Source: Sphaerisporangium sp. TRM90804
Lineage (GTDB): Bacteria > Actinomycetota > Actinomycetes > Streptosporangiales > Streptosporangiaceae
Reading direction: 5' to 3'
NCBI RefSeq assembly: GCF_029846175.1
Contig: NZ_JARWAC010000019.1
Span: forward strand, 62,001 to 126,000
Length of the DNA stretch: 64,000 nt
The position numbers were made by a program, and so were the translations under genes. The number at the start of each line of letters is the position of its first letter. Positions within the stretch are counted from its first letter, which is position 1. Under the pieces are notes generated by a model. It did not search any database and had not been told where the DNA came from. It saw only the letters and a list, made by a program, of their open reading frames with translations. Shown here one piece after another: positions 1 through 64,000 of the stretch.

Positions 1-411
1 CAGGGCGACGGTCAGCATGGAGGTCGTGGTGGTCTTGCCGTGCGTGCCGGCCACCGCGATGCCGGTGCGCCCCACCATCAGCGAGGCCAGCGCCGCGGCG
101 CGCGGGATGACCCGCAACCCCTGGCGCAGCGCCTCGCCCAGCTCGGGGTTGGAGTCGCGGATGGCGGTGGACACCACGACGGTGTCGACGTTCCTGATGT
201 GGGAGGCGGCGTGGCCGACGTGCACGGTGGCGCCCAGCTCGCGCAGCTCGGCGACGAGCTGGGAGCTGCGGGCGTCGCTGCCGGACACCGCCACGCCCCG
301 CTTGAGCAGGATGCGGGCGATGCCGGACATGCCCGCGCCGCCGATGCCGATGAAGTGCACCCGGCCGAGCGACTTCGCCGCCACGGTGTCGACCAGCTTG
401 ACCAGGCTCAT
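1..411 (-). CDS. murC: UDP-N-acetylmuramate--L-alanine ligase, N-terminal part (cut by window edge)
   Basis: This is the amino-terminal ~137 residues of MurC, the cytoplasmic ATP-dependent ligase that adds L-Ala to UDP-MurNAc. The translation carries the Rossmann motif HFIGIGGAGMSGIA near residue 20 and, at the window edge, the start of the ATP P-loop region AGTHGKTTTT, both typical of MurC. The ATG at 411 overlaps the TGA of murG (ATGA), so translation is coupled. The rest of the gene lies beyond position 1. It is the last gene of the dcw cluster visible here. Confidence 0.96.
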   Translation of the reverse strand, partial: MSLVKLVDTVAAKSLGRVHFIGIGGAGMSGIARILLKRGVAVSGSDARSSQLVAELRELGATVHVGHAASHIRNVDTVVVSTAIRDSNPELGEALRQGLRVIPRAAALASLMVGRTGIAVAGTHGKTTTTSMLTVAL

Positions 412-1499
412 CGGCGGCCCTCCGCGGACGCGATCTCCAGGATCCGGCGGGCGAGCACGGTGTCGGCGTCCTTGCGGCCCATGCGGGACGCGGCGTCCGA
501 CATCGCCGCCACGCGTTCGGGGTCGCGCAGCACCGGGAGCACGGACTGGATGATCCAGTCGGCGGTCAGGTCGGCGTTGTCGACCATCATGCCTCCCCCG
601 GCCTGCACGATCGGCAGGGCGTTGAGCTTCTGCTCGCCGTTGCCGTGCGGCAGCGGGACGTACGCCGCGGGCAGCCCCACGGCGGTCAGCTCGGCGCAGG
701 TCATGGCGCCGCCGCGGCAGAGCACGAAGTCGGCGGCGGCGTAGGCGAGGTCCATGCGGTCGACGTAGGGCAGCACGACGTACTGCGGGTCGCCCGGAGG
801 CGGCTCCTCGACGACGGTGTTCTTGGGGCCGATCACGTGCAGCACCTGCACGCCGGCCCGCCGCAGCGCGGGCGAGGCCGCCAGGGCGGCCTCGTTCAGG
901 GAGCGTGCCCCCTGGGAGCCGCCGAACACCAGCAGGGTGGGGCGGTCGTTCTCGAGCCCGAAGTAGGACCGCGCCTTGTCGCCCATGGACAGCCGGTCGA
1001 GCGTGACGATCTCGTGGCGCAGCGGGATGCCGACGTACTCGCAGTGCGGCAGCGCGGCCTCCGGATGCCCGGTGAAGACGTGCTCGGTGAGCCGCGCGCC
1101 GAGCCGGTTGGCCAGCCCGGGCCGGGGGTTGGCCTCATGCACCGCGATCGGCACCCCGCGCCGCCGGGCGCCGAGGTAGGCCGGGGTCGCGACGTAGCCG
1201 CCGAAGCCGACCAGCATGTCGGCCTGGACGCGCTCCATGATGCCCGCGGCGGCGTTGATCGCCCCCGCCAGCCGGCCGGGGACCGTGAGCAGCTGTGGCG
1301 TGATCGCCCGTGGCAGCGGCACCGCGGGCACGAGCGCCAGCTCGTACCCCCGCGCCGGCACCAGCCGGGTCTCCAGCCCGCGCTCGGTGCCGAGGCAGGT
1401 GATGCCGATGCCCGGATCAAGCCTGCGCAGCGCGTCGGCCAGAGCCAGGGCTGGTTCGATGTGGCCGGCCGTACCGCCGCCTGCGAGGACCACCCTCAT
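408..1499 (-). CDS. murG: UDP-GlcNAc:lipid I N-acetylglucosaminyltransferase MurG
   Basis: This 363-residue protein is MurG, the peripheral membrane GT-B glycosyltransferase that converts lipid I to lipid II. The N-terminal glycine-rich loop GGGTAGHIEPALALADAL binds the acceptor diphosphate. HEANPRPGLANRLGARL and GGSQGARSLNEAAL are the other G-loop and family signatures. Length is normal for the family. The ATG start at 1499 lies 10 nt after the ftsW stop, and the stop overlaps the murC start. It is part of the minus-strand dcw operon. Confidence 0.98.
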   Translation of the reverse strand: MRVVLAGGGTAGHIEPALALADALRRLDPGIGITCLGTERGLETRLVPARGYELALVPAVPLPRAITPQLLTVPGRLAGAINAAAGIMERVQADMLVGFGGYVATPAYLGARRRGVPIAVHEANPRPGLANRLGARLTEHVFTGHPEAALPHCEYVGIPLRHEIVTLDRLSMGDKARSYFGLENDRPTLLVFGGSQGARSLNEAALAASPALRRAGVQVLHVIGPKNTVVEEPPPGDPQYVVLPYVDRMDLAYAAADFVLCRGGAMTCAELTAVGLPAAYVPLPHGNGEQKLNALPIVQAGGGMMVDNADLTADWIIQSVLPVLRDPERVAAMSDAASRMGRKDADTVLARRILEIASAEGRR

Positions 1500-1509
1500 G
1501 TCGGTCCTT

Positions 1510-2796
1510 TCACTCCGCGTGCCTCGATGTCGGCCGGAGTCGTCCGGGCCGGCGATCTCTCGCCGGCGGGCGACTCAGGCCAAGCCAGCTTAGGGCCCGC
1601 GCCGCGGGCCCCGGTCCACGAGCGGCGAGCGCGTCGGCCGCGCCCGGCTCGCGTTTGGCGAACGACAACAACATGCCAAGCGCCGCCAGCGTGGGCAACA
1701 GCGCCGAACCACCGTACGACACCAGGGGCAGCGGGATGCCGGTGATGGGCAGGACGCCGATGACCGCGCCGATGTTGACGATGGCCTGCCCGGTGATCCA
1801 CGCCACCGAGGCGCAGGACACGAGCCGGACGAACGGGTCCTTGACCCGCGTGGCCACGCGCAGGCCGGCGTATCCGAGGATGCCGAAGAGCGCGACCACG
1901 ACCAGGGTGCCCATCAGGCCGAGCTCCTCGCCGATGATCGAGAAGATGAAGTCGCTCTCGGCGTGCGGCACCCAGCTCCACTTCTGCCTGCTGCTGCCGA
2001 GCCCGAGCCCGAACCAGCCGCCGGAGCCCATGGCGATCTGCCCCTGTGCGGCCTGGTAGCCGGAGCCCTGCGCGTTGCCCCAGACGTCCAGCCAGCCCTG
2101 GATGCGGGCCGAGCGGTACCCCTCGACGCTGATCATGATGACGGTGGCCAGCGTGGCGACGGCCAGGATGCCGCCGAACAGCCGCAGCGGAGCGCCGACG
2201 ACCCACAGCAGCGCCAGGAAGATCAGCATGAGCACCAGCGTGGTGCCGAGGTCGCTGCCCAGCATGACCAGGATCGCCAGGAGCGCGGTGCCGGGCATGA
2301 GCGGGATCAGCAGCTGCCGCCACTCGATCAGGCCGCCCTTGGCGCGGCGCGCGAGCAGGTCGGCGCCCCACAGCACCAGGCCGAGCTTGGCGGGCTCTGA
2401 TGGCTGGACGGTGAAGCTGCCGATGTAGATCCACCGCTGCGCGCCCAGCTCGCTCTCGCCGATGAAGATGACCATGATCAGGCCGATGATCGCCAGCGCC
2501 ATCAGCGGGTAGCCGGCGAGCCGGAAGAACCGCTGCGGCAGGTGCGAGCAGATCCACATGACCACGAGGCCGAGGCCCATCGAGATCGACTGCTTGAGGA
2601 ACCAGTAGAACGGGTCGCCGGTCTTCTGCAGCGCCTCGATGCTGGAGGCGGACAGCACCATCATCAGCCCGAGCGCGAGCAGCAGCCCGCTGCACCCCAG
2701 CAGCAGGTAGTAGGAGGTGAGCGGCCGGTTGAGCAGCTCCCCCAGCGCCGACAGCCGGTCGCGGCGCCACGTGGTGGTGGTCTCGGCGGTCGCCAC
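1510..2796 (-). CDS. ftsW: Lipid II polymerase/SEDS division protein FtsW
   Basis: This 428-residue polytopic protein is a SEDS-family FtsW, the septal peptidoglycan glycosyltransferase that works with the class B PBP FtsI encoded in the same cluster. About ten hydrophobic segments are visible. Conserved patches include SEPAKLGLVLW and the C-terminal GIPLPLVSYGGSALL. The start is taken as the GTG at 2796 (VATAETTTTWRRDRL), 2 nt after the murD stop; the reading frame stays open further upstream but only antisense to murD sense. The C-terminal ~45 residues are a basic, low-complexity tail. Confidence 0.96.
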   Translation of the reverse strand: MATAETTTTWRRDRLSALGELLNRPLTSYYLLLGCSGLLLALGLMMVLSASSIEALQKTGDPFYWFLKQSISMGLGLVVMWICSHLPQRFFRLAGYPLMALAIIGLIMVIFIGESELGAQRWIYIGSFTVQPSEPAKLGLVLWGADLLARRAKGGLIEWRQLLIPLMPGTALLAILVMLGSDLGTTLVLMLIFLALLWVVGAPLRLFGGILAVATLATVIMISVEGYRSARIQGWLDVWGNAQGSGYQAAQGQIAMGSGGWFGLGLGSSRQKWSWVPHAESDFIFSIIGEELGLMGTLVVVALFGILGYAGLRVATRVKDPFVRLVSCASVAWITGQAIVNIGAVIGVLPITGIPLPLVSYGGSALLPTLAALGMLLSFAKREPGAADALAARGPGPAARALSWLGLSRPPARDRRPGRLRPTSRHAE

Positions 2797-2798
2797 GG

Positions 2799-4283
2799 CT
2801 ATCGGGCTTCGGTGGCCGCCAGGCGGTGCACGGCCCGCGCGAACGCGTCCCCGCGGGCGCCGTAGTCGGCGAACATGTCCATCGAGGCGCCGGCGGGGGC
2901 GAGCAGCACGGTGTCTCCCGGCGAAGCGAGCCGGGCGGCTTCGGTGACGACGCGGTCCATGACCCCAGTCTCTTGCTCCGCGACCTCCACGACCGGAACA
3001 TTCGCCGCGTGTCGCGCCAGAGCCTGGCGAATTCGCGCCCGATCGGTGCCCAGCAGGACGGCGCCGCGCAGCCGCCCGGCCGCCCCGCGCACCAGATCGT
3101 CGACGTCCGCGCCCTTGAGAAGCCCTCCGGCGACCCACACCACCGACGGGTAGGCGGCCAGGGAGGCGGCGGCGGCGTGCGGGTTGGTGGCCTTGGAGTC
3201 GTCCACGTAGTCGACGCCGGCGATCAGGGCGATGTGGGCGATGCGGTGCGGGTCGGGGCGGTAGGCGAGCAGGCCGCGCCGCACGGCGGCGGCCGGGACG
3301 CCGTAGGCGCGGGCCAGCGCCGCGGCGGCGAGGGCGTTGGCGACGTTGTGCGGCGCGAACGGGCGGACGTCGCCCAGTGTGGCCAGCTCCTCGGCGGCCT
3401 CCACCGGGTCGTCCACGAAGGCGCGGTCGACCAGGACGTCCTCCACGACGCCGAGCTGCCCGCGCGCGGGCACCCCGAGCGTGAACCCGACCGCGCGCCG
3501 CGCGCCGCCGGGCGTCACCGGCCCCCAGACGGGGCTCGCGGCCTCCCCGGCGTACGGGGCGGCCAGGCGGGACGACCACGGGTCGTCGGCGTTGTAGACG
3601 GCCACCTGGGCGCGCTCGAAGATGCGGCCCTTGGCGCGGGCGTACTCCTGCATCGACCCGTGCCAGTCGAGGTGGTCGGCGGCGACGTTGAGCACCGCGG
3701 CGGCCAGCGGCGCCAGGGTGGAGGACCAGTGGAGCTGGAAGCTCGACAGCTCGACGGCCAGCACGTCGTGCGGGCCCTCGACGGCCTCGACGGTCGGGGT
3801 GCCGACGTTGCCGACGGCCGCCGCCCGGAACCCGGCCGCGGCGAGCATCGCGGCGAGCATGCGCACCGCCGTGGTCTTGCCGTTGGTGCCGGTCAGCGCC
3901 AGCCAGGGGGCGGCGCCCTCGGGCCTTCGCCGCCAGGCCAGCTCGACCTCGCCGATGACCTCGACGCCCCTGGCCGCGGCCGCGGCCAGCAGCGGGTTGC
4001 CCGGGCGCCAGCCGGGCGAGGTCACCACCAGGCCGGCCTCGGCCGGCAGGCCGCCGCCGAAGCGGACCTCCACCCCCAGGGCGGCCAGCTCCGCCGCGGC
4101 GGCGCGGCGGCGCTCGTCGTCGCCGCTCTCCACGACGACGACGCGCCGGCCCGAACGGGCCAGGCTGCGCGCGGCGGCGGCGCCCGACACGCCGAGCCCG
4201 GCCACGCACACCGTGCCCGTGCCGCCCTCGGGCGGACGCGGCCCCCCCGCGGCCCCGGGGCCGCGGGCTCCCGCGACCGTCAT
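2799..4283 (-). CDS. murD: UDP-N-acetylmuramoyl-L-alanine--D-glutamate ligase
   Basis: This 494-residue protein is MurD, which adds D-Glu to UDP-MurNAc-L-Ala. It shows an N-terminal Rossmann-like region ([17 protein letters not shown]), the ATP-binding [15 protein letters not shown], and the C-terminal ligase domain with [10 protein letters not shown] and GGLLKGAD. The ATG at 4283 overlaps the mraY TGA (ATGA). Its first ~20 residues are a Pro/Gly-rich extension before the Rossmann fold, so a slightly later start is possible. Confidence 0.97.
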
Positions 4284-5338
4284 GGCTTGGGCATCCACTC
4301 GACGTAGAACAGGCCGAGGCCGCCGGCGGCGCACAGGACGGCGACGAGCCAGAACCGGACCACGATGGTGGTCTCGGCCCAGCCCTTGAGCTCGAAGTGG
4401 TGCTGGAGCGGCGCCATGCGGAAGACACGTCTCTTGGTCATCTTGAAGAACCCGACCTGGATGATCACCGAGGCGGTGATGATGACGCACAGGCCGGCCA
4501 GGATGAACAGCAGGAACTGGGTGCGGGTGGTGATGGCCAGGCCGGCCAGCACGCCGCCGAGGGCCAGGGAGCCGGTGTCGCCCATGAAGATCTTCGCGGG
4601 CGGGGCGTTCCACCACAGGAACCCCACCAGGGCGCCGAGCACGGCGGCGGCCACGACCGCGAGGTCGAGCGGGTCGCGCACCCAGTAGCAGTTGGGCCCG
4701 AGCTGGTTGAGGCAGCTGTTGCGCAGCTGCCAGTTGCCGATCAGCACGTACGCGCCGAGCACCACGCCGGTGGCGCCGCTGGCCAGGCCGTCGAGCCCGT
4801 CGGTGAGGTTCACGGCGTTGGAGAAGCCGACGATCATGAACAGGACCCACACCGTGAAGATCACCAGACCGATGGACGGCCCGAAGTCGCGCAGGATGGA
4901 GAACCGCGTCTCGGCCGGCGTGATCGAGTAGGCGTTGGGGAACCGGACGACCAGCACCGCGAAGACGGCGCCGACGATGAGCTGCCCCAGTGCCTTGGCG
5001 CCGCTGCGCAGCCCCAGGCTGCGCTGCTTGTAGATCTTGATGAAGTCGTCGAGGAAGCCGACGGTGGCCAGGCCGGTCATCAGGAACAGCACCAGCAGCG
5101 CCGAGGCCGTGGGCGGTGTCCAGGTGGCCAGATGGGAGCAGATGAACCCGAGCAGCGCGGCGATGACGATCACCGTGCCGCCCATGGTGGGGGTGCCGCG
5201 CTTGTCGTGGTGGCCCTGGGGGCCCTCCTCGCGGATCTCCTGGCCGTAGCCCTTCCGGCTGAAGAGCCTGATCGCCAGCGGGGTGCCGAGCATCGACAAC
5301 AGGAGCGCCGTCGCCGCGGCGACGAGGATGTCCCTCAT
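4280..5338 (-). CDS. mraY: Phospho-MurNAc-pentapeptide translocase MraY
   Basis: This 352-residue, roughly ten-helix membrane protein is MraY, which transfers phospho-MurNAc-pentapeptide to undecaprenyl phosphate to make lipid I. Diagnostic motifs are [16 protein letters not shown], the catalytic [26 protein letters not shown] and the C-terminal [15 protein letters not shown]. It is coupled by ATGA overlaps to murF upstream and murD downstream. Confidence 0.98.
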
Positions 5339-6708
5339 CGGGCCTCACCCCCGAGCAGGGCCTGGGCGACCCGTTCGAGGCCGGCGGCGCGGGGGCCCTT
5401 CACCAGCACGGCGTCGCCCGGGCGCAGCAGCGGCGCCAGTTCGGCGGCGGCGGCGTCGGCGTCGGGCACGTGGACGGCGGGCGCCCCCTTCGCGCCGGCC
5501 AGCACCGGCCAGGGGTTCTCGCCCACGACCCACAGGCCGGTCAGGCCTGCCTCGGCGGCGACCCGGCCCACCTCCTCGTTGAGGGTGTCGCTCTCGTCGC
5601 CGAGCTCGCGCAGCGACGCGATGACCGCGAACCTGCGGCGGTCTCTGCCGAGCACGCCGAGGGTCTGGAAGGCGGCGCGCATGGAGTCGGGGTTGGCGTT
5701 GTAGGCGTCGTTGATCACGGTGACGCCGTCGGGGCGGTCGGAGACCTCCATGCGCCAGCGGCTCGCGGGCTCGGCCCGCGACAGCTCGGCGGCGATGCCG
5801 ACCAACGGGATGCCGAGCTCGTAGGCGGTCGCCGCGGCGGCCAGGGCGTTCTCGACGGCGTGGGCGCCGTACAGCCGCAGGCTCACCTCGGCGGTGCCGG
5901 AGGGGGTCGCCAGCGTGAAGGCCGCCCGGCCGCGGTCGTCGAGCCGCTCGTCGACGGAGCGCACCTCGGCCTCGGCCGAGCGCCCGAACCAGCGGACGCG
6001 GGCGGCGGTGCGGCCGGCCATGCCGCGTACGAAGGGGTCGTCGGCGTTGAGCACCGCGACGCCGTCCCCGGGCAGCGCCTCGACCAGCTCGCCCTTGGCC
6101 TGGGCGATGCGCTCGCGCCCGCCGAACACGCCGAGGTGGGCGGTGCCGACGTTGAGCACCACCCCGATGGACGGCGGCGCGATGCGCGCCAGGTGGGCGA
6201 TGTGCCCCTCCTCGCGCGCGCTGAGCTCCAGCACCAGGAAGCGGGTGGTCTCGTCGGCCCTGAGCACGGTCAGCGGGTGGCCGATCTCGTTGTTGAAGGA
6301 GCCGACCGGGGCGATCGTGGGACCGGCCAGCGCGGTGAGGCGGGCCAGGAGGTCTTTGGTGGTGGTCTTGCCCGCCGACCCGGTGACGCCGACGACCGTG
6401 GCGCGCGGCAGCTCGGCCAGGGTGGCGGTGGCCAGCTCGCCGAGGGCGGTCAGCACGTCGCCGACGACGACCGCCGGGGCGTCGACCGGCCTGCTCGCGA
6501 GCACGGCCACCGCGCCGGCCTCGCGGGCCTGGGCGGCGAAGTCGTGCCCGTCGGCGCGGGCGCCCTTGAGTGCGACGAACAGCGACCCCGGCCCGGCGGC
6601 GCGCGAGTCGATCAGCACGGGCCCGCGCACCACGGCGCGGGGGTCGGCCGAACCCGCGAGCGCGCCCGAGGTGATCTCGGCGATCCTCGCCAGCGGCAAC
6701 GGGATCAT
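5335..6708 (-). CDS. murF: UDP-MurNAc-tripeptide--D-Ala-D-Ala ligase
   Basis: This 457-residue protein is MurF, which adds D-Ala-D-Ala to the UDP-MurNAc-tripeptide. The ATP loop [16 protein letters not shown], the central ligase motif and the C-terminal [15 protein letters not shown] are all present, and the length is normal. The stop overlaps the mraY start (ATGA). About 110 nt separate its start from the murE stop, a looser junction than the rest of this cluster. Confidence 0.97.
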
Positions 6709-6819
6709 CTGTCTTCCCTACTCTCCATGCAAGCTTCGCGTGCGTCTGGGGGCGGGCCGGCGCCCGCCCCTGGCGCCCGGCCGGGGCCGTGGCTCATCAG
6801 CCTTGCACAACCCCATCGG

Positions 6820-8355
6820 TCACAGGTCCCCGCGTCCGCTGATCGCCTCGGCGACCACCTGCCTGTCGTCGAACGGCAGCACCTCACCGTCGACGTACTG
6901 GCCCTGTTCGTGGCCCTTGCCCGCGACGACCACGACGTCGCCGGGTCGCGCGCCCGCCACGGCGAGGCCGATGGCCGCCGCGCGGTCGGGTTCAATGATC
7001 ACATGGGCGCGCTCGTGCCGGGGCACGCGCAGGGCGCCCTGCAGCATCGCACCGAGGATGACCAGCGGGTCCTCCGAGCGCGGGTTGTCGTTGGTGAAGA
7101 CGGCCACGTCGGCCAGGCGGGCCGCCGCCTCCCCCATCATCGGGCGCTTGCCGCGGTCGCGGTCGCCGCCGCAGCCCAGCACGATGACCAGGCGGCCGGC
7201 GGTGACCTCGCGGAGCGCGCCCAGCACGGACTCCACCGCGCCCGGCTTGTGCGAGTAGTCGACGATGGCCTGGAAGCCGTGCGCGCCCGGCACCCGCTCC
7301 ATGCGGCCGGGGACCCCGGTGACCGAGCCGACGCCGTGCACCGCCGCCTGCAGCGGCACGCCGGCCTCGACGAGGGCGACCAGGGCGCCGAGGGTGTTGG
7401 CGACGTTGAACGGCCCGGGCAGGGCGACCGACACGTCGGCCTCGACGCCGCCGGGCCCGATGACCCGGAAGGTGCTGCCGTCGGCGCCCAGGCGGACGTC
7501 CTGGGCCCGCCAGTCGGCCTCGGGGGCGCCCGCGGCGGAGAACGTGGTGACCGGGACCTTGGCGATGCCCACCAGCTCGCGGCCGTGCTCGTCGTCGACG
7601 TTGACGACGCCCACGCGAGACAGCTCGGGGGTGAACAGGCGGGCCTTGGTGTGGAAGTAGTCGTCGAGGTCGCGGTGGAAGTCGAGGTGGTCCTGGGAGA
7701 GGTTGGTGAACAGCGCCACGTCGTAGAACAGGCCGTCGACCCTGCCCTGCGCCAGGGCGTGGCTGGAGACCTCCATGGCCGCCGCGGTGACCCCCTGCTC
7801 GCGCATGAGCGCGAGCAGGGCGTGCAGGTCGCTTGCCTCGGGGGTGGTCAGCGTGGCCGGCAGGCTCCACTCGCCCACGTGGATCTCGACGCCGCCGATC
7901 AGGCCGGCGCGATGGCCCGCGGCCCGCAGCCCGCCCTCCAGCAGGAACGTGGTGGTGGACTTGCCGCTGGTGCCGGTGACGCCGATCACCAGCACCTCGG
8001 CGGCCGGGGAGCCGTACACCCAGGCGGCGGCGCGTCCGAGCGCGGCGCGGGGGTCGGGCACGACGAGCACCGGCACGCCGGTGGCGACGGCCTCGGCCTG
8101 GCCGGCGGGGTCGGTCAGGACGGCGACGGCCCCGGCGGCGACGGCCTGGGCGGCGAAGGCGGCGCCGTGGGCGCTGCTGCCCGCGACGGCGACGTACAGG
8201 TCGCCCTGGCGGACGCGGCGGGAGTCGATCGTGATGCCGGTGACGGCGGCCAGCGGCGCGCGGGGGCCGGCCGGTCGCGCGCCGAGCAGGGCGAGCAGAC
8301 CGGACAGCGGGCGGACCGGGCAGTCGGCTGGACGCATGGAGGACGGGGGACGCAC
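6820..8355 (-). CDS. murE: UDP-MurNAc-L-Ala-D-Glu--meso-diaminopimelate ligase
   Basis: MurE adds the third stem-peptide residue. The P-loop GVTGTSGKSTTTFLLE and the motif DNPR (in TNDNPRSEDPL) are visible; DNPR is the established signature for meso-diaminopimelate specificity, so an A1-gamma-type wall is inferred. Two starts are possible. GTG at 8355 (511 residues) has AGGAAGG about 12 nt upstream and is preferred. ATG at 8337 (505 residues) has no recognisable ribosome-binding site. It lies 22 nt downstream of ftsI. Confidence 0.95.
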   Translation of the reverse strand: MRPPSSMRPADCPVRPLSGLLALLGARPAGPRAPLAAVTGITIDSRRVRQGDLYVAVAGSSAHGAAFAAQAVAAGAVAVLTDPAGQAEAVATGVPVLVVPDPRAALGRAAAWVYGSPAAEVLVIGVTGTSGKSTTTFLLEGGLRAAGHRAGLIGGVEIHVGEWSLPATLTTPEASDLHALLALMREQGVTAAAMEVSSHALAQGRVDGLFYDVALFTNLSQDHLDFHRDLDDYFHTKARLFTPELSRVGVVNVDDEHGRELVGIAKVPVTTFSAAGAPEADWRAQDVRLGADGSTFRVIGPGGVEADVSVALPGPFNVANTLGALVALVEAGVPLQAAVHGVGSVTGVPGRMERVPGAHGFQAIVDYSHKPGAVESVLGALREVTAGRLVIVLGCGGDRDRGKRPMMGEAAARLADVAVFTNDNPRSEDPLVILGAMLQGALRVPRHERAHVIIEPDRAAAIGLAVAGARPGDVVVVAGKGHEQGQYVDGEVLPFDDRQVVAEAISGRGDL

Positions 8356-8377
8356 GGCGAGAGCGTACCTTCCTACG

Positions 8378-10588
8378 TCACCGCTCGGTGCCGATGCGCA
8401 CCGAAGGGGCGGGCACACCGGTCGGCGGGATCTTCCGGCTCTTCAACGCGAACGTCATGACTTCCTTGAACACTGGTGCGGCGATCTCCCCGCCGAAGTG
8501 GCCGTTCTCGGGTGCCTGCACGACGGCGAGCACCACGAGGCGTGGCGCGTCGGCGGGGGTGAACCCCACGAATGTGGAGGTATAACCGCAATACCCCTGG
8601 CAGCTCTCGTCGTACCGCATGGCGGTGCCGGTTTTACCCGCGACCCGGTATCCCTTGATGGCGGCGAGCGAACCGGTGCCCACCTGGGCGGTCACCGCGG
8701 CCTCCAGCATCGTCGTGACGTCCTTGGCCGTGCGCGCGCTCACCACGCGGGTGCGCTTGGCGGGCTTGGCCGGGACGAACCTGCGGCGCTCGTCGACGGT
8801 GCCGGCCACCAGGTGCGGGGTGATCCGCACGCCGCCGTTGGCGATGGTCTGGTAGACGCCGGCCATCTGCAGGGCCGTCACCGAGACCCCCTGGCCGAAG
8901 GAGATCGTGCAGCGCTGGCTGCCCGACCAGGTGCCGGGCGCGGGCAGCAGCCCGGCCTCCTCGCCGTAGAAGCCGCCGCCGGACCTCGCGCCGAAGCCGA
9001 ACGCCTTCAGCGCGTCGAACAGCGGCCGGTCGCCGATCTTGTCGGCGACCATCATGGTGCCCACGTTGCTGGACTCGGCGATGATGCCGGTGAAGGTGAG
9101 GTTCTCGGGCGGGTGGGCGTGCGCGTCGCGCAGGACGCGGTCGGCGCACCGGTAGTTGTCCTTGACCTCGAACATCGTCTCCGGCCGCACCACGCCGCCC
9201 TCCAGCGCCGCGGCGGCGGTGATGACCTTGTTGGTGCTGCCGGGCTCGAACACCTCGGAGACCGCGCGGTTGCGCCACTCGCCCGCGGCGCTCTGCCACT
9301 TGTTGAGGTCGACCTCCGGGGCGTTGGCCATCGCCAGCACCTGGCCGGTGCGGACGTCCATGACGATCACGCTGCCGCTGCGGGCGCCGGCGGTCTTCAC
9401 CTGCCGGGCGATGGCCTCCTGGGCGGCCCACTGGATGTCGCGGTCGACGGTGAGCCGCACCCCCTGCCCGGCGACGGGCTCCTGCCGGGTGCTGCGCGTC
9501 ATGGGGATGCGCTGGCCGGTGCCGCCGATCTCGATCGTCTGGCGACCGTCCTTGCCGCCGAGCGGCTTGTCGTAGGTCGACTCCACGCCGGTCAGGCCGG
9601 TGCCGTCGTCGCCGACGAAGCCCACCAGGCCGCTGGCGAGGGTGCCGCCCGGGTAGAGCCGCTGGTACTGCGGCGAGGCGGCGACGCCGTCGAGCTTGAG
9701 CTCCAGCACCCGCTTGGCGGTGCCGAGCGGGACGTTCCGGGCGAGCAGCGTGTAGTGCGACCTGGTCTGGGCGAGCTTCGCGGCGATGTCCTCCTTGGCG
9801 ACGCCGAGCGAGCTCGCCAGGGCCGTGGCGACCTGGTCGCGGCGGTCGGGCGGCACCTTGGAGGGGTCGGCCGAGATCTCGCGGGCCTCGACGGTGACGG
9901 CCAGCTCGTGGCCGTTGACGTCGGTGATCGGGCCGCGGCGCGCGGGCAGCGTCTCCTCGCGCACCCGCAGCGAGGCCGCCTTCGCCTCGAACACCTTGGA
10001 GTCGAGCCCCTGCAGCTGCACCAGGCGCCCCGCGAACAGCGACAGCACGACGGCCATGCCGATCAGGCCGATGTTGATGCGCCGCGAGGGGTTGCCCAGC
10101 CGCAGCGGGGCCGGGGGGCGGGGCGGCCGAGGACGGTTCGGCGCGGACCCGGCGGGCGGGCCGCCGCCGTCGCGGCCGGGCGGGACGCGCCGCCCGTCGT
10201 GACCTCTGCGGATCAGGCGCCGGGGGCCGGCGACGGTGTCCTCGGCGTCCATGGACGGCCGCACGGGACGACCGCGGCCCGAGCCGGCGGCGCCGGGCCG
10301 GTCGGGGCGGCCGGAGCCGCCCGCGGAGCCGGGCCTTTCTGGACGGCCGGAGCCCGGAACGGGCCTCTCGGGACGGCCGGGGGGATCGCCGGGCCGGTCG
10401 GGACGGCCGCCGGTGGGGCCGGGACGCTCGGGGCGGCCGGGCCCGTCGCCGGGCCGGTCGGGACGGCCGCCTCCCCCCGCCGGCCCGGGCGCGCGCCGAG
10501 GGCCTCCGGGGCCGCCTCGCCCGCCTCCCGTCCCGCCGCCGGGCCCGTTGCGGCCGGAGCGGGGAGGTCGGCCGCCGCCTTCTCTCAC
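8378..10588 (-). CDS. ftsI: Septal class B penicillin-binding protein FtsI (PBP3) with long Pro/Arg/Gly-rich cytoplasmic tail
   Basis: This 736-residue transpeptidase cross-links septal peptidoglycan. The order is: residues 1-165, a low-complexity cytoplasmic tail; one membrane segment near 168-190 (INIGLIGMAVVLSLFAGRLV); the PBP dimerisation domain; and the transpeptidase with SxxK at Ser451 (EPGSTNKV), SSN in AESSNVGTM and KTG in AGKTGTAMRY. The tail contains repeated GRPxRPG blocks and is far longer than the ~20-60 residues usual for FtsI. Its stop is followed 22 nt later by murE, and its ATG overlaps the end of the ftsL-like gene. Confidence 0.95.
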   Translation of the reverse strand: MREGGGRPPRSGRNGPGGGTGGGRGGPGGPRRAPGPAGGGGRPDRPGDGPGRPERPGPTGGRPDRPGDPPGRPERPVPGSGRPERPGSAGGSGRPDRPGAAGSGRGRPVRPSMDAEDTVAGPRRLIRRGHDGRRVPPGRDGGGPPAGSAPNRPRPPRPPAPLRLGNPSRRINIGLIGMAVVLSLFAGRLVQLQGLDSKVFEAKAASLRVREETLPARRGPITDVNGHELAVTVEAREISADPSKVPPDRRDQVATALASSLGVAKEDIAAKLAQTRSHYTLLARNVPLGTAKRVLELKLDGVAASPQYQRLYPGGTLASGLVGFVGDDGTGLTGVESTYDKPLGGKDGRQTIEIGGTGQRIPMTRSTRQEPVAGQGVRLTVDRDIQWAAQEAIARQVKTAGARSGSVIVMDVRTGQVLAMANAPEVDLNKWQSAAGEWRNRAVSEVFEPGSTNKVITAAAALEGGVVRPETMFEVKDNYRCADRVLRDAHAHPPENLTFTGIIAESSNVGTMMVADKIGDRPLFDALKAFGFGARSGGGFYGEEAGLLPAPGTWSGSQRCTISFGQGVSVTALQMAGVYQTIANGGVRITPHLVAGTVDERRRFVPAKPAKRTRVVSARTAKDVTTMLEAAVTAQVGTGSLAAIKGYRVAGKTGTAMRYDESCQGYCGYTSTFVGFTPADAPRLVVLAVVQAPENGHFGGEIAAPVFKEVMTFALKSRKIPPTGVPAPSVRIGTER

Positions 10589-11196
10589 CGGGGCGAGACC
10601 TCCGCCTGGGAGGTGTCACCGCCGGTCGCGGACGCGTTCTCGCGGGCCCGCGACCCCTCGCCGCCCGCCTGGGCCGCGCCGCCGGTGGGGGTGACCACAC
10701 GGCTCTGCGGCCGGGTGGTCAGCCCCTTGGCGGGGTCGATGAAGACCGGGGCGGCGTCGTCGGGCTTGAAGGTCGGGTTGGCCGCACGCCGCGCGATCTC
10801 GCCGGGCTGGGACTTGATCAGAAGGCTCTTGTTCATGTCCTGCGCCTGCTGGTGGAGCCGCTTGGTGCTGTCGCGAAGGTCGTTCATGCGGAACGAGTCC
10901 TTGGCCAGGACGGTGTTGAGCAGCAGCAGGCTCACCAGGCCGCCGCACAGCAGGCCGACGACGAGCAGCACGAACGGGGCGCGCGGCGCGTTGCGCGGCG
11001 TGGACGGCGGCCGCACGCCGCCGCCCGCCGGCTTGGCCGCCGGGCGCGCGGGCGCGCGCCGGACGGGACGCGGCGGCGCCGGGGCCGCGCGGCGCCGGGT
11101 CGTGGCGGGCGCGGCGGCGCCGCGCTCGGGACGCTCGCCCAGGGCCGTAGCCGCCCGGCCGCCGGTGTCCCGGCCGATCTCCTTCTCCATGCTCAT
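10585..11196 (-). CDS. ftsL: FtsL-like septum-formation protein
   Basis: This 203-residue bitopic protein has a basic Pro/Ala-rich cytoplasmic N-terminus (~1-72), one transmembrane helix ([20 protein letters not shown], ~73-93), a short heptad-like extracytoplasmic stretch ([19 protein letters not shown]) and a disordered tail. Position between rsmH and ftsI plus this topology identify it as the FtsL counterpart, which recruits the FtsW/FtsI pair; sequence similarity in this family is weak, so the call rests on context. It overlaps both neighbours by ATGA. Confidence 0.82.
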
Positions 11197-12164
11197 TCCG
11201 GCTCCCGGATCCTCTCTGCCGCACGCAACCTCGCCGAGGCCGCGCGCGGGTTGGCCGCGACCTCCTGCTCGTCTGGAACCTCTGCTCCCCTGGTCACCAG
11301 GCGGAACCTCGGCTGGTGCGCCGGCAACGGGACGGGAAGCCCCGGGGGGCCGGTGTCCTTGGTTCTCGCCGCGAGGACCTGCTTGCTGATGCGGTCCTCC
11401 AGTGAGTGGTAGGAGAGCACGACCACGCGCCCCCCGACCGCCAGCGCATCGAGTGCCGCGGGAAGGGCCCGCTCGAAAGCGGTCAACTCCCCGTTGACCT
11501 CGATTCGTAACGCCTGGAACGTTCTTTTCGCGGGATTTCCGCCAGTTCGACGGGTCGCCGCGGGGATGGCCTCGCGGACGATCTCCGCCAGGCGCTTGGT
11601 GGAGGTGATCGGGCTCGCCGCCCGCTCCCTCAGCAGGAACCGCGAGACGCGGGACGCGAAACGCTCCTCGCCGTAGTCGCGCAGGATGCGCGTCAGCTCG
11701 CCCTCGGAATAGGTGTTGACCACCACGTCGGCCGTGAGCTCCTGCTGTGGGTCCATGCGCATGTCGAGCGGGGCGTCCTGGCTGTAGGCGAAGCCGCGCT
11801 CGGCCTCGTCGAGCTGCGGCGACGACACGCCGAGGTCGAACAGCACGCCGTCCACCCGGGGGCGGCCCGCGCGGGCCAGCACCTCGGGGAGCTCGTCGGA
11901 GACCGCCCGCACCAGCGTGATGCGACCGGCGTAGGGCGCGAGGCGCGCGGTGGAGCGCTCGATCGCGTCGGGGTCGCGGTCGACGCCGATCAGGTGGAGG
12001 CGGGGATGCGCGGCCAGCAGGGCCTCCGCGTGGCCGCCGAGGCCCAGGTTGGCGTCGACGAGCACGGGCTCGGAGCCGCCCAGCGCGGGAGCCAGCAGCT
12101 CCAGCACGCGCCCGAGCATCACCGGAACGTGACCGCCCGGCTCGGCATGGCTCGTGTCATGCAT
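11193..12164 (-). CDS. rsmH: 16S rRNA (cytosine(1402)-N4)-methyltransferase RsmH (MraW)
   Basis: This 323-residue SAM-dependent methyltransferase modifies N4 of C1402 in the ribosomal P site. It begins [17 protein letters not shown], followed by the SAM-binding [23 protein letters not shown], the family motif [17 protein letters not shown] and the late motif [16 protein letters not shown]. The ATG at 12164 has a G-rich ribosome-binding site 7-12 nt upstream. About 290 nt separate it from mraZ. Confidence 0.97.
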
Positions 12165-12456
12165 CGGTCCAACCCCCTTCGCCGCCTCGGCCGTGTCGTC
12201 GAAGCCCCGTGACACGTACCAGCTCGCGGATGCGCGGCAATTCTGCACGTCTTCCCGCCGGTGGACTACCGCCCCACCCCTGTAGACGGCTCGCCCGGCC
12301 AGGTCCCCATCCGCGTCCCCCTCTTCGCGCCGCGCCACCTGACACCGGGGAAGGTGCATCAGCTGGCGGCGGCGCCGTGATGGCCGGGGGAAGCCCGGCC
12401 CAGCGGGAGCGGGTGGAGACCTCGCCGAACGACGTCGTGCCGACGAGTCGACCGTT
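12165..12456 (-). other. mraZ-rsmH spacer
   Basis: This 292-nt gap is the longest inside the dcw operon. It contains the rsmH ribosome-binding site near the low-coordinate end. I see no reliable second promoter, hairpin or small gene in it. Confidence 0.4.
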
Positions 12457-12888
12457 TCAAAGCACTCCGGGCAGCACCTCCTCCGACAGTTCGGAGAAGG
12501 CCTGCTCTTGGTCGGCCAGGTAGGTCTCCCAGGCCGTGGCGTCCCAGATCTCCAGCCGCGTGTTGGCCCCGATGACCACACAGTCGCGACGGAGGCCCGC
12601 GTATTCGCGCAGGCTCTGGGGGATGGTGATCCGCCCCTGTTTGTCGGGCGTCTCGTCGGAAGCGCTCGCGAAGAAGACACGACTGTAATCGCGGACGGCC
12701 TTGGCTGTCACAGGCGCGGTACGCAGCGCCTCGGTGATGCGCTGGAACTCCTCCACGGGGAACACGTAGAGGCACCGCTCCTGGCCCTTGGTGATCACAA
12801 GACCCTCCGCCAGCTCCTCACGGTACTTCGCCGGCAGGAACAGTCGTCCTTTCTCGTCCAGACGCGGGTGATGAGTGCCGAGGAACAC
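12457..12888 (-). CDS. mraZ: Transcriptional regulator MraZ
   Basis: This 143-residue protein has two tandem AbrB/SpoVT-like domains: residues ~1-50 ([20 protein letters not shown]) and ~75-125 ([18 protein letters not shown]). MraZ binds direct repeats ahead of its own operon as a ring-shaped oligomer and represses the dcw genes. The start is the GTG at 12888, which gives the usual length and the conserved [13 protein letters not shown] opening; an open frame continues upstream to 12981 but would read through the operator and promoter. Confidence 0.96.
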
Positions 12889-12939
12889 CGGCCCCACCTC
12901 CCGTGCCACGTGGAACGGCCGGCGCTGTGGCACCAGCCC

Positions 12940-12981
12940 CTCCACTGCGCACCACCATACTCCACTTCTCCCCACCGTCAA
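12940..12981 (-). promoter_or_regulatory. dcw promoter with four MraZ boxes
   Basis: Read on the minus strand, a -35-like TTGACG (12981-12976) is followed after 16 nt by TATGGT (12959-12954). Four direct repeats of GTGGNG sit exactly 10 bp apart at 12970-12975, 12960-12965, 12950-12955 and 12940-12945 (GTGGGG, GTGGAG, GTGGTG, GTGGAG). This matches the known MraZ operator design of GTGG-type boxes on a helical-turn spacing. The boxes overlap the spacer and -10, which fits autorepression. Confidence 0.85.
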
Positions 12982-13383
12982 CTAATTCAGCGGGTTCGCC
13001 TCGGCGATTCGCCGCACGTTTTCCCAGTTCAGAAGGGGTGGAGCGGAGTGGAGCGCCGGAGACCGCGCCCCCGCGCCCGGCGTGTCGCCGCAGGGCGCCC
13101 GTGGCCTCGTGGGGCGCCTGGGGCGGGGAATCACCGTCACGGCGGGGCCGCGGTGGAGGAGAGTGGAGGGCGCGCCGCCCGGTCCCGGGTCGCGGGATCG
13201 GCACCGCGGCGGCACCCGATCACGACCCGACCGCGGCACACAAGGCCTGCTCATCCGGAATGTGGCGGAAAGTCGCTCCGGAACTCGCGGCATCGTAGTG
13301 TCGGTAGACACAATGAAGAAGGAATCGCGAAGCCCCCGCGCGACCATCCCGACGCGGGGCTGCCACACCCTCATGGAGGCCCA
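12982..13383. promoter_or_regulatory. Divergent mraZ / moxR intergenic region
   Basis: This ~400-nt gap separates the divergent mraZ and moxR genes. Near the moxR end there is TAGTGT (13296-13301), a possible -10, followed by an inverted repeat TGTC-GGTA-GACA at 13300-13311. A 26-codon frame (13313-13393) overlaps the moxR start. The rest is GC-rich with no gene that I can support. Confidence 0.4.
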
Positions 13384-14388
13384 GTGGGCATAACCCACGA
13401 TGTCGAACAGGAGCTGGAGGGTCTGGTCGCCACGGCGCATCGGATCCGCGAGGCGATCGAGTCGGTGATCGAGGGCAAAGGCGACGCCGTCCGGCTCACC
13501 CTCACGGTGCTTCTGGCCGAGGGCCACCTGCTCATCGAAGACGTCCCCGGCGTCGGCAAGACCATGCTCGCCAAGGCGCTCGCGAGGTCCATCGACTGTC
13601 CGGTGCGCCGCGTGCAGTTCACCCCCGACCTGCTCCCCAGCGACATCACCGGCGTCAGCGCCTTCAACCAGCAGTCGCGGGAGTTCGAGTTCAAGCCCGG
13701 CCCGGTGTTCGCCAACATCGTGGTCGGCGACGAGATCAACCGCGCCTCCCCCAAGACCCAGTCGGCGCTGCTGGAGTGCATGGAGGAGCACCAGGTCACC
13801 GTGGACGGGCGCACGTACCACCTGGACGGCCCGTTCATGGTGATCGCGACGCAGAACCCCGTCGAGATGGAGGGCACCTATCCGCTGCCCGAGGCGCAGC
13901 GCGACCGTTTCACCGCCCGGATCGCGATGGGCTACCCCGAGCCCGCCGCCGAGCTGGAGATGCTCGACGTGCACGGCGCCTCCTCGCCGCTGGACAAGCT
14001 GCAGCCGGTCGCCACCACCGCCGAGGTGCGCGCCCTGATCGACGCCGTGCGCGCGGTGTACGTCTCCCAGGCGGTCAAGCGGTACGCCGTCGACCTGGTG
14101 ACGGCCACCCGCCAGTCCCCCGACCTGCGGCTCGGCGCCTCCCCGCGCGCCACCCTGCACCTGGTGCGCGCGGCGCGCGCGCACGCCGCGCTCGCCGGGC
14201 GCGACTACGTCATCCCCGACGACCTTCAGGACCTGGCCGTCCCGGTCCTCGCGCACCGCCTGCTCCCCAGCATGGAGGCCCAGGGCATGCGCCGCCGCCC
14301 CGAAGAGGTCATGGCGGACCTGCTGCGCCGGGTCCCGGTGCCGGAGAGCCGCGAGAAGGGGGCCGGCGAGGCGGGTCCGCCCCGGTGA
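13384..14388 (+). CDS. MoxR-type AAA+ ATPase
   Basis: This 334-residue MoxR-family AAA+ protein is a chaperone-like ATPase usually encoded with DUF58 and membrane transglutaminase genes, as here. It shows Walker A in EDVPGVGKTMLAKAL, the MoxR-specific Walker B/sensor stretch VVGDEINRASPKTQSALLE and sensor 1 in VIATQNPVEMEGTYPLPEAQ. The start is taken as GTG 13384 (VGITHDVEQELEGL), with GGAGG 4 nt upstream; the spacing is short. Its stop overlaps the next GTG (GTGA). The substrate of this complex is not known. Confidence 0.93.
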   Translation: MGITHDVEQELEGLVATAHRIREAIESVIEGKGDAVRLTLTVLLAEGHLLIEDVPGVGKTMLAKALARSIDCPVRRVQFTPDLLPSDITGVSAFNQQSREFEFKPGPVFANIVVGDEINRASPKTQSALLECMEEHQVTVDGRTYHLDGPFMVIATQNPVEMEGTYPLPEAQRDRFTARIAMGYPEPAAELEMLDVHGASSPLDKLQPVATTAEVRALIDAVRAVYVSQAVKRYAVDLVTATRQSPDLRLGASPRATLHLVRAARAHAALAGRDYVIPDDLQDLAVPVLAHRLLPSMEAQGMRRRPEEVMADLLRRVPVPESREKGAGEAGPPR

Positions 14389-15668
14389 CGGCCGGGCTCC
14401 GGGCGCTCACCTCGCGCGGGCGCTCCTTTCTCGCCTCGGGCGTCGCGGCGCTGCTGTGCGCGTTCTTCCTGGGCGAGCACGACCTGCTGCGCGTCAGCAT
14501 CCTGATCATCGCGCTCCCGCTGCTGGCGGCCCTCGTGGCCGCCCGCACGCGCTACCGCCTGGCGTGCGCGAGGCGACTCGACCCGGGCAGGGTCGAGGTG
14601 GGCTCCGACAGCACGGTGACGGTGCGGCTGGAGAACGTCACCCGGCTGCCGACCGGGCTGCTGCTGATCGAGGACACCGTGCCCTACGCCGTCGGGGCCC
14701 GCCCGCGCTTCGTGCTCGACCGGGTGGAGCCGCGCGGCGTGCGGGAGATCGACTACAAGGTGCGGTCCGACCTGCGCGGCCGGTTCCCCATCGGCCCGCT
14801 GTCGGTGCGCATCACCGACCCCTTCGGGCTGGTGGAGCTCACCCGGGCGTTCACCGCGACCGACACGCTCATGGTGGTGCCCGAGGTCGTGCGGCTGCCG
14901 CACGTCCGGCTGTCCGGGGAGTGGACCGGCGGCGGCGAGAGCCGCACCGCCAGCGCCGCGGCGGCGGGCGAGGACGACATCGGCCCCCGCGAGTACCGCC
15001 AGGGCGACGACCTGCGCCGGGTGCACTGGCGCTCCACCGCCCGGTACGGCGAGCTGATGGTCCGCCGCGAGGAGCAGCAGTGGCAGAGCCGCGGCGCGCT
15101 CCTGCTGGACACGCGCAGGCACGCCCACCGCGGTGAGGGGCCGCGTTCGTCGTTCGAGGTCGCCGTCTCGGCGGCGGCGTCGATCGGCGTGCAGCTGGCC
15201 CGCGACGGTCTCGGGCTGCGCCTGGTCACCGACCAGGGCGCCCAGCACCTGGGCGACCTCGGCGGCGGGCAGTCCCTGCTCGACGCGCTCGCCGTCGTGC
15301 GGCAGAGCTCCGCGCGGACACTGGATACGGGCGTCTCGGCCCTGCGCCAGGGCGGAGGGGACGGCCTCATCGTCGCCGTGGTCGGCGAGCTGGACGCCGC
15401 GGAGGCGCACGCGCTGGCCCGGCTGCGCAACGGCGGCGTCACCGGCGTCGCCGTCGTGCTCGACGTGGCCACCTGGCAGCACGTCCCCGCCCACCACGCG
15501 GGGGGCGACGAGTCGTTCGAGACCGCCCGCGCCGTGCTGGCCGGGGCGGGGTGGCGGGTGGTGCGGCTGCCCGCCGGGACCTCGCTGGCGAGCGTCTGGC
15601 AGGAGGCCGCGCGCAACGAGCGGTTCACCGGTTCGCGATCCCCGATGACGGCAGGAGACGCCGCATGA
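14385..15668 (+). CDS. DUF58 domain membrane protein
   Basis: This 427-residue protein has two N-terminal hydrophobic segments (~15-55), a beta-rich extracytoplasmic-type middle, and the DUF58 signature GEDDIGPREYRQGDDLRRVHW followed by RYGELMVRREE. DUF58 is related to von Willebrand A folds and is thought to be the partner of MoxR ATPases. The GTG start at 14385 overlaps the moxR TGA, and its own TGA overlaps the next ATG, so all three genes are translationally coupled. Confidence 0.92.
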   Translation: MTAGLRALTSRGRSFLASGVAALLCAFFLGEHDLLRVSILIIALPLLAALVAARTRYRLACARRLDPGRVEVGSDSTVTVRLENVTRLPTGLLLIEDTVPYAVGARPRFVLDRVEPRGVREIDYKVRSDLRGRFPIGPLSVRITDPFGLVELTRAFTATDTLMVVPEVVRLPHVRLSGEWTGGGESRTASAAAAGEDDIGPREYRQGDDLRRVHWRSTARYGELMVRREEQQWQSRGALLLDTRRHAHRGEGPRSSFEVAVSAAASIGVQLARDGLGLRLVTDQGAQHLGDLGGGQSLLDALAVVRQSSARTLDTGVSALRQGGGDGLIVAVVGELDAAEAHALARLRNGGVTGVAVVLDVATWQHVPAHHAGGDESFETARAVLAGAGWRVVRLPAGTSLASVWQEAARNERFTGSRSPMTAGDAA

Positions 15669-18172
15669 GACTCCCGATCGCGGCCGGGCTGGCCACGGCG
15701 GCGGTGTCGCTGACCCTCTACCCCCTGTTCCACGGCGGCGTCTGGTTCTGGACGGGGCTGGGAGCGATCATCCTGGTCGCGGCCGTCTCGGTGCTGGCCG
15801 CCCGTCCGGGCGTGCCCCTGTGGCTCGCGCCGCCGGCGCAGGCCCTCGTGCTGAGCGTCTACGTGACGGCGGTGTTCGCCGGCGAGGAGGCCTGGGCCGG
15901 GCTGGTGCCCACCAAGGACTCGATGATCGCCCTGGCCGGGCTGCTGGGCGAGGGGTTCACCGACATCCAGCGGTACGCCGCGCCCGTCCCGGTCAACCCG
16001 GGGATCGCCCTGCTCACGGCGGGCGGCGTCGGGCTGATCGCGATGCTGGTCGACCTGCTGGCCGTGCGGCTGCGCCGCGCGGCGCTGGCGGGCCTGCCGC
16101 TGCTCGCGCTGTTCACGGTGCCCGCGGCGGTGATGTCCGATCCCATCGGGTGGCCGGCGTTCATCATCGCCGCGCTCGGGTACGTCGGGCTGCTCACCGC
16201 CGACGGGCGCGAGCGCGTCGGCCAGTGGGGGCGGGCCGTGCTGGTGCGCCGCGCGCGCCCGGCGGGGCCGGCCGGGGCGTCGGGCCGGTCCGACACCCTG
16301 CCGCTGTCGCTGGCGGGCAAGCGCATCGGGTTCGCGGCCATCGCCCTGGCCATCGGGATCCCCGCGCTGCTGCCCACCCTGTCCCCCAGCCCGCTGTTCG
16401 GCTTCGGCGTGGGGTCGGGGACGGGCGGGGGCGGGAACACGATCACGATCCCCAACCCGATCGCGAGCCTGCGCGGCCAGCTGAACCAGCCCGACAACGC
16501 CACGGTGCTGACCTACACCAACAACGACAACGTCCCGCGCTACATGCGCATGTACTCGCTGGACACCTTCGACGGCGAGCAGTGGACGATGTCGCAGCCG
16601 CGCGGCCGCCCCGAGAACCGGGTGGCCCTGGGCCCGCTGCCCAGCCCGCCGGGGCTGTCCGCCTCCATCCCGGTCGAGAACGTCGCGACGTCGGTCAGGG
16701 TCAGCGAGGACGTCGAGGGCCTGAGCTTCCTGCCGCTGCCGTACCCGGCGACGTCGGTGCAGGTGGAGGGCGACTGGCGTGCCGACGAGAGCACGCTCAT
16801 GGTCTTCTCCACCCGTGACACGGCCGGGGGCCAGGAGTACAACGTCGCGAGCCAGGAGCCCCAGCCCACGTTCGAGACCCTGCGCGACCTGCCCGCGAAC
16901 CCGTCGGAAGCGGTGGCCGAGCGCTACCTGAGCATTCCCGACAGCCTGCCCCGGCCGATCCGCGCGACGGCCGCCACGGTCGTGCAGGGCGCCGAGTCCC
17001 AGTACCTCCAGGCGGTCGCGCTGCAGGACTGGTTCACCTCCGAGGGAGGGTTCACCTACAGCCTTCAGACGCAGGGGAACGGCGTCAACGCGCTGATGGA
17101 GTTCCTGCAGAACAAGACCGGCTACTGCGAGCAGTTCGCCGCGGCCATGGCGGTGATGGCCCGGACGCTGGGCATCCCCGCCCGCGTCGCCATCGGGTAC
17201 ACCGGGGGAAGCCTGATCGAGGGCTCCTGGCAGATCCGCACCCACGACCTGCACGCCTGGCCGGAGCTGTACTTCGAGGGCGCGGGGTGGCTGCGCTTCG
17301 AGCCCACGCCCGCCGGCGGGTTCGGGCAGGCGACGGCGCGGGTGCCCGACTACTCCCGGGCGCCGATCTCCACCGACACCCCCGGCGGCGGGGCCACCCC
17401 GAGCGCGTCGGCCGCCCCCGACACCACCGCGGCGTCCCAGAACCCGGCCATGCGCGACCCGCGCGACCCCGACGCGGGGCTGGGCTTCGATCCGATCGTC
17501 ACGGACACGGGCCTGCCCGTCCCGGCCCGGATCGGCATCGGCCTCGCCGTCGCGGCGCTGCTCGCTCTGCTCCCGGCCGCCTGGCGGGCGGCCACCCGCC
17601 GGCGGCGCCGCCACGCCTGGGCCCGCGTCCCGGCTTCCACCGGGCCGGGCGGCCCGCCGGGCGTGCCCGGCGGTGGTGCGGAAGACGCCCGGGCCGCCCT
17701 GGACGGCGAGCGGCTCGGCGCGGCGGTGGAGGCCACCTGGCGCGAGCTGGTCGACACGCTGCGCGACCTCGGCCTCGGCCACGACCCGAGCGAGACGCCG
17801 CGTGCCCTGGCCCGCAGGCTGACCGAGCGGCACGAGCTGGACGCCGAGACGGCCGCGGCCGTGGCGAGGATCGCCTCGGCCCAGGAGCGCCTGCGCTACG
17901 CCCGCACCCCCGGCCGCATCGGCTCCCTGACCGGGGACATGCGCCGGGTGGAAGGGACGCTGCGCGAGACGGTCTCCCGGGGGCGCCGCCTGCGCGCGAC
18001 GCTGCTGCCGTCCTCGACGCTGCTGAGCCTGCGGGCGGCGGGCGAGAAGGTGCTCGACGGGTTCGACCGCCTGGAGAACCTCCGGATCCGGCGCCCCGGC
18101 CGGGCCGCTCCCCCGGAGCCCCCGGCGCGGCGCGCCACGGACGACCGCGTCCTCGCCGGCTCCCGCGACTGA
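15665..18172 (+). CDS. TgpA-like membrane transglutaminase
   Basis: This 835-residue protein has six or more N-terminal membrane helices (~1-245), an extracytoplasmic transglutaminase-like domain with catalytic Cys488 (TGYCEQFAAAM) and His530 (THDLHAWPEL), a disordered Ser/Thr/Pro linker, a further helix near 620-640 (RIGIGLAVAALLALLPAAW) and a C-terminal DUF4129-like cytoplasmic region. It closes the MoxR-DUF58-transglutaminase operon. The target of the transglutaminase or protease activity is not established in this family. Confidence 0.92.
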   Translation: MRLPIAAGLATAAVSLTLYPLFHGGVWFWTGLGAIILVAAVSVLAARPGVPLWLAPPAQALVLSVYVTAVFAGEEAWAGLVPTKDSMIALAGLLGEGFTDIQRYAAPVPVNPGIALLTAGGVGLIAMLVDLLAVRLRRAALAGLPLLALFTVPAAVMSDPIGWPAFIIAALGYVGLLTADGRERVGQWGRAVLVRRARPAGPAGASGRSDTLPLSLAGKRIGFAAIALAIGIPALLPTLSPSPLFGFGVGSGTGGGGNTITIPNPIASLRGQLNQPDNATVLTYTNNDNVPRYMRMYSLDTFDGEQWTMSQPRGRPENRVALGPLPSPPGLSASIPVENVATSVRVSEDVEGLSFLPLPYPATSVQVEGDWRADESTLMVFSTRDTAGGQEYNVASQEPQPTFETLRDLPANPSEAVAERYLSIPDSLPRPIRATAATVVQGAESQYLQAVALQDWFTSEGGFTYSLQTQGNGVNALMEFLQNKTGYCEQFAAAMAVMARTLGIPARVAIGYTGGSLIEGSWQIRTHDLHAWPELYFEGAGWLRFEPTPAGGFGQATARVPDYSRAPISTDTPGGGATPSASAAPDTTAASQNPAMRDPRDPDAGLGFDPIVTDTGLPVPARIGIGLAVAALLALLPAAWRAATRRRRRHAWARVPASTGPGGPPGVPGGGAEDARAALDGERLGAAVEATWRELVDTLRDLGLGHDPSETPRALARRLTERHELDAETAAAVARIASAQERLRYARTPGRIGSLTGDMRRVEGTLRETVSRGRRLRATLLPSSTLLSLRAAGEKVLDGFDRLENLRIRRPGRAAPPEPPARRATDDRVLAGSRD

Positions 18173-18176
18173 GCCA

Positions 18177-18217
18177 CCCCCGCGCGGCCCGCCCGTCCCG
18201 GGCCGGGCCGCGCGGGG
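18177..18217 (+). terminator. Hairpin terminator after transglutaminase operon
   Basis: A perfect 14-bp stem, CCCCGCGCGGCCCG (18178-18191) with its complement at 18204-18217 and a 12-nt loop, begins 5 nt after the TGA. It has no T-tract, as is common for actinomycete terminators. The ~300 nt that follow, to 18528, show no supportable gene. Confidence 0.75.
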
Positions 18218-18528
18218 ATCTCACGGCGTCACGGCGAGGGACCGCGCACGGCCCCCTCAACGCGAGCAGGACCCCCTTCGCCGCTCACAATCGGGATCCG
18301 GCACACGTGCGCGGGCCCACGCGCGGCGGGATCGCGGGCGTCGGGAGGGCGGCGCGAGACCCTCGACGCGCCCGCCGTCGAGCGTGCGCGGCACCGGCAC
18401 GGGCGCCTCGAAGATCGTCCCTCACGACACGCGCGCGCCGGACGACGACACGAAGACCACGCCCTCCGGGCGCGCGCGCCTGACGGCTACGTGAGGACGA
18501 TCACGCCGCTCAGGGCGCGCACGCCGCG

Positions 18529-18559
18529 GGCCGCCTCCGCCCGTGAGGGCGGGGCGGCC
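18529..18559 (-). terminator. Hairpin terminator after DUF3040 gene
   Basis: GGCCGCC-TCCGCCC (18529-18542) pairs with GGGCGGG-GCGGCC (18547-18559) around a GTGA loop with one bulge. It lies 33 nt beyond the stop of the minus-strand DUF3040 gene, facing the terminator of the transglutaminase operon. Confidence 0.6.
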
Positions 18560-18591
18560 GGTCGGGGCTCACGGCGGGGCCGCGAGGTGGG

Positions 18592-18996
18592 TCAGCGCTC
18601 TTCGCCTCGGCGGCGCCAGCGCTCCTCCATGCGTTCCATGAAGCTGGGACGCCGGCCGGCGCGACGCTGCTCCGGCTGGGGACCGGGGGCGGCGCCCGGC
18701 TTGGCGACGGCTTCACCCCCGAACCCGTTCATGCGCTTCCAGCTCGACAGACCCCACAGACACGCGGCCAGCATGACCACGAAGCCGCCCACACCGAGTG
18801 GGATGATCGGTGCCACGACGCCGACCATCAGCAGGACGACACCGAGGACGAAGCCGATGGAGGCTTTGACCAGGCGACGCTTGTAATGGTTGCGTGGATC
18901 ACTGATCCGAACGGTATTGGCCCACTTCGGGTCCTCGGCGTAGAGGGCCTGCTCGATCTGTTCGAGCAAGCGCTGCTCGTGCTCAGAGAGCGGCAC
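18592..18996 (-). CDS. DUF3040 family membrane protein
   Basis: This 134-residue protein opens with VPLSEHEQRLLEQIEQALYAEDPKWANTV-type sequence, the hallmark of DUF3040, and has two transmembrane helices (~48-68 and ~72-92). The C-terminus is basic and low in complexity. The GTG at 18996 is chosen because of GGGAGG just upstream and the conserved PLSEHEQ opening. The family is nearly universal in actinomycetes; its function is unknown. It follows dinB on the same strand by 148 nt. Confidence 0.9.
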   Translation of the reverse strand: MPLSEHEQRLLEQIEQALYAEDPKWANTVRISDPRNHYKRRLVKASIGFVLGVVLLMVGVVAPIIPLGVGGFVVMLAACLWGLSSWKRMNGFGGEAVAKPGAAPGPQPEQRRAGRRPSFMERMEERWRRRGEER

Positions 18997-19143
18997 GGCG
19001 CCTCCCAAGGACAGCCCCTTGACGGGGTAGACGGCAACGGGCACCACAGGGTGTCCGGACCTCGCGGTCGGTTATCCCCAGAATACGAGGCTGTAGACGT
19101 AGGCGAAAGAAAACGTCCAACGTAGACCAAACCGGGGGTGACG

Positions 19144-20400
19144 TCATAGATCTATTCCATCAAACGGAGGCCGAACAAGCGAGGCCGGACGGACGGCTTC
19201 CGGGCCGAACCTCCGGGCCGCCTTGTCCATGGCCTTTTCGGCCTCCCGCCAGCCGGTTTCCCGTTCCCCCAGGCCAAGCTGGCGGGTCGCGGAGCCGGCC
19301 GGACGGAGGTTCTCGACCCTGACGCCGACCAGACGGAGGCGCACGCGCTCCAGCCCGGCGGCTCCGTAAAGTTCACGTGCTGTGGCGTAGATCTCCTTCG
19401 CGACGTCGGTCGCCTCGCGCAGGGTGCGCGATCGGGTGATCGTCGTGAAGTCGGAACGGCGGAGCTTGACGCTGACGGTGCGGCCGACGTGACCGCCGCC
19501 GCGCAACCTGGCGGCGACCCGCTCCGAGAGCCGCAGCAGCTCGCGGTGGATCTCTCCGGGGTCGTCCACGTCGTGGGAGAAGGTCTCCTCGGCGCCGATG
19601 CTCTTGTCGGGGACGTGCGGGGTTACCCGCCGCTCGTCGCGCCCCCAGGCGAGGGCGGCCAGGTGCGCGCCCACGGCCCCGAACTCGCGGCGCAGGGTCG
19701 GCACGGGCACCTGGGCCAGATCGCCCACCGTGCGGATGCCGAGCCGCACCAGAGCCTGCTCTGTACGCTCCCCAACGCCCCACAGGGCGGCGACGGGGAG
19801 CGGGTGGAGGAACTCCACCACCCCGTCGGCCGGGATCACCAGGAGGCCGTCTGGCTTGCACTCGCGGGAGGCGAGCTTGGCGACGAACTTGCTGCCGGCC
19901 ACGCCGACCGAGCAGGTGATGCCGTGGCGCTCGGCGACCTGGGCGCGGATGAGCGCGCCGATCTCGGCGGGGGTGCCCAGCCGGCGCAGGGCGCCGCCGA
20001 CGTCGAGGAACGCCTCGTCGGAGGCGATCGGCTCCACCTCGGGGGTGATGGTCTGGAAGATCTCCATCACGCCCTTGGAGACCTCGGCGTACTTTCGGTG
20101 GTCGGGCGGGATGACCACGGCCTGCGGGCACAGGCGGCGGGCGCGGGTCATGGGCATCGCCGAGTGGACGCCGAAGCCGCGGGCCTCGTAGGTGGCGCTG
20201 AGCACCACTCCCCTGGCGCCCGCGGCGCCGATGATCACGGGGGTGCCCTTCAGCTCGGGCCGGTCGAGAAGCTCGACGCTCGCGTAGAAGGCGTCCATGT
20301 CGACGTGCAGGATCGGGCACCCGGTGTCATCGGCCAGCGGCGCCCGCGCCCGGCGGCCACCAGGACCCGGCTCCGAGCGCAGCACCTGCTTTCGCGACAC
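19144..20400 (-). CDS. dinB: DNA polymerase IV (Y-family, DinB)
   Basis: This 418-residue translesion polymerase shows the palm motif HVDMDAFYASVE (~residue 33), the catalytic SDEAFLDVGGALRRLG, the thumb helix-hairpin-helix region LWGVGERTEQALVRLGIRTVGDLA and a little-finger domain ending near 400. The usual hydrophobic residue before the second Asp is replaced, giving ASDEAFLD rather than SIDEAYLD. The start is the GTG at 20400: a -10 element lies exactly at -12 to -7 from it, implying a leaderless mRNA under SOS control. Confidence 0.95.
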   Translation of the reverse strand: MSRKQVLRSEPGPGGRRARAPLADDTGCPILHVDMDAFYASVELLDRPELKGTPVIIGAAGARGVVLSATYEARGFGVHSAMPMTRARRLCPQAVVIPPDHRKYAEVSKGVMEIFQTITPEVEPIASDEAFLDVGGALRRLGTPAEIGALIRAQVAERHGITCSVGVAGSKFVAKLASRECKPDGLLVIPADGVVEFLHPLPVAALWGVGERTEQALVRLGIRTVGDLAQVPVPTLRREFGAVGAHLAALAWGRDERRVTPHVPDKSIGAEETFSHDVDDPGEIHRELLRLSERVAARLRGGGHVGRTVSVKLRRSDFTTITRSRTLREATDVAKEIYATARELYGAAGLERVRLRLVGVRVENLRPAGSATRQLGLGERETGWREAEKAMDKAARRFGPEAVRPASLVRPPFDGIDL

Positions 20401-20406
20401 CAGCCG

Positions 20407-20428
20407 ATCCTACCCCGAACATCCGTTC
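20407..20428 (-). promoter_or_regulatory. LexA (SOS) box and -10 of dinB
   Basis: GAAC-ATCC-GTTC at 20417-20428 is a perfect copy of the Gram-positive/actinobacterial LexA operator core (GAACNNNNGTTC). Immediately downstream on the minus strand, TAGGAT (20412-20407) sits at -12 to -7 relative to the GTG start codon. LexA bound here would cover the promoter spacer, so dinB is inferred to be DNA-damage inducible. Confidence 0.85.
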
Positions 20429-20621
20429 TATCAGCGAGGACGGGGGCCCCGAGTTCCGGCGAACCCCCGAGCCCACCACTCCCCGGCGCCTCCACGGCCC
20501 GCTCCCCACCTCGCCTCCAGGGCCCGGCGCAGCCCTGAGAACAGCCCGCCACAAGCTATGACACTTCCGGCAAGCCGCACTCGCCCGTAGGCCGTACAAC
20601 GGCGCGACGGGAGACGCGTGA

Positions 20622-20661
20622 CGGTGATCCTCTTCGGCGACGTCGCCGAAGAGGATCACCG
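20622..20661. terminator. Perfect 40-bp palindrome (probable bidirectional terminator)
   Basis: The 40 bases are exactly self-complementary with no intervening loop; each arm holds GATCCTCTTCGGCGAC or its complement. The site lies 82 nt downstream of the methyltransferase stop and 220 nt upstream of dinB. As RNA it would form a hairpin of about 18 bp with a 4-nt turn. The remainder of the 20,401-20,742 gap holds the dinB promoter and nothing else I can identify. Confidence 0.65.
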
Positions 20662-20742
20662 GTGACCGTGGAAGCGGGTGGCGTGCGACCGGGCCGCCGG
20701 GGACACGGTGGCGGCACGGCCGGGGCGTCCTGTGGAGCCGGG

Positions 20743-21504
20743 TCAGCGGTGGCCGAGGACGTGGAGCTGGGTCGCGATGTCACGCAGGACGGGGTGGCCG
20801 GCGGCGGCCTGTTCCAGGGCGACCAGAGCGCGGGCGGCGCCCGGTTCGCCGTCGAGCAGGCGGCCGGGGATGAGGTCGGCGAAGATGCGGACGCCCCTGG
20901 CCTCGCCGGGGGTGAACCCGGCGCCGGACAGCAGTTCGGCGAGCGCGCCGCCGCTGAACCGCCGGGGGGTCGGATCCTGCTGACCCCACCGGCCCGCGGG
21001 GTCGGTCAGGGCCTGGCGGGCCTCGTCGAAGTGCCCGGTCAGCGAGCGGTGGATCGCCGTGGCGACGGGGTTGGCGGCGAGCACGCTGATCACCCCGCCC
21101 TTCCTCAGCAGCCCGGCCACGGCGGCGAGCGCGCCGGCGGGGTCCTCGACGTACTCCAGGACGCTGTGGCACAGCACGAGGTCGGCGCTGCCGGGCTCCA
21201 GCAGGTCGCGCAGGTCGGCGGCGTCGCCCTGGAGGCCCTTGACGGCCACCCCCGCGTCGGCGGCGCGCCGTTCGAGGGCGGCCAGCGAGTCGGGGCTGGG
21301 GTCCACGACGGTCACCGTGTGGCCCAGCTCGGCGAGCGGCACGGCGAACCCGCCGGTGCCGCCTCCGGCGTCCACGATGTCGAGCCGGTCGCGCCCGGTC
21401 GCGGAGGTCTGGCCGGCCAGGGCCGACCGGAGAGCGTCCCAGACCACGGCGGTGCGCACCGCCGGTGAAGTGGCCGCCTGGCGTGGCCCGCCTTCGCTGC
21501 GCAA
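20743..21504 (-). CDS. Class I SAM-dependent methyltransferase
   Basis: This 253-residue protein has the Rossmann methyltransferase motifs IVDAGGGTGGFAVPLAELG (motif I), VVDPSPDSL (acidic loop), QGDAADL and LCHSVLEYVEDP, followed by HFDEARQAL. The order resembles the SmtA/CmoM-like tRNA-modification group, but the substrate cannot be read from the sequence. The start is an unusual TTG at 21504, supported by GAGGAGG 6 nt upstream. Confidence 0.8.
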   Translation of the reverse strand: MRSEGGPRQAATSPAVRTAVVWDALRSALAGQTSATGRDRLDIVDAGGGTGGFAVPLAELGHTVTVVDPSPDSLAALERRAADAGVAVKGLQGDAADLRDLLEPGSADLVLCHSVLEYVEDPAGALAAVAGLLRKGGVISVLAANPVATAIHRSLTGHFDEARQALTDPAGRWGQQDPTPRRFSGGALAELLSGAGFTPGEARGVRIFADLIPGRLLDGEPGAARALVALEQAAAGHPVLRDIATQLHVLGHR

Positions 21505-21726
21505 CGTCAGCCTCCTCGGGGGATGTCGGTCGAGCCCAGCCTACGCGCAAAGGCCGCCGCACACCCGATCACCCTCGACCCGCCGCCCGGCCCCCGGCGA
21601 GGCACCCCGGAGAACGGCCGTCCACCGTCGACGGCGCCGGCATCACCGCCCCACGTCCCACCGCCGCGGCGCCGGAGGGTGCAGGCCGGTGATCGCGGTC
21701 ACTGCCCACCGAGCCGGAACAGAACG

Positions 21727-21814
21727 CACCCCGGCCGAGCCGTTGCGGGCGGCGGACACGTTGCCGCGTACCGAGGAGCCGGCACAGACCCCACCCCGGC
21801 GGAGCCGTTGCGGG
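21727..21814. repeat. Pair of 23-bp direct repeats
   Basis: Two copies of a CACCCCGGC-x-GAGCCGTTGCGGG element (21727-21749 and 21792-21814) differ at one base and start 65 bp apart in the nusB-methyltransferase gap. The second copy forms the left arm and loop of the nusB terminator hairpin. Confidence 0.6.
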
Positions 21815-21832
21815 GGCTCCGCCCGGGGTGGC
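21791..21832 (-). terminator. Terminator hairpin downstream of nusB
   Basis: CCACCCCGGCGGAGCC pairs with GGCTCCGCCCGGGGTGG (one bulged base) around a GC-rich 8-nt loop. It lies about 60 nt past the nusB stop on the minus strand. The rest of the 21,505-21,891 gap shows only the 23-bp direct repeat pair. Confidence 0.65.
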
Positions 21833-21891
21833 GGACGGGTGGGGCGGGGGCTCGGGGCGGAGGCGGTGCGGGGTCCGCCTGGGGCGGGGGG

Positions 21892-22302
21892 TCAGAGGGC
21901 CAGGGAGGGCTTCAGGTGCTTGAAGCGGGCCAGGAGGCCGTTGACGAACTGGGGGGACTCGTCGGTGGACAGCTCGGAGGCCAGGTGGACCCACTCGCTG
22001 ATGACCACGGCCTCCGGGACGTCGGCCACCCACAGCAGCTCGTAGGTGCCGGCGCGCAGGAGGTTGCGGTCGACGGCGGGCATGCGGTCGAGGGTCCAGC
22101 CCTCGGAGTAGGTGGAGATCAGCTCGTCGATGCGCGTGCGGTGACGGTCGACGCCCTCGACCAGCATCGTGGTGTACTCGTTGACGGGCGGTTCGGCCCG
22201 CTCGACCCGCTCAGCGAGGACGTCGCGCGGTGACTCGGTGCGCAGTTCGGCCTCGAAGAGGATGTCCAGGGCTCGCCTGCGTGCTTTTCCCCGAGCGGAC
22301 AC
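21892..22302 (-). CDS. nusB: Transcription antitermination protein NusB
   Basis: This 136-residue all-helical protein matches NusB: SARGKARRRALDILFEAEL at the start, then YTTMLVEGVDRHRTRIDELI, MPAVDRNLLRAGTYELLW and the C-terminal VISEWVHLASELSTDESPQFVNGLL. NusB with NusE (S10) binds boxA RNA in rRNA antitermination. The GTG start at 22302 lies 2 nt after the efp stop, so the two are cotranscribed, as in other actinobacteria. Confidence 0.96.
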   Translation of the reverse strand: MSARGKARRRALDILFEAELRTESPRDVLAERVERAEPPVNEYTTMLVEGVDRHRTRIDELISTYSEGWTLDRMPAVDRNLLRAGTYELLWVADVPEAVVISEWVHLASELSTDESPQFVNGLLARFKHLKPSLAL

Positions 22303-22304
22303 CG

Positions 22305-22865
22305 TCAGGCCCGGCCGAGGTACTCGCCGGTGCGGGTGTCGACCTTGATCTTCTCGCCGGTCGTGATGAAGAGCGGCACCTTGACCTCGGCGCCGGTCTC
22401 CAGGGTGGCGGGCTTGGTGCCGCCGGTGGAGCGGTCGCCCTGCAGGCCGGGCTCGGTCTGGGAGATGGTGAGCTCGACGGCGGCGGGCAGCTCGACGTAC
22501 AGGACGTTGCCCTCGTTGACCGCGACGGTCGCCAGCCCGTTCTCGAGCAGGTAGTTGGCGGTGTCTCCGACGGTCTTCCTGGGGACGTTCAGCATGTCGT
22601 AGGTCTCGGTGTCCATGAACACGAAGTCCTCGCCGTCCATGTACGAGTACTGCATCTCGCGCCTGTCGACGTTCGCCACCTCGACCTTGACGCCGGCGTT
22701 GAAGGTCTTGTCGACGACCTTCCCCGACAGCACGTTCTTCAGCTTGGTGCGGACGAACGCGCCCCCCTTGCCGGGCTTGACGTGCTGGAACTCCACCACC
22801 GCCCACAGCTCGCCACCCTCGAGCTTGAGCACCAGGCCGGTCTTGAGGTCATTGGTCGTCGCCAC
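22305..22865 (-). CDS. efp: Translation elongation factor P
   Basis: This 186-residue, three-domain EF-P relieves ribosome stalling at polyproline. The domain I loop is [18 protein letters not shown] with Lys33 at the tip; actinobacterial EF-Ps are known to work with an unmodified lysine, often in a KPGKGP loop, and here the residue two after Lys33 is Gly instead of Pro. The C-terminal signature [16 protein letters not shown] is intact. It sits between the Xaa-Pro peptidase and nusB genes. Confidence 0.97.
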
Positions 22866-22916
22866 TCGTGTTCTCCTGCGTCGTCGTCGTCGCGCTCGCT
22901 GGCCGCCGTCCGGTGT

Positions 22917-23966
22917 TCACAGGACCAGCAGCTCTCTTGTCGTGCGGGTGAGGAGTTCCGGGCCGCCCGCTCGCGTCACGAGGGTGTCCTCGATCCGGAC
23001 GCCGCCCCTGCCGGGGAGGTACACCCCCGGCTCGACGGTGATCGGAACCCGATCGTCAAGTCTACCGGCACCCGTGGGGCGCAGGAACGGATCCTCGTGT
23101 ATCTCCAGGCCGACGCCGTGCCCCAGGCCGTGGCCGAAATGCTCGCCGTGCCCGGCATCCCTGATGAGGTCCCGCGCGGCGGCGTCGACCTCGCCGGGAC
23201 CGGCGCCGGGCGACAGGGCACGCCGCCCGGCCCGCTGCGCCTCGCGCACCAGGTCGTACAGCTCGCGCTGCCACCCGGACACCGCGCCCACGGCGACCGT
23301 GCGGGTCATGTCGGCGTGGTAGCCGTCGTGGCGGGCGCCGAAGTCCATGGTCACCAGGTCGCCGCGCTCGATCGGGCGGTCGGACGGCGTGTGGTGCGGC
23401 ACCGAGCCGTTGGGCCCGCTCGCCACGATCGACTCGAAGGCGAGCCCTTCGGCGCCGAGCTCCATCATGCGCGACTCCAGCGCCCGGGCGACCTGCCTCT
23501 CGGTCATGCCGGGCGCGAGGGTGGCGACGACGTCGGCGAAGGCGCGGTCGGTCAGGTCGCAGGCGACGCGCAGCGCGTCGATCTCGGCCTCGTCCTTGAC
23601 CACGCGCAGCCCCTCCACGAGCCGGTCGAGCGGTGTCAGGGCGCCGCCGAGCTCCATGTAGCGGGCGACGGACATGTCGTGCGCCTCGATGCCCGGCCGC
23701 GCGGCCATCGCCGCCAGCGCGCCGGCGACGTCGCGCTGCTCGACCAGCTCGACGCCGGGGCAGGCGGCGCGGGCCGTCTCGATGTAGCGGAAGTCGGTCG
23801 CCAGCACGGCCGAGCCGTCCTCGCGCACCAGGACGGCGGCGTTCGAGCTGGACAGGCCGGTCAGGTATCGCACGTTGACGCCCCGGGTGACCAGGATGGC
23901 GTCGACGTCGTGCTCGCCCAGCAGCGCCGCGAGGCGGGCGCGCCGGGATCGGTGGACTCCGCTCAT
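22917..23966 (-). CDS. pepQ: M24 family Xaa-Pro aminopeptidase/prolidase
   Basis: This 349-residue metallopeptidase has an N-terminal creatinase-like domain (~1-125) and a pita-bread catalytic domain. Metal ligands are visible in MDFGARHDGYHADMTRT (two Asp), FGHGLGHGVGLEIHEDP (His), TVEPGVYLPGRGGVRIEDTL (Glu and Glu). It cleaves bonds next to proline. It is followed 51 nt later by efp, a classic actinobacterial pairing. The ATG at 23966 is 29 nt after the efflux pump stop. Confidence 0.93.
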   Translation of the reverse strand: MSGVHRSRRARLAALLGEHDVDAILVTRGVNVRYLTGLSSSNAAVLVREDGSAVLATDFRYIETARAACPGVELVEQRDVAGALAAMAARPGIEAHDMSVARYMELGGALTPLDRLVEGLRVVKDEAEIDALRVACDLTDRAFADVVATLAPGMTERQVARALESRMMELGAEGLAFESIVASGPNGSVPHHTPSDRPIERGDLVTMDFGARHDGYHADMTRTVAVGAVSGWQRELYDLVREAQRAGRRALSPGAGPGEVDAAARDLIRDAGHGEHFGHGLGHGVGLEIHEDPFLRPTGAGRLDDRVPITVEPGVYLPGRGGVRIEDTLVTRAGGPELLTRTTRELLVL

Positions 23967-23995
23967 GCCACGACTGTACGGCGTGCCGCGCCCGG

Positions 23996-25570
23996 TCAGG
24001 CGGGGTCGTCGGCGGCGGGCGCGGGCCTGGCGGAGCGCAGCGGCAGCTCGCGCAGGAACAGCACCGCGAGGAAGCCGAGCACGGCCGCCGGGACGCAGGC
24101 CAGGAAGACGGTCCGCATGGCCTCGGCGAACGCCTGGACGACGATGTGGCGCAGCTCCGGGGGCAGGGCGTGGATGGCCTCGGGCGTGCCGAGCGGGATC
24201 TCGCCCGGCGGCGCGGCGGTGTGCGCGGCGGCCAGCATGCGGGCCATCTCGTCGCGCACCCGGTTGGTCAGGACGGCGCCGAGCGCGGCCACGCCCACGG
24301 CGCCGCCCAGGCTGCGGAAGAAGGTGACCCCGGAGGTGGTGACCGCCATGTCGCGGGGCGGCGCGGCGTTCTGCGCGGCGAGGATCAGGATCTGCATGCT
24401 CATGCCGAGCCCGAGGCCCAGCACGGCGAGCCCGGCGCCGATGACCCAGCGCTCGGAGTCGGCGTGCAGCTGCGACAGCAGGGCCATGCCGGTCCCGACG
24501 AGCAGCATGCCGGCGGCCGGGAACGCCTTCCACCTGCCGGTGCGGGTGACGACCCGTCCCGCGCCGATCGAGGCGACCAGCAGGCTGAGCACCAGGGGCA
24601 GCGTCATCAGGCCGGACACCGCCGGGCTCATGCCCTTGACGATCTGGAGGTACTGCGGCAGGTAGATCATGACGCCGAAGATCGAGACGCCGACCAGCAG
24701 CGACGCGGCGGCGGCCGCCACGAAGGTACGGTCGCCGAACAGCCGGGGCGGCAGGATCGGGTCGGCGGCGCGGCGCTCGGCCATGACCGACAGCACGAAC
24801 AGCAGCGCCGCGACGGCGCCGAGTCCGTAGGACCACGGGGAGTTCCACGCGAACTGGTGGCCGCCGAGGGAGAGCAGGAGCATCAGCGCGGAGGCTCCGC
24901 CGGTGACGGTGAACGCCCCCCACCAGTCGACGCGCGCGTCGCGTTTCTGGTGGTCGAGCCGCAGCACCCGCTGGACGACCAGGAAGGCGGCCACCGCGAG
25001 CGGCACGCACACGTAGAAGCACCAGCGCCAGCCCAGCCAGGGGGTGTCGACCAGGACGCCGCCGAGCAGCGGCCCGGTGACCGTGGACACCCCGAAGACG
25101 GCGCCGATGTAGCCGGAGTAGCGGCCGCGCTCCCTCGGCTGCACGATGTCGCCGAGGATGACCTGCGTCAGCGCCGCGAGGCCGCCGGTGCCGAGGCCCT
25201 GCACGGCGCGGGCGGCGATCAGCATGCCCATGTTCGCCGAGAGCCCGGCGACGAGGGAGGCCCCGACGAACAGCCAGAGGGCGAGCTGGAACATGCGCTT
25301 GCGGCCGAACAGGTCGGACAGCCGGCCCCACAGCGGGGTGGACGCCGTCATGGTCAGCAGGGTGGCCGCGGCGACCCAGGAGAGCTGGTCCTGTGCGCCG
25401 AACTCCCCGACGATCGTGGGCAGGGCGGTGCCGACCACCGAGGTGGAGATCATGGAGGTCAGCAGGGCGAGCATCAGCCCGGAGAGGATCTTCAGGATCT
25501 CGCGGTGGGAGTAGGCGCGACGGACGGCGTCCTCGTCGCGTGCCGGTGGCAGGGCGCCCCGCACCGTCAC
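23996..25570 (-). CDS. DHA2-type 14-TM MFS multidrug exporter
   Basis: This 524-residue major facilitator has about 14 transmembrane helices and the DHA2 motif C region (GPLLGGVLVDTPWLGWRWCFYV) plus motif A (GRLSDLFGRKRMF). It is a proton-driven drug exporter of the EmrB/QacA type. The GTG at 25570 is chosen because GGGGAGG lies 6 nt upstream and because a TTGACA-N17-TACAAA promoter sits just above; an upstream ATG at 25633 would lie inside the promoter. It is divergent from a TetR gene. Confidence 0.93.
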   Translation of the reverse strand: MTVRGALPPARDEDAVRRAYSHREILKILSGLMLALLTSMISTSVVGTALPTIVGEFGAQDQLSWVAAATLLTMTASTPLWGRLSDLFGRKRMFQLALWLFVGASLVAGLSANMGMLIAARAVQGLGTGGLAALTQVILGDIVQPRERGRYSGYIGAVFGVSTVTGPLLGGVLVDTPWLGWRWCFYVCVPLAVAAFLVVQRVLRLDHQKRDARVDWWGAFTVTGGASALMLLLSLGGHQFAWNSPWSYGLGAVAALLFVLSVMAERRAADPILPPRLFGDRTFVAAAAASLLVGVSIFGVMIYLPQYLQIVKGMSPAVSGLMTLPLVLSLLVASIGAGRVVTRTGRWKAFPAAGMLLVGTGMALLSQLHADSERWVIGAGLAVLGLGLGMSMQILILAAQNAAPPRDMAVTTSGVTFFRSLGGAVGVAALGAVLTNRVRDEMARMLAAAHTAAPPGEIPLGTPEAIHALPPELRHIVVQAFAEAMRTVFLACVPAAVLGFLAVLFLRELPLRSARPAPAADDPA

Positions 25571-25604
25571 CAGCGGCCTCCCCGATCTTCCGACCTTCCT
25601 CGCA

Positions 25605-25642
25605 TTTGTAGTAGACGCCCGTTTACATGTCAAACAACTACA
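25605..25642. promoter_or_regulatory. Divergent efflux/TetR control region
   Basis: On the minus strand TTGACA (25633-25628), a 17-nt spacer and TACAAA (25610-25605) form a good vegetative promoter for the exporter. The inverted repeat TGTAGT (25607-25612) / ACTACA (25637-25642) spans this promoter, and a second partial palindrome, GTTTACATGTCAAAC, lies at 25621-25635. These are plausible TetR operator halves; binding is inferred from position and symmetry. Confidence 0.6.
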
Positions 25643-25674
25643 GTGCGCATATAGGCGGAAAGGGGAGTGGCCAG

Positions 25675-26271
25675 GTGTCCGGCGAGTCGACGCAGGTACG
25701 AGATCGCGAGGCCACGAGCGGCCGCATCCTGGCCGCCGCCCGCACCCTGTTCGCCGAGCACGGCTACGAGCGGGTGACCGTCCGGATGATCGCGTCCGAG
25801 GCAGGCGCCAACGTCGCTCTGATCAACCGGTACTTCGAGTCGAAGGCGCGGCTGTTCGCGCACGTCCTGGTCGGCGAGTCGGCGATGCGGTCGGTGATCG
25901 AGGGCGACCCCGAGGGGCTGCCGCGGCGGCTGGCGGCGCACATGGCCCACCGGCTGAGCGCGGGCGCCTCCGACCCCATCGTGCGGGTGATCGACCGCGC
26001 CGGCACCAGCCCCGAGATCAGGGCGGTGCTGCGCGACCGGGTGGAGTCGGCCCTGACGGAACCGCTGCGCCGGCACCTGCCCGGCCCGAACGCCAGGGAG
26101 CGGGCGATGCTCGCGACCTCGATCATCCTCGGCGGCGGGTCGCTGCGCCGGGTGCTCGGGCCGGAGTCGCTGCGCGAGGCCGACCCGGGCTTCCTGGAGG
26201 AGCGGCTCACCGCCATCTTCACCGCCTGCCTGGCCGGCCCCGCCGACGGCGCCAGGACCCCGGCTCCCTGA
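25675..26271 (+). CDS. TetR family transcriptional regulator
   Basis: This 198-residue protein has an N-terminal TetR HTH (RILAAARTLFAEHGYERVTVRMIASEAGANVALINRYF in this order, ~14-48) and a variable ligand domain. The GTG at 25675 is preferred over an ATG 48 nt upstream, since that ATG would fall inside the shared promoter; AGGGGAG precedes the GTG. It is inferred to repress the divergent DHA2 exporter, and possibly itself. Confidence 0.88.
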   Translation: MSGESTQVRDREATSGRILAAARTLFAEHGYERVTVRMIASEAGANVALINRYFESKARLFAHVLVGESAMRSVIEGDPEGLPRRLAAHMAHRLSAGASDPIVRVIDRAGTSPEIRAVLRDRVESALTEPLRRHLPGPNARERAMLATSIILGGGSLRRVLGPESLREADPGFLEERLTAIFTACLAGPADGARTPAP

Positions 26272-26292
26272 CGGCGGCTCCCTGACGACACG

Positions 26293-26458
26293 TTCGGCGC
26301 ACCCGCCGGGCAAGGCCGGGACGCCGGCTCCCCCGACCTCCGAGCCGCCCGGCATGCTCGGCGTACCCGCCGGGCAGGGCCGGCTCCGCGACCTTCCCGA
26401 TTCTCCCGACCCGCCGTACCCGCCCGACCCGCCCGACCCGCCCGGCATGCTCGGCGTA
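26293..26458. repeat. Degenerate direct repeats between convergent genes
   Basis: In the gap between the tetR and LLM gene ends, a TCGGCG-ACCCGCCGGGCA-GGCCGG element occurs at ~26293 and ~26358, and an exact 20-bp copy occurs at 26346-26365 and 26439-26458. A short CGCCCGACC tandem (three units) lies between. Nothing in the gap reads as a gene. Confidence 0.5.
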
Positions 26459-26533
26459 TCCGGCCGGCGACGGCGTCGGGATCCCGCTTCCCGGCCGGTG
26501 CGAAGCGCCGGCCGGGCCCCGGGGCCGCGGGGG

Positions 26534-27577
26534 TCAGGACGCCAGGTCTCTGACCTTCTCGACGAGCTTGACGCGCTCCTCGTGCGTGGCGGCGACCGGG
26601 GTGACGTTGACCGTCGTGACGCCCGACTCGCGCATCGCGGCGAGCCGCTCGCGGACGAAGCTCTCGGGCCCGACCAGCGACATCTTCTCCAGCAGCTCCG
26701 CGGGCACCAGGGCGGCGGCCTCGTCCTTCCTGCCCTCCAGGTACAGGTCCTGGATCCGCTCGGCCTCCTTCTCGTAGCCGTAGCGGCGGGCGAGGTCGTT
26801 GTAGAAGTTCCTGCCCCGGGCGCCCATGCCGCCGATGTACAGCGCCGCCATCGGCCGGCCCAGCTCCAGGATGCCCGCGACGTCGTCGCCGATCGCCAGG
26901 AAGGCCTGGGCGATGACGTCCAGTTCGCCCAGCTCCTGCGCCCGCTTGGCCTTGCCGGCCGCCAGCGAGGGGCCCCAGACCTCGGCCGCCTTCTCGGGCA
27001 CGTAGAAGATCGGCTCCCAGCCCTCGGCCAGCTCGGCGGTCAGCTCGACGTTCTTGGGGCCGATCGCCGCCACGACGATGGGGATGCGCGGGCGCACCAG
27101 CTTGTTGATCATCTTGAGCGGCTTGCCCAGGCCCGTGCCCTGACCGGCCGGCAGCGGCAGGTTGTAGTGGGCGCCCTGGTGGGTCACCCGCTCCCGGCGC
27201 CACACCTTGCGGCAGATCTCGATCACCTCGCGGGTGCGGGCCAGCGGCGCGGAGTACGGCACGCCGTGCCAGCCCTCGATCACCTGGGGGCCGGAGGCGC
27301 CGAGGCCGAGCACGAAGCGGCCGTCGGAGACGAAGTCCATGCCGGCGGCCGTCATGGCGAGCAGGGTGGGGGTGCGCGAATAGATCGGCAGGATGCCCGA
27401 GGCGATCTGCAGCCGCTCGGTGCGCGCGGCGATGTAGCCCATCTGGCTGACCGCGTCGAAGCCGTAGGCCTCGGCGACGAAGACGATCTCCAGCCCGACC
27501 TTCTCGTAGTCGGCCAGCTCCGCCACGGTGTCCTTGAAGCCCGTGCCGGCGTAGTTGAGAGCCATGCCGATGCGCAT
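26534..27577 (-). CDS. LLM-class F420-dependent oxidoreductase
   Basis: This 347-residue TIM-barrel protein belongs to the bacterial luciferase-like F420 subgroup: MRIGMALNYAGTGFKDTV, LEIVFVAEAYGFDAVSQMGY, LGLGASGPQVIEGWHG and ARPRIPIVVAAIGPKNVEL-type segments are typical of this MSMEG_2906/Rv0953-like set. The substrate is unknown. The ATG at 27577 has GGAAGG 7 nt upstream. It is convergent with tetR, and 55 nt separate it from the MobA-like gene upstream. Confidence 0.86.
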   Translation of the reverse strand: MRIGMALNYAGTGFKDTVAELADYEKVGLEIVFVAEAYGFDAVSQMGYIAARTERLQIASGILPIYSRTPTLLAMTAAGMDFVSDGRFVLGLGASGPQVIEGWHGVPYSAPLARTREVIEICRKVWRRERVTHQGAHYNLPLPAGQGTGLGKPLKMINKLVRPRIPIVVAAIGPKNVELTAELAEGWEPIFYVPEKAAEVWGPSLAAGKAKRAQELGELDVIAQAFLAIGDDVAGILELGRPMAALYIGGMGARGRNFYNDLARRYGYEKEAERIQDLYLEGRKDEAAALVPAELLEKMSLVGPESFVRERLAAMRESGVTTVNVTPVAATHEERVKLVEKVRDLAS

Positions 27578-27632
27578 CCCGCGTCCTTCCCGAAGCCGAC
27601 CGAATTTTGTTCCGGTGCGTGCGAGGAAAAGG

Positions 27633-28253
27633 CTACCGAGCGGCCGGGCCCTGGCCAACCCGCGGGTGCCCGGCCGCCGCTCGGGCGCGGGCGAGGTCGC
27701 CGGGGGTGTCGATGTCGGCGGGGTCGCCGACATCGTCGCAGGGCACGCCGGTGACCAGCTCGGGGTGGGCCCGCAGGAACGGCCGCGCCCCGACGTCCCC
27801 GGCCGCCAGCCTGCCGACCTCGCCGAAGTGCTCCCTGCCGATGAGCACGGGGTTGCGCGGGGCGCCGCCGTAGGTGGCCACGGCCACCGCCGCGCCGGCC
27901 TCGCGCGCGGCGACCAGCCGCCGCACGGCCTCGGCGGTGATCAGCGGCTGGTCGACCAGGGCGACGACGACGGCGTGCGCCGACAGGGGCAGGGCGTCCA
28001 GCCCGGCGCGCAGGGAGGAGCCCATGCCGGTCGCCCAGTCGGGGTTGCGCACCACCACCGCGCCGTGGACCTCGACGGTCACCGCGCCGAGCACGACCAC
28101 GACCGGGTGACAGCCGCCCTCGCGGAGCAGGCGCACCCCGCGCGCGGCCAGCGGCTCGCCGCCGAGCTCCACCGCCGCCTTCGGCGTTCCCAGCCGCGCG
28201 CCCGCGCCGGCCGCGAGCAGCAGCCCGGCGTACCCGGGCGCCGGCGCGCTCAC
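27633..28253 (-). CDS. MobA-like NTP-transferase (molybdenum cofactor cytidylyl/guanylyltransferase family)
   Basis: This 206-residue nucleotidyltransferase carries the sugar-nucleotide/MobA P-loop AGLLLAAGAGARLGTPKA, VALVDQPLI (metal-binding Asp), the GGAPRNPVLIGREHF motif and VPCDDVGDPADIDTPGDL at the C-terminus. Proteins of this type (MocA/CoxO-like) attach CMP or GMP to Moco for xanthine-dehydrogenase-family enzymes. The GTG at 28253 overlaps the xdhC stop (GTGA). It ends the maturation operon. Confidence 0.85.
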   Translation of the reverse strand: MSAPAPGYAGLLLAAGAGARLGTPKAAVELGGEPLAARGVRLLREGGCHPVVVVLGAVTVEVHGAVVVRNPDWATGMGSSLRAGLDALPLSAHAVVVALVDQPLITAEAVRRLVAAREAGAAVAVATYGGAPRNPVLIGREHFGEVGRLAAGDVGARPFLRAHPELVTGVPCDDVGDPADIDTPGDLARARAAAGHPRVGQGPAAR

Positions 28254-29362
28254 GGGGCCTCTTCCCCGGCCTCGCCGTGGATGCGGCCCCGGGTGTCGGT
28301 CAGCGACCGGCCCGAGCCGCCCCAGCGCAGGCGGATGAGCTCGGCCGCGATGGACACCGCCGTCTCCTCCGGGGTCCGCGCGCCGAGGTCGAGGCCGATG
28401 GGCGAGCGCAGCCGGGCGATCTGCTCCTCGGTCACGCCGGCCTCGCGCAGCCGCGCCAGCCGGTCCTCGTGGGTGCGGCGCGAGCCCATGGCGCCGACGT
28501 ACTGAGCGTCGGTGCGCAGCGCCACCTCCAGCAGCGGAACGTCGAACTTGGGGTCGTGGGTGAGCACGCAGATGACCGTGCGCTCGTCGACGTGGACCGT
28601 GGACAGGTAGTCGTGCGGCCACTTGACGACCACCTCGTCGGCGTCGGGGAACCGCTTGGGCGTTGCGAACACCGGGCGGGCGTCGCAGACCACGACGTGG
28701 TAGCCGAGGAACTTGCCGACGCGCGCGACGGCGGCGGCGAAGTCGATCGCGCCGAAGACCAGCATGCGCGGCGGCGGGGCGAAGGAGTGGACGAACACCG
28801 CCAGGTCGTCCAGGCGGCGCTCCCCCCGGGGCCCGTACCGGCGCACGCCGGTGAGGCCCTGGGCCAGCATGCCGCGCACGTCGTCGTCCACGGCGGCGTC
28901 GAGCCGGGCCGCGCCGAGCGACCCGGAGGTGCGATCGGGCCAGACGACCCTGCGCGCGCCCGTGCGCCCGGGCCCCGACATGATCGTCGCGACGGCCACC
29001 GGCTCCTGCCGCCGCACCGAGGCGGCGATCTCGCCCAGCTCGGGGAAGCTCTCGCGCGACACCGGCTCGACCAGGATGTCGATGATGCCGCCGCAGGTGA
29101 GGCCGACCGAGAACGCGTCGTCGTCGCTGACCCCGTACCTCTGGAGCACCGCGCGGTCCTCCTTGACGACCTCGCGCGCCAGCTCGTACACCGCGCCCTC
29201 CACGCAGCCGCCGGACACGCTGCCGACGGCCTCCTCCTCCAGCACCGCCATGGACGCCCCGGGCGGCCTCGGCGCGCTGCGGAAGGTGTCGACGACGGTG
29301 GCCAGGCCGAACCGCTCGCCGGCCTCCCACCACCGGACGATCTGCGAGAGCACGTCACGCAT
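28250..29362 (-). CDS. XdhC/CoxI family Moco sulfuration and insertion factor
   Basis: This 370-residue protein has the N-terminal XdhC_CoxI domain (VSGGCVEGAVYELAREVVKEDRA region, GLTCGGIIDILVEPV) and a C-terminal Rossmann domain (MLVFGAIDFAAAVARVGKFLGY) ending in YVGAMGSRRTHEDRL and GARTPEETAVSIAAEL. XdhC binds Moco, promotes its sulfuration and delivers it to molybdenum hydroxylases. The ATG start at 29362 overlaps the CoxE-like gene by 8 nt. Confidence 0.92.
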   Translation of the reverse strand: MRDVLSQIVRWWEAGERFGLATVVDTFRSAPRPPGASMAVLEEEAVGSVSGGCVEGAVYELAREVVKEDRAVLQRYGVSDDDAFSVGLTCGGIIDILVEPVSRESFPELGEIAASVRRQEPVAVATIMSGPGRTGARRVVWPDRTSGSLGAARLDAAVDDDVRGMLAQGLTGVRRYGPRGERRLDDLAVFVHSFAPPPRMLVFGAIDFAAAVARVGKFLGYHVVVCDARPVFATPKRFPDADEVVVKWPHDYLSTVHVDERTVICVLTHDPKFDVPLLEVALRTDAQYVGAMGSRRTHEDRLARLREAGVTEEQIARLRSPIGLDLGARTPEETAVSIAAELIRLRWGGSGRSLTDTRGRIHGEAGEEAP

Positions 29363-30584
29363 GGGCGAGCCTTTCCGCGAGTTCCTCGAAGGCCGCGAGG
29401 CTGTGCCCCGCCACGAAGGAGTCGACATGGGGCAGGGCGGCGCGCATGCCGCCGGTCAGCGGCTGATAGCCGTCGCGGCCCTTGTGGGGGTTGACCCACA
29501 CCACCCGGCGGGCGAGCCGCGACAGCCGGGCCATCTGCCGCCCGAGCAGGGCGGGGTCGCCGCGCTCCCAGCCGTCGGAGGCGATGACGACGACGGCGCC
29601 GCGCGCGCCGGAGCGCCGGTCGAGGAACGCCTTGAGCTCGTCGCCGAGCCGGGTGCCGCCGCTCCAGTCGGGGACGGCCGCCGACACCAGGCGCATGGCG
29701 GTGTCGGGGTCGCGGTGGCGCAGCTCGGCGGTGACGCGGGTGAGCCGGGTGCCCGCGCTGAAGACCTCGGTGGCGCGCGGCTCGCGGCGCACCAGCGCGT
29801 GGGCGAAGCGCAGGAGGGTGTCGGCGTAGGCGGCCATGGAGCCGCTGACGTCGACGATCAGCACGACGCGGCGCGGGCGCTCGCGGCGGGCCCGGCGGTA
29901 CAGGCGGGCGGTCTCGCCGCCCCTGCGCAGGGTCTCCCTGGTGGTGCGGCGGACGTCGAGCCGGCCGGCGCGCGCGGGGACGTACCGGCGGGAGCGCCGC
30001 TGCTCGCGGCGGGCGCGCAGCAGGGCGAGCATGCGGTTGACCTCGGCGCGCTCGGCGGCGGTCAGGCGGGCGACGTCGCGGTGCCGCAGCACCTCGGCGC
30101 GGGTGGCGGTGGCGGGCACGGCCTCGCCGGAATCGTCGTCGCGGCCCTCGGCGGAGTCCGGGGAGACGGTGTGCCGGGTGATCGTGATCGTCGTCGGCGC
30201 GCGCCGGGACGGGCGGGGGCGCTCGCCGCCGAAGTAGGCGGCGAAGCAGCGGTCGTAGCGCGGCAGGTCGTCGGGGCCGGCGCAGAGGGTCAGGCGCCCG
30301 GCCCAGTAGACCTGGCCGGGGTCGGCGGCGTCGACGTGGCGCAGGGCGAGCAGCAGGTTGCGCGTGCGCTCGTGGTCGGCCGCCACCCCCGCCGCGCGCA
30401 GCGTGCGGGCGAACCCGGTCATGGTCGCCGCGACCGCCGCCTCCCCCTCGGCCGCCCGGCCTTCCGCCCCAGCGGCGGGGCGGGGGCCGGCGCCGGAGGG
30501 CGGCGGCGCGCCGTGGCCGCGGGCGGGCGGGGCCGCGGGGGCGCCGTTCGGCGGGATGGCGTGCGGGGTCGTGCCGTCAGCCAT
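29355..30584 (-). CDS. VWA domain CoxE-like protein
   Basis: This 409-residue protein begins with a ~55-residue Pro/Ala-rich region, then a CoxE-type helical domain and a C-terminal von Willebrand A domain with the MIDAS motif VDVSGSMAAYADT, the TRLGDEL threonine and SDGWERGD. CoxE works with the MoxR-like AAA protein CoxD to mature the [CuSMoO2] centre of CO dehydrogenase or related enzymes. The ATG at 30584 overlaps the upstream ATPase by 8 nt. Confidence 0.9.
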   Translation of the reverse strand: MADGTTPHAIPPNGAPAAPPARGHGAPPPSGAGPRPAAGAEGRAAEGEAAVAATMTGFARTLRAAGVAADHERTRNLLLALRHVDAADPGQVYWAGRLTLCAGPDDLPRYDRCFAAYFGGERPRPSRRAPTTITITRHTVSPDSAEGRDDDSGEAVPATATRAEVLRHRDVARLTAAERAEVNRMLALLRARREQRRSRRYVPARAGRLDVRRTTRETLRRGGETARLYRRARRERPRRVVLIVDVSGSMAAYADTLLRFAHALVRREPRATEVFSAGTRLTRVTAELRHRDPDTAMRLVSAAVPDWSGGTRLGDELKAFLDRRSGARGAVVVIASDGWERGDPALLGRQMARLSRLARRVVWVNPHKGRDGYQPLTGGMRAALPHVDSFVAGHSLAAFEELAERLAHA

Positions 30585-31464
30585 GGCGCAGCAGGCCGTT
30601 CTGGAGGACGGCCTCCTGGTCCTCCCGGTATTTGAGCACCGCGCCCAGGGTGGTCGCGGCCAGATCGGGGTCGAGGTCGCGGGCGCCGAGCGTGAGCAGG
30701 GCCTCGGCCCAGTCGAGGGTCTCGGCGACGCCGGGCGGCTTGACCAGGCCCGCGTCGCGCAGGCGCCCGGCGGCGCGCGCGACCTGGGTCGCCAAGGCCT
30801 CCGTGCAGGCGGGCAGGCGGCGCAGCAGGATCGCGACCTCGCGGTCGAACGGCGGGTGCTCCAGCCAGTGGTAGAGGCAGCGGCGCTTGAGGGCGTCGTG
30901 GACGTCGCGGGTGCGGTTGGAGGTGACGACCACCACCGGGGGCGTCGGGGCGCTGATCGTGCCGAGCTCGGGGATGGAGATGGTGAAGTCGGACAGCACC
31001 TCCAGCAGGAACGCCTCGAACTCGTCGTCGGCACGGTCGACCTCGTCGACCAGCAGCACGCTGGGCCGGGTCTCCAGTGCCTTCAGCAGCGGGCGGGCGA
31101 TGAGGAAGCGCCGGTCGTACAGCTCGCCCTCCAGGCGCGCGGCGTCGGTGGCGCCGGTGGCCTCGGCGGCCTTCAGGTGCAGGAGCTGGCGGGGGAAGTC
31201 CCAGTCGTAGAGGGCCTGGGCGGCGTCGAGGCCCTCGTAGCACTGCAGGCGGATGAGCGGGGCGCCGAGCACGGCGGCGAGGGTCTTGGCCAGCTCGGTC
31301 TTTCCGACCCCGGCCTCGCCCTCCAGGAACAGCGGGCGGCCCATCTTCAGCGCCAGGAAGCACGCGGTGGCCAGCCCCGGGTCGGCCAGGTAGGCCCGCG
31401 CGTCGAGCAGCTCGGCCAACTGAGCCGGAGTCGTGATCTCCGACGCCCGGGGTGCGCTCTCCAC
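30577..31464 (-). CDS. MoxR/CoxD-like AAA+ ATPase
   Basis: This 295-residue AAA+ protein has Walker A (LFLEGEAGVGKTELAKTLA), Walker B (PSVLLVDEVDRADDEFEAFLLE), sensor 1 (VVVTSNRTRDVHDALKRRCLYHW) and a CoxD-like opening (SEITTPAQLAELLDARAYLADP). It is the first gene of the four-gene maturation operon. The GTG at 31464 has TAATCT exactly at -12 to -7 (31476-31471), again suggesting a leaderless transcript. No CO dehydrogenase or xanthine dehydrogenase subunits are in this window. Confidence 0.9.
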   Translation of the reverse strand: MESAPRASEITTPAQLAELLDARAYLADPGLATACFLALKMGRPLFLEGEAGVGKTELAKTLAAVLGAPLIRLQCYEGLDAAQALYDWDFPRQLLHLKAAEATGATDAARLEGELYDRRFLIARPLLKALETRPSVLLVDEVDRADDEFEAFLLEVLSDFTISIPELGTISAPTPPVVVVTSNRTRDVHDALKRRCLYHWLEHPPFDREVAILLRRLPACTEALATQVARAAGRLRDAGLVKPPGVAETLDWAEALLTLGARDLDPDLAATTLGAVLKYREDQEAVLQNGLLRHG

Positions 31465-31509
31465 CCCCTCAGATTACGCGCGTCCCGAGACCGCGGCGCC
31501 GAGCGCGCG

Positions 31510-31847
31510 ATCCGGGGCGGGCGGCCGAAGCAGGTGACCAGCACGGGCCGCCGAGGCGGGCGACCGAGACACACGGTCGAGGCGGGTGGCCGGGACGGGC
31601 GGCCGAGACGCGCGGTCGGGACGCGCGGTCGGGACGCGCGGTCGGGACGCGCGGTCGGGACGCGCGGTCGGGACGCGCGGTCGGAGTGGGTGGTCGGAGT
31701 GGGTGGTCGGAGTGGGTGGTCGAGACACGCGGCCGGGACGGGCGGTCGAGCCGGGTGGACCAGACGGGTGGACCAGACGCACGTCCAGGACGCATGGCCG
31801 GGACGGGCGGCCGGAGTGGGTGGCCGAGACGCGCGGTCGGGGCGGGG
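31510..31847. repeat. 13-bp minisatellite, at least 25 units
   Basis: From 31523 to 31847 the sequence is exactly 25 consecutive 13-mers of consensus GGYCGRGACGSGY; 31510-31522 is a more degenerate further unit. Five identical GGTCGGGACGCGC units occupy 31614-31678, and three identical GGTCGGAGTGGGT units 31679-31717. The period is not a multiple of three, so no protein frame is kept, although every frame stays open by composition. The array lies between the divergent AAA ATPase and sulfonate transporter genes. Confidence 0.95.
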
Positions 31848-31874
31848 GCGGGTGAAGCACCCCCTCAGGAGGTT

Positions 31875-31910
31875 ATTACCTATTGACCTAGTAGGAAATG
31901 TAGGTAATGC
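31875..31910 (+). promoter_or_regulatory. Promoter region and inverted repeat before the sulfonate operon
   Basis: In a short AT-richer stretch, ATTACCTA (31875-31882) and its exact complement TAGGTAAT (31901-31908) are 18 nt apart. TTGACC (31883-31888) lies between them, and TAATGC (31905-31910) follows after 16 nt as a weak -10. A regulator binding both arms would sit over the promoter. The identity of that regulator is unknown; a sulfur-responsive factor is a guess from the operon content. Confidence 0.55.
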
Positions 31911-31951
31911 TGCGTCCACATGGCCCATGACGAACCGTGCGAGGTGGCTTG

Positions 31952-32818
31952 ATGACCTCACCCCCTCTCAGCCTTCAGACGGCGGGCGAGGCGGTGCCGC
32001 TCGACTCCACGCGGTCGCGGGAGCATCCGGCGCGGCGCCGGCCCGCCCGCGCGCCGCGCGGCTCGGCGGCGGGGAAGCGCTGGGTGAGCCCGCTCGCGGC
32101 GCTCGCCCTGTGGCAGGTGGCCAGCGCCACCGGGCTGCTGCCCGACCGGCTGCTGGCCGCGCCCACCACGATCGCCGCCACCGCCGTCGAGCTGGTCTCC
32201 GACGGCACGCTGCCCACCGCCATCGCCGTCTCGCTCCAGCGGGTCGCCGCCGGGTTCGCCCTGGGAGGGGCCGCGGGGGTGTTGCTGGCCCTGGCGGCCG
32301 GCCTGAGCCGCGCCGGCGAGAGCGCGGTCGACCCGATCATGCAGATGCTGCGCGCCCTGCCGTTCTTCGGGCTCATCCCGCTGTTCATCCTGTGGTTCGG
32401 CATCGGCGAGACTCCCAAGGTCACCCTGGTGGCGCTCGCGGTGTCCTTCCCGCTCTACCTGAACACCTTCGCCGGCATCCGCAACGTGGACGGCAGGCTC
32501 GCCGAGCTCGGCACCACGCTCAAGCTCGGGCGCGCCGGGCTGATCCGCCACATCGTGCTGCCCGGCGCGCTCCCCCAGACCCTCGTCGGGCTCCGGCAGA
32601 GCCTCGGCGTGGCCTGGCTGGCCCTCATCGTGGCCGAGCAGGTCAACGCCGACGCCGGCCTCGGCTTCATGATCAACGACGCCCGCGAGTTCCTGCGCAC
32701 GGACGTCATCGTGGTGGGACTGCTGGTGTACAGCGCGCTGGGCCTGATCACCGACGCCGTCGTGCGGCTTCTGGAACGGAGGGCGCTGTCATGGCGGCGC
32801 GGGTTTCTCAGCGAGTAG
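31952..32818 (+). CDS. ssuC: Sulfonate-type ABC transporter permease
   Basis: This 288-residue BPD_transp_1 permease has a ~50-residue polar N-terminus and six hydrophobic segments. The EAA-type loop is seen in LAELGTTLKLGRAGLIRHIVLPGALPQ-like order around residues 185-215, followed by LRQSLGVAWLALIVAEQ, typical of the SsuC/TauC group. The ATG at 31952 has GAGGTGG upstream. It overlaps the ATPase gene by 28 nt. The operon order permease-ATPase-binding protein-monooxygenase supports sulfonate uptake. Confidence 0.88.
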   Translation: MTSPPLSLQTAGEAVPLDSTRSREHPARRRPARAPRGSAAGKRWVSPLAALALWQVASATGLLPDRLLAAPTTIAATAVELVSDGTLPTAIAVSLQRVAAGFALGGAAGVLLALAAGLSRAGESAVDPIMQMLRALPFFGLIPLFILWFGIGETPKVTLVALAVSFPLYLNTFAGIRNVDGRLAELGTTLKLGRAGLIRHIVLPGALPQTLVGLRQSLGVAWLALIVAEQVNADAGLGFMINDAREFLRTDVIVVGLLVYSALGLITDAVVRLLERRALSWRRGFLSE

Positions 32819-33516
32819 CCGGGGTGCGGGGCCTGACCAAGAGGTTCGGCGAACGCACCGTGCTCTCCGGGCTCGACCTGGACGTCCGGGGCGGCGAGTT
32901 CATCGCCCTGCTCGGGCGCAGCGGTTCGGGCAAGTCCACGCTGCTGCGCGCCCTGGCCGGCCTGGACCGCGACGTCCGGGGAGAGCTGGACGTCACCGGG
33001 TCGGTGTCGGTCGCGTTCCAGGAGCCACGGCTGGTGCCGTGGAAGCGCGTCGGCGCCAACGTCGCCCTCGGGCTCACCGGCCCGGACGTCGAGGAGCGTG
33101 CGGCACGCGCGCTCGCCGAGGTCGGCCTGACCGAGCGGGCCGGCGCCTGGCCGCTGACGCTGTCGGGCGGCGAGGCGCAGCGGGCCAGCCTGGCGCGCGC
33201 CCTGGTGCGCGAGCCCGCGCTGCTGCTGCTCGACGAGCCGTTCAGCGCGCTGGACGCGCTCACCCGCATCACCGTGCACCAGCTCGTCCTGCGGCTGTGG
33301 GCGGCGCACCGCCCGGCCGTCCTGCTGGTCACCCACGACGTCGACGAGGCCCTGCTGCTCGCCGACCGCGTGCTGGTGCTCGACGAGGGCCGCATCGACC
33401 ACGAGGCGGCGATCGGCGCGCCCCGTCCCCGCCACCGCGACCACCCCGAACTGGTCTCCCTGCGAGACCGCCTGCTCGCCGCCCTCGGCGTGACCCTGGA
33501 GGAAGAGAACCCATGA
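32791..33516 (+). CDS. ssuB: Sulfonate-type ABC transporter ATPase
   Basis: This 241-residue ABC ATPase contains Walker A (LLGRSGSGKSTLLRAL), the Q-loop (VAFQEPRLVPWKRV), the signature LSGGEAQRASLARALV, Walker B (LLLLDEPFSALDALTR) and the H-loop (LLVTHDVDEALLLADR). The QEPRLVPW stretch is characteristic of nitrate/sulfonate/taurine importers. The ATG at 32791 has GGAGGG 7 nt upstream. Its TGA overlaps the start of a 13-codon reading frame. Confidence 0.9.
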   Translation: MAARVSQRVAGVRGLTKRFGERTVLSGLDLDVRGGEFIALLGRSGSGKSTLLRALAGLDRDVRGELDVTGSVSVAFQEPRLVPWKRVGANVALGLTGPDVEERAARALAEVGLTERAGAWPLTLSGGEAQRASLARALVREPALLLLDEPFSALDALTRITVHQLVLRLWAAHRPAVLLVTHDVDEALLLADRVLVLDEGRIDHEAAIGAPRPRHRDHPELVSLRDRLLAALGVTLEEENP

Positions 33517-33554
33517 CCGCCGCGACCGGCACGCCGCCGGAGGCACCACGATGA
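33513..33554 (+). CDS. Candidate 13-residue coupled peptide MTAATGTPPEAPR
   Basis: An ATG at 33513 overlaps the ATPase stop (ATGA), with GGAGG 10 nt upstream. It runs 13 codons and ends in a TGA that overlaps the binding-protein ATG at 33551 (ATGA). It thus fills exactly the gap between the two genes. It may be a real peptide, or only a device that keeps ribosomes moving to the next start. No homology is recognisable at this length. Confidence 0.4.
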   Translation: MTAATGTPPEAPR

Positions 33555-34546
33555 TCGCCAAGCTCGCGCGGATACTCGGGGCGGCCGGCCTGGCCGCGGC
33601 CCTGGCCGCCTGCGGGGGCGGCGCGCAGAGCGCCGCGCCGGCCGGGGCGGCGGGCGAGCCGTCGCGGGTGACCCTGCGGGTCGGCGACCAGAAAGCCGGC
33701 TCCCAGGTGCTCCTGCGGGCCGCCGGCGAGCTGGACGGGCTGCCCTACGAGATCACCTGGGCCCAGTTCACCTCAGGCCCCCCGCTACTGGAGGCCGTCA
33801 ACGCCGGCGGCGTCGACATCGGCGGGGTGGGCAACACCCCGCCGATCTTCGCGGCGGCGGCCCGTTCGAAGATCGCGGTGGTGGCGGCCGACCGGCAGAG
33901 CGTCCACGGCCAGGCCGTCGTCGTGCCGCCCGGATCGCCCATCACGGCCCCCGCCCAGCTCAAGGGGAAGCGGATCGCCGTGGCCAAGGGCAGCTCGGCG
34001 CACTACCACCTGCTCGCGGTGCTGAAGAAGGAGAACCTCTCCTTCGACGACATCACCGTCAACTACCTGCAACCGGCCGACGCCCTGGCGGCGTTCAGCT
34101 CCGGGCGCCTGGACGCCTGGGCCATCTGGGACCCCTACACCTCGCAGGCCCGCCTCTCGAACCAGGCGAAGCTCCTGCTGGACGGCGACGGCTACGTCAA
34201 CGGCTACAACTTCCAGGTGGCCGGGCAGGAGGCGCTCGCCGACTCCGGCAAGGCCGCCGCCATCCGGGACTACATCGCCCGCCTGCAGCGCGCCAAGATC
34301 TGGGCCAACACCCACCAGAAGGAGTGGGCGCGGGTCTGGTCGCAGGAGACGGGCCTGCCCGGGGAGGTCACGCTGGCGGCCGCCGCCAACCGCACCACCA
34401 CGCCGGTCCAGATCGACGACGCCCTGGTGGCCTCCGAGCAGGAGATGGCGGACGCCTTCTCGGCGGAGGGGCTGCTCCCGGGGAGGATCACGTTCGCCGA
34501 CTTCGCGGACCGCCGGTTCAACGACCTCGTCAAGAAGGACACCTGA
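33551..34546 (+). CDS. ssuA: Sulfonate ABC transporter substrate-binding lipoprotein
   Basis: This 331-residue protein has a lipoprotein signal with lipobox LAAC (Cys21), followed by an SsuA/THI5-like periplasmic-binding fold: VDIGGVGNTPPIFAAAA, LKGKRIAVAKGSSAHYHLLAVL, FSSGRLDAWAIWDPYTSQA and NGYNFQVAGQEAL are typical of aliphatic sulfonate binding proteins. It is anchored outside the membrane and delivers substrate to the permease. GGAGG lies 7 nt before the ATG. Confidence 0.9.
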   Translation: MIAKLARILGAAGLAAALAACGGGAQSAAPAGAAGEPSRVTLRVGDQKAGSQVLLRAAGELDGLPYEITWAQFTSGPPLLEAVNAGGVDIGGVGNTPPIFAAAARSKIAVVAADRQSVHGQAVVVPPGSPITAPAQLKGKRIAVAKGSSAHYHLLAVLKKENLSFDDITVNYLQPADALAAFSSGRLDAWAIWDPYTSQARLSNQAKLLLDGDGYVNGYNFQVAGQEALADSGKAAAIRDYIARLQRAKIWANTHQKEWARVWSQETGLPGEVTLAAAANRTTTPVQIDDALVASEQEMADAFSAEGLLPGRITFADFADRRFNDLVKKDT

Positions 34547-34548
34547 CC

Positions 34549-35754
34549 ATGACCCTGAGGTTCCACTGGTTCCTGCCCACGACGGGCGACGGGCGCTCGG
34601 TCTTCGGCGGCGGGCACGGGCTCAAGGGCGGGCACGGCCGCTCGTCCGCGACCGCGTTCCGCCCGCCGTCGATCGACTACCTGGCCCAGATCGCCCGCTC
34701 GGCCGAGCAGCTCGGATTCGAGGCCGTGCTCACCCCGACCGGCACCTGGTGCGAGGACGCGTGGCTGGTCACCGCCGCCCTGACCCGGGAGACGACCAAG
34801 CTGAAGTTCCTGGTCGCCTTCCGGCCCGGTTTCGTCTCCCCCACCCTGGCGGCGCAGATGGCGGCCACCTACCAGCGCATCTCCGGCGGGCGGCTGCTGC
34901 TCAACATCGTCACCGGCGGCGAGGGCGTCGAGCAGCGGCGCTTCGGCGACCACCTGGACAAGGACGAGCGCTACGCCCGCACCGGCGAGTTCCTGTCCAT
35001 CGTGCGCGGCGCGTGGAGCGGCACGCCGTACGACTTCTCCGGGCAGTACTACGAGGTGGAGGGCGCGACCGTCTCCCAGCCGCCCGACCCGCTGCCCGAC
35101 CTTTACTTCGGCGGCTCCTCGGCCGCGGCCGGGCCGGTCGCCGCGCGGCACGTCCAGACCTACCTGACGTGGGGCGAGCCGCCCGGCCAGGTGGCCGACA
35201 AGATCGACTGGATGGCCGGGCTGGCGGCCGACGAGGGGCGGACGCTGCGCTACGGCATCCGGCTGCACGTCATCTCCCGCGACACCTCCGAGCAGGCGTG
35301 GGCCGAGGCCGCGCGCCTGCTGGAGGCGATCGACCCGGCCGACGTCCGCAGCGCGGCCCAGGCGCTCGGCCGCAGCGACTCGGTCGGGCAGAAGCGCATG
35401 CTGGCCCTCAACGAGGGCTACCGGCGCGACGGCGGCGGCGTGCGCGACCTGGAGGTCTACCCGGGCCTGTGGGCCGGGGTCGGGCTGGTGCGCGGCGGGG
35501 CAGGCACCGCGCTGGTGGGCAGCCACGCGGAGGTCGCCGACCTCATCGAGACCTACGCCGCGCAGGGCGTGTCGGAGTTCGTCCTGTCGGGCTACCCGCA
35601 CCTGGAGGAGGCCTACTGGTTCGGCGAGGGGGTGTTCCCCGAGCTGCGCCGCCGCGGCCTGCTCGACCGCGGCCAGACGGCCGCCCACGCCACCGCGGGC
35701 AACGGCGCCAACGGCTCCTCCCCGAGGCTCGCGGGCGCCGCACCGGGGCGCTGA
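34549..35754 (+). CDS. ssuD: FMNH2-dependent alkanesulfonate monooxygenase (SsuD-like)
   Basis: This 401-residue luciferase-like monooxygenase starts 2 nt after the binding protein stop. It contains TPTGTWCEDAW with Cys68 at the position of the SsuD active-site cysteine, LKFLVAFRPGFVSPTLAAQM, NIVTGGEGVEQRRFGDHLDKDERY, PDLYFGGSSAA and FVLSGYPHLEEAYWFGEGVFP, all strongly SsuD-like. It releases sulfite from alkanesulfonates using reduced FMN. No NADPH:FMN reductase (SsuE) is encoded beside it, so reduced flavin must come from elsewhere. Confidence 0.92.
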   Translation: MTLRFHWFLPTTGDGRSVFGGGHGLKGGHGRSSATAFRPPSIDYLAQIARSAEQLGFEAVLTPTGTWCEDAWLVTAALTRETTKLKFLVAFRPGFVSPTLAAQMAATYQRISGGRLLLNIVTGGEGVEQRRFGDHLDKDERYARTGEFLSIVRGAWSGTPYDFSGQYYEVEGATVSQPPDPLPDLYFGGSSAAAGPVAARHVQTYLTWGEPPGQVADKIDWMAGLAADEGRTLRYGIRLHVISRDTSEQAWAEAARLLEAIDPADVRSAAQALGRSDSVGQKRMLALNEGYRRDGGGVRDLEVYPGLWAGVGLVRGGAGTALVGSHAEVADLIETYAAQGVSEFVLSGYPHLEEAYWFGEGVFPELRRRGLLDRGQTAAHATAGNGANGSSPRLAGAAPGR

Positions 35755-35794
35755 GGCACCCGGCACCGCCCGTCAGGCGCACCGGCCCCTCGGC

Positions 35795-35942
35795 CACGGC
35801 GCCCCGCCACCACGGCCGGGGCGCCTCAGGCGTCCCCGCATCGGATTCACGGCGTCCCCGCCACCATTGGCGGGGGTCTTAAGCGTCCCGGCACCGCGTT
35901 CACGGCGCCCCGCCACCACGGCCGGGGCGCCTCAGGCGTCCC
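35795..35942. repeat. Three 53-bp tandem units, each a terminator-like hairpin
   Basis: Units begin at 35795, 35848 and 35901. The first and third share 42 identical bases and fold as GGCGCCCCG / complementary arm with a short CCACCACG-containing loop. The middle unit has changed on both arms (CCCCGCCA with TTGGCGGGG), so it still folds. The array separates the convergent ssuD and PH-domain genes and is most simply a multiple terminator. Confidence 0.8.
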
Positions 35943-35952
35943 GGCACCGCAG

Positions 35953-35977
35953 GGGGCCCGGGGGCTTCGCGGGCCCC
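35953..35977 (-). terminator. Terminator of the riboflavin operon
   Basis: GGGGCCCG (35953-35960) and CGGGCCCC (35970-35977) form a perfect 8-bp stem with a 9-nt loop, 5 nt beyond the stop of the last gene of the minus-strand rib operon. Confidence 0.65.
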
Positions 35978-35981
35978 GGGG

Positions 35982-38237
<2,256 letters not shown>

Positions 38238-38241
<4 letters not shown>

Positions 38242-38858
38242 GCTGCTACCACCTCCGGCCGGCGGGCGTACTGCCGCCGCCACTCTCGATATCCGAGCAG
38301 GACCATCACGAAGAAGATTGCGTACACCACACCGGACACCACCAGCCCCGACTGGAACGCCAGGGGGACCCCGACGACGTCGACCGCCACCCAGATCCAC
38401 CAGAAGTCGATCAGCGCCCTGCCCTGGGCGTAGGTGGCGACGGCGCTGCCGACGAAGATGTAGGCGTCGGGAAGCGGCGCCCAAGACCAGCCGGTGACGG
38501 TGAAGAACAGGGCGACCAGCGCCGTGGCGACGGCCATCACCGCGACCAGCGCCACCCGCTCGCGGGTCGTGCCCGGCCGTACGGTCAGGTCGTTGCCGCC
38601 GCGCGTGCCGCGCGTCCAGCGCCACCACCCGTACACCGCCAGCGCGCCGAACATCGCCTGCTTCAGCGCGTTGCCGGTGATGTGCGCCTGCACGGACGCG
38701 ACGAACAGCAGGACCGACCCGGTCAGCTGCACCGGCCAGGTCCAGATGGTGCGCCTGATGGCCAGCCACACGGTGGCGAGCGCCAGGACGTTGCCCACCA
38801 GGTCGATCCACAGCACGTGCTGGCCGAGCAGGGTGAAGCCGGCTTCGGTCCAGCTCAT
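38238..38858 (-). CDS. ribM: PnuC-family riboflavin transporter (RibM/PnuX type)
   Basis: This 206-residue membrane protein has about seven helices and the PnuC fold: [72 protein letters not shown]. PnuC proper imports nicotinamide riboside, but the actinobacterial members under an FMN riboswitch, between riboflavin synthase and ribBA, are riboflavin transporters (RibM/PnuX). Location here gives the call. It overlaps both neighbours by ATGA. Confidence 0.88.
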
Positions 38859-39463
38859 GACGCGACGTCCGTGCGGTGCGCGGCGGTGAGCTTCTCCACG
38901 TACTTGGCGATCACGTCGACCTCCAGGTTCACCGGGTCGCCCGGCTGCCTGAGCCCGAGCGTGGTGAGCTGGAGGGTGGTGGGGATGAGGCTGACGGAGA
39001 ACGTCCCGCCGGCCACCGCGAACACGGTGAGGCTGACGCCGTCGACGGCGATCGAGCCCTTCTCGACCACGTAGCGGTCGAGCGCCGCCGGCAGGGAGAC
39101 GCGGACGACCTCCCAGTGCTCGGCGGGCTCTCGGGAGACCACGACGCCGGTTCCGTCGACGTGGCCCTGGACGATGTGGCCGCCGAGGCGCTGGTCGGCG
39201 CGGACGGCGCGTTCGAGGTTGACTCGCGCGCCCGGCCTGAGGGAGCCGAGGGCGGTGCGGTCGAGGGTCTCCTTCATCACGTCGGCGGTGAACACGTCGC
39301 CGTCGACGTCCGCGACGGTCAGGCAGACGCCGTTGACGGCGATCGACTCGCCGTGAAGTGCGCCGGCGGTGACGGTCTTCCCGCGTACGCGGAAGCGCGC
39401 CGCGTCGTTCAGCGCCTCCACATCGGCGAGCTCTCCGAGCTCCTCGACGATTCCTGTGAACAT
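38855..39463 (-). CDS. ribE: Riboflavin synthase alpha subunit
   Basis: This 202-residue enzyme dismutates two lumazines into riboflavin. It has the two-fold lumazine-binding repeat: [12 protein letters not shown] with [11 protein letters not shown], and later [12 protein letters not shown] with [11 protein letters not shown]. The ATG at 39463 has AAGGAG 6 nt upstream. It is the first gene of the rib operon, ~320 nt after an FMN riboswitch. No ribD is present in this operon or window. Confidence 0.97.
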
Positions 39464-39756
39464 CAACGCTCCTTGTGCGGTGCCTGTGGGGCGAGGAGCC
39501 GGGGCGCGAACCGGATCGGAACCTCTGCGAGGCATCGACCCGGGATGATTCGCCCGTCTTCCGGGGGTCGGCGGGAAGCGAAGGCGCGCAGGGATCGCGG
39601 GGCACGGTCACCGGGAGATCCGCCGTGAGGCGTCGAACGCTCGGCCGCGCGGCGCGCGGCGGCGTGAGTCCGGCCCATCCGACCCCTCCTACTCGCCAGT
39701 AGCTTTCCTGCCACGGCGGGCCCCGGGGTGAACGGGTACGGCGAACGCACCACTCG

Positions 39757-39782
39757 GCGTCCGGCGACGGGTCGCCGGACGC
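39757..39782 (-). terminator. Hairpin just downstream of the FMN aptamer
   Basis: GCGTCCGGCGA (39757-39767) and TCGCCGGACGC (39772-39782) form a perfect 11-bp stem with a 4-nt loop, 2 nt beyond the aptamer P1 on the minus strand. It could be the expression-platform terminator or a sequestering stem; no T-tract follows. Confidence 0.55.
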
Positions 39783-39784
39783 TC

Positions 39785-39911
39785 GCGCGCTTCCTCCCAT
39801 CCGGACTTTCACCGTCGGTCCCGGATTTCCACCGGGTCAACCGGCCGATGGTTTCGGCCGGGTCGCGGACTGTCACCGCCGGTTCGGAATTGCACCGACC
39901 CCGGAGCACGC
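39785..39911 (-). promoter_or_regulatory. FMN riboswitch (RFN element)
   Basis: The minus strand carries the RFN core: GGTGCAATTCCGAACCGGCG, GTGACAGTCCGCGA, GGTGGAAATCCGGGACCG and ACGGTGAAAGTCCGGATGGG, in the conserved order. P1 closes as GCGTGCT (39911-39905) with AGCGCGC (39791-39785). High FMN is known to turn such operons off. The ~320-nt leader from 39464 to 39784 holds a strong hairpin but no gene I can support. Confidence 0.95.
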
Positions 39912-40556
39912 TGCTCTGTCTTCAGTGTGCCACGCCCGGCAAAGAGGACGTAACCCCACACCCCCTTACCTTGACCAGGCACTTGCCGCCGCAAGACAGG
40001 GGTTGCCCCACCCTCGGGCGACCGTCTTCGGCCGTCCCACGCGCCGGACGGCCGGGCCGTGGCGCGATCGCCAGGCGGCACGCGGGCGGCCACGGCGGCG
40101 GTGCCGCGAAGGGGCGCGCGGGCCGGTGGGGACTGACGGAACAGGCGGGCTCGACGTACGGCCGAACACTCGCGTGGCTGATGGGGCGGGGCGGAACGGC
40201 CCCGTGGCCGCCGGCGCCGGCCGCGGGCGAGCTCGCGGAAGAGCGGATCACCTCTGGCCGTCGGGCCGGGGCGGCCCACCGGATTGCGGATTCCGGGAAT
40301 AACACGGTAAATGCGTCGTAGTCGCGTCATGCTTGGGTCACGGAATCGTGACACCCCGCAATTCCCGCCGAACAGGACGCCGCCTCAGCAATCGCCGCAG
40401 GTCAATCCGGTTATGGGCACGACATCATCGATATCGCGCAACGAACGTCGAAATCGTGTGAACGATGAGGCGCGGACGTTGACCATCGGGTAATAAATTG
40501 CCAAGGTTCCCTCAGGTCAAGATTACCCCGCGATCGATCTTGGTGGCACCCGCACG
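39912..40556. other. Divergent rib / peptide-transporter intergenic region
   Basis: About 645 nt with no supportable gene. It should hold the rib promoter near 39,915-39,955 (minus) and the transporter promoter near 40,470-40,540 (plus). A 16-bp operator-like inverted repeat, GTCACG-GAAT-CGTGAC, lies at 40337-40352. The last ~240 nt are clearly less GC-rich than the surroundings. TTGCCA (40498-40503) could be the -35 of the transporter, but no convincing -10 is seen. Confidence 0.4.
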
Positions 40557-41576
40557 ATGACTCCCCCCTCCCAGGCCGCGACCGCGACCGGCCCGCCCCC
40601 CGGCGGCGCGCCGGCGGCGGGCGCCCCCGGCGCCGCCGTGACCGGCCGGTCGCCCGCCCAGCTCATGTGGCGCCGGTTCCGGCGCGACCGCACCGGGGTG
40701 GCCGCCGCGTGCGTCGTCGCGTTCTTCTTCCTGGTCGCGCTCCTCGCCCCGGTGATCTCCCGGCTCTACGGCAAAGACCCGTACACCACCTACGGGCAGA
40801 ACGAGCCGGGCCTGCTCAACGAGTACGGCTACCCGGTCGGGCCCAACGGCGGCATGAGCGCGGAGTTCTGGTTCGGCCTGGAGCCGGGGCTCGGCCGCGA
40901 CGTGTTCACCCAGCTCGTGTACGGAATCCGCACCTCCCTGTCGATCGCGCTGGTGGTGACGGTCGCCACCATGGTCATCGGCGTCGTGATGGGCATCTGG
41001 GCGGGGTACGCCGGCGGCAGGACCGACTACGTCATCGGGCGGGTCGTCGACACTCTGCTGGCGTTCCCCGCGCAGCTCTTCCTCATCGTCCTGCTGCCCG
41101 TCGTCGAGACCGCCTTCGTCTCGCCCGAGGAGGAGACCCCGGTCTGGCTGCGCTACGTCTCCATCTGCGTCGTGCTGACCGTGCTCGGCTGGACGACGAT
41201 CTCGCGCCTGCTGCGCGCGCAGGTGCTGTCGCTGCGCGAGCGCGAGTTCGTCGAGGCCGCGAGGGTCACCGGCGCCTCGCCGTTGCGCATCGTGTTCAAG
41301 GAGCTGCTGCCCAACCTCTGGACGCCGATCATCATCCAGTCGACGCTGGCCCTGCCGCTGTACGTCGGGGCCGAGGCGGGGCTCGGGTTCCTCGGCGTCG
41401 GCATGACCGAGCCCACCCCCGACTGGGGGCGCATGTTCCTGGTGGGCGCGAGCGTCTACCGCCAGGACATCACCTACCTGGTGTTCCCCGGCGTCTCCAT
41501 CGTGATCTTCGTTGTCGCCTTCAACCTGCTAGGGGACTCCCTCAGGGACGCCTTCGACCCCAAGTCCCGGCGATGA
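40557..41576 (+). CDS. Peptide/nickel-type ABC transporter permease (DppC-like)
   Basis: This 339-residue permease has a ~40-residue Pro/Ala-rich N-terminus, six membrane helices and the OppC/DppC features: LMWRRFRRDRTGVAAACVV, FWFGLEPGLGRDVFTQLVYGIRTSL and the EAA loop FVEAARVTGASPLRIVFKELLPN. It forms a heterodimeric channel with the DppB-like permease encoded two genes later. It opens the operon, whereas dpp operons usually begin with the binding protein. Confidence 0.9.
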   Translation: MTPPSQAATATGPPPGGAPAAGAPGAAVTGRSPAQLMWRRFRRDRTGVAAACVVAFFFLVALLAPVISRLYGKDPYTTYGQNEPGLLNEYGYPVGPNGGMSAEFWFGLEPGLGRDVFTQLVYGIRTSLSIALVVTVATMVIGVVMGIWAGYAGGRTDYVIGRVVDTLLAFPAQLFLIVLLPVVETAFVSPEEETPVWLRYVSICVVLTVLGWTTISRLLRAQVLSLREREFVEAARVTGASPLRIVFKELLPNLWTPIIIQSTLALPLYVGAEAGLGFLGVGMTEPTPDWGRMFLVGASVYRQDITYLVFPGVSIVIFVVAFNLLGDSLRDAFDPKSRR

Positions 41577-41638
41577 GCCGCACCACCCCCGCCGGCCCCG
41601 CGGCCGGGAACGGCGGGATCACCACCTGGAAGGGCCAT

Positions 41639-43417
41639 ATGAGATCTTCACGCAGGAGCGCCGCCGCGGCGGCGCTGCTCATGGCAGGCGCGCTCGCGCT
41701 GGCCGGATGCGCCAAGGGCGGCGGCGGGGGGCCCGTCGCCTCGGCCGGCGGCACGCCCGTCCAGGCGCAGGAGAACAAGGCGGTGAGCGCCATCACGGTG
41801 GGCGGCGCGGAGGAGTCCCGCGGCCCGGCCCCGGCCGTTCCCGGCTCGAAGCGCGGCGGCACCGTCACCATGATCGACCGTGACGACTTCTCACACCTCG
41901 ACCCGGGGCGCGTCTACGTGAACTACCTGTCCACCGTGTCCCTGCTGTTCACCCGGCAGCTCACCGGATACCGGCAGGAGAACGGCCGCCTCACGCTGGT
42001 CGGCGACCTCGCCACCGACACCGGCACCACGACCGACGGCGGCAGGACATGGAAGTTCACCCTCAAGGAGGGGCTGAAGTGGCAGGACGGCACGCCGATC
42101 ACCTCGGCTGACATCCGGCACAGCTTCGAGCGCCTGTACGCGCCCTTCATCACCGAGGGGCCGACCTACGTCCAGCAGTGGCTGGTCGAGGGCGACTACC
42201 GCAAGGCGTACGAGGGGCCGTACGACGGCATGTCGCTGGACGCGATCAAGACCCCCGACGACAGGACCGTCGTCTTCACCCTCACGGCGCCGCACCCCGA
42301 CTTCAACTTCACCGTGGCCATGACCGGCTACGGCGCGGTGCCCAAGGCCCAGGACACCAAGGAGAGGTACGACAGGAAGCCCTTCTCCTCCGGTCCCTAC
42401 AAGATCGCGAGCCGGGTGACCGACAAGTCGATGGAGCTGGACCGCAACCCGCACTGGGACCCCGCGACCGACCCGATCCGCAACGCCTTCCCCGACAGGT
42501 GGCACATGGAGTTCGGCGTCCAGGCGCAGAACTCCACCGACCGCTTCCTGGCCGACTCGGGGGCCGACAGGACCACGATGACGTTCCACAACCCGCTCTC
42601 CCCCGAGCGGGTGCAGGAGGTGGTGGGCGACCCCTCGGCCATGGCGCGATCGGTGCGCGGCCTCACGCCGTACACGACGTTCTACAACATCAACACCAAG
42701 CGGATCACCGATGTGAAGGTGCGCCAGGCGATCATCAAGGCCTGGCCGGCCAAGCAGATCCAGCTCGTCCACGGCGGCGAGGCCAACTCCGGGAAGATCG
42801 CCACCACGGTGCTGAGCCCGACGGTCATCGGCTACGAGGCCTTCGACCTGTACGGCACGCTGGCCAAGCCGACCGGCGACCCCGAGGCCGCGAAGGCGCT
42901 GCTGAAGGAGGCCGGGCAGCCCAACCCCACGATCGTGTACGCCTACAACCAGACGCCCACCCAGGAGAAGGTCACCGTCGCGATCAGGGAGGCGCTGACC
43001 AAGGCCGGCTTCAAGGTCGTGGCCAAGCCGCTCAACGCGGGCACCTACTACGACGCCATCGGCCCGGTGGACAACGGGTTCGACGTCTACTGGGGCGGCT
43101 GGGCCGCCGACTGGCCGACCGGCTCGACGGCCATCCAGCCGCTCTTCGACGGACGGCTGATCGCCGACAACGCCACCAACTACAGCCACCTGAACGTGCC
43201 GGAGATCAACGCCGGCATCGACGCCGCCAACGCGATCACCGACCCCGTCGAGGCCGGCAAGGCCTGGGCCGCGCTCGACCGCAAGATCATGGAGCAGGCG
43301 GCCGTCGTGCCCGAGTACTACCGCACCTACTTCGGGCTGTACGGCTCGGGCCTGGGCGGGGTGGAGTTCGACCCGATGACCGGCCTGCAGTACCCGCTGA
43401 ACGTGTACGTCAAGTGA
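41639..43417 (+). CDS. Peptide-type ABC transporter substrate-binding lipoprotein (family 5)
   Basis: This 592-residue SBP_bac_5 protein has a lipoprotein signal with LAGC (Cys24). Family features are KRGGTVTMIDRDDFSHLDPGRVY, FTLKEGLKWQDGTPITSADIRHSFER and PFSSGPYKI. The ATG at 41639 is preferred because GGAAGG lies 5 nt upstream and it gives a clean signal peptide; an in-frame ATG at 41573 overlapping the permease stop would add 22 residues. The ligand is likely an oligopeptide but cannot be read from sequence. Confidence 0.9.
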   Translation: MRSSRRSAAAAALLMAGALALAGCAKGGGGGPVASAGGTPVQAQENKAVSAITVGGAEESRGPAPAVPGSKRGGTVTMIDRDDFSHLDPGRVYVNYLSTVSLLFTRQLTGYRQENGRLTLVGDLATDTGTTTDGGRTWKFTLKEGLKWQDGTPITSADIRHSFERLYAPFITEGPTYVQQWLVEGDYRKAYEGPYDGMSLDAIKTPDDRTVVFTLTAPHPDFNFTVAMTGYGAVPKAQDTKERYDRKPFSSGPYKIASRVTDKSMELDRNPHWDPATDPIRNAFPDRWHMEFGVQAQNSTDRFLADSGADRTTMTFHNPLSPERVQEVVGDPSAMARSVRGLTPYTTFYNINTKRITDVKVRQAIIKAWPAKQIQLVHGGEANSGKIATTVLSPTVIGYEAFDLYGTLAKPTGDPEAAKALLKEAGQPNPTIVYAYNQTPTQEKVTVAIREALTKAGFKVVAKPLNAGTYYDAIGPVDNGFDVYWGGWAADWPTGSTAIQPLFDGRLIADNATNYSHLNVPEINAGIDAANAITDPVEAGKAWAALDRKIMEQAAVVPEYYRTYFGLYGSGLGGVEFDPMTGLQYPLNVYVK

Positions 43418-43423
43418 CCGCGC

Positions 43424-43455
43424 GCCGCCGGCCGGGCCCGCGCCCGGCCGGCGGC
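43424..43455 (+). terminator. Strong intra-operon hairpin after the binding-protein gene
   Basis: A perfect 14-bp stem, GCCGCCGGCCGGGC (43424-43437) with its complement (43442-43455) and a 4-nt loop, starts 6 nt after the binding-protein stop. The transporter genes continue on the same strand beyond it. It probably acts as a partial terminator or 3'-end stabiliser, giving more binding protein than membrane subunits. Confidence 0.7.
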
Positions 43456-43501
43456 CCTCCCCGTCCGATGGTCCCGCCAGCAGCAGGAGATGCCCGAGTC
43501 G

Positions 43502-44482
43502 ATGGTGCGGTTCTTCCTCCGCCGGGTCGCCGGCGCCGCGATGATCATGGTGATCATCAGCGTGGTGACGTTCGTCCTGTTCTACGCCGTCCCCCGCGAC
43601 CCCGCGCGAGCCTTCTGCGGGAAGATCTGCCCCCCGCAGAACCTGGCCCTCATCAGGCACAACCTCGGCATGGACGACCCGCTGTTCGTCCAGTACTGGC
43701 ACTGGCTGGCCGGCGTCTTCACCGGCCGCGACCTCCCGCAGTTCGGCGAGTGCGCGGCGCCGTGCCTCGGCTACTCCTTCGCGACCCGCGAGCCGGTGTT
43801 CTCCGCCATCCTCGACCGCCTTCCCGTCACGCTCTCGGTGACGTTCGGCGCGGCCGTGGTGCTGCTGACGTTCGGCGTGGTCACCGGCATGATCGCCGCC
43901 TGGCAGCAGGGACGCCCGCTCGACAAGATCGCCAGCGCCTCCTCGGTGATCGGCGCCTCGCTGCAGATCTACTTCGTCGGGCCCCTGCTGGTGTTCTTCG
44001 CCGTGGACACCCTCGGTCTGCTCCCCCGCCCGGCGTACGTGCCGATCACCGAGGATCCGGGACGCTGGTTCGTCCACCTGCTGATCCCCTGGCTGGTGCT
44101 GTCGATCATCTTCACCGCCAACTACACCCGCATGACCCGCTCGGTCATGATCGAGCAGCTCGCCGAGGACTACGTGCGCACCGCCCGCGCCAAGGGCATG
44201 TCGGGCCGCACGGTGTTCCTGCGGTTCGCCTGGCGCGGGGCGATGATCCCGATCGTCACCATATTCGGCGTCGACCTCGCCACCCTGCTCGGCGGCGCGA
44301 TCATCACCGAGCAGACGTTCACGCTGCACGGCATAGGCGAGCTGGCCGTGCGCGCGGTGCAGAACACCGACCTGCCGATGCTGCTCGGCGTCACGCTGGT
44401 GGGGGCGTTCGCGATCGTCACGCTCACCATCCTGGTGGACGTGCTGTACGCCGTCATCGACCCCCGGGTCAGGCTCCGGTGA
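43502..44482 (+). CDS. Peptide/nickel-type ABC transporter permease (DppB-like)
   Basis: This 326-residue permease has six helices and OppB/DppB features: VRFFLRRVAGAAMIMVIISVVTF at the start, LGMDDPLFVQYWHWLAGVF, and the EAA loop YVRTARAKGMSGRTVFLRFAWRGA. An ATG at 43490 would add four residues but touches AGGAG with no spacing; the ATG at 43502 lies 12 nt from it and is preferred. A Cys-containing insertion (AFCGKICPPQN, ECAAPCLG) in the first external loop may form disulfides. Confidence 0.88.
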   Translation: MVRFFLRRVAGAAMIMVIISVVTFVLFYAVPRDPARAFCGKICPPQNLALIRHNLGMDDPLFVQYWHWLAGVFTGRDLPQFGECAAPCLGYSFATREPVFSAILDRLPVTLSVTFGAAVVLLTFGVVTGMIAAWQQGRPLDKIASASSVIGASLQIYFVGPLLVFFAVDTLGLLPRPAYVPITEDPGRWFVHLLIPWLVLSIIFTANYTRMTRSVMIEQLAEDYVRTARAKGMSGRTVFLRFAWRGAMIPIVTIFGVDLATLLGGAIITEQTFTLHGIGELAVRAVQNTDLPMLLGVTLVGAFAIVTLTILVDVLYAVIDPRVRLR

Positions 44483-44519
44483 GCGGCCCCGTGCGCCAGG
44501 CCGTCCCGAGGAGCGCGAC

Positions 44520-45584
44520 GTGACCGATGCGACCCGCGAGCGCGAGCCCGCCGCGTGGAGCGGCCCCGGGCCGTTCCTGTCGGTCCGCGACCTGTCGGTG
44601 GAGTTCGCCACCGAGGACGGCGTGGTGCACGCCGTCGACCGGCTGTCGTTCGAGCTGGAGAAGGGCACCACCCTCGGCATCGTCGGGGAGTCCGGCTCTG
44701 GCAAGTCGGTCTCCACGCTGGCCGTCCTGGGCCTGCACGACCCGGCGCACGCCACGGTCACCGGGGAGATCTGGCTGGAGGGCCGCCAGCTCGTCGGGGC
44801 GGACGAGCGCGTGATGGAGGGGCTGCGCGGCGACGCCGTCTCCATGATCTTCCAGGACCCGCTGTCCTCGCTGTCGCCGTTCCACACGGTGGGGCGCCAG
44901 ATCGCCGAGACCTACCGCAAGCACCGGGGCGGCGGCCGGCGCGAGGCCCGCGCCCGGGCCGTCGAGATGCTGGCCCGCGTGGGCATCCCGCACGCGGCGG
45001 CGCGCGTCGACGACTACCCGCACCAGTTCTCCGGCGGCATGCGCCAGCGCGTCATGATCGCGATGGCGCTGGTCTGCGACCCCGGCCTCGTGATCGCCGA
45101 CGAGCCGACGACCGCGCTGGACGTCACGGTGCAGGCGCAGATCCTCGACCTGCTCACCGAGCTGCAGCGGGAGTCGGGCACCTCGATCATCCTGATCACG
45201 CACGACCTCGGCGTGGTCGCCAGGAGCGCCCGGCGGGTCCTGGTCATGTACGCCGGGCGGGCGGTCGAGGAGGGCAGCGTGCGCGAGGTGCTGCGGGAGC
45301 CGCGCCATCCCTACACCTGGGGCCTGCTCGGCTCGATGCCGCGGCTGCGGTCCGACGTCGACCTGCCGCTGCTCCCGGTGCGCGGCACGCCGCCCAGCAT
45401 GCTCGCCCCGCCGCCCGGCTGCCCCTTCCATCCCCGGTGTGACCACCGCCGCCTGGTCCCCGGGGACGCGTGCGCGGCCGACCGGCCCGAGCTCTCCCCG
45501 GCCGAGGGCCACCGGGACGCCTGCCACCTGCCGCTCGCGCGCAAGCGCGAGATCTTCGACGGCGAGATCAGGGGACGACTGTGA
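44520..45584 (+). CDS. Peptide ABC transporter ATPase (DppD-like)
   Basis: This 354-residue ATPase has Walker A ([18 protein letters not shown]), the Q-loop ([21 protein letters not shown]), the signature [15 protein letters not shown], Walker B ([16 protein letters not shown]) and the C-terminal oligopeptide/dipeptide extension with clustered cysteines ([17 protein letters not shown]), which in this family can bind an Fe-S cluster. The GTG at 44520 follows GAGGAG. Its stop overlaps the next GTG (GTGA). Confidence 0.92.
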
Positions 45585-46618
45585 CCGACCCGCTCCTGGA
45601 GCTGTCCGGGCTGACCAAGCACTTCCCGCTGACGGGCGGCACCCTGTTCAGGCGTCAGATCGGCCGCGTGCACGCCGTGGACGGCGTCGACCTGGCCGTC
45701 GAAGCGGGCCGGACCCTCGGCCTGGTCGGGGAGTCCGGCTGCGGGAAGTCCACCACCGGGCGGCTGGCGGCCCGCCTGATCGAGCCGACCGCCGGCACCA
45801 TCCGCTACGACGGCAGGGACATCACCCACGCCGGCCGCCGCGCGCTCAGGCCGATCCGCCCCGAGATCCAGATGATCTTCCAGGATCCCTACTCGTCGCT
45901 GAACCCCCGGCACACCGTCGGCACGATCATCACCGGGCCCATGGAGGTCAACGGCATCGATCCTCCGGGCGGGCGGCGAAGGCGCGCCCAGGAGCTGCTG
46001 GAGACGGTCGGGCTCAGCCCCGAGCACTACAACCGGTTCCCGCACGAGTTCTCCGGCGGCCAACGCCAGCGCATCGGCGTCGCGCGGGCCCTGGCCCTGC
46101 GGCCCCGGCTGATCGTGGCCGACGAGCCGGTCTCCGCCCTGGACGTGTCGATCCAGGCGCAGGTGGTCAACCTGCTGCGGCGGCTGCAGAGCGATCTGGG
46201 CATCGCGTTCCTGTTCATCGCGCACGACCTGGCCGTGGTGCGGCACCTGTCCCAGCGGGTGGCCGTGATGTACCTCGGCAAGATCGTCGAGATGGGCGAC
46301 CGCGTGTCGATCTACGAGGGGGCGCGCCATCCCTACACGCACGCGCTGCTGTCGGCCGTGCCCGAGGTCGACCTGGACGAGGAGGGCACCCCGCGCGAGC
46401 GCATCCGGCTCACCGGGGACGTCCCCTCGCCGGTCGACCCGCCGTCGGGCTGCCGGTTCCGCACGCGCTGCTGGAAGGCGCGCGAGAGGTGCGCGCTGGA
46501 GGAGCCGCCGCTGGCTCGCCTCGACGGCGACGCCGAGGGCCACCTGACCGCCTGCCACTTCCCCGAGGCCCCCGCCGTCCGGGGAGGGGACGCCGCCCCT
46601 GACGCCGCGCTCGCCTGA
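45581..46618 (+). CDS. Peptide ABC transporter ATPase (DppF-like)
   Basis: This 345-residue ATPase pairs with the preceding one. It shows [81 protein letters not shown] and the C-terminal extension with [15 protein letters not shown]. The GTG at 45581 overlaps the upstream TGA. It closes the five-gene importer operon (C-A-B-D-F order). Confidence 0.92.
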
Positions 46619-46677
46619 GTGCGGGCGCGCGGCCCGTGCCGCCGTCCCGCGAACGCGCGCGGCGGGTCGCGACGCCG

Positions 46678-46683
46678 TAGGTT
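46678..46683 (+). promoter_or_regulatory. Possible -10 element of the SDR gene
   Basis: TAGGTT lies 48 nt before the SDR ATG and fits the TANNNT -10 pattern. No clear -35 is seen, so this is weak. Confidence 0.3.
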
Positions 46684-46730
46684 CGGGGTGACCGGAGATC
46701 ATCGCAGCGACCGAGGGCCGGGAGGCCGGA

Positions 46731-47474
46731 ATGACAGCGCTCGCGGGAAAGAAGGCCGTCGTCACCGGAGGGTCGCGCGGCATCGGCAGGGCGATCGTGG
46801 AGCGGCTGGCGCGCGACGGCGCGGAGGTGCTCTTCACCTACGCGTCCGACGCCCAGGCCGCCGGCGAGGTGGAGCGGGCCGTGAAGGCGGCGGGCGGCGC
46901 GGCGCAGGCCGTACGCTGCGACCTGGCCGAGCCGGGCGCGGCCGAGCGCCTGATGGAGACCGCCGGGGAACGGCTCGGCGCCGTCGACATCCTGGTCAAC
47001 AACGCCGCGCCGGGCTTCGCCCCCAGGGCCATCGCCGAGACCACCGAGGAGGACTTCGACCGCGCGATGACGGTCATCGCCAAGGCGACCTTCCTGACCC
47101 TGCGGTACGCCGCGCGGCACATGCCCGACGGCGGCCGGGTGATCAACCTGTCTACCCTGAACACCGTGCGCCCGGCCCCGGGCATCGCGGCCTACGCGGC
47201 GAGCAAGGGCGCGATCGAGCAGCTCACCGCCGTCGCGGCGCAGGAGCTCGGGGAGCGCGGCATCACGGTCAACACCGTCTCGCCGGGCGCGACCGACACC
47301 GACCTGCTGCGGGGCACGAACCCGCCCGAGGCGCTGGAGACGGTGACCGCGATCACCCCGCTGCGCCGCATCGGCGACCCCGCCGACGTGGCCGACGTCG
47401 TCGCCTTCCTCGCCGGCCCCGACGGCCGCTGGCTCACCGGCCAGAACATCCGCGCCACCGGCGGCCTGGGCTGA
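46731..47474 (+). CDS. SDR family oxidoreductase (FabG-like)
   Basis: This 247-residue short-chain dehydrogenase has the NAD(P) motif VVTGGSRGIGRAIVERLA, NNAAPGFAPRA (NNAG-type), the catalytic Ser and YAASKGAIEQL (Tyr-x3-Lys), then NTVSPGATDTDLL. Arg and Ser residues after the first beta strand favour NADPH. The substrate is unknown. It lies 112 nt after the transporter operon and may be read from its own promoter. Confidence 0.9.
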   Translation: MTALAGKKAVVTGGSRGIGRAIVERLARDGAEVLFTYASDAQAAGEVERAVKAAGGAAQAVRCDLAEPGAAERLMETAGERLGAVDILVNNAAPGFAPRAIAETTEEDFDRAMTVIAKATFLTLRYAARHMPDGGRVINLSTLNTVRPAPGIAAYAASKGAIEQLTAVAAQELGERGITVNTVSPGATDTDLLRGTNPPEALETVTAITPLRRIGDPADVADVVAFLAGPDGRWLTGQNIRATGGLG

Positions 47475-47494
47475 TCAGGCGGCCCGCGCGGGGG

Positions 47495-48487
47495 TCACTC
47501 GTGGCGCGACAGGTCGAACGCGACGTCGGCCACCCGGACCGTCGTGACGAGGGGGTCCTCGATCAGCTCGCGGAGCGTGGAGATCCTTGATCCGGGTTCG
47601 ACGTAGGCGTAGGCCCGGCCCGCGCCGGCCGCCCCGCGCAGGCGGGCGAGGTCGAGTCCGAACCGCCGCAGGTTGGGCTCGTCGTGCTCGCGCAGCATGC
47701 CCACCCACTCCCGCAGATTGCGCAACGTCTCCGGCGGCGAGTCGGCGCACCTCCCTCCCCCGGGGCGTCCCGGGGGGCCCGCCTGCGCCCCCAGCCGCCA
47801 GGTGATGGGGGTCGAACGCGGCCGCGACTCGTAGACCACCGTCTCGGGGCATCCTCCGTACCGCCGGGCGAAGGAGGCGAGCTGGTCGCCGGTCATCGGC
47901 CGGGCGAACTCGACGACCGCCAGGGCGTTCATGTCGGCGGGCAGGCGGGCGAGGACCTGACGCATGGCGTCCTTGGGCTGGTTGCCGGTGCCGACGTCGT
48001 AGAGCGCGTACGTCAGCGGCGTGTCGGTGCCCTGCCCCAGCGGGGTCGCGCCGACCCGGCCGAAGAAGTCCTGGGTGACCACGTCGCTCCGGTCGGCGAA
48101 GGCCGGCCCCGCGGAGAAGCCGCCGACCGCGCGGAGCGGCCTGACGTCGGTCCGCAGCGACAGGGACAGCGGCGCGGCCTCGACCTCGCCCGCCTGCACG
48201 TGGTAGCCGGGGTTGGCGACCTGCAGGGCGGCGCCGAGCACGTTCCGCATGCGGTCGTCGCGGTCGCCCCGCTTCTGGACCCACGCCGACCCGGCCGTGG
48301 CCACGAGCACCAGGGCGAGCAGCGCCAGCAGGGTGACCAGGGCCGTGCGGGCCACCCCGGCGCGCACGGCCCTGCGGGTCCGCCTGGGGTCGAAGTCGGG
48401 CACGTCGAAGTCCGGCATCGGCGGCTGCGGGCCTGGTTCGGCGGCGGACCCGGGATCGTGGTCGGGCGGGGGGCCTGATGCGGTCAT
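47495..48487 (-). CDS. Single-pass membrane protein, probable regulator of the adjacent ECF sigma factor
   Basis: This 330-residue protein has a Pro/Asp-rich cytoplasmic N-terminus (~1-45), one transmembrane helix (VARTALVTLLALLALVLVATAG, ~46-67) and a ~260-residue extracytoplasmic domain. The layout and the end (STLRELIEDPLVTTVRVADVAFDL) recall the Sigma_reg_N/Sigma_reg_C proteins found beside ECF sigma genes. No zinc anti-sigma HxxxCxxC motif is present. The ATG overlaps the sigma gene stop (ATGA), which supports a functional pair. Confidence 0.7.
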   Translation of the reverse strand: MTASGPPPDHDPGSAAEPGPQPPMPDFDVPDFDPRRTRRAVRAGVARTALVTLLALLALVLVATAGSAWVQKRGDRDDRMRNVLGAALQVANPGYHVQAGEVEAAPLSLSLRTDVRPLRAVGGFSAGPAFADRSDVVTQDFFGRVGATPLGQGTDTPLTYALYDVGTGNQPKDAMRQVLARLPADMNALAVVEFARPMTGDQLASFARRYGGCPETVVYESRPRSTPITWRLGAQAGPPGRPGGGRCADSPPETLRNLREWVGMLREHDEPNLRRFGLDLARLRGAAGAGRAYAYVEPGSRISTLRELIEDPLVTTVRVADVAFDLSRHE

Positions 48488-49014
48488 GATGCGTCTCCGT
48501 ACACGTCGGCGAAGGCGGCGCGGGCGCGCCACAGGGCGGTCTTGATCGAGGCGACGGACCGGCCGCTCATCGCGGCCACCTCCGCGAGGGAGAAGCCGTC
48601 GAAGTACACGAGGACGAGCAGCCGCCGCTGCCGCTCGGGCAACCGGTCGAGCGCGTCGCGGACCGCGAGGGCGTCCACGACCGGCTCGCGCGCGCCCAGC
48701 TCCTCGGGGCCGGGCAGCGGGAGCTCGGCGCGGCTGCGGCGGAAGTGGTCGGCGAGCACGTTGCGGGCGATGCTGAGCAGCCACGCGGCGGGCGACTCCC
48801 CCCGCCAGCCGAGCAGGGCCCGGGTGGCCTTGACGAAGGTCTCCTGGGCGAGGTCCTCGGCCAGGTGGGGGTCGCGGGTGCGGCGCAGGAGGTAACCGCA
48901 GACCAGCGGCCAGTGCTCCCGGTAGAGCTGCTCAATGCGGGTGCCGATGGCCGCCTCCGCGTCGAAGGATGATTCGTCACACCCTGAAGACGCCGGCCAC
49001 CGGCGATCGGTCAC
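48484..49014 (-). CDS. ECF-type RNA polymerase sigma factor
   Basis: This 176-residue sigma-70 family protein has region 2 (LYREHWPLVCGYLLRRTRDPHLAEDLAQETFVKA in order, ~28-62, with AWLLSIARNVLADHFRR) and region 4 (LDRLPERQRRLLVLVYFDGFSLAEVAAMSGRSVASIKTALWRARAAF, ~118-165). It resembles SigK/SigM-like ECF groups. The start is the GTG at 49014, though the frame is open to 49062. It is divergent from the secreted sugar-enzyme genes. Confidence 0.9.
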   Translation of the reverse strand: MTDRRWPASSGCDESSFDAEAAIGTRIEQLYREHWPLVCGYLLRRTRDPHLAEDLAQETFVKATRALLGWRGESPAAWLLSIARNVLADHFRRSRAELPLPGPEELGAREPVVDALAVRDALDRLPERQRRLLVLVYFDGFSLAEVAAMSGRSVASIKTALWRARAAFADVYGDAS

Positions 49015-49326
49015 ACACGGATGACCTCGCCGCCCGGACAGGACGATCTGGCCATCGGGCACTTATCTCTGAATAGCGGTTCTTTTTGATCAAAATGGTG
49101 AAAGTTCTTCCAAAACCGGCAGAAGCCACGTAACTTCCAGGCAAAGATCTCCGCACAGCGCGGGTGTGTGCCGGAGTGAGCCGCGTGACGGCTTGTTCCG
49201 GCGTGCCCGCGGAGTGGCGCGCATCGCGGGAGCCGGGCTGCCGCGAGGAAAGGAGCCGGCCGCGGGCGCGGCACTCGGGAGATCGGCAGCACCTTCACCC
49301 CCACGCGAAGCCGGGAGCACGACGCG
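49015..49326. promoter_or_regulatory. Divergent region with AT-rich island
   Basis: Between the ECF sigma gene and the Tat-exported isomerase gene, roughly 49,060-49,165 is strikingly AT-rich for this genome. It contains the perfect 12-bp palindrome TTTTGATCAAAA (49084-49095). The island is a likely site for divergent promoters and a regulator. I could not fix -35/-10 elements with confidence. Confidence 0.45.
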
Positions 49327-50463
49327 ATGAGTGCACACGAAGAAGAGATCGAGCGAGCCGGTGCGCTGCGCCGCGGGCTGGGCCTGAACCGGCGCCAGTT
49401 CCTCGCCGCCACCACGGGCGTCACCGCGGCGGCCGCCGTCACCGCGACCGCGGGGCCCGCGGCGGCCCAGGCGGTCACCGGTGCCCACGGCGTCCTCATC
49501 CCGCCGCCCAAGCGCGGCATCATCCTCTACACCGTCCGGGACGCCGTCTCGCGCGACCCCGCCTCCACCGACCTGCCGTCGGGGTTCCGGCGGGTCTTCG
49601 AGGCGCTCGGCCGCATCGGCTTCCGTCAGGTCGAGTTCGCCGGGTACAACCAGCACGCCAACGCCGAGGGCGGCGCCAGCCTGGAGAGCGTCGAGGGCGC
49701 GCGCCTGCTGCGCCGCTGGCTGGACGACAACGGCCTGCGGGCCCAGGGCAACCACGGCTTCATCCCGGGCTCGTGGCCGTTCACCCAGCCCGACCTCGAC
49801 CGCTTCAAGCAGCACCTGGAGATCGCCAACATCCTGGGCATGGACCACATGGGCACCGGCAACGACCCCACCAACAGCGCCTACAAGGCCGACTGGGACG
49901 TGGCCGCCGACAAGTGGAACGCGCTCGGCGCGATCGCCCGCCAGGCCGGGATCAAGCTGTACACGCACAACCACGACGTGGCCTACAGCTTCCTGCTGGA
50001 CAGCGGGCCGCTGGACGAGCAGGGGCGGCCCACCCGCTCCTCGGGCATCCGCAGGCTGGAGTACTTCCTCAAGATCAGCGACCCGCGTCTCGTGCACCTG
50101 GAGATGGACATCTTCTGGGCCTACGTCGCCCAGTACAAGCACCGCACCTACACGGCCCCCGACGGCTCGACGCGGACCGACGTCTTCGACCCGCTGTCGG
50201 TGGTCCGCCCCAACAGCAAGCGCTTCCCGCTGTTCCACGCCAAGGACGGCAAGTCGAACCCCGAGGCCGGCAACGGCTACGACATGGTGCCGTTCGGCAC
50301 CGGCGACATCGACTACGGCAGGTTCTTCCGGCGCGTGGGCTCCAAGGGCCACCACAACCCGATGTACGAGCAGGACAACGCGCCCGGCGGCACGGCGGCC
50401 CCGGCGCAGTCGCTTCAGTACGCCGAGCTGAGCTACGCCAACATGGCCGCCCTCAGAGGCTGA
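49327..50463 (+). CDS. Tat-exported sugar phosphate isomerase/epimerase-like TIM-barrel protein
   Basis: This 378-residue protein has a twin-arginine signal (NRRQFLAATTG, residues 21-31) ending near PAAAQA, then an AP_endonuc_2/xylose-isomerase-like TIM barrel: GRIGFRQVEFAGYN, NHGFIPGSW, YTHNHDVAYSF, VHLEMDIFWAYVAQ and HAKDGK supply the usual metal-binding Glu/His/Asp. Secreted members are common in actinomycetes beside sugar dehydrogenases. The substrate is unknown; a sugar or sugar lactone is likely. Confidence 0.82.
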   Translation: MSAHEEEIERAGALRRGLGLNRRQFLAATTGVTAAAAVTATAGPAAAQAVTGAHGVLIPPPKRGIILYTVRDAVSRDPASTDLPSGFRRVFEALGRIGFRQVEFAGYNQHANAEGGASLESVEGARLLRRWLDDNGLRAQGNHGFIPGSWPFTQPDLDRFKQHLEIANILGMDHMGTGNDPTNSAYKADWDVAADKWNALGAIARQAGIKLYTHNHDVAYSFLLDSGPLDEQGRPTRSSGIRRLEYFLKISDPRLVHLEMDIFWAYVAQYKHRTYTAPDGSTRTDVFDPLSVVRPNSKRFPLFHAKDGKSNPEAGNGYDMVPFGTGDIDYGRFFRRVGSKGHHNPMYEQDNAPGGTAAPAQSLQYAELSYANMAALRG

Positions 50464-50562
50464 GCCGCCGAGCGAGATCCGGCGGACCGCCACGTGTTCG
50501 TTGCAGCGGCACGCGTGGCGGCCCGCCCTCTTCCTGAGCCCCCCCTTGCAGAAGAGGCACAG

Positions 50563-53500
50563 TTGTCGAAGTTTATCCGCACCCTCCTGAGCGGCGTTCT
50601 GGTCGCCACCGCGCTCGTCGTCGCGGCGCCCCTGGCGGGGCCCGCCCTCGCCCACCCGGGGCACGACCCGGCCACCGAGTGGTCCGACTACGAGAAGATC
50701 ACGCTGACCAAGACGGTCGGCGAGCCGATCGACCTGGCGGTGCTGCCCGACCGGCGCGTGCTGCACACCGCCCGCACCGGTGAGGTCAGGCTGACCGACC
50801 CCGCCACCGGCGTCACCAAGGTCGTCTCCACCATCCCGGTGTACAACAACTCCGAGGACGGCCTGCAGACGATCGCCATCGACCCCGGCTTCGCCGAGAA
50901 CAAGTGGGTCTACGTCTACTACGCGCCCAAGACCATGACGGCGCCGTACCCGCAGACCACGCCCACCGGCTCGGCGCCGACCACGCTGCCCGCCGGCGCC
51001 GACGCCTCCTACTGGGACCAGTGGAAGGGTTACAACCAGCTCTCCCGGTTCAAGTGGACCGGCGACGCCCTGGACCTGTCCACCGAGCAGGTCATCATCA
51101 AGGTCGAGGTCCAGCGCGGGCAGTGCTGCCACGTCGCCGGCGATCTCGACTGGGACGACGACGGCAACCTGTACCTGGCGACCGGCGACAACACCCCGGC
51201 CGGCGCGCCCGGCGCCAACGGCTTCGCGCCCAACAACGACGCCCCGGGCGTCAACCCGGGCATGGACACGCGGCGCGGCGCCGGCAACACCAACGACCTG
51301 CGCGGCAAGATCCTTCGGATCAAGGTGGGCGCCGACGGCGCCTACACCGTCCCCGAGGGGAACCTGTTCCCCCAGGACACGGCGCAGACCCGGCCGGAGA
51401 TCTTCGTGATGGGCGTGCGCAACCCGTTCCGCATGGACGTGGACGGGGCCACCGGCACCGTCTCGTGGGCCGACTACGGCCCGGACGCCGGCGCGCCCGA
51501 CGCCGCCCGCGGCCCGATGGGGTACGTCGAGTGGAACGTCACCCCGATCACCAAGCCGATCAACGCCGGCTGGCCCTACTGCACCGGCGACCAGTTCAAC
51601 TACAACGACTGGGACTTCGCCACGGCCCAGCCGCGCGCGTGGTTCGACTGCGCGGCCGGGGCGGCGAACACCTCCCGGTGGAACACCGGCCTGGACACGG
51701 TGCCGCCCGCCGTGGCGGCCGACCTGTACTACGGCGACAACAACACCCAGCAGCCGGCCGCCTGGGCGGGCCTGACCGACTTCGACCCGCAGACCGGCCA
51801 GGGCCCCATGGGCGGCCCGGTCTACCACTACGACGCCGCCAACCCCTCCCCCACCAAGTTCCCCGAGTACTGGGACGGCAAGTTCTTCTTCGCCGAGTTC
51901 TCCCAGGACTACCTGGCCGCCTTCACCGTGACCGGCGCAGACGGGCCGGTGACCGCGATCGAGCACTTCCTGCCCAACAGCGAGCTGCGCACGATGGGCA
52001 TGCCGATCACCGACAGCCCGATGGACATCGAGTTCGGCCCCGACGGGTCGCTGTACGTGCTCGACTACGGCAACGGGTTCTTCCGTCAGAACCCCGAGGC
52101 CGGCCTGTACCGCATCGACTACACGCCGGGCAACAAGTCCCCCCAGGCCAAGATCACCGCCGACCCGGTGTCCAGCGGCTCGGCCCCGCTCACCGTCGAG
52201 TTCAGCGGCGCGGCGTCCACCGACTCCGAGCCGGGCGAACTCCGCCACGAGTGGGACTTCGACGGCGACGGCACCTTCGACGCCACCGGCGTGACCGCCT
52301 CGCACACCTACGACGAGCTCGGGCAGTACGTCGCCCGGCTGCGGGTCACCGACGCCCAGGGCAAGTTCGGGCTCGCGGCCGTCGAGATCACCGTGGGCAA
52401 CACCGCGCCGAAGGTCAGCCTGGACACGCCGGGCGACGGCGCGTTCCTCGACTGGGGCGACGCGGTGCCGTTCCGCGTCCGCGTCACCGACGAGGAGGAC
52501 GGCGACAGCCCCGTGTGCAGCCGGGTGCAGTGGTCGTTCGGCCTCGGCCACGACACCCACGCCCACCCGCTGACCACCGGCACCGGCTGCACCGGCGCCT
52601 GGCCGACGCCCGTGGACGCCCCCGAGCACGGCGAGACCGAGAACATCTACGGCGTGGTCGTGGTGAGCTACCGCGACAACGGCGCCAACGGCATCCCCGG
52701 CGCGCTCGGCGACACGACGCTCATCCTCAACCCCAAGCTCATGCAGGCCGAGCACGCCGACGCGATCAGCGGCGTCACCAGGACCGAGGACGCGACGGCG
52801 TCCGCGCTGAGCAAGATCACCTCGTTCGACGCCGGCGACTGGATCGCCTACGACCCGGTGAACCTGGCCGGCATCACGTCGGTGACGACGCGGGCGACCG
52901 GCGCGGGCACGCTCTCGCTGCGGTGGGACTCGGCCACGGCCGAGCCGTTCGCGACCGTCACCGTGCCCGCCGGCGACGGCTGGCAGACGGCCACGACCCC
53001 GCTGCCGGACGCCCCGGAGGGCAGCGGCCGCCTGTACGTCACCTCCTCGGGCGGGGTCGACGTCGACGCCTTCACCTTCGTGGGCGACGGCGCGGGCGAC
53101 ACGAAGCCGCCGGTGGTCACCGCGACGCTCAACCCGGCCCAGCCCGGCGGCGAGAACGGCTGGTACACCGGCAACGTGACGCTGACGGTCACCGCGACCG
53201 ACGACGGCACCGTGTCCAGCCGGCAGTACTCGCTGAACGGCGGCACGACCTGGGCGAACGCCAACAACCCGGTCACGCTCTCCACCGAGGGCACGACCGA
53301 GGTGCGGTACCGGGCCACCGACAACGGCGGGAACGTCTCCCCGGTCGGCACCGTGACGGTGCGGATCGACAAGACCGCCCCGGCCGTGACGGTGAGCGGC
53401 GTGCAGGCCGGCCCGTACGGGGACTCGGCCTCGATCACCCCGGTGTTCGCGGCGACCGACGCGACGTCCGGCCTGGCGAGCGTGACGGCGTCGATCGGCG

Positions 53501-53877
53501 ACCGGCAGGTCACCTCCGGCACGGCGGTGCCGCTGTGGACGCTGCCGCTCGGCGAGAACACGCTCACCGTCACCGGGAGGGACAAGGCGGGCCTCACCAC
53601 CGAGCGGGAGGTCGTGTTCCAGGTCGAGACGTCCTTCGCCGACGTGCGCGCGCTGCTGGAGACCTTCCGGAAGGCGGGCAAGGTGAAGGGCGGCTCGCTG
53701 GCCGCCCATATCAAGGAGGCCGAGAAGCTGGCCGGCAAGGGCCAGAAGGCGAAGGCGATCGACAGGCTGGAGAAGTTCGTCAAGGACGCCCGCGACCGCC
53801 ACCGGGTCACCGACCCGGCCGTCCGCGACGTCCTCGTCCGCGACGCCCAGGCCCTGATCGCCGGCCTGCGCGCCTAA
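50563..53877 (+). CDS. Secreted multidomain GSDH-type sugar dehydrogenase with PKD, carbohydrate-binding and Ig-like domains
   Basis: The TTG at 50563 (GAAGAGG upstream) gives a 1104-residue protein with a clear signal peptide (SKFIRTLLSGVLVATALVVAAPLAGPALA in order). Residues ~40-515 form a GSDH/PQQ-type beta-propeller (VLPDRRVLHTARTGEVRL, CCHVAGDLDWDDDGNLYLATGD, GVRNPFRMDVD, DIEFGPDGSLYVLDYG). A PKD domain follows (~523-611), then a CBM6-like segment (~726-845), an OmpL47/Ig-like domain (~849-943) and a helical tail. It probably oxidises or binds extracellular polysaccharide sugars. An open frame continues upstream without a ribosome-binding site. Confidence 0.85.
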   Translation: MSKFIRTLLSGVLVATALVVAAPLAGPALAHPGHDPATEWSDYEKITLTKTVGEPIDLAVLPDRRVLHTARTGEVRLTDPATGVTKVVSTIPVYNNSEDGLQTIAIDPGFAENKWVYVYYAPKTMTAPYPQTTPTGSAPTTLPAGADASYWDQWKGYNQLSRFKWTGDALDLSTEQVIIKVEVQRGQCCHVAGDLDWDDDGNLYLATGDNTPAGAPGANGFAPNNDAPGVNPGMDTRRGAGNTNDLRGKILRIKVGADGAYTVPEGNLFPQDTAQTRPEIFVMGVRNPFRMDVDGATGTVSWADYGPDAGAPDAARGPMGYVEWNVTPITKPINAGWPYCTGDQFNYNDWDFATAQPRAWFDCAAGAANTSRWNTGLDTVPPAVAADLYYGDNNTQQPAAWAGLTDFDPQTGQGPMGGPVYHYDAANPSPTKFPEYWDGKFFFAEFSQDYLAAFTVTGADGPVTAIEHFLPNSELRTMGMPITDSPMDIEFGPDGSLYVLDYGNGFFRQNPEAGLYRIDYTPGNKSPQAKITADPVSSGSAPLTVEFSGAASTDSEPGELRHEWDFDGDGTFDATGVTASHTYDELGQYVARLRVTDAQGKFGLAAVEITVGNTAPKVSLDTPGDGAFLDWGDAVPFRVRVTDEEDGDSPVCSRVQWSFGLGHDTHAHPLTTGTGCTGAWPTPVDAPEHGETENIYGVVVVSYRDNGANGIPGALGDTTLILNPKLMQAEHADAISGVTRTEDATASALSKITSFDAGDWIAYDPVNLAGITSVTTRATGAGTLSLRWDSATAEPFATVTVPAGDGWQTATTPLPDAPEGSGRLYVTSSGGVDVDAFTFVGDGAGDTKPPVVTATLNPAQPGGENGWYTGNVTLTVTATDDGTVSSRQYSLNGGTTWANANNPVTLSTEGTTEVRYRATDNGGNVSPVGTVTVRIDKTAPAVTVSGVQAGPYGDSASITPVFAATDATSGLASVTASIGDRQVTSGTAVPLWTLPLGENTLTVTGRDKAGLTTEREVVFQVETSFADVRALLETFRKAGKVKGGSLAAHIKEAEKLAGKGQKAKAIDRLEKFVKDARDRHRVTDPAVRDVLVRDAQALIAGLRA

Positions 53878-53893
53878 CCGGCGACCCGCGACT

Positions 53894-53924
53894 CGCCCGC
53901 CGGCCCGCACCGGGCCGGCGGGCG
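53894..53924 (+). terminator. Terminator hairpin after the sugar dehydrogenase gene
   Basis: A perfect 14-bp stem, CGCCCGCCGGCCCG (53894-53907) and its complement (53911-53924), with a CAC loop, lies 16 nt beyond the TAA stop. Confidence 0.8.
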
Positions 53925-53974
53925 ACCGTACGGGGCGGGTGAGCCGGCCGGCTCAGCGGGCCGGCCGACGATGG

Positions 53975-54006
53975 TGCGGGGGGAGCCTTCCGGGCTTCCC
54001 CCCGCA
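53975..54006 (-). terminator. Terminator hairpin after rpe
   Basis: TGCGGGGGGAGCC (53975-53987) pairs with GGGCTTCCCCCCGCA (53992-54006) with one bulge and a 4-nt loop. On the minus strand it lies 22 nt past the rpe stop, facing the sugar dehydrogenase terminator. Confidence 0.7.
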
Positions 54007-54028
54007 TTCGTGCGCGGCCGATGCCCGG

Positions 54029-54700
54029 TCAGGCGGCGCCGGTGGCGCGTTCCGCCTGGTCGCGCAGGTCCTGGACGGCTCGGGCGGGGTCGCCCGAGCC
54101 GTAGACGGCGTTGCCGGCGACGAAGACGTCCGCGCCGGCCTCGGCGCAGCGTTCGATGGTCTTGGCGGAGACTCCGCCGTCCACCTGGAGCCACACCTCG
54201 CCGCCGTGCTTGCCGATCAGCTCCCGCGCCTTGCTGATCTTGGGCAGCATGACGTCGAGGAAGGACTGCCCGCCGAACCCGGGCTCCACCGTCATCACCA
54301 GCAGCATGTCGATCTCACCCAGCAGGTCCTCGTACTGCTGCACGGCCGTGCCCGGGTTCAGCGCGAAGCCCGCGCGGGCCCCGGCGGCGCGGATGGCCCG
54401 CAGCGTGCGCACCGGCGCCTTGGCCGCCTCGGCGTGGATCGTGACGCTGCCCGCTCCCGCCTCGGCGTACTCGGGGGCCCAGCGGTCGGGGTCCTCGATC
54501 ATCAGGTGACAGTCGAGCGGCAGGCTGGTCGCCTTGAGCAGCGACTGGACGACCGGCAGGCCGAGGGTGAGGTTCGGGACGAAGTGGTTGTCCATGACGT
54601 CGACGTGCAGCCAGTCGGCGACGCCCGCGACCTGGGCGGCGACGTCGGCCAGCCGAGCGAAGTCGGCGGTGAGGATGCTCGGTGAGATCTGTACGGCCAT
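54029..54700 (-). CDS. rpe: Ribulose-phosphate 3-epimerase
   Basis: This 223-residue TIM barrel interconverts ribulose 5-phosphate and xylulose 5-phosphate. Motifs are [34 protein letters not shown] (catalytic Asp and metal ligands), [25 protein letters not shown] and [19 protein letters not shown] (second catalytic Asp). The ATG at 54700 is chosen because it starts [10 protein letters not shown]. It normally neighbours rsmB and fmt in actinomycetes, but here ~4.5 kb intervenes. Confidence 0.97.
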
Positions 54701-54798
54701 GCTGCCGAAGTCTAGGACCCGCCCCCACTCACGCGGGCCCGCCGTGCCCGGACCCTCCCCGCGAACGCGAACGCGACTCAGACGAGGGCGAGGCCGCG

Positions 54799-55194
54799 TC
54801 AGGCCGCCGAGGGTTCGCCCAGGAGCCACCCGAGCCCGAACTCGCCGTCCTCCCGCACCCCGCCGAGGAACGCCTCCCACTCGGCCGTGGTGTACCGCAC
54901 CGCGACCCCGGCCTCAACGACTACCCGATCGCCGTCGAACCGGACGACGAGCCCGCCGTCCACCCGGACCGGCACCGCGAGCCTCTCCAGAGCCAGATCT
55001 CCGGCACGCACCCCATCCAGCACCCCGAGCCACCGCTCAGCCGAGACGCCGATCACCGGCCCGCCCGGATCGGGATCGTTGGAGTTCCGCACCCAGACGC
55101 CCACCCCGTCGAACCGCACCTCGACACAGTTGCTCTGAACACCGCTACGAGCGCTCTTGCGCCAGACACCATCGCGCTTCAGTTCGTGCGTCAT
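54799..55194 (-). CDS. DUF397 domain protein (tandem)
   Basis: This 131-residue protein has a canonical DUF397 half ([41 protein letters not shown] in order) and a second partial copy ([37 protein letters not shown]). DUF397 proteins are small actinomycete partners of WhiJ-like XRE regulators, as here, where the XRE gene lies 33 nt upstream. In Streptomyces such pairs affect development and behave somewhat like toxin-antitoxin pairs. Confidence 0.9.
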
Positions 55195-55227
55195 CCCAAC
55201 GACGCCCTTCTGTACAGAATGTGGCGC

Positions 55228-56100
55228 TTATAGGTTAACGGCACTTTCCGCCAGAATCTCGATGGTTTCTTCCGGGCTCAGAGCAAGCTGACAGAGACGA
55301 TCGAACGCGTCGAGGTACTGGCCGACGCTGCGCTCGTCCTCTATATAGGCGTCGGTGTTCATGGTCTCCACGTGCGCGACGTCGACGCTGGGCAGCCGAA
55401 TGACGGTGAAGGACCCGAAGAGTCCCGGGTTCGGCCGCCCGGAGAATCGGAGTATCCGCAACGTGACGTTGGGCAGGCCCGCCACATCCCGCAGGTGCTC
55501 CAACTGATCACGGAAGACCGCCTCCCCGCCGATGGGATGGCGCAGGAACGCCTCGCTGACGACGGCCCGCAGGGTCACCGGCCGGTCGGCGGTGAGAATC
55601 GCACGGCGGTTCATCCGTACCGCGATGAACTCGTCCAACTCCGCTACGCTGCCCAACTCGCCCAGAGCCGAGACGAACGTCCGGGCGTACGCCTCCGTCT
55701 GGAGCAGCCCGGGCACCAGACAGGTCTCGTAGGTCCACAGCTCGGTAGCCGTCGATTCCAGGCGAATGCGGTCGACGTAAGAAGGCGCCAAGGCGTCACC
55801 GTGCTCGACCCACCAGCCGCGTCGTTCCAGTTGGACTTCCGACGCCACGGCCATCAGCCGTTCTCGCACGACGGTCTCGGTCACGCCGTATGCGTCGAGA
55901 ATAGGCGGAATGTCGCGCGGCGGAATGCCGACGAGCCCGTTCTCTATACGGCTGAGCGAGGCCGTCGAACGCCGACACCTCTCCGCCGCGACAGCCAGCG
56001 AGGTGATGCCTGCGGCCAGGCGAAGCTCGGCGAGCTTGGCACCGAGCCAGCGTTGCCGAAGTGAGGGGACCTCTGAGGTCAAGAGCACTCCCGTACCCAT
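55228..56100 (-). CDS. XRE-DUF5753 (WhiJ/Scr1-like) transcriptional regulator
   Basis: This 290-residue protein has an N-terminal XRE HTH (LGAKLAELRLAAGITSLAVAAER, CRRSTASLSRIENGLV) and a DUF5753 effector domain (ELWTYETCLVPGLLQTEAYAR, AVVSEAFLRHP, LPNVTLRILRF, GSFTVIRLP, VAHVETMNTDAYIED). It is cotranscribed with the DUF397 gene. The ATG at 56100 is ambiguous: TATGGG (56101-56096), a possible -10 after TTGCCG, overlaps it, so a start a few codons inside is possible. Confidence 0.9.
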   Translation of the reverse strand: MGTGVLLTSEVPSLRQRWLGAKLAELRLAAGITSLAVAAERCRRSTASLSRIENGLVGIPPRDIPPILDAYGVTETVVRERLMAVASEVQLERRGWWVEHGDALAPSYVDRIRLESTATELWTYETCLVPGLLQTEAYARTFVSALGELGSVAELDEFIAVRMNRRAILTADRPVTLRAVVSEAFLRHPIGGEAVFRDQLEHLRDVAGLPNVTLRILRFSGRPNPGLFGSFTVIRLPSVDVAHVETMNTDAYIEDERSVGQYLDAFDRLCQLALSPEETIEILAESAVNL

Positions 56101-56311
56101 ATTGCACGCTAATCGGACGGCAAGTAATGCCCGACGTAATCATTTCGCCGAACCAGCTTGCATCAAGTAATCCAGGGGCTCACTATAAGCGCACAGGACG
56201 GTGACGGAGAGCGGTTATCCGGTAGCGGTACGAGACCGTCCCCGCCCAGGTAGGTAATTCCCGGCATTTCACTAGATGTCCCGATTAGTAAATAGATGAA
56301 AGGAAACACCG
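56101..56311. promoter_or_regulatory. Divergent region between WhiJ-like and ATP-binding genes
   Basis: These 211 nt are markedly less GC-rich than the surroundings. CAAGTAAT occurs twice (56121-56128 and near 56165), the first copy within the dyad GGCA-agtaa-TGCC. TTGCCG-N16-TATGGG on the minus strand is a possible promoter for the XRE gene. No gene is seen here. Confidence 0.4.
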
Positions 56312-56836
56312 GTGATCGTGATGCGCCCCCGCGCGGTGGCTTTGGTGGTGGGACGGCTCTCAAGGCTCGTCCGAGGAAGGTGGGCCGGGACGGACGCTCA
56401 GGCGGTCGGTCCGGCGTGGCTCCTCACCACGACGGGCGACCCGCTGGAGCCGCCGACCTTCTCCCAGCCGTTCGCCGCCGTGCCCTCCCAGGTGCGGGCG
56501 GCGCGCGCGTTCGTCACCGCGCTGCTGGGCGCCGACCACCCGTGCCACGACGACGCGATCCTGCTCACCAGCGAGCTGGCCGGCAACGTGGTCCGGCACG
56601 CGGTGAACCACGAGTTCGCCGTCTCGGTGGCCCTGGTGCCCGGCGGCGTGCGCATCACCGTCGGCGATCGCGGCTCCGCCACCTTCCCGTGCGTGCGCGA
56701 AGCCGACGACGACGCCCTCTCGGGCCGTGGCCTGGCCATGGTCGACAAGATCGCCACCCGCTGGGGCTTCCAGCGCACCACCGGCAACACCAGCGTCTGG
56801 TTCCACCTCGCCCAGCCCGCCCCCACCCGGGCCTGA
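56312..56836 (+). CDS. RsbW-like ATP-binding protein (HATPase_c, anti-sigma kinase fold)
   Basis: This 174-residue protein has a single GHKL ATPase domain: FVTALLGADHPCHDDAILLTSELAGNVVRHAV (N-box), ITVGDRGS (G1) and SGRGLAMVDKIATRWGF (G2). It lacks a dimerisation/phosphoacceptor domain, as in RsbW/SpoIIAB anti-sigma proteins and the actinomycete AbaA-cluster ATPase. The GTG at 56312 follows AAAGGAAA. It is divergent from the WhiJ-like/DUF397 pair, a common three-gene grouping. Confidence 0.88.
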   Translation: MIVMRPRAVALVVGRLSRLVRGRWAGTDAQAVGPAWLLTTTGDPLEPPTFSQPFAAVPSQVRAARAFVTALLGADHPCHDDAILLTSELAGNVVRHAVNHEFAVSVALVPGGVRITVGDRGSATFPCVREADDDALSGRGLAMVDKIATRWGFQRTTGNTSVWFHLAQPAPTRA

Positions 56837-56849
56837 CCCCGCCCACCGG

Positions 56850-57383
56850 CTACCAGACGTCGCCCTCGCGCCAGTCGCAGACGAGCTCCCCGGACAGGTC
56901 GAGCGGCGCGGCCCCGGGAAGGACGTAGACGCCGCCGTCGTCCTCCTCGGTGCGCTCGACGCCCGCCGGCGTCAGCACCGACGTCGGCCCCTGCCACACC
57001 CGCCAGCCACGGGCCGTGTACAGCCCCGCCCCGTCCTCCGAGGCGCTGAGCGCCCCGACCACGTACGCACCGCGCACCACCCGCTCCAGCGCCCCCATGA
57101 TGGCCGCCCCGTACCCGCGCCGCCGCCGGTCGGCCCGCACCCCGACCCCCTCGACGTACCCCGCCCGCAGCGACCGCCCCCCGTGCACCAGCCGCCGCTG
57201 CACCACCGAGCCGTGCCCGACCAGCTCGGCGCCCTCCCACAGCAGCGCGTGCACCCCGCCCAGGGCGTGCTCCCAGTCGTCATCGTCCATGTCGCCGTCG
57301 AAGGCGTCGTCGAGAAGCACCCGCGCCGCCACAAGGGTGGCCACGTCCAGCTCGAAGGTGTGCGCCACCCGCAGTTCCGTCAC
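56850..57383 (-). CDS. AAC(2')-I-like aminoglycoside N-acetyltransferase
   Basis: This 177-residue GNAT protein follows the AAC(2')-I pattern closely: DWEHALGGVHALLWEGAELVGHG, VQRRLVHGGRSLRAGYVEGVGVRADRRRRGYG (acetyl-CoA loop), MGALERVVRGAYVVGALS, LYTARGWRVWQGPTSVLTPAG and the terminal ELVCDWREGDVW. The family uses acetyl-CoA to acetylate the 2' amine of aminoglycosides, and in mycobacteria is chromosomal and intrinsic. Here too the gene looks chromosomal, with no mobile element nearby. Confidence 0.88.
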   Translation of the reverse strand: MTELRVAHTFELDVATLVAARVLLDDAFDGDMDDDDWEHALGGVHALLWEGAELVGHGSVVQRRLVHGGRSLRAGYVEGVGVRADRRRRGYGAAIMGALERVVRGAYVVGALSASEDGAGLYTARGWRVWQGPTSVLTPAGVERTEEDDGGVYVLPGAAPLDLSGELVCDWREGDVW

Positions 57384-57449
57384 AGCCCCATCCTCACCGC
57401 CCGGCCCACCCGGCGCGTGCGGCCATCGCGGGACGTCGCGTGGGCGGCG

Positions 57450-57947
57450 TCAGACCATGTACTGGTCGTGGCGGGCGTAGACGTCGGCCCACTCCTCCTC
57501 GGTGAGGGTGCGGCCGGTCTCGGCGATCTCGGCGAGCTCCTCGAAGTACGCCTCGCGCGGCGCGCCCGGGGCGAAGTGCAGCAGCATCGACGCGGGCTCG
57601 CCCGACTCGTTGCGGAAGGCGTGCACCCCGCCCGGCGGCACGTGCAGGAAGTCGCCGGACGTCCCCTCCACCCACCGCGCGCCGTCATAGAACCGCATGG
57701 TGCCGGACAGGACGTAGAACGACTCCGAGATCGTGCGGTGGAAGTGCGCCGACGGACCACTCGGCCTCGTCCCCATCTCCCACCGGTACAGCCCGTACAG
57801 CCCGCCCGTGGAGGCTCCGGTCGCCAGGTAGCGCACCACCGTCCCGGCCGGGCCGCCGATGGTCAGCTCGGCCTCCTGCCCGGACGGACGGTAGACACCG
57901 CTGACCTCCCCCCGCTCGGCGAAGTACCGCGGCTCCGGATACGACAT
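57450..57947 (-). CDS. Cupin domain protein
   Basis: This 165-residue protein has a double-stranded beta-helix: HFHRTISESFYVLSGTMRFYDG (cupin motif 1 with His, His and Glu) and GDFLHVPPGGVHAFRN (motif 2 with His). The metal-binding set is intact. The ATG at 57947 has AGAGGAG upstream. Its substrate is unknown; small proteins of this kind include sugar isomerases, quercetinase-like oxygenases and binding proteins. Confidence 0.85.
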   Translation of the reverse strand: MSYPEPRYFAERGEVSGVYRPSGQEAELTIGGPAGTVVRYLATGASTGGLYGLYRWEMGTRPSGPSAHFHRTISESFYVLSGTMRFYDGARWVEGTSGDFLHVPPGGVHAFRNESGEPASMLLHFAPGAPREAYFEELAEIAETGRTLTEEEWADVYARHDQYMV

Positions 57948-58173
57948 GCCTGCTCCTCTCGCACTGATCACCATCACCATGTCGCTCAACCCTAGATCCC
58001 CCCGCATCGAAAATCTGTAGTGGCTGAAGTAGACATGTGCGCCCGGTGGAGCTAGAGTTCCTGTCATCGCAAGGAACGGATCCACGAGGGCAGAGCAGTG
58101 CAGGCAACACGACGAACTGCCCGGACGAACGTGGAGAGCAAAGACGACGAAGTAAAGACGGATCAGGTTGACC
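57948..58173. other. Cupin upstream region and lead-in to the repeat array
   Basis: About 226 nt holding the cupin promoter region (minus; TAGGGT near 57,990-57,995 is a possible -10) and, on the plus strand, GTTCCT/AGGAAC inverted repeat arms at about 58,050-58,075. A degenerate ACGAAGTAAAGACGG (58148-58162) resembles the loop of the repeat units that follow. No gene is supportable. Confidence 0.4.
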
Positions 58174-58424
58174 GGCAGAAGGTCGGACGTGCCAGGGCCA
58201 GCGAACGAGTAAAGGCCCCAGCCGTGGACGCGCTGCCACAGCAGTAGCAGTGAACGGGCAGAAGGTCGGACGTGCCAGGGCCGGTGCACGAGTAAAGGCT
58301 CCAGCCGTGGACGCGCTGCCACAGCGGTAGAAGTGAAGCAGTGAACAGGTAGAAGGTCGGACGTGCCAGGGCCAGCGCACGAGTAAGGGTCCCGGCCGTG
58401 GACGAGCAGCTGCGGTAGTGACGC
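58174..58424 (+). repeat. Three tandem 83-91-bp structured units
   Basis: Units begin at 58174, 58257 and 58348 with GGCAGAAGGTCGGACGTGCC (GGTAGAAGG in the third). Each then has a 5-bp stem around a 14-nt loop containing ACGAGTAA: GGGCC with GGCCC (unit 1), GGCTC (unit 2) and GGTCC (unit 3). The changed bases keep pairing as G-U on the plus strand. Units 1 and 2 also share GTGG-acgcgctg-CCAC. No likely protein is encoded. A plus-strand RNA is inferred. Confidence 0.8.
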
Positions 58425-58546
58425 ATGAGGTCGATGAAGTAGAGATAGCGAAAGGAGCGTTGAACGCCATCGGGATCGCCCGTCGCCGGCTGGTTTCAGC
58501 CGCACGGGTGCCGCGACTTCACGTATTGGACGGTGGTCTACGGTCA

Positions 58547-58690
58547 CGCGAAAGCGATCCCCGCATCCCCGCCCGCTTAGGGCGGCCAATGCGGAAGCAA
58601 CAGGCCGGCCCCAGGGCCGGTAGATGGTGTTGAACCTCGCGGGCCCCGGCGCAACTTGGCGCCGGGGCCCCTGTCCGCATTCGGGAAGGG
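58547..58690 (+). promoter_or_regulatory. Candidate cis-regulatory RNA in the MerR gene leader
   Basis: A CGC-GAAA-GCG hairpin (58547-58556) is followed by CCGCAT (58561-58566), hairpin CCGCCC/GGGCGG (58569-58585), ATGCGG (58589-58594), hairpin CCGGCC/GGCCGG (58605-58620), a perfect 12-bp hairpin with loop AACTTG (58641-58670), then CCGCAT again (58675-58680) beside the ribosome-binding site GGGAAGGG (58683-58690). ATGCGG can pair with either CCGCAT but not both. This is switch-like; no known riboswitch class is recognised. Confidence 0.55.
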
Positions 58691-58693
58691 TGT

Positions 58694-59143
58694 ATGGATC
58701 AAGCGTTGATGACGTCGGCCGTCCGATCGGGGTCCCGGCTCCGCGACACCGCCGACAAGGCTGGAACGGCCGGCGAGGCCGAACCCGCGGGCAGGGCCGA
58801 CGGCCTTCCCGCCACGCCGAGTGACATCTCCGGTCACCGGTTCGACGATGACGACTACCCCGCCTACAGCATGGGCCGCGCGGCCGAGATCCTCGGCGTC
58901 ACCCCCGCGTTCCTCCGCAACCTCGGCGCGGCCCGACTGATCGAGCCGCAGCGCTCCGAGGGCGGCCACCGCCGCTACTCGCGCTACCAGCTCCGCCTGG
59001 CCGCCCGCGCCCGCGAGCTGGTCGACCAGGGCATCGCCCTGGAGCCCGCCTGCCGCATCATCATCCTGGAAGACCAGCTCACCGAAGCCCTGCGCATCAA
59101 CGCCGAACTCCAGCAGGCCCGCGACCGACGATCCGAGCCCTGA
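58694..59143 (+). CDS. MerR-type HTH regulator
   Basis: This 149-residue protein has a ~50-residue disordered N-terminus, then a MerR HTH and wing (YSMGRAAEILGVTPAFLRNLGAARLIEPQ followed by EGGHRRYSRYQL, ~58-97) and a short helix (RARELVDQGIALEPACRIIILEDQLTEALRIN). It lacks a ligand domain, as in the widespread small actinomycete MerR/BldC-like regulators. The ATG at 58694 has GGAAGG 4 nt upstream. It is preceded by the structured leader and tandem repeats. Confidence 0.88.
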   Translation: MDQALMTSAVRSGSRLRDTADKAGTAGEAEPAGRADGLPATPSDISGHRFDDDDYPAYSMGRAAEILGVTPAFLRNLGAARLIEPQRSEGGHRRYSRYQLRLAARARELVDQGIALEPACRIIILEDQLTEALRINAELQQARDRRSEP

Positions 59144-59156
59144 CCCGCAAACGTAT

Positions 59157-59205
59157 CCGGCCTCCCTCGTCCGTCACCCAGCACGAGTGACGGTACGGAG
59201 GCCGG
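59157..59205. terminator. Bidirectional terminator between merR-type gene and rsmB
   Basis: Two nested perfect stems, CCGGCCTCC (59157-59165)/GGAGGCCGG (59197-59205) and CCGTCAC (59171-59177)/GTGACGG (59187-59193), form a long interrupted hairpin between the convergent genes. Confidence 0.75.
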
Positions 59206-59220
59206 TCGGCGCGGGTCCTT

Positions 59221-60801
59221 TCACGAGACGCGGCGCAGGAGGGAGAGGAACATGGCGTCGGTGCCGTGGCGGTGCGGCCAGAACTGGGCGTACGGGGCCT
59301 CGCCCAGGTCGTCGGCCTCGGGGAGGAACGCGCGGGCGTCCAGCACCTCCACGCCCTGGAGCCGCTTGGCGACGGACTCGACGACGGCGCGGGTCTCGGC
59401 CAGGTGCGGCGTGCACGTCACGTAGGCGACCACGCCGCCCGGGCGCACGGCCTCCAGCGCGGAGCCGAGCAGGCGCCGCTGGAGGGCCGCGAAGTCGGGC
59501 ACGCTCTCGGGGGCGCGGCGCCAGCGGGCCTCCGGGCGGCGGCGCAGCGCGCCCAGGCCCGTGCACGGCGCGTCGACCAGCACGCGGTCGAACGACGCGG
59601 GCCGCCAGGCGGGCTCGGTGCCGTCGGCGGCGACCACCCCGGCCCGCCGCACGGTGCGCTGGACCAGCCGGGCGCGGTGCAGGCGCTGGTCGGCCGCCAG
59701 CAGGTGGCGGTCGTCGCCGGCCAGCGAGTCGAGCAGGCCCGCCTTGCCGCCTGGGCCGGCGCACATGTCGAGCCAGAGCCGGTCGGAGCCCTCGACGGGC
59801 ACCCGGGTGAGCGCCAGGGCGACGAGCTGGCTGGCCTCGTCCTGGACGGCCGCGCGCCCCTCGGCGACGGCCCGGACGGCGCCGGGGTCGCCGTCGGGCA
59901 GGTAGGCGGCGTAGGGCGAGTAACGGGCCGGCTGGGCGCCCGCCTCAAGCAGCTCCTCGACCGAGCCGCGCCCGGGCCAGGCGACCAGGGTCACGCCGGG
60001 GCGCTCGTTGTCGGCGGCGAGCAGCGCCGCCGTCTCCTCCAGGTCGCCGCCCACCGCGTCACGCAGGGCCGAGGTGATCCACCTCGGGTGGCTGTGGGTG
60101 ACGGCGAGGTGGCCGATGGGGTCCTTCTCGACGTCGGGCGCGACGATCGGCAGCCACTGGCCGAGGTCGCGGTTGGCGACCTTGCGCAGGATGGCGTTGG
60201 CGAACTTGGCGGCCCCCGCGCCGACGCGCAGCCGCACGAGGTCGACGGTGGCGCTCACCGCCGCGTGCGGCGGCACCCGGGTCTTCAGAAGCTGGTGGAC
60301 GCCGATGCGCATGGCGTCCAGCAGCGGCGGGTCGATGTCCTCGGGCGGACGGTCGCTGCACGCGGCGATGATCTCGTCATAGGTACCCAGGCCGCGCAGC
60401 GTGCCGTAGGCCAGCTCGGTCGCCAGCGCGGCGTCCCGTCCGCCGAGCCTGCGCTCACGCAGCAGCGAGGGCATCAGCAGGTTGGCGTAGGCGTCCCGCT
60501 CGTCGACGGCCCTGAGCAGGTCGTAGGCCACGTTCCGCGCCTCATCCCGCACCACCCCCGACTTCCCGCGCGGCCCGCCACGCCCTTGCCCCCCTCGGCC
60601 ACGCCCCTTGGGCCCCTCGGTCACGGGGTTACGCCCTTCGCCCGCTCCCCGGGCGTCACGAGCCTCAGGACCGCCCCGGGCGTCACGCCCCTGGCCACCA
60701 CGACCCTGGGCTGCTCCCTGAGCGCCACGCCCCTCGGCCCCACCCCGGGGGTTGCGCCCCTTGCCCGCCGGGCCGTCGGGGCGGCCTCCCCCTTGTGTCA
60801 C
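59221..60801 (-). CDS. rsmB: 16S rRNA (cytosine(967)-C5)-methyltransferase RsmB with RG-rich N-terminal extension
   Basis: This 526-residue protein contains a NusB-like RNA-binding domain (~85-215, RDEARNVAYDLLRAVDERDAYAN) and a SAM methyltransferase (DMCAGPGGKAGLLDSLA; catalytic cysteines in VDAPCTGLGALRRRPE and VAYVTCTPHLAET). The first ~80 residues are Arg/Gly-rich (GRGAQGAAQGRGGQGRDARG and similar), not part of the usual domain set. It lies 19 nt after fmt. Confidence 0.94.
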   Translation of the reverse strand: MTQGGGRPDGPAGKGRNPRGGAEGRGAQGAAQGRGGQGRDARGGPEARDARGAGEGRNPVTEGPKGRGRGGQGRGGPRGKSGVVRDEARNVAYDLLRAVDERDAYANLLMPSLLRERRLGGRDAALATELAYGTLRGLGTYDEIIAACSDRPPEDIDPPLLDAMRIGVHQLLKTRVPPHAAVSATVDLVRLRVGAGAAKFANAILRKVANRDLGQWLPIVAPDVEKDPIGHLAVTHSHPRWITSALRDAVGGDLEETAALLAADNERPGVTLVAWPGRGSVEELLEAGAQPARYSPYAAYLPDGDPGAVRAVAEGRAAVQDEASQLVALALTRVPVEGSDRLWLDMCAGPGGKAGLLDSLAGDDRHLLAADQRLHRARLVQRTVRRAGVVAADGTEPAWRPASFDRVLVDAPCTGLGALRRRPEARWRRAPESVPDFAALQRRLLGSALEAVRPGGVVAYVTCTPHLAETRAVVESVAKRLQGVEVLDARAFLPEADDLGEAPYAQFWPHRHGTDAMFLSLLRRVS

Positions 60802-60820
60802 TTCTCTCCCATCGTCGCGG

Positions 60821-61753
60821 TCAGCCGAGCCGGTCGCCGGGGGCGAGGCGGACGCCGCGCGCCCACTCCCCGGCGGTCATCTGCCGCTTGCCCTGCGGCT
60901 GGACCTCGTCCAGCCGCACCGGATGGGTCGCGGTGCCCACCAGCACGGTGTTCTTGACGGCGGAGATCTCGCCGGGCGCCAGCGGCGCCTCCTGCGGCTC
61001 GGGCAGCACCGGGCCGAGCTTGAGGCGCTGGCCGCGGAACTCCGTCCAGGCGCCGGGGGCGGGCGTGCAGGCGCGGACCAGCCGGTCGACGCGCATCGCC
61101 GGGGCCGCCCAGTCGACCAGGGCGTCCTTGACGTCGAGCTTGGCGGCGTAGGTGACGCCGTCGGCGGCGGGCTGGGGGCGGGCCTCCAGCGTGCCGTCCT
61201 CCACGCCGTCGAGCGTGGCGGCCAGCAGCCCGGCGCCCGACTCGGCGAGGCGGGCCAGCAGGTCGCCGCTGGTGTCGCGCGGGCGGATCTCCTCGGTGAC
61301 GACGCCGTAGACGGGGCCGGCGTCGAGCTCCTTGACGATCTGGAACGTCGCCGCGCCGGTGATCGGGTCGCCGTGCAGCACGGCGTGCTGCACCGGAGCC
61401 GCGCCACGCCAGGCGGGCAGCAGCGAGAAGTGCAGGTTGATCCAGCCGAACCGGGGGATGTCCAGCGCCGACTGCGGCAGCAGGGCGCCGTAGGCGACGA
61501 CCGGGCAGCAGTCGGGGGCGAGGGCCTTCAGCCGGGCCAGGAACTCGGGGTCGCCCGCCTTGGCCGGGCGCAGCACCTCGATGCCCCGCGACTCGGCCAG
61601 CTCGGCGACGGGGCTGCGGTGGACCTGCCGCCCGCGCCCGGACTGGGCGTCGGGCCGGGTGACGACGGCGACCACCTCGTGCCGCGGCGAGTCGAGCAGC
61701 GCCCGCAGCGGCGGCAGCGCGGGTTCCGGAGTGCCGGCGAAGACGAGTCGCAC
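60821..61753 (-). CDS. fmt: Methionyl-tRNA formyltransferase
   Basis: This 310-residue enzyme formylates initiator Met-tRNA using 10-formyl-tetrahydrofolate. The N-terminal domain begins [20 protein letters not shown] and has the catalytic [24 protein letters not shown] with Asn, His and later Asp (KELDAGPVY); the C-terminal OB-fold follows ~205. It starts 4 nt after the def stop, forming the usual def-fmt pair. Confidence 0.97.
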
Positions 61754-61757
61754 CTTG

Positions 61758-62306
61758 TCAGAGGGCCTTCCCTTGAGTGGCGTGCGGCGAGAACCGTACC
61801 GTGGGAGCCGCCAGGCCGCTCCACTCGGCTTCGCGGATCGCCTTCATGGCCAGCTTGCGCTGCTTGATGTCCATGCGGTCGATGAACAGCACACCGTCGA
61901 GGTGGTCGGTCTCGTGCTGCACGCACCGGGCCATCAGGTCGGTGCCCTCGATGGTGACCGGCTCACCGTGCATGTCGAACCCGGTGGCCACCGCGCGGAT
62001 CGCGCGCGGCGTGGGGAACGCGAGGCCGGGGAACGACAGGCACCCCTCCTCGCCCTCCTCGTCGATCTCGGTGCCGAGGTCGAGCGAGGGGTTGACCAGA
62101 TGCCCCACCACGTCGTCGACGTAGTAGGTGAACACCCGCAAGCCGACGCCGATCTGCGGGGCGGCGAGCCCGGCTCCCGGAGCGTCCATCATCGTGTCGG
62201 TGAGGTCCTTGACGAGCTTGTGCAGCTCTTTGTCGAAGTCCTTGACCGGCTCGGCCGGGGTGCGCAGCACCGGATCGCCGAAAAGGCGGATCGACTGAAT
62301 TGCCAC
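61758..62306 (-). CDS. def: Peptide deformylase
   Basis: This 182-residue metalloenzyme removes the formyl group from nascent proteins. All three motifs are present: [19 protein letters not shown] (Cys ligand) and QHETDHLDG (His ligands and catalytic Glu). The GTG at 62306 ([18 protein letters not shown]) is the natural start. It is followed by fmt and rsmB in one operon, which ties formylation and deformylation together. Confidence 0.96.
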
Positions 62307-62585
62307 GGACGACTCCGTTCGCGTCACGACAGGAAGGTGCACCCAGTTTATGGGTCCGCGGAGACACCCGTTCGCGATCACCGGCCCGACGCCCCCCCGT
62401 CGGCTCCCCCACGCTCGCCGACCGGACGGCGAGACCACCGCACGGTGCCCACGGCGGCCCCTGCCGAGAAGCGGCCGGCCCGGCGTCACCCCGGCCCCAC
62501 CGCAGACCACCGCGCACCGCTCATGCCGGCCCGGCCGGGAGCCCTCCCGGCCGTCACGGCGACCCGGCCGCAAGGCCGCCGCGGG
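62307..62585. other. def upstream region
   Basis: A 279-nt GC-rich gap that should contain the def promoter. I see no clear -35/-10, hairpin or small gene. Confidence 0.35.
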
Positions 62586-63947
62586 TCAGCGGGAGCGGGC
62601 CTTCATGGCGGCCTTGCGTGCCGCCTTCGCGACCGAGGGGTCGGGGTGGTGGGTGCCGAGCAGTTCGAGGACGGCGATGGCGTCGGGGTGGCTGCTGCGG
62701 CTGACGTCCTCGATGAGGCGCACCAGCTCGTCGCCGCCCTCCAGGGCCTCGAACTCGCCCATCGCCTCGCGGGCGTCGGGGATGTGCAGCAGCGTGGCCA
62801 GCGTGTCGACCGCGAGCCAGGTGCCGTCGTTCTCGGTGAGCACCGGCGCCTCGAGATCGCGCACGCCGAGCCACACGGCGGCGTGCCGCCACATCGTGGG
62901 CTCGGCCAGCGCCTCGCGCATCGCGGGCTCGGCCTCGGGGCCCATCTCCTCCAGCACCGTGCCGATCACCCCGCGCTGCCCGGCCGTGCCGGACGCCGCC
63001 ACCTTGATCAGCTCGCGCGCGGCGTCTTCGGGCACCCGGCGCTCCACCCACAGCGTGGGCGCGCTGGACGGGGCGTGGCCCGCCAGCATGGCCTCGACCA
63101 GCTCGACGGCGCTGAGCTCGGCGTACTCGGCGACCTCCGACAGCAGCGGCGCGTCGTGCCCCTCACGCAGAAGATCTTGCCGGACGGCCCACACCCCGAG
63201 CGGCGTCAGGCGGACGCCGTCCCCCGCGCGCTCGAAGAGCCCGCAGTACTGCAGGAGGTCGAGCGCGGTGTCGAGCTCGGCCGGGAGCCGCTCGCGCAGC
63301 CGCCGCATCTCGCCCGCGCGGGCCTCGCAGCCGATCTCGTGCGCCTGGAGCATGCCCTCCACCAGGGCGCTGTAGGCGATGCCGTCGGCGGTGGCGTAGA
63401 TGGTGGCGAGCATCTCGGTCAGGTGCTCGTCGGCCACGGCGGAACCGGTGAGACCCTCCTCGGTGCGGTCGAGGACGTCCATGACCACGCCGTCCCAGAA
63501 CTCCATCAGGTCGGCCGACATGCCCGGGCCGGGCCCCGCACCGCCCGACGTGATGCGCAGCAGACCGCTGTTCACGGCGACGATCCACACCAGCCGCAGG
63601 CGGTCGCCGGCCAGGCCGAGGGCCTCGACGGCCGCGCGGGCGTCGTCGGGCCGGAGCAGCCCCTGCTCGTCCACCTCACGGGTGCCCGTCCACTCGGCCA
63701 GGCGCCTGGCGTCGCGCACCAGCGGGACCGACAGCACCGCGGCGGTCAACTCGTCGGAGGGGGCGAGCTCCACCGGCGGGAAGCTCAGCACCTCGTTGCC
63801 GAGATCGCCGCGATCGCCCTCGGGGTCGCCGCCCGCCATCTCGGCGAGCAGCGCCTCACGCTCCTCGCCGGACACGTTTCCCAGCTCGTCGATGAGGCTG
63901 CGCAGCTCTCCAAGATCGAAGATTCCGCCGTTGCCGGTGTTCGCCAT
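62586..63947 (-). CDS. Uncharacterised helical actinobacterial protein
   Basis: This 453-residue soluble protein is rich in Ala, Leu, Glu and Asp and appears mainly alpha-helical, with a C-terminal half that suggests HEAT-like repeats (EDAARELIKVAASGTAGQRGVIGTVLEEMG, MREALAEPTMWRHAAVWLGV, HPDAIAVLELLGTHHPDPSVAKAARKAAM in this order). A winged-helix-like piece (LLQYCGLFERAGDGVRLTPLGVWAVRQ) lies near residue 230-260. No catalytic motif, signal peptide or membrane helix is seen. I do not assign a function. It lies upstream of def on the same strand. Confidence 0.75.
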   Translation of the reverse strand: MANTGNGGIFDLGELRSLIDELGNVSGEEREALLAEMAGGDPEGDRGDLGNEVLSFPPVELAPSDELTAAVLSVPLVRDARRLAEWTGTREVDEQGLLRPDDARAAVEALGLAGDRLRLVWIVAVNSGLLRITSGGAGPGPGMSADLMEFWDGVVMDVLDRTEEGLTGSAVADEHLTEMLATIYATADGIAYSALVEGMLQAHEIGCEARAGEMRRLRERLPAELDTALDLLQYCGLFERAGDGVRLTPLGVWAVRQDLLREGHDAPLLSEVAEYAELSAVELVEAMLAGHAPSSAPTLWVERRVPEDAARELIKVAASGTAGQRGVIGTVLEEMGPEAEPAMREALAEPTMWRHAAVWLGVRDLEAPVLTENDGTWLAVDTLATLLHIPDAREAMGEFEALEGGDELVRLIEDVSRSSHPDAIAVLELLGTHHPDPSVAKAARKAAMKARSR

Positions 63948-64000
63948 TCAGGCAACTTACTCCACACCAGCCACACCCGCAGACCCACTCGGGACCTTGA

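Follow-up and report, generated by a model that had tools for sequence, protein, structure and literature searches.

The window analysed here is a stretch of 64,000 nt from Sphaerisporangium sp. TRM90804. The region of interest lies on its plus strand, upstream of a small MerR-family regulator gene of 149 aa (58694-59143; Pfam MerR_1, E 1e-9). This gene is preceded by a predicted leader of ~620 nt (~58,065-58,693), in which we read, from 5′ to 3′, a hairpin (58081-58135), three tandem hairpin units, a conserved junction core (58464-58631), a terminal GC hairpin (58641-58670) and what is probably the MerR ribosome-binding site, GGGAAGGG (58683-58690). The 5′ hairpin is formed by TCCACG...CGTGGA and GGGCAG...CTGCCC and has a fold z of -1.96, and the terminal hairpin is a perfect 12-bp inverted repeat, GGGCCCCGGCGC/GCGCCGGGGCCC. 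A promoter block at 58011-58058, consisting of the upstream box AAATCTGTAGTGG, TAGACA (58030-58035), a 17-nt spacer and TAGAGT (58053-58058), would place the transcript start near 58065. The column profile that delineates this block was made from 122 distinct sequences picked with the motif, so the conservation inside the motif is partly due to that selection. With up to three mismatches the block is found at one place in the source genome. A MerR operator that would span the -35 box as an inverted repeat was also considered; the best mean symmetry was only 0.48, and we do not claim it. The spacing of the repeated modules (83 versus 91 nt) and the length changes in the hairpin loops of the core are not in multiples of three; as far as these lengths tell, they speak against a coding leader and against the conserved upstream reading frame expected of a leader-peptide attenuator.

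The repeat search of the window returned three tandem copies at 58171-58253, 58254-58336 and 58345-58427, spaced by 83 and 91 nt, with copies 2 and 3 being 92% and 77% identical to copy 1, respectively. The corresponding Tandem Repeats Finder row (58174-58404, score 331) ranks first among 135 rows in the window. Two further repeats of the window lie elsewhere: a GC-rich tandem array at 31543-31846, with periods of 13, 26, 39 and 52 nt around CGGTCGGGACG, possibly either structured or the coding sequence of a repetitive protein, and a 53-nt unit present three times at 35795-35951 with 80% matches. The original prediction described the array at 58174-58424 as three units with a GGGCC stem strand, a 14-nt loop and 3′ arms reading GGCCC, GGCTC and GGTCC, and both the sequence and the repeat search agree with it. 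Its 5-bp stem is real, but it is merely the apical tip of an irregular hairpin of ~65 nt, with the outline GGCAG-AAG-GUC-GG-ACG-U-GCC-(A/G)GGGCC-loop-GG(C/U)(C/U)C-GGC-CGU-G-GAC-GCG-CUGCC. Likewise, the shared sequence ACGAGTAA is present in all three units of the window, but among 33 units compared it is found in these three only. The array had also been regarded as separate from the leader of the MerR gene, whereas the units turn out to be a repeated module inside that leader.

On the plus strand, unit 1 spans 58172-58246 (apical stem GGGCC 58195-58199/GGCCC 58214-58218), unit 2, with the 3′ arm GGCTC, spans 58255-58329, and unit 3, with the 3′ arm GGTCC, spans 58346-58420. They match our unit covariance model, R2, at 82.4, 78.2 and 74.1 bits, all three being part of its training set. 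Folding of the plus strand gives units 1 and 2 the same shape, while the outer stem of unit 3 is partly altered. The folding energy z values of units 1-3 are -2.0, -0.5 and -1.1 on the plus strand and -1.5, -0.4 and +0.6 on the minus strand. Folding energy by itself is poor evidence for RNA structure in the units; the strength comes from comparison with relatives.

R2, which was built from 33 units and contains 20 base pairs, gave 70 matches in 53 of the 100 loci searched and none in the other 47, with one unit in 40 loci, two in nine and three in four. All but one of the 70 matches fall within leaders on the sense strand; the exception (L046:6252-6320) is one of seven matches with E > 0.1, which were kept in the 70-row counts. 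Across these rows, 92.4% of the base-pair cells are paired and two-sided changes occur in 18/20 pairs, whereas none of 500 shuffles was as good and slid controls reached only 29.5-50.6% pairing. The strong rows (E < 0.01; 51 distinct, from 37 loci) show the same 92.4% over 1000 cells, with 14/20 pairs changing on both sides. Both the 70-row alignment and the core alignment described below were fitted to their own models, which biases them towards structure. The narrower 33-unit alignment gives modest support (90.8% paired, two-sided change in 5/20 pairs, 2/500 shuffles equal). Just below the tip, pairing is frequently lost at three positions (in 22, 13 and 25 of ~67 cells each), and we therefore take this part of the unit hairpin to be a variable internal loop. 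By eye, Streptomyces leaders such as that of L097 also appear to hold a homologous hairpin that R2 misses.

The strand preference can be read from the same rows. At the five apical pairs, G-U occurs in 32 cells and A-C in one (n=315), and in the 51 strongest rows the numbers are 20 and zero (n=242); when all 20 pairs are counted, these strongest rows hold 69 and 29. On the minus strand each G-U would become a mismatch, and the plus-strand sense is therefore favoured. The asymmetry, which is clearest at the hairpin tip, is supported by these counts, with the related rows not being independent events. The original prediction of selection on a plus-strand RNA fold thus gains support from the excess of G-U over A-C at the apical pairs together with the compensatory changes in relatives. 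It had suggested a covariance-model search for covarying stems and had named unrelated, unpaired sequence at homologous loci as the outcome that would speak against it. The stems do covary, and pairing is kept in the relatives.

An ordinary DNA repeat, be it mobile, REP-like or produced by replication slippage, would need no RNA function. Slippage does make tandem copies, and the detected copy number varies from one to three, but the compensatory changes and the fixed position of the units relative to the core make this explanation extremely improbable. Nor does the array behave as a dispersed repeat of the REP, CRISPR or mobile kind: the 8.3-Mb source genome holds four R2 units, all in two leaders, the three described here and a single one in a leader located on a different contig. 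This second leader (L002; contig C7, 38911-39190) is diverged, carries one module and has its own MerR gene. In L074 and L020 other hairpins seem to be repeated too, e.g. ACCGGTGTCCCGCCCGCACGGGG in the Nocardiopsis locus L074, and modules may thus have been multiplied on more than one occasion.

Downstream of the units lies the junction core of 168 nt, which begins with ACGCCATCAGGATCGCCCG, ends with GATGGTGTT and contains a closing stem (ACGCCATC/GATGGTGT), an inner stem (GGATCG/CGATCC) and four hairpins. It was modelled as R1, with 168 positions and 38 pairs, from 21 sequences, 18 of them taken as Streptosporangiales and three as Streptomyces; the core of the window scores 177 bits and belongs to this training set. 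Searching the 100 loci with R1 gave 88 matches (86 distinct), a count that includes three weak matches, namely that of L026 (26 bits) and one additional hit each in L071 and L066 (<20 bits). In the core rows 95.4% of the cells are paired, two-sided changes occur in 25/38 pairs and none of 500 shuffles was as good, whereas slid structures were only 27.8-47.3% paired. An alignment made by MAFFT without reference to structure was also used. An initial pattern count had given 71 core loci, including at least one false pick (L102), and 53 after thinning; leaving out L022, L037, L076 and L102 gave an alignment of 49 rows, and later counts are model-based. From these 49 rows RNAalifold predicted the same closing and inner stems, with two-sided changes in 11/33 predicted pairs and a small covariation term (-1.57 of -31.05 kcal/mol). 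Many strongly conserved bases of the core, e.g. GGTGGTCTACGGTCA, lie outside the drawn stems. Thus, the core and the unit both show compensatory changes above the shuffled and slid controls, as expected for conserved structured RNA.

We then consider how widely the leader occurs. A DNA search with 58080-58690 matched 16 of 60 genomes, of which one is the source genome and another (G043) has just a short hit, taken to be chance; the best-kept part was the stretch from the end of the array to the MerR gene and not the array. Searches of larger genome sets for the core were run under stricter filters, at the cost of missing weak matches. Under these filters the core was present in 184/297 Streptosporangiales genomes, and no match was obtained in the remaining 113, two of which are from the source genus. 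It was also present, in one to six copies each, in 170/199 genomes of a genus that we take as Streptomyces because its leaders resemble those of named Streptomyces loci. In a sample of the phylum only 11/396 genomes had it, the source genome and ten in one genus, and the family therefore seems not to be phylum-wide. A search of viral contigs with the MerR profile produced 135 pattern matches and no relative. In Streptomyces sp. SCUT-3, two same-strand tRNA-Met genes (L070:3163-3237 and 4545-4619) flank the leader-MerR pair, a possible sign of an integrated element.

The linkage to the MerR gene was seen from both directions. Starting from the protein, the core lies upstream of the MerR gene in 66 of 80 loci, these being the best 80 of 585 confirmed relatives. 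Starting from the RNA, a MerR signature follows within 900 nt downstream in 65 of 69 loci, which repeat at least six places of the DNA search and of which others may be strains of MerR-first loci. Behind the well-kept cores of L122, L123, L163 and L167 an intact MerR gene was not seen; in L122 and L123 the downstream start is MerR-like and then breaks off. The leader thus holds a fixed place before one gene family, as a cis-regulatory leader would. The recurring layout is a promoter block, a 5′ hairpin, one or more hairpin units, the core, a GC hairpin, a ribosome-binding site and the small MerR gene. In the loci read, the 5′ hairpin often ends in GAACTGCC, which occurs 49 times in the 5′ regions of 80 leaders against 0.2 expected from shuffles, and the linkers between modules are rich in GCAGTA (121 occurrences in the same regions against 9 expected, yet present in 48/80 only). 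The GCAGTA repeats are candidate sites for protein binding or for pairing with an ACUGCC strand.

The 14 MerR loci that lack the core comprise three of Rhodococcus (L052, L094 and L095, of which two come from a single metagenome assembly), all six of Nocardia (L067-L069, L073, L078 and L103), two of Kribbella (L081, with 113 nt upstream only, and L096) and three of Streptomyces (L082, L101 and L104). Ten of the 14 still have the promoter block, which at up to three mismatches precedes MerR genes in Nocardia, Rhodococcus and Kribbella loci alike. GAACTGCC is kept in the three Rhodococcus loci and in Nocardia L103 and is absent from Nocardia L067, and the terminal GC hairpin is kept in all five core-less loci that were read base by base. 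Because the promoter block and the terminal hairpin persist where the core is missing, the ends of the leader look oldest, and a leader can lack the core.

Of the 88 core matches, 85 have a strong hairpin within 95 nt on their 3′ side, L026 having been excluded from the 85 by hand. The tails of this hairpin, e.g. CTGTCCGCATT, are without the U run that follows the GC hairpin of an intrinsic terminator. Such a hairpin at the leader end could suit a free-standing small RNA, in which transcription would end at the terminal hairpin, the leader would act in trans, perhaps as a ligand of cold-shock proteins, and the MerR gene would be expressed by read-through. The GCAGTA copies between the hairpins could then be an array of binding sites. 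We regard this as quite improbable, given the tight MerR linkage from both the protein-first and the RNA-first searches and a ribosome-binding site that begins 13 nt after the hairpin in the window.

The explanation we favour, with moderate confidence, is that a structured 5′ leader of ~620 nt controls a small MerR/HspR-like regulator in cis and that the repeats are one of its hairpin modules, multiplied locally. Comparison across loci shows the leader domains, their covarying folds, the sense strand, the linkage to MerR and a module number of one to three where modules are detected. As to how such a leader may work, it would be transcribed from the conserved promoter block, and stress, in the form of temperature or of the state of RNA chaperones or helicases, would make the core, together with the terminal GC hairpin, change between two states. 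One state would stop or starve the MerR message and the other would let it be made, with extra modules possibly tuning the response. The switch point would most likely be the terminal hairpin directly 5′ of the ribosome-binding site. Whether the message is stopped there or passes would depend on a structural change in the core or the 5′ domain, brought about by temperature, a ligand or the action of an RNA chaperone or helicase. One candidate for such a switch, an alternative pairing between the tail and the P5 arm of the core (AATGCGGA/TCCGCATT in the window), was rejected: native duplexes were no stronger than swapped ones, swaps being at least as strong in 193/200 cases for 85 loci and in 127/200 for a 42-locus subset. 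This result counts against the favoured explanation, as do the 14 of 80 MerR loci without the core, the 113 of 297 genomes of the order that gave no core match, the missing U run after the terminal hairpin, and a computed exposure of the ribosome-binding site that is flat in the window and shows just a gradual rise in the seven relatives folded.

A metabolite- or ion-binding riboswitch, with the core as aptamer and the terminal hairpin as expression platform, would likewise place control at this point. The large junction core, with its many bases conserved outside the stems as drawn, and the hairpin at the gene boundary fit such a device, but the same kind of regulator lies downstream in nearly all RNA-first loci, and among the targets seen there was neither a transporter nor an enzyme that might hint at a ligand. 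In addition, one to three module copies in front of an aptamer are unusual. A riboswitch is therefore unlikely in our judgement, though it deserves consideration.

A more specific scheme, which we rate as highly unlikely, is a stress gauge based on strand exchange, in which the modules compete for an anchor strand and their copy number fixes the threshold for refolding of the 5′ domain. The putative anchor, ACUGCC, is found in 51/80 leaders, where it mostly belongs to the 5′ hairpin; the same GGCAG/CUGCC pairing recurs at the ends of the modules, and single-stranded-looking GCAGU repeats number 243 against 50 expected. Each GCAGU repeat could pair with the ACUGCC anchor, so that added modules would be added competitors and copy number would set the threshold. 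From the refolded 5′ domain the signal would travel on to the core and then affect the terminal hairpin, with cold-shock proteins and a helicase setting the rate of exchange.

The link of the favoured cis-acting leader to stress comes from its gene neighbours and from Streptomyces coelicolor. We clustered 493 predicted proteins of the 80 loci, using a simple ORF filter that may miss genes. Besides MerR, the largest families that could be named were DEAD-box helicases (11/80 loci) and cold-shock proteins (7/80), and most of the 80 loci show neither. One cluster of nine ORFs that lie antisense to, overlapping or beside the leader is probably spurious. In the leader-bearing loci L097-L099, the MerR gene is followed by one to three small ORFs and then by a helicase gene on the opposite strand. 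As this gene order fits SCO5917-SCO5920, we infer that they correspond, which suggests that SCO5917 carries a leader of this family. According to the available part of PMC6009599, SCO5917 and SCO4688, called HspR homologues with a role not known, show translational induction when cells go from 30 to 42°C. The 74 translationally heat-induced genes include six cold-shock genes, HspR, SCO4688 and SCO5917, of which SCO5917 responds most strongly, with a 9.2-fold polysome association; as a speculation, the same source places a thermosensor in the coding part, near +63. For an effect of the leader on downstream expression, these heat data on SCO5917 are indirect evidence. In the accessible text of PMC2631018, SCO5917 is lowered by acid shock. 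A table in PMC9534924, itself available in part, lists SCO4684 as a cold-shock protein, SCO4685 as a helicase and SCO4688 as MerR-type. The Streptomyces loci L082 and L104, whose gene order is like that of SCO4684-SCO4688, are without the core, though SCO4688 is reported to be heat-induced, and this speaks against a simple link. In L082, a near-palindrome resembling the box of the leader promoter, ATATCTGTGTCGGCCGCGACAGATAT (L082:1235-1260), lies 5′ of a predicted cold-shock protein gene.

These reports raise the question of a classical RNA thermometer, in which a helix hiding the ribosome-binding site melts on heating. Its main attraction is that the probable orthologue SCO5917 is the most heat-shifted message in the available part of PMC6009599. 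Computed exposure of the ribosome-binding site also rises between 10 and 50°C in 7/7 relatives, by 0.08-0.26, with the largest rises in Streptomyces L063 (0.22 to 0.48) and L098 (0.21 to 0.45). In the window, however, exposure is flat (0.50-0.53 over 10-50°C), the rise from 30 to 42°C in the seven relatives is just 0.01-0.10, a comparison made without control folds and weak either way, and the stems are very GC-rich. We consider such a thermometer very unlikely.

The leader in which we place the repeats would offer a testable cause for the HspR-like SCO5917 being the most polysome-shifted heat-shock message in the available text of PMC6009599. An RNA family found in 170/199 presumed Streptomyces genomes and 184/297 genomes of the order of the source points to an unread control layer in antibiotic producers, and natural leaders, which differ in having one, two or three modules, provide a ready-made dose series for module function.

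The original prediction that the repeats match no known RNA class holds, in that no Rfam 15 family reached its gathering cut-off in the leader. A search of 57900-59300 at E up to 5 gave three matches, all far under the cut-offs, and a search of 18 related loci gave three tRNA matches only. The sole Rfam 15 match in the window is an FMN riboswitch on the minus strand (39783-39913; 94.7 bits against a gathering cut-off of 66.2, E 1.5e-20). No account of the leader RNA was found in the open literature, and since most subscription papers fall outside this scope an earlier mention is possible. The available parts of PMC12096830, PMC9534924, PMC6009599, PMC6637917, PMC2631018, PMC2864571, PMC3765725, PMC4681348 and PMC8079986 contain no description of it; the string 5917 in the accessible text of PMC4681348 is apparently part of a DOI. 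The leader, which lies before a gene-regulator gene in numerous soil actinobacteria, has no match in Rfam.

Several known systems resemble it in part. Like the leaders of cspA-type cold-shock mRNAs, it is long, and genes for cold-shock proteins and DEAD-box helicases lie near some of its loci; unlike them, it has a MerR regulator and not cspA downstream, and no Rfam match. With RNA thermometers it shares the translational heat induction of the probable orthologue SCO5917, yet the computed exposure of its ribosome-binding site is not sharp, being flat in the window and gradual in the relatives. ANTAR-target RNAs are marked by paired six-base loops, which are not evident by inspection in P6 or in the terminal hairpin here. 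They are, from what is available of PMC8164766, also actinobacterial RNAs that act with a protein. A further parallel is offered by the survey of 104 motifs, orphan structured leader RNAs and riboswitch candidates, in PMC2864571, as far as that source is available. Those motifs and the leader described here have in common a conserved fold, covariation and a fixed place before one gene family; they differ in that 'MerR' is absent from the available main text of the survey, in that this leader matches no Rfam family, and in that it carries one to three tandem modules.
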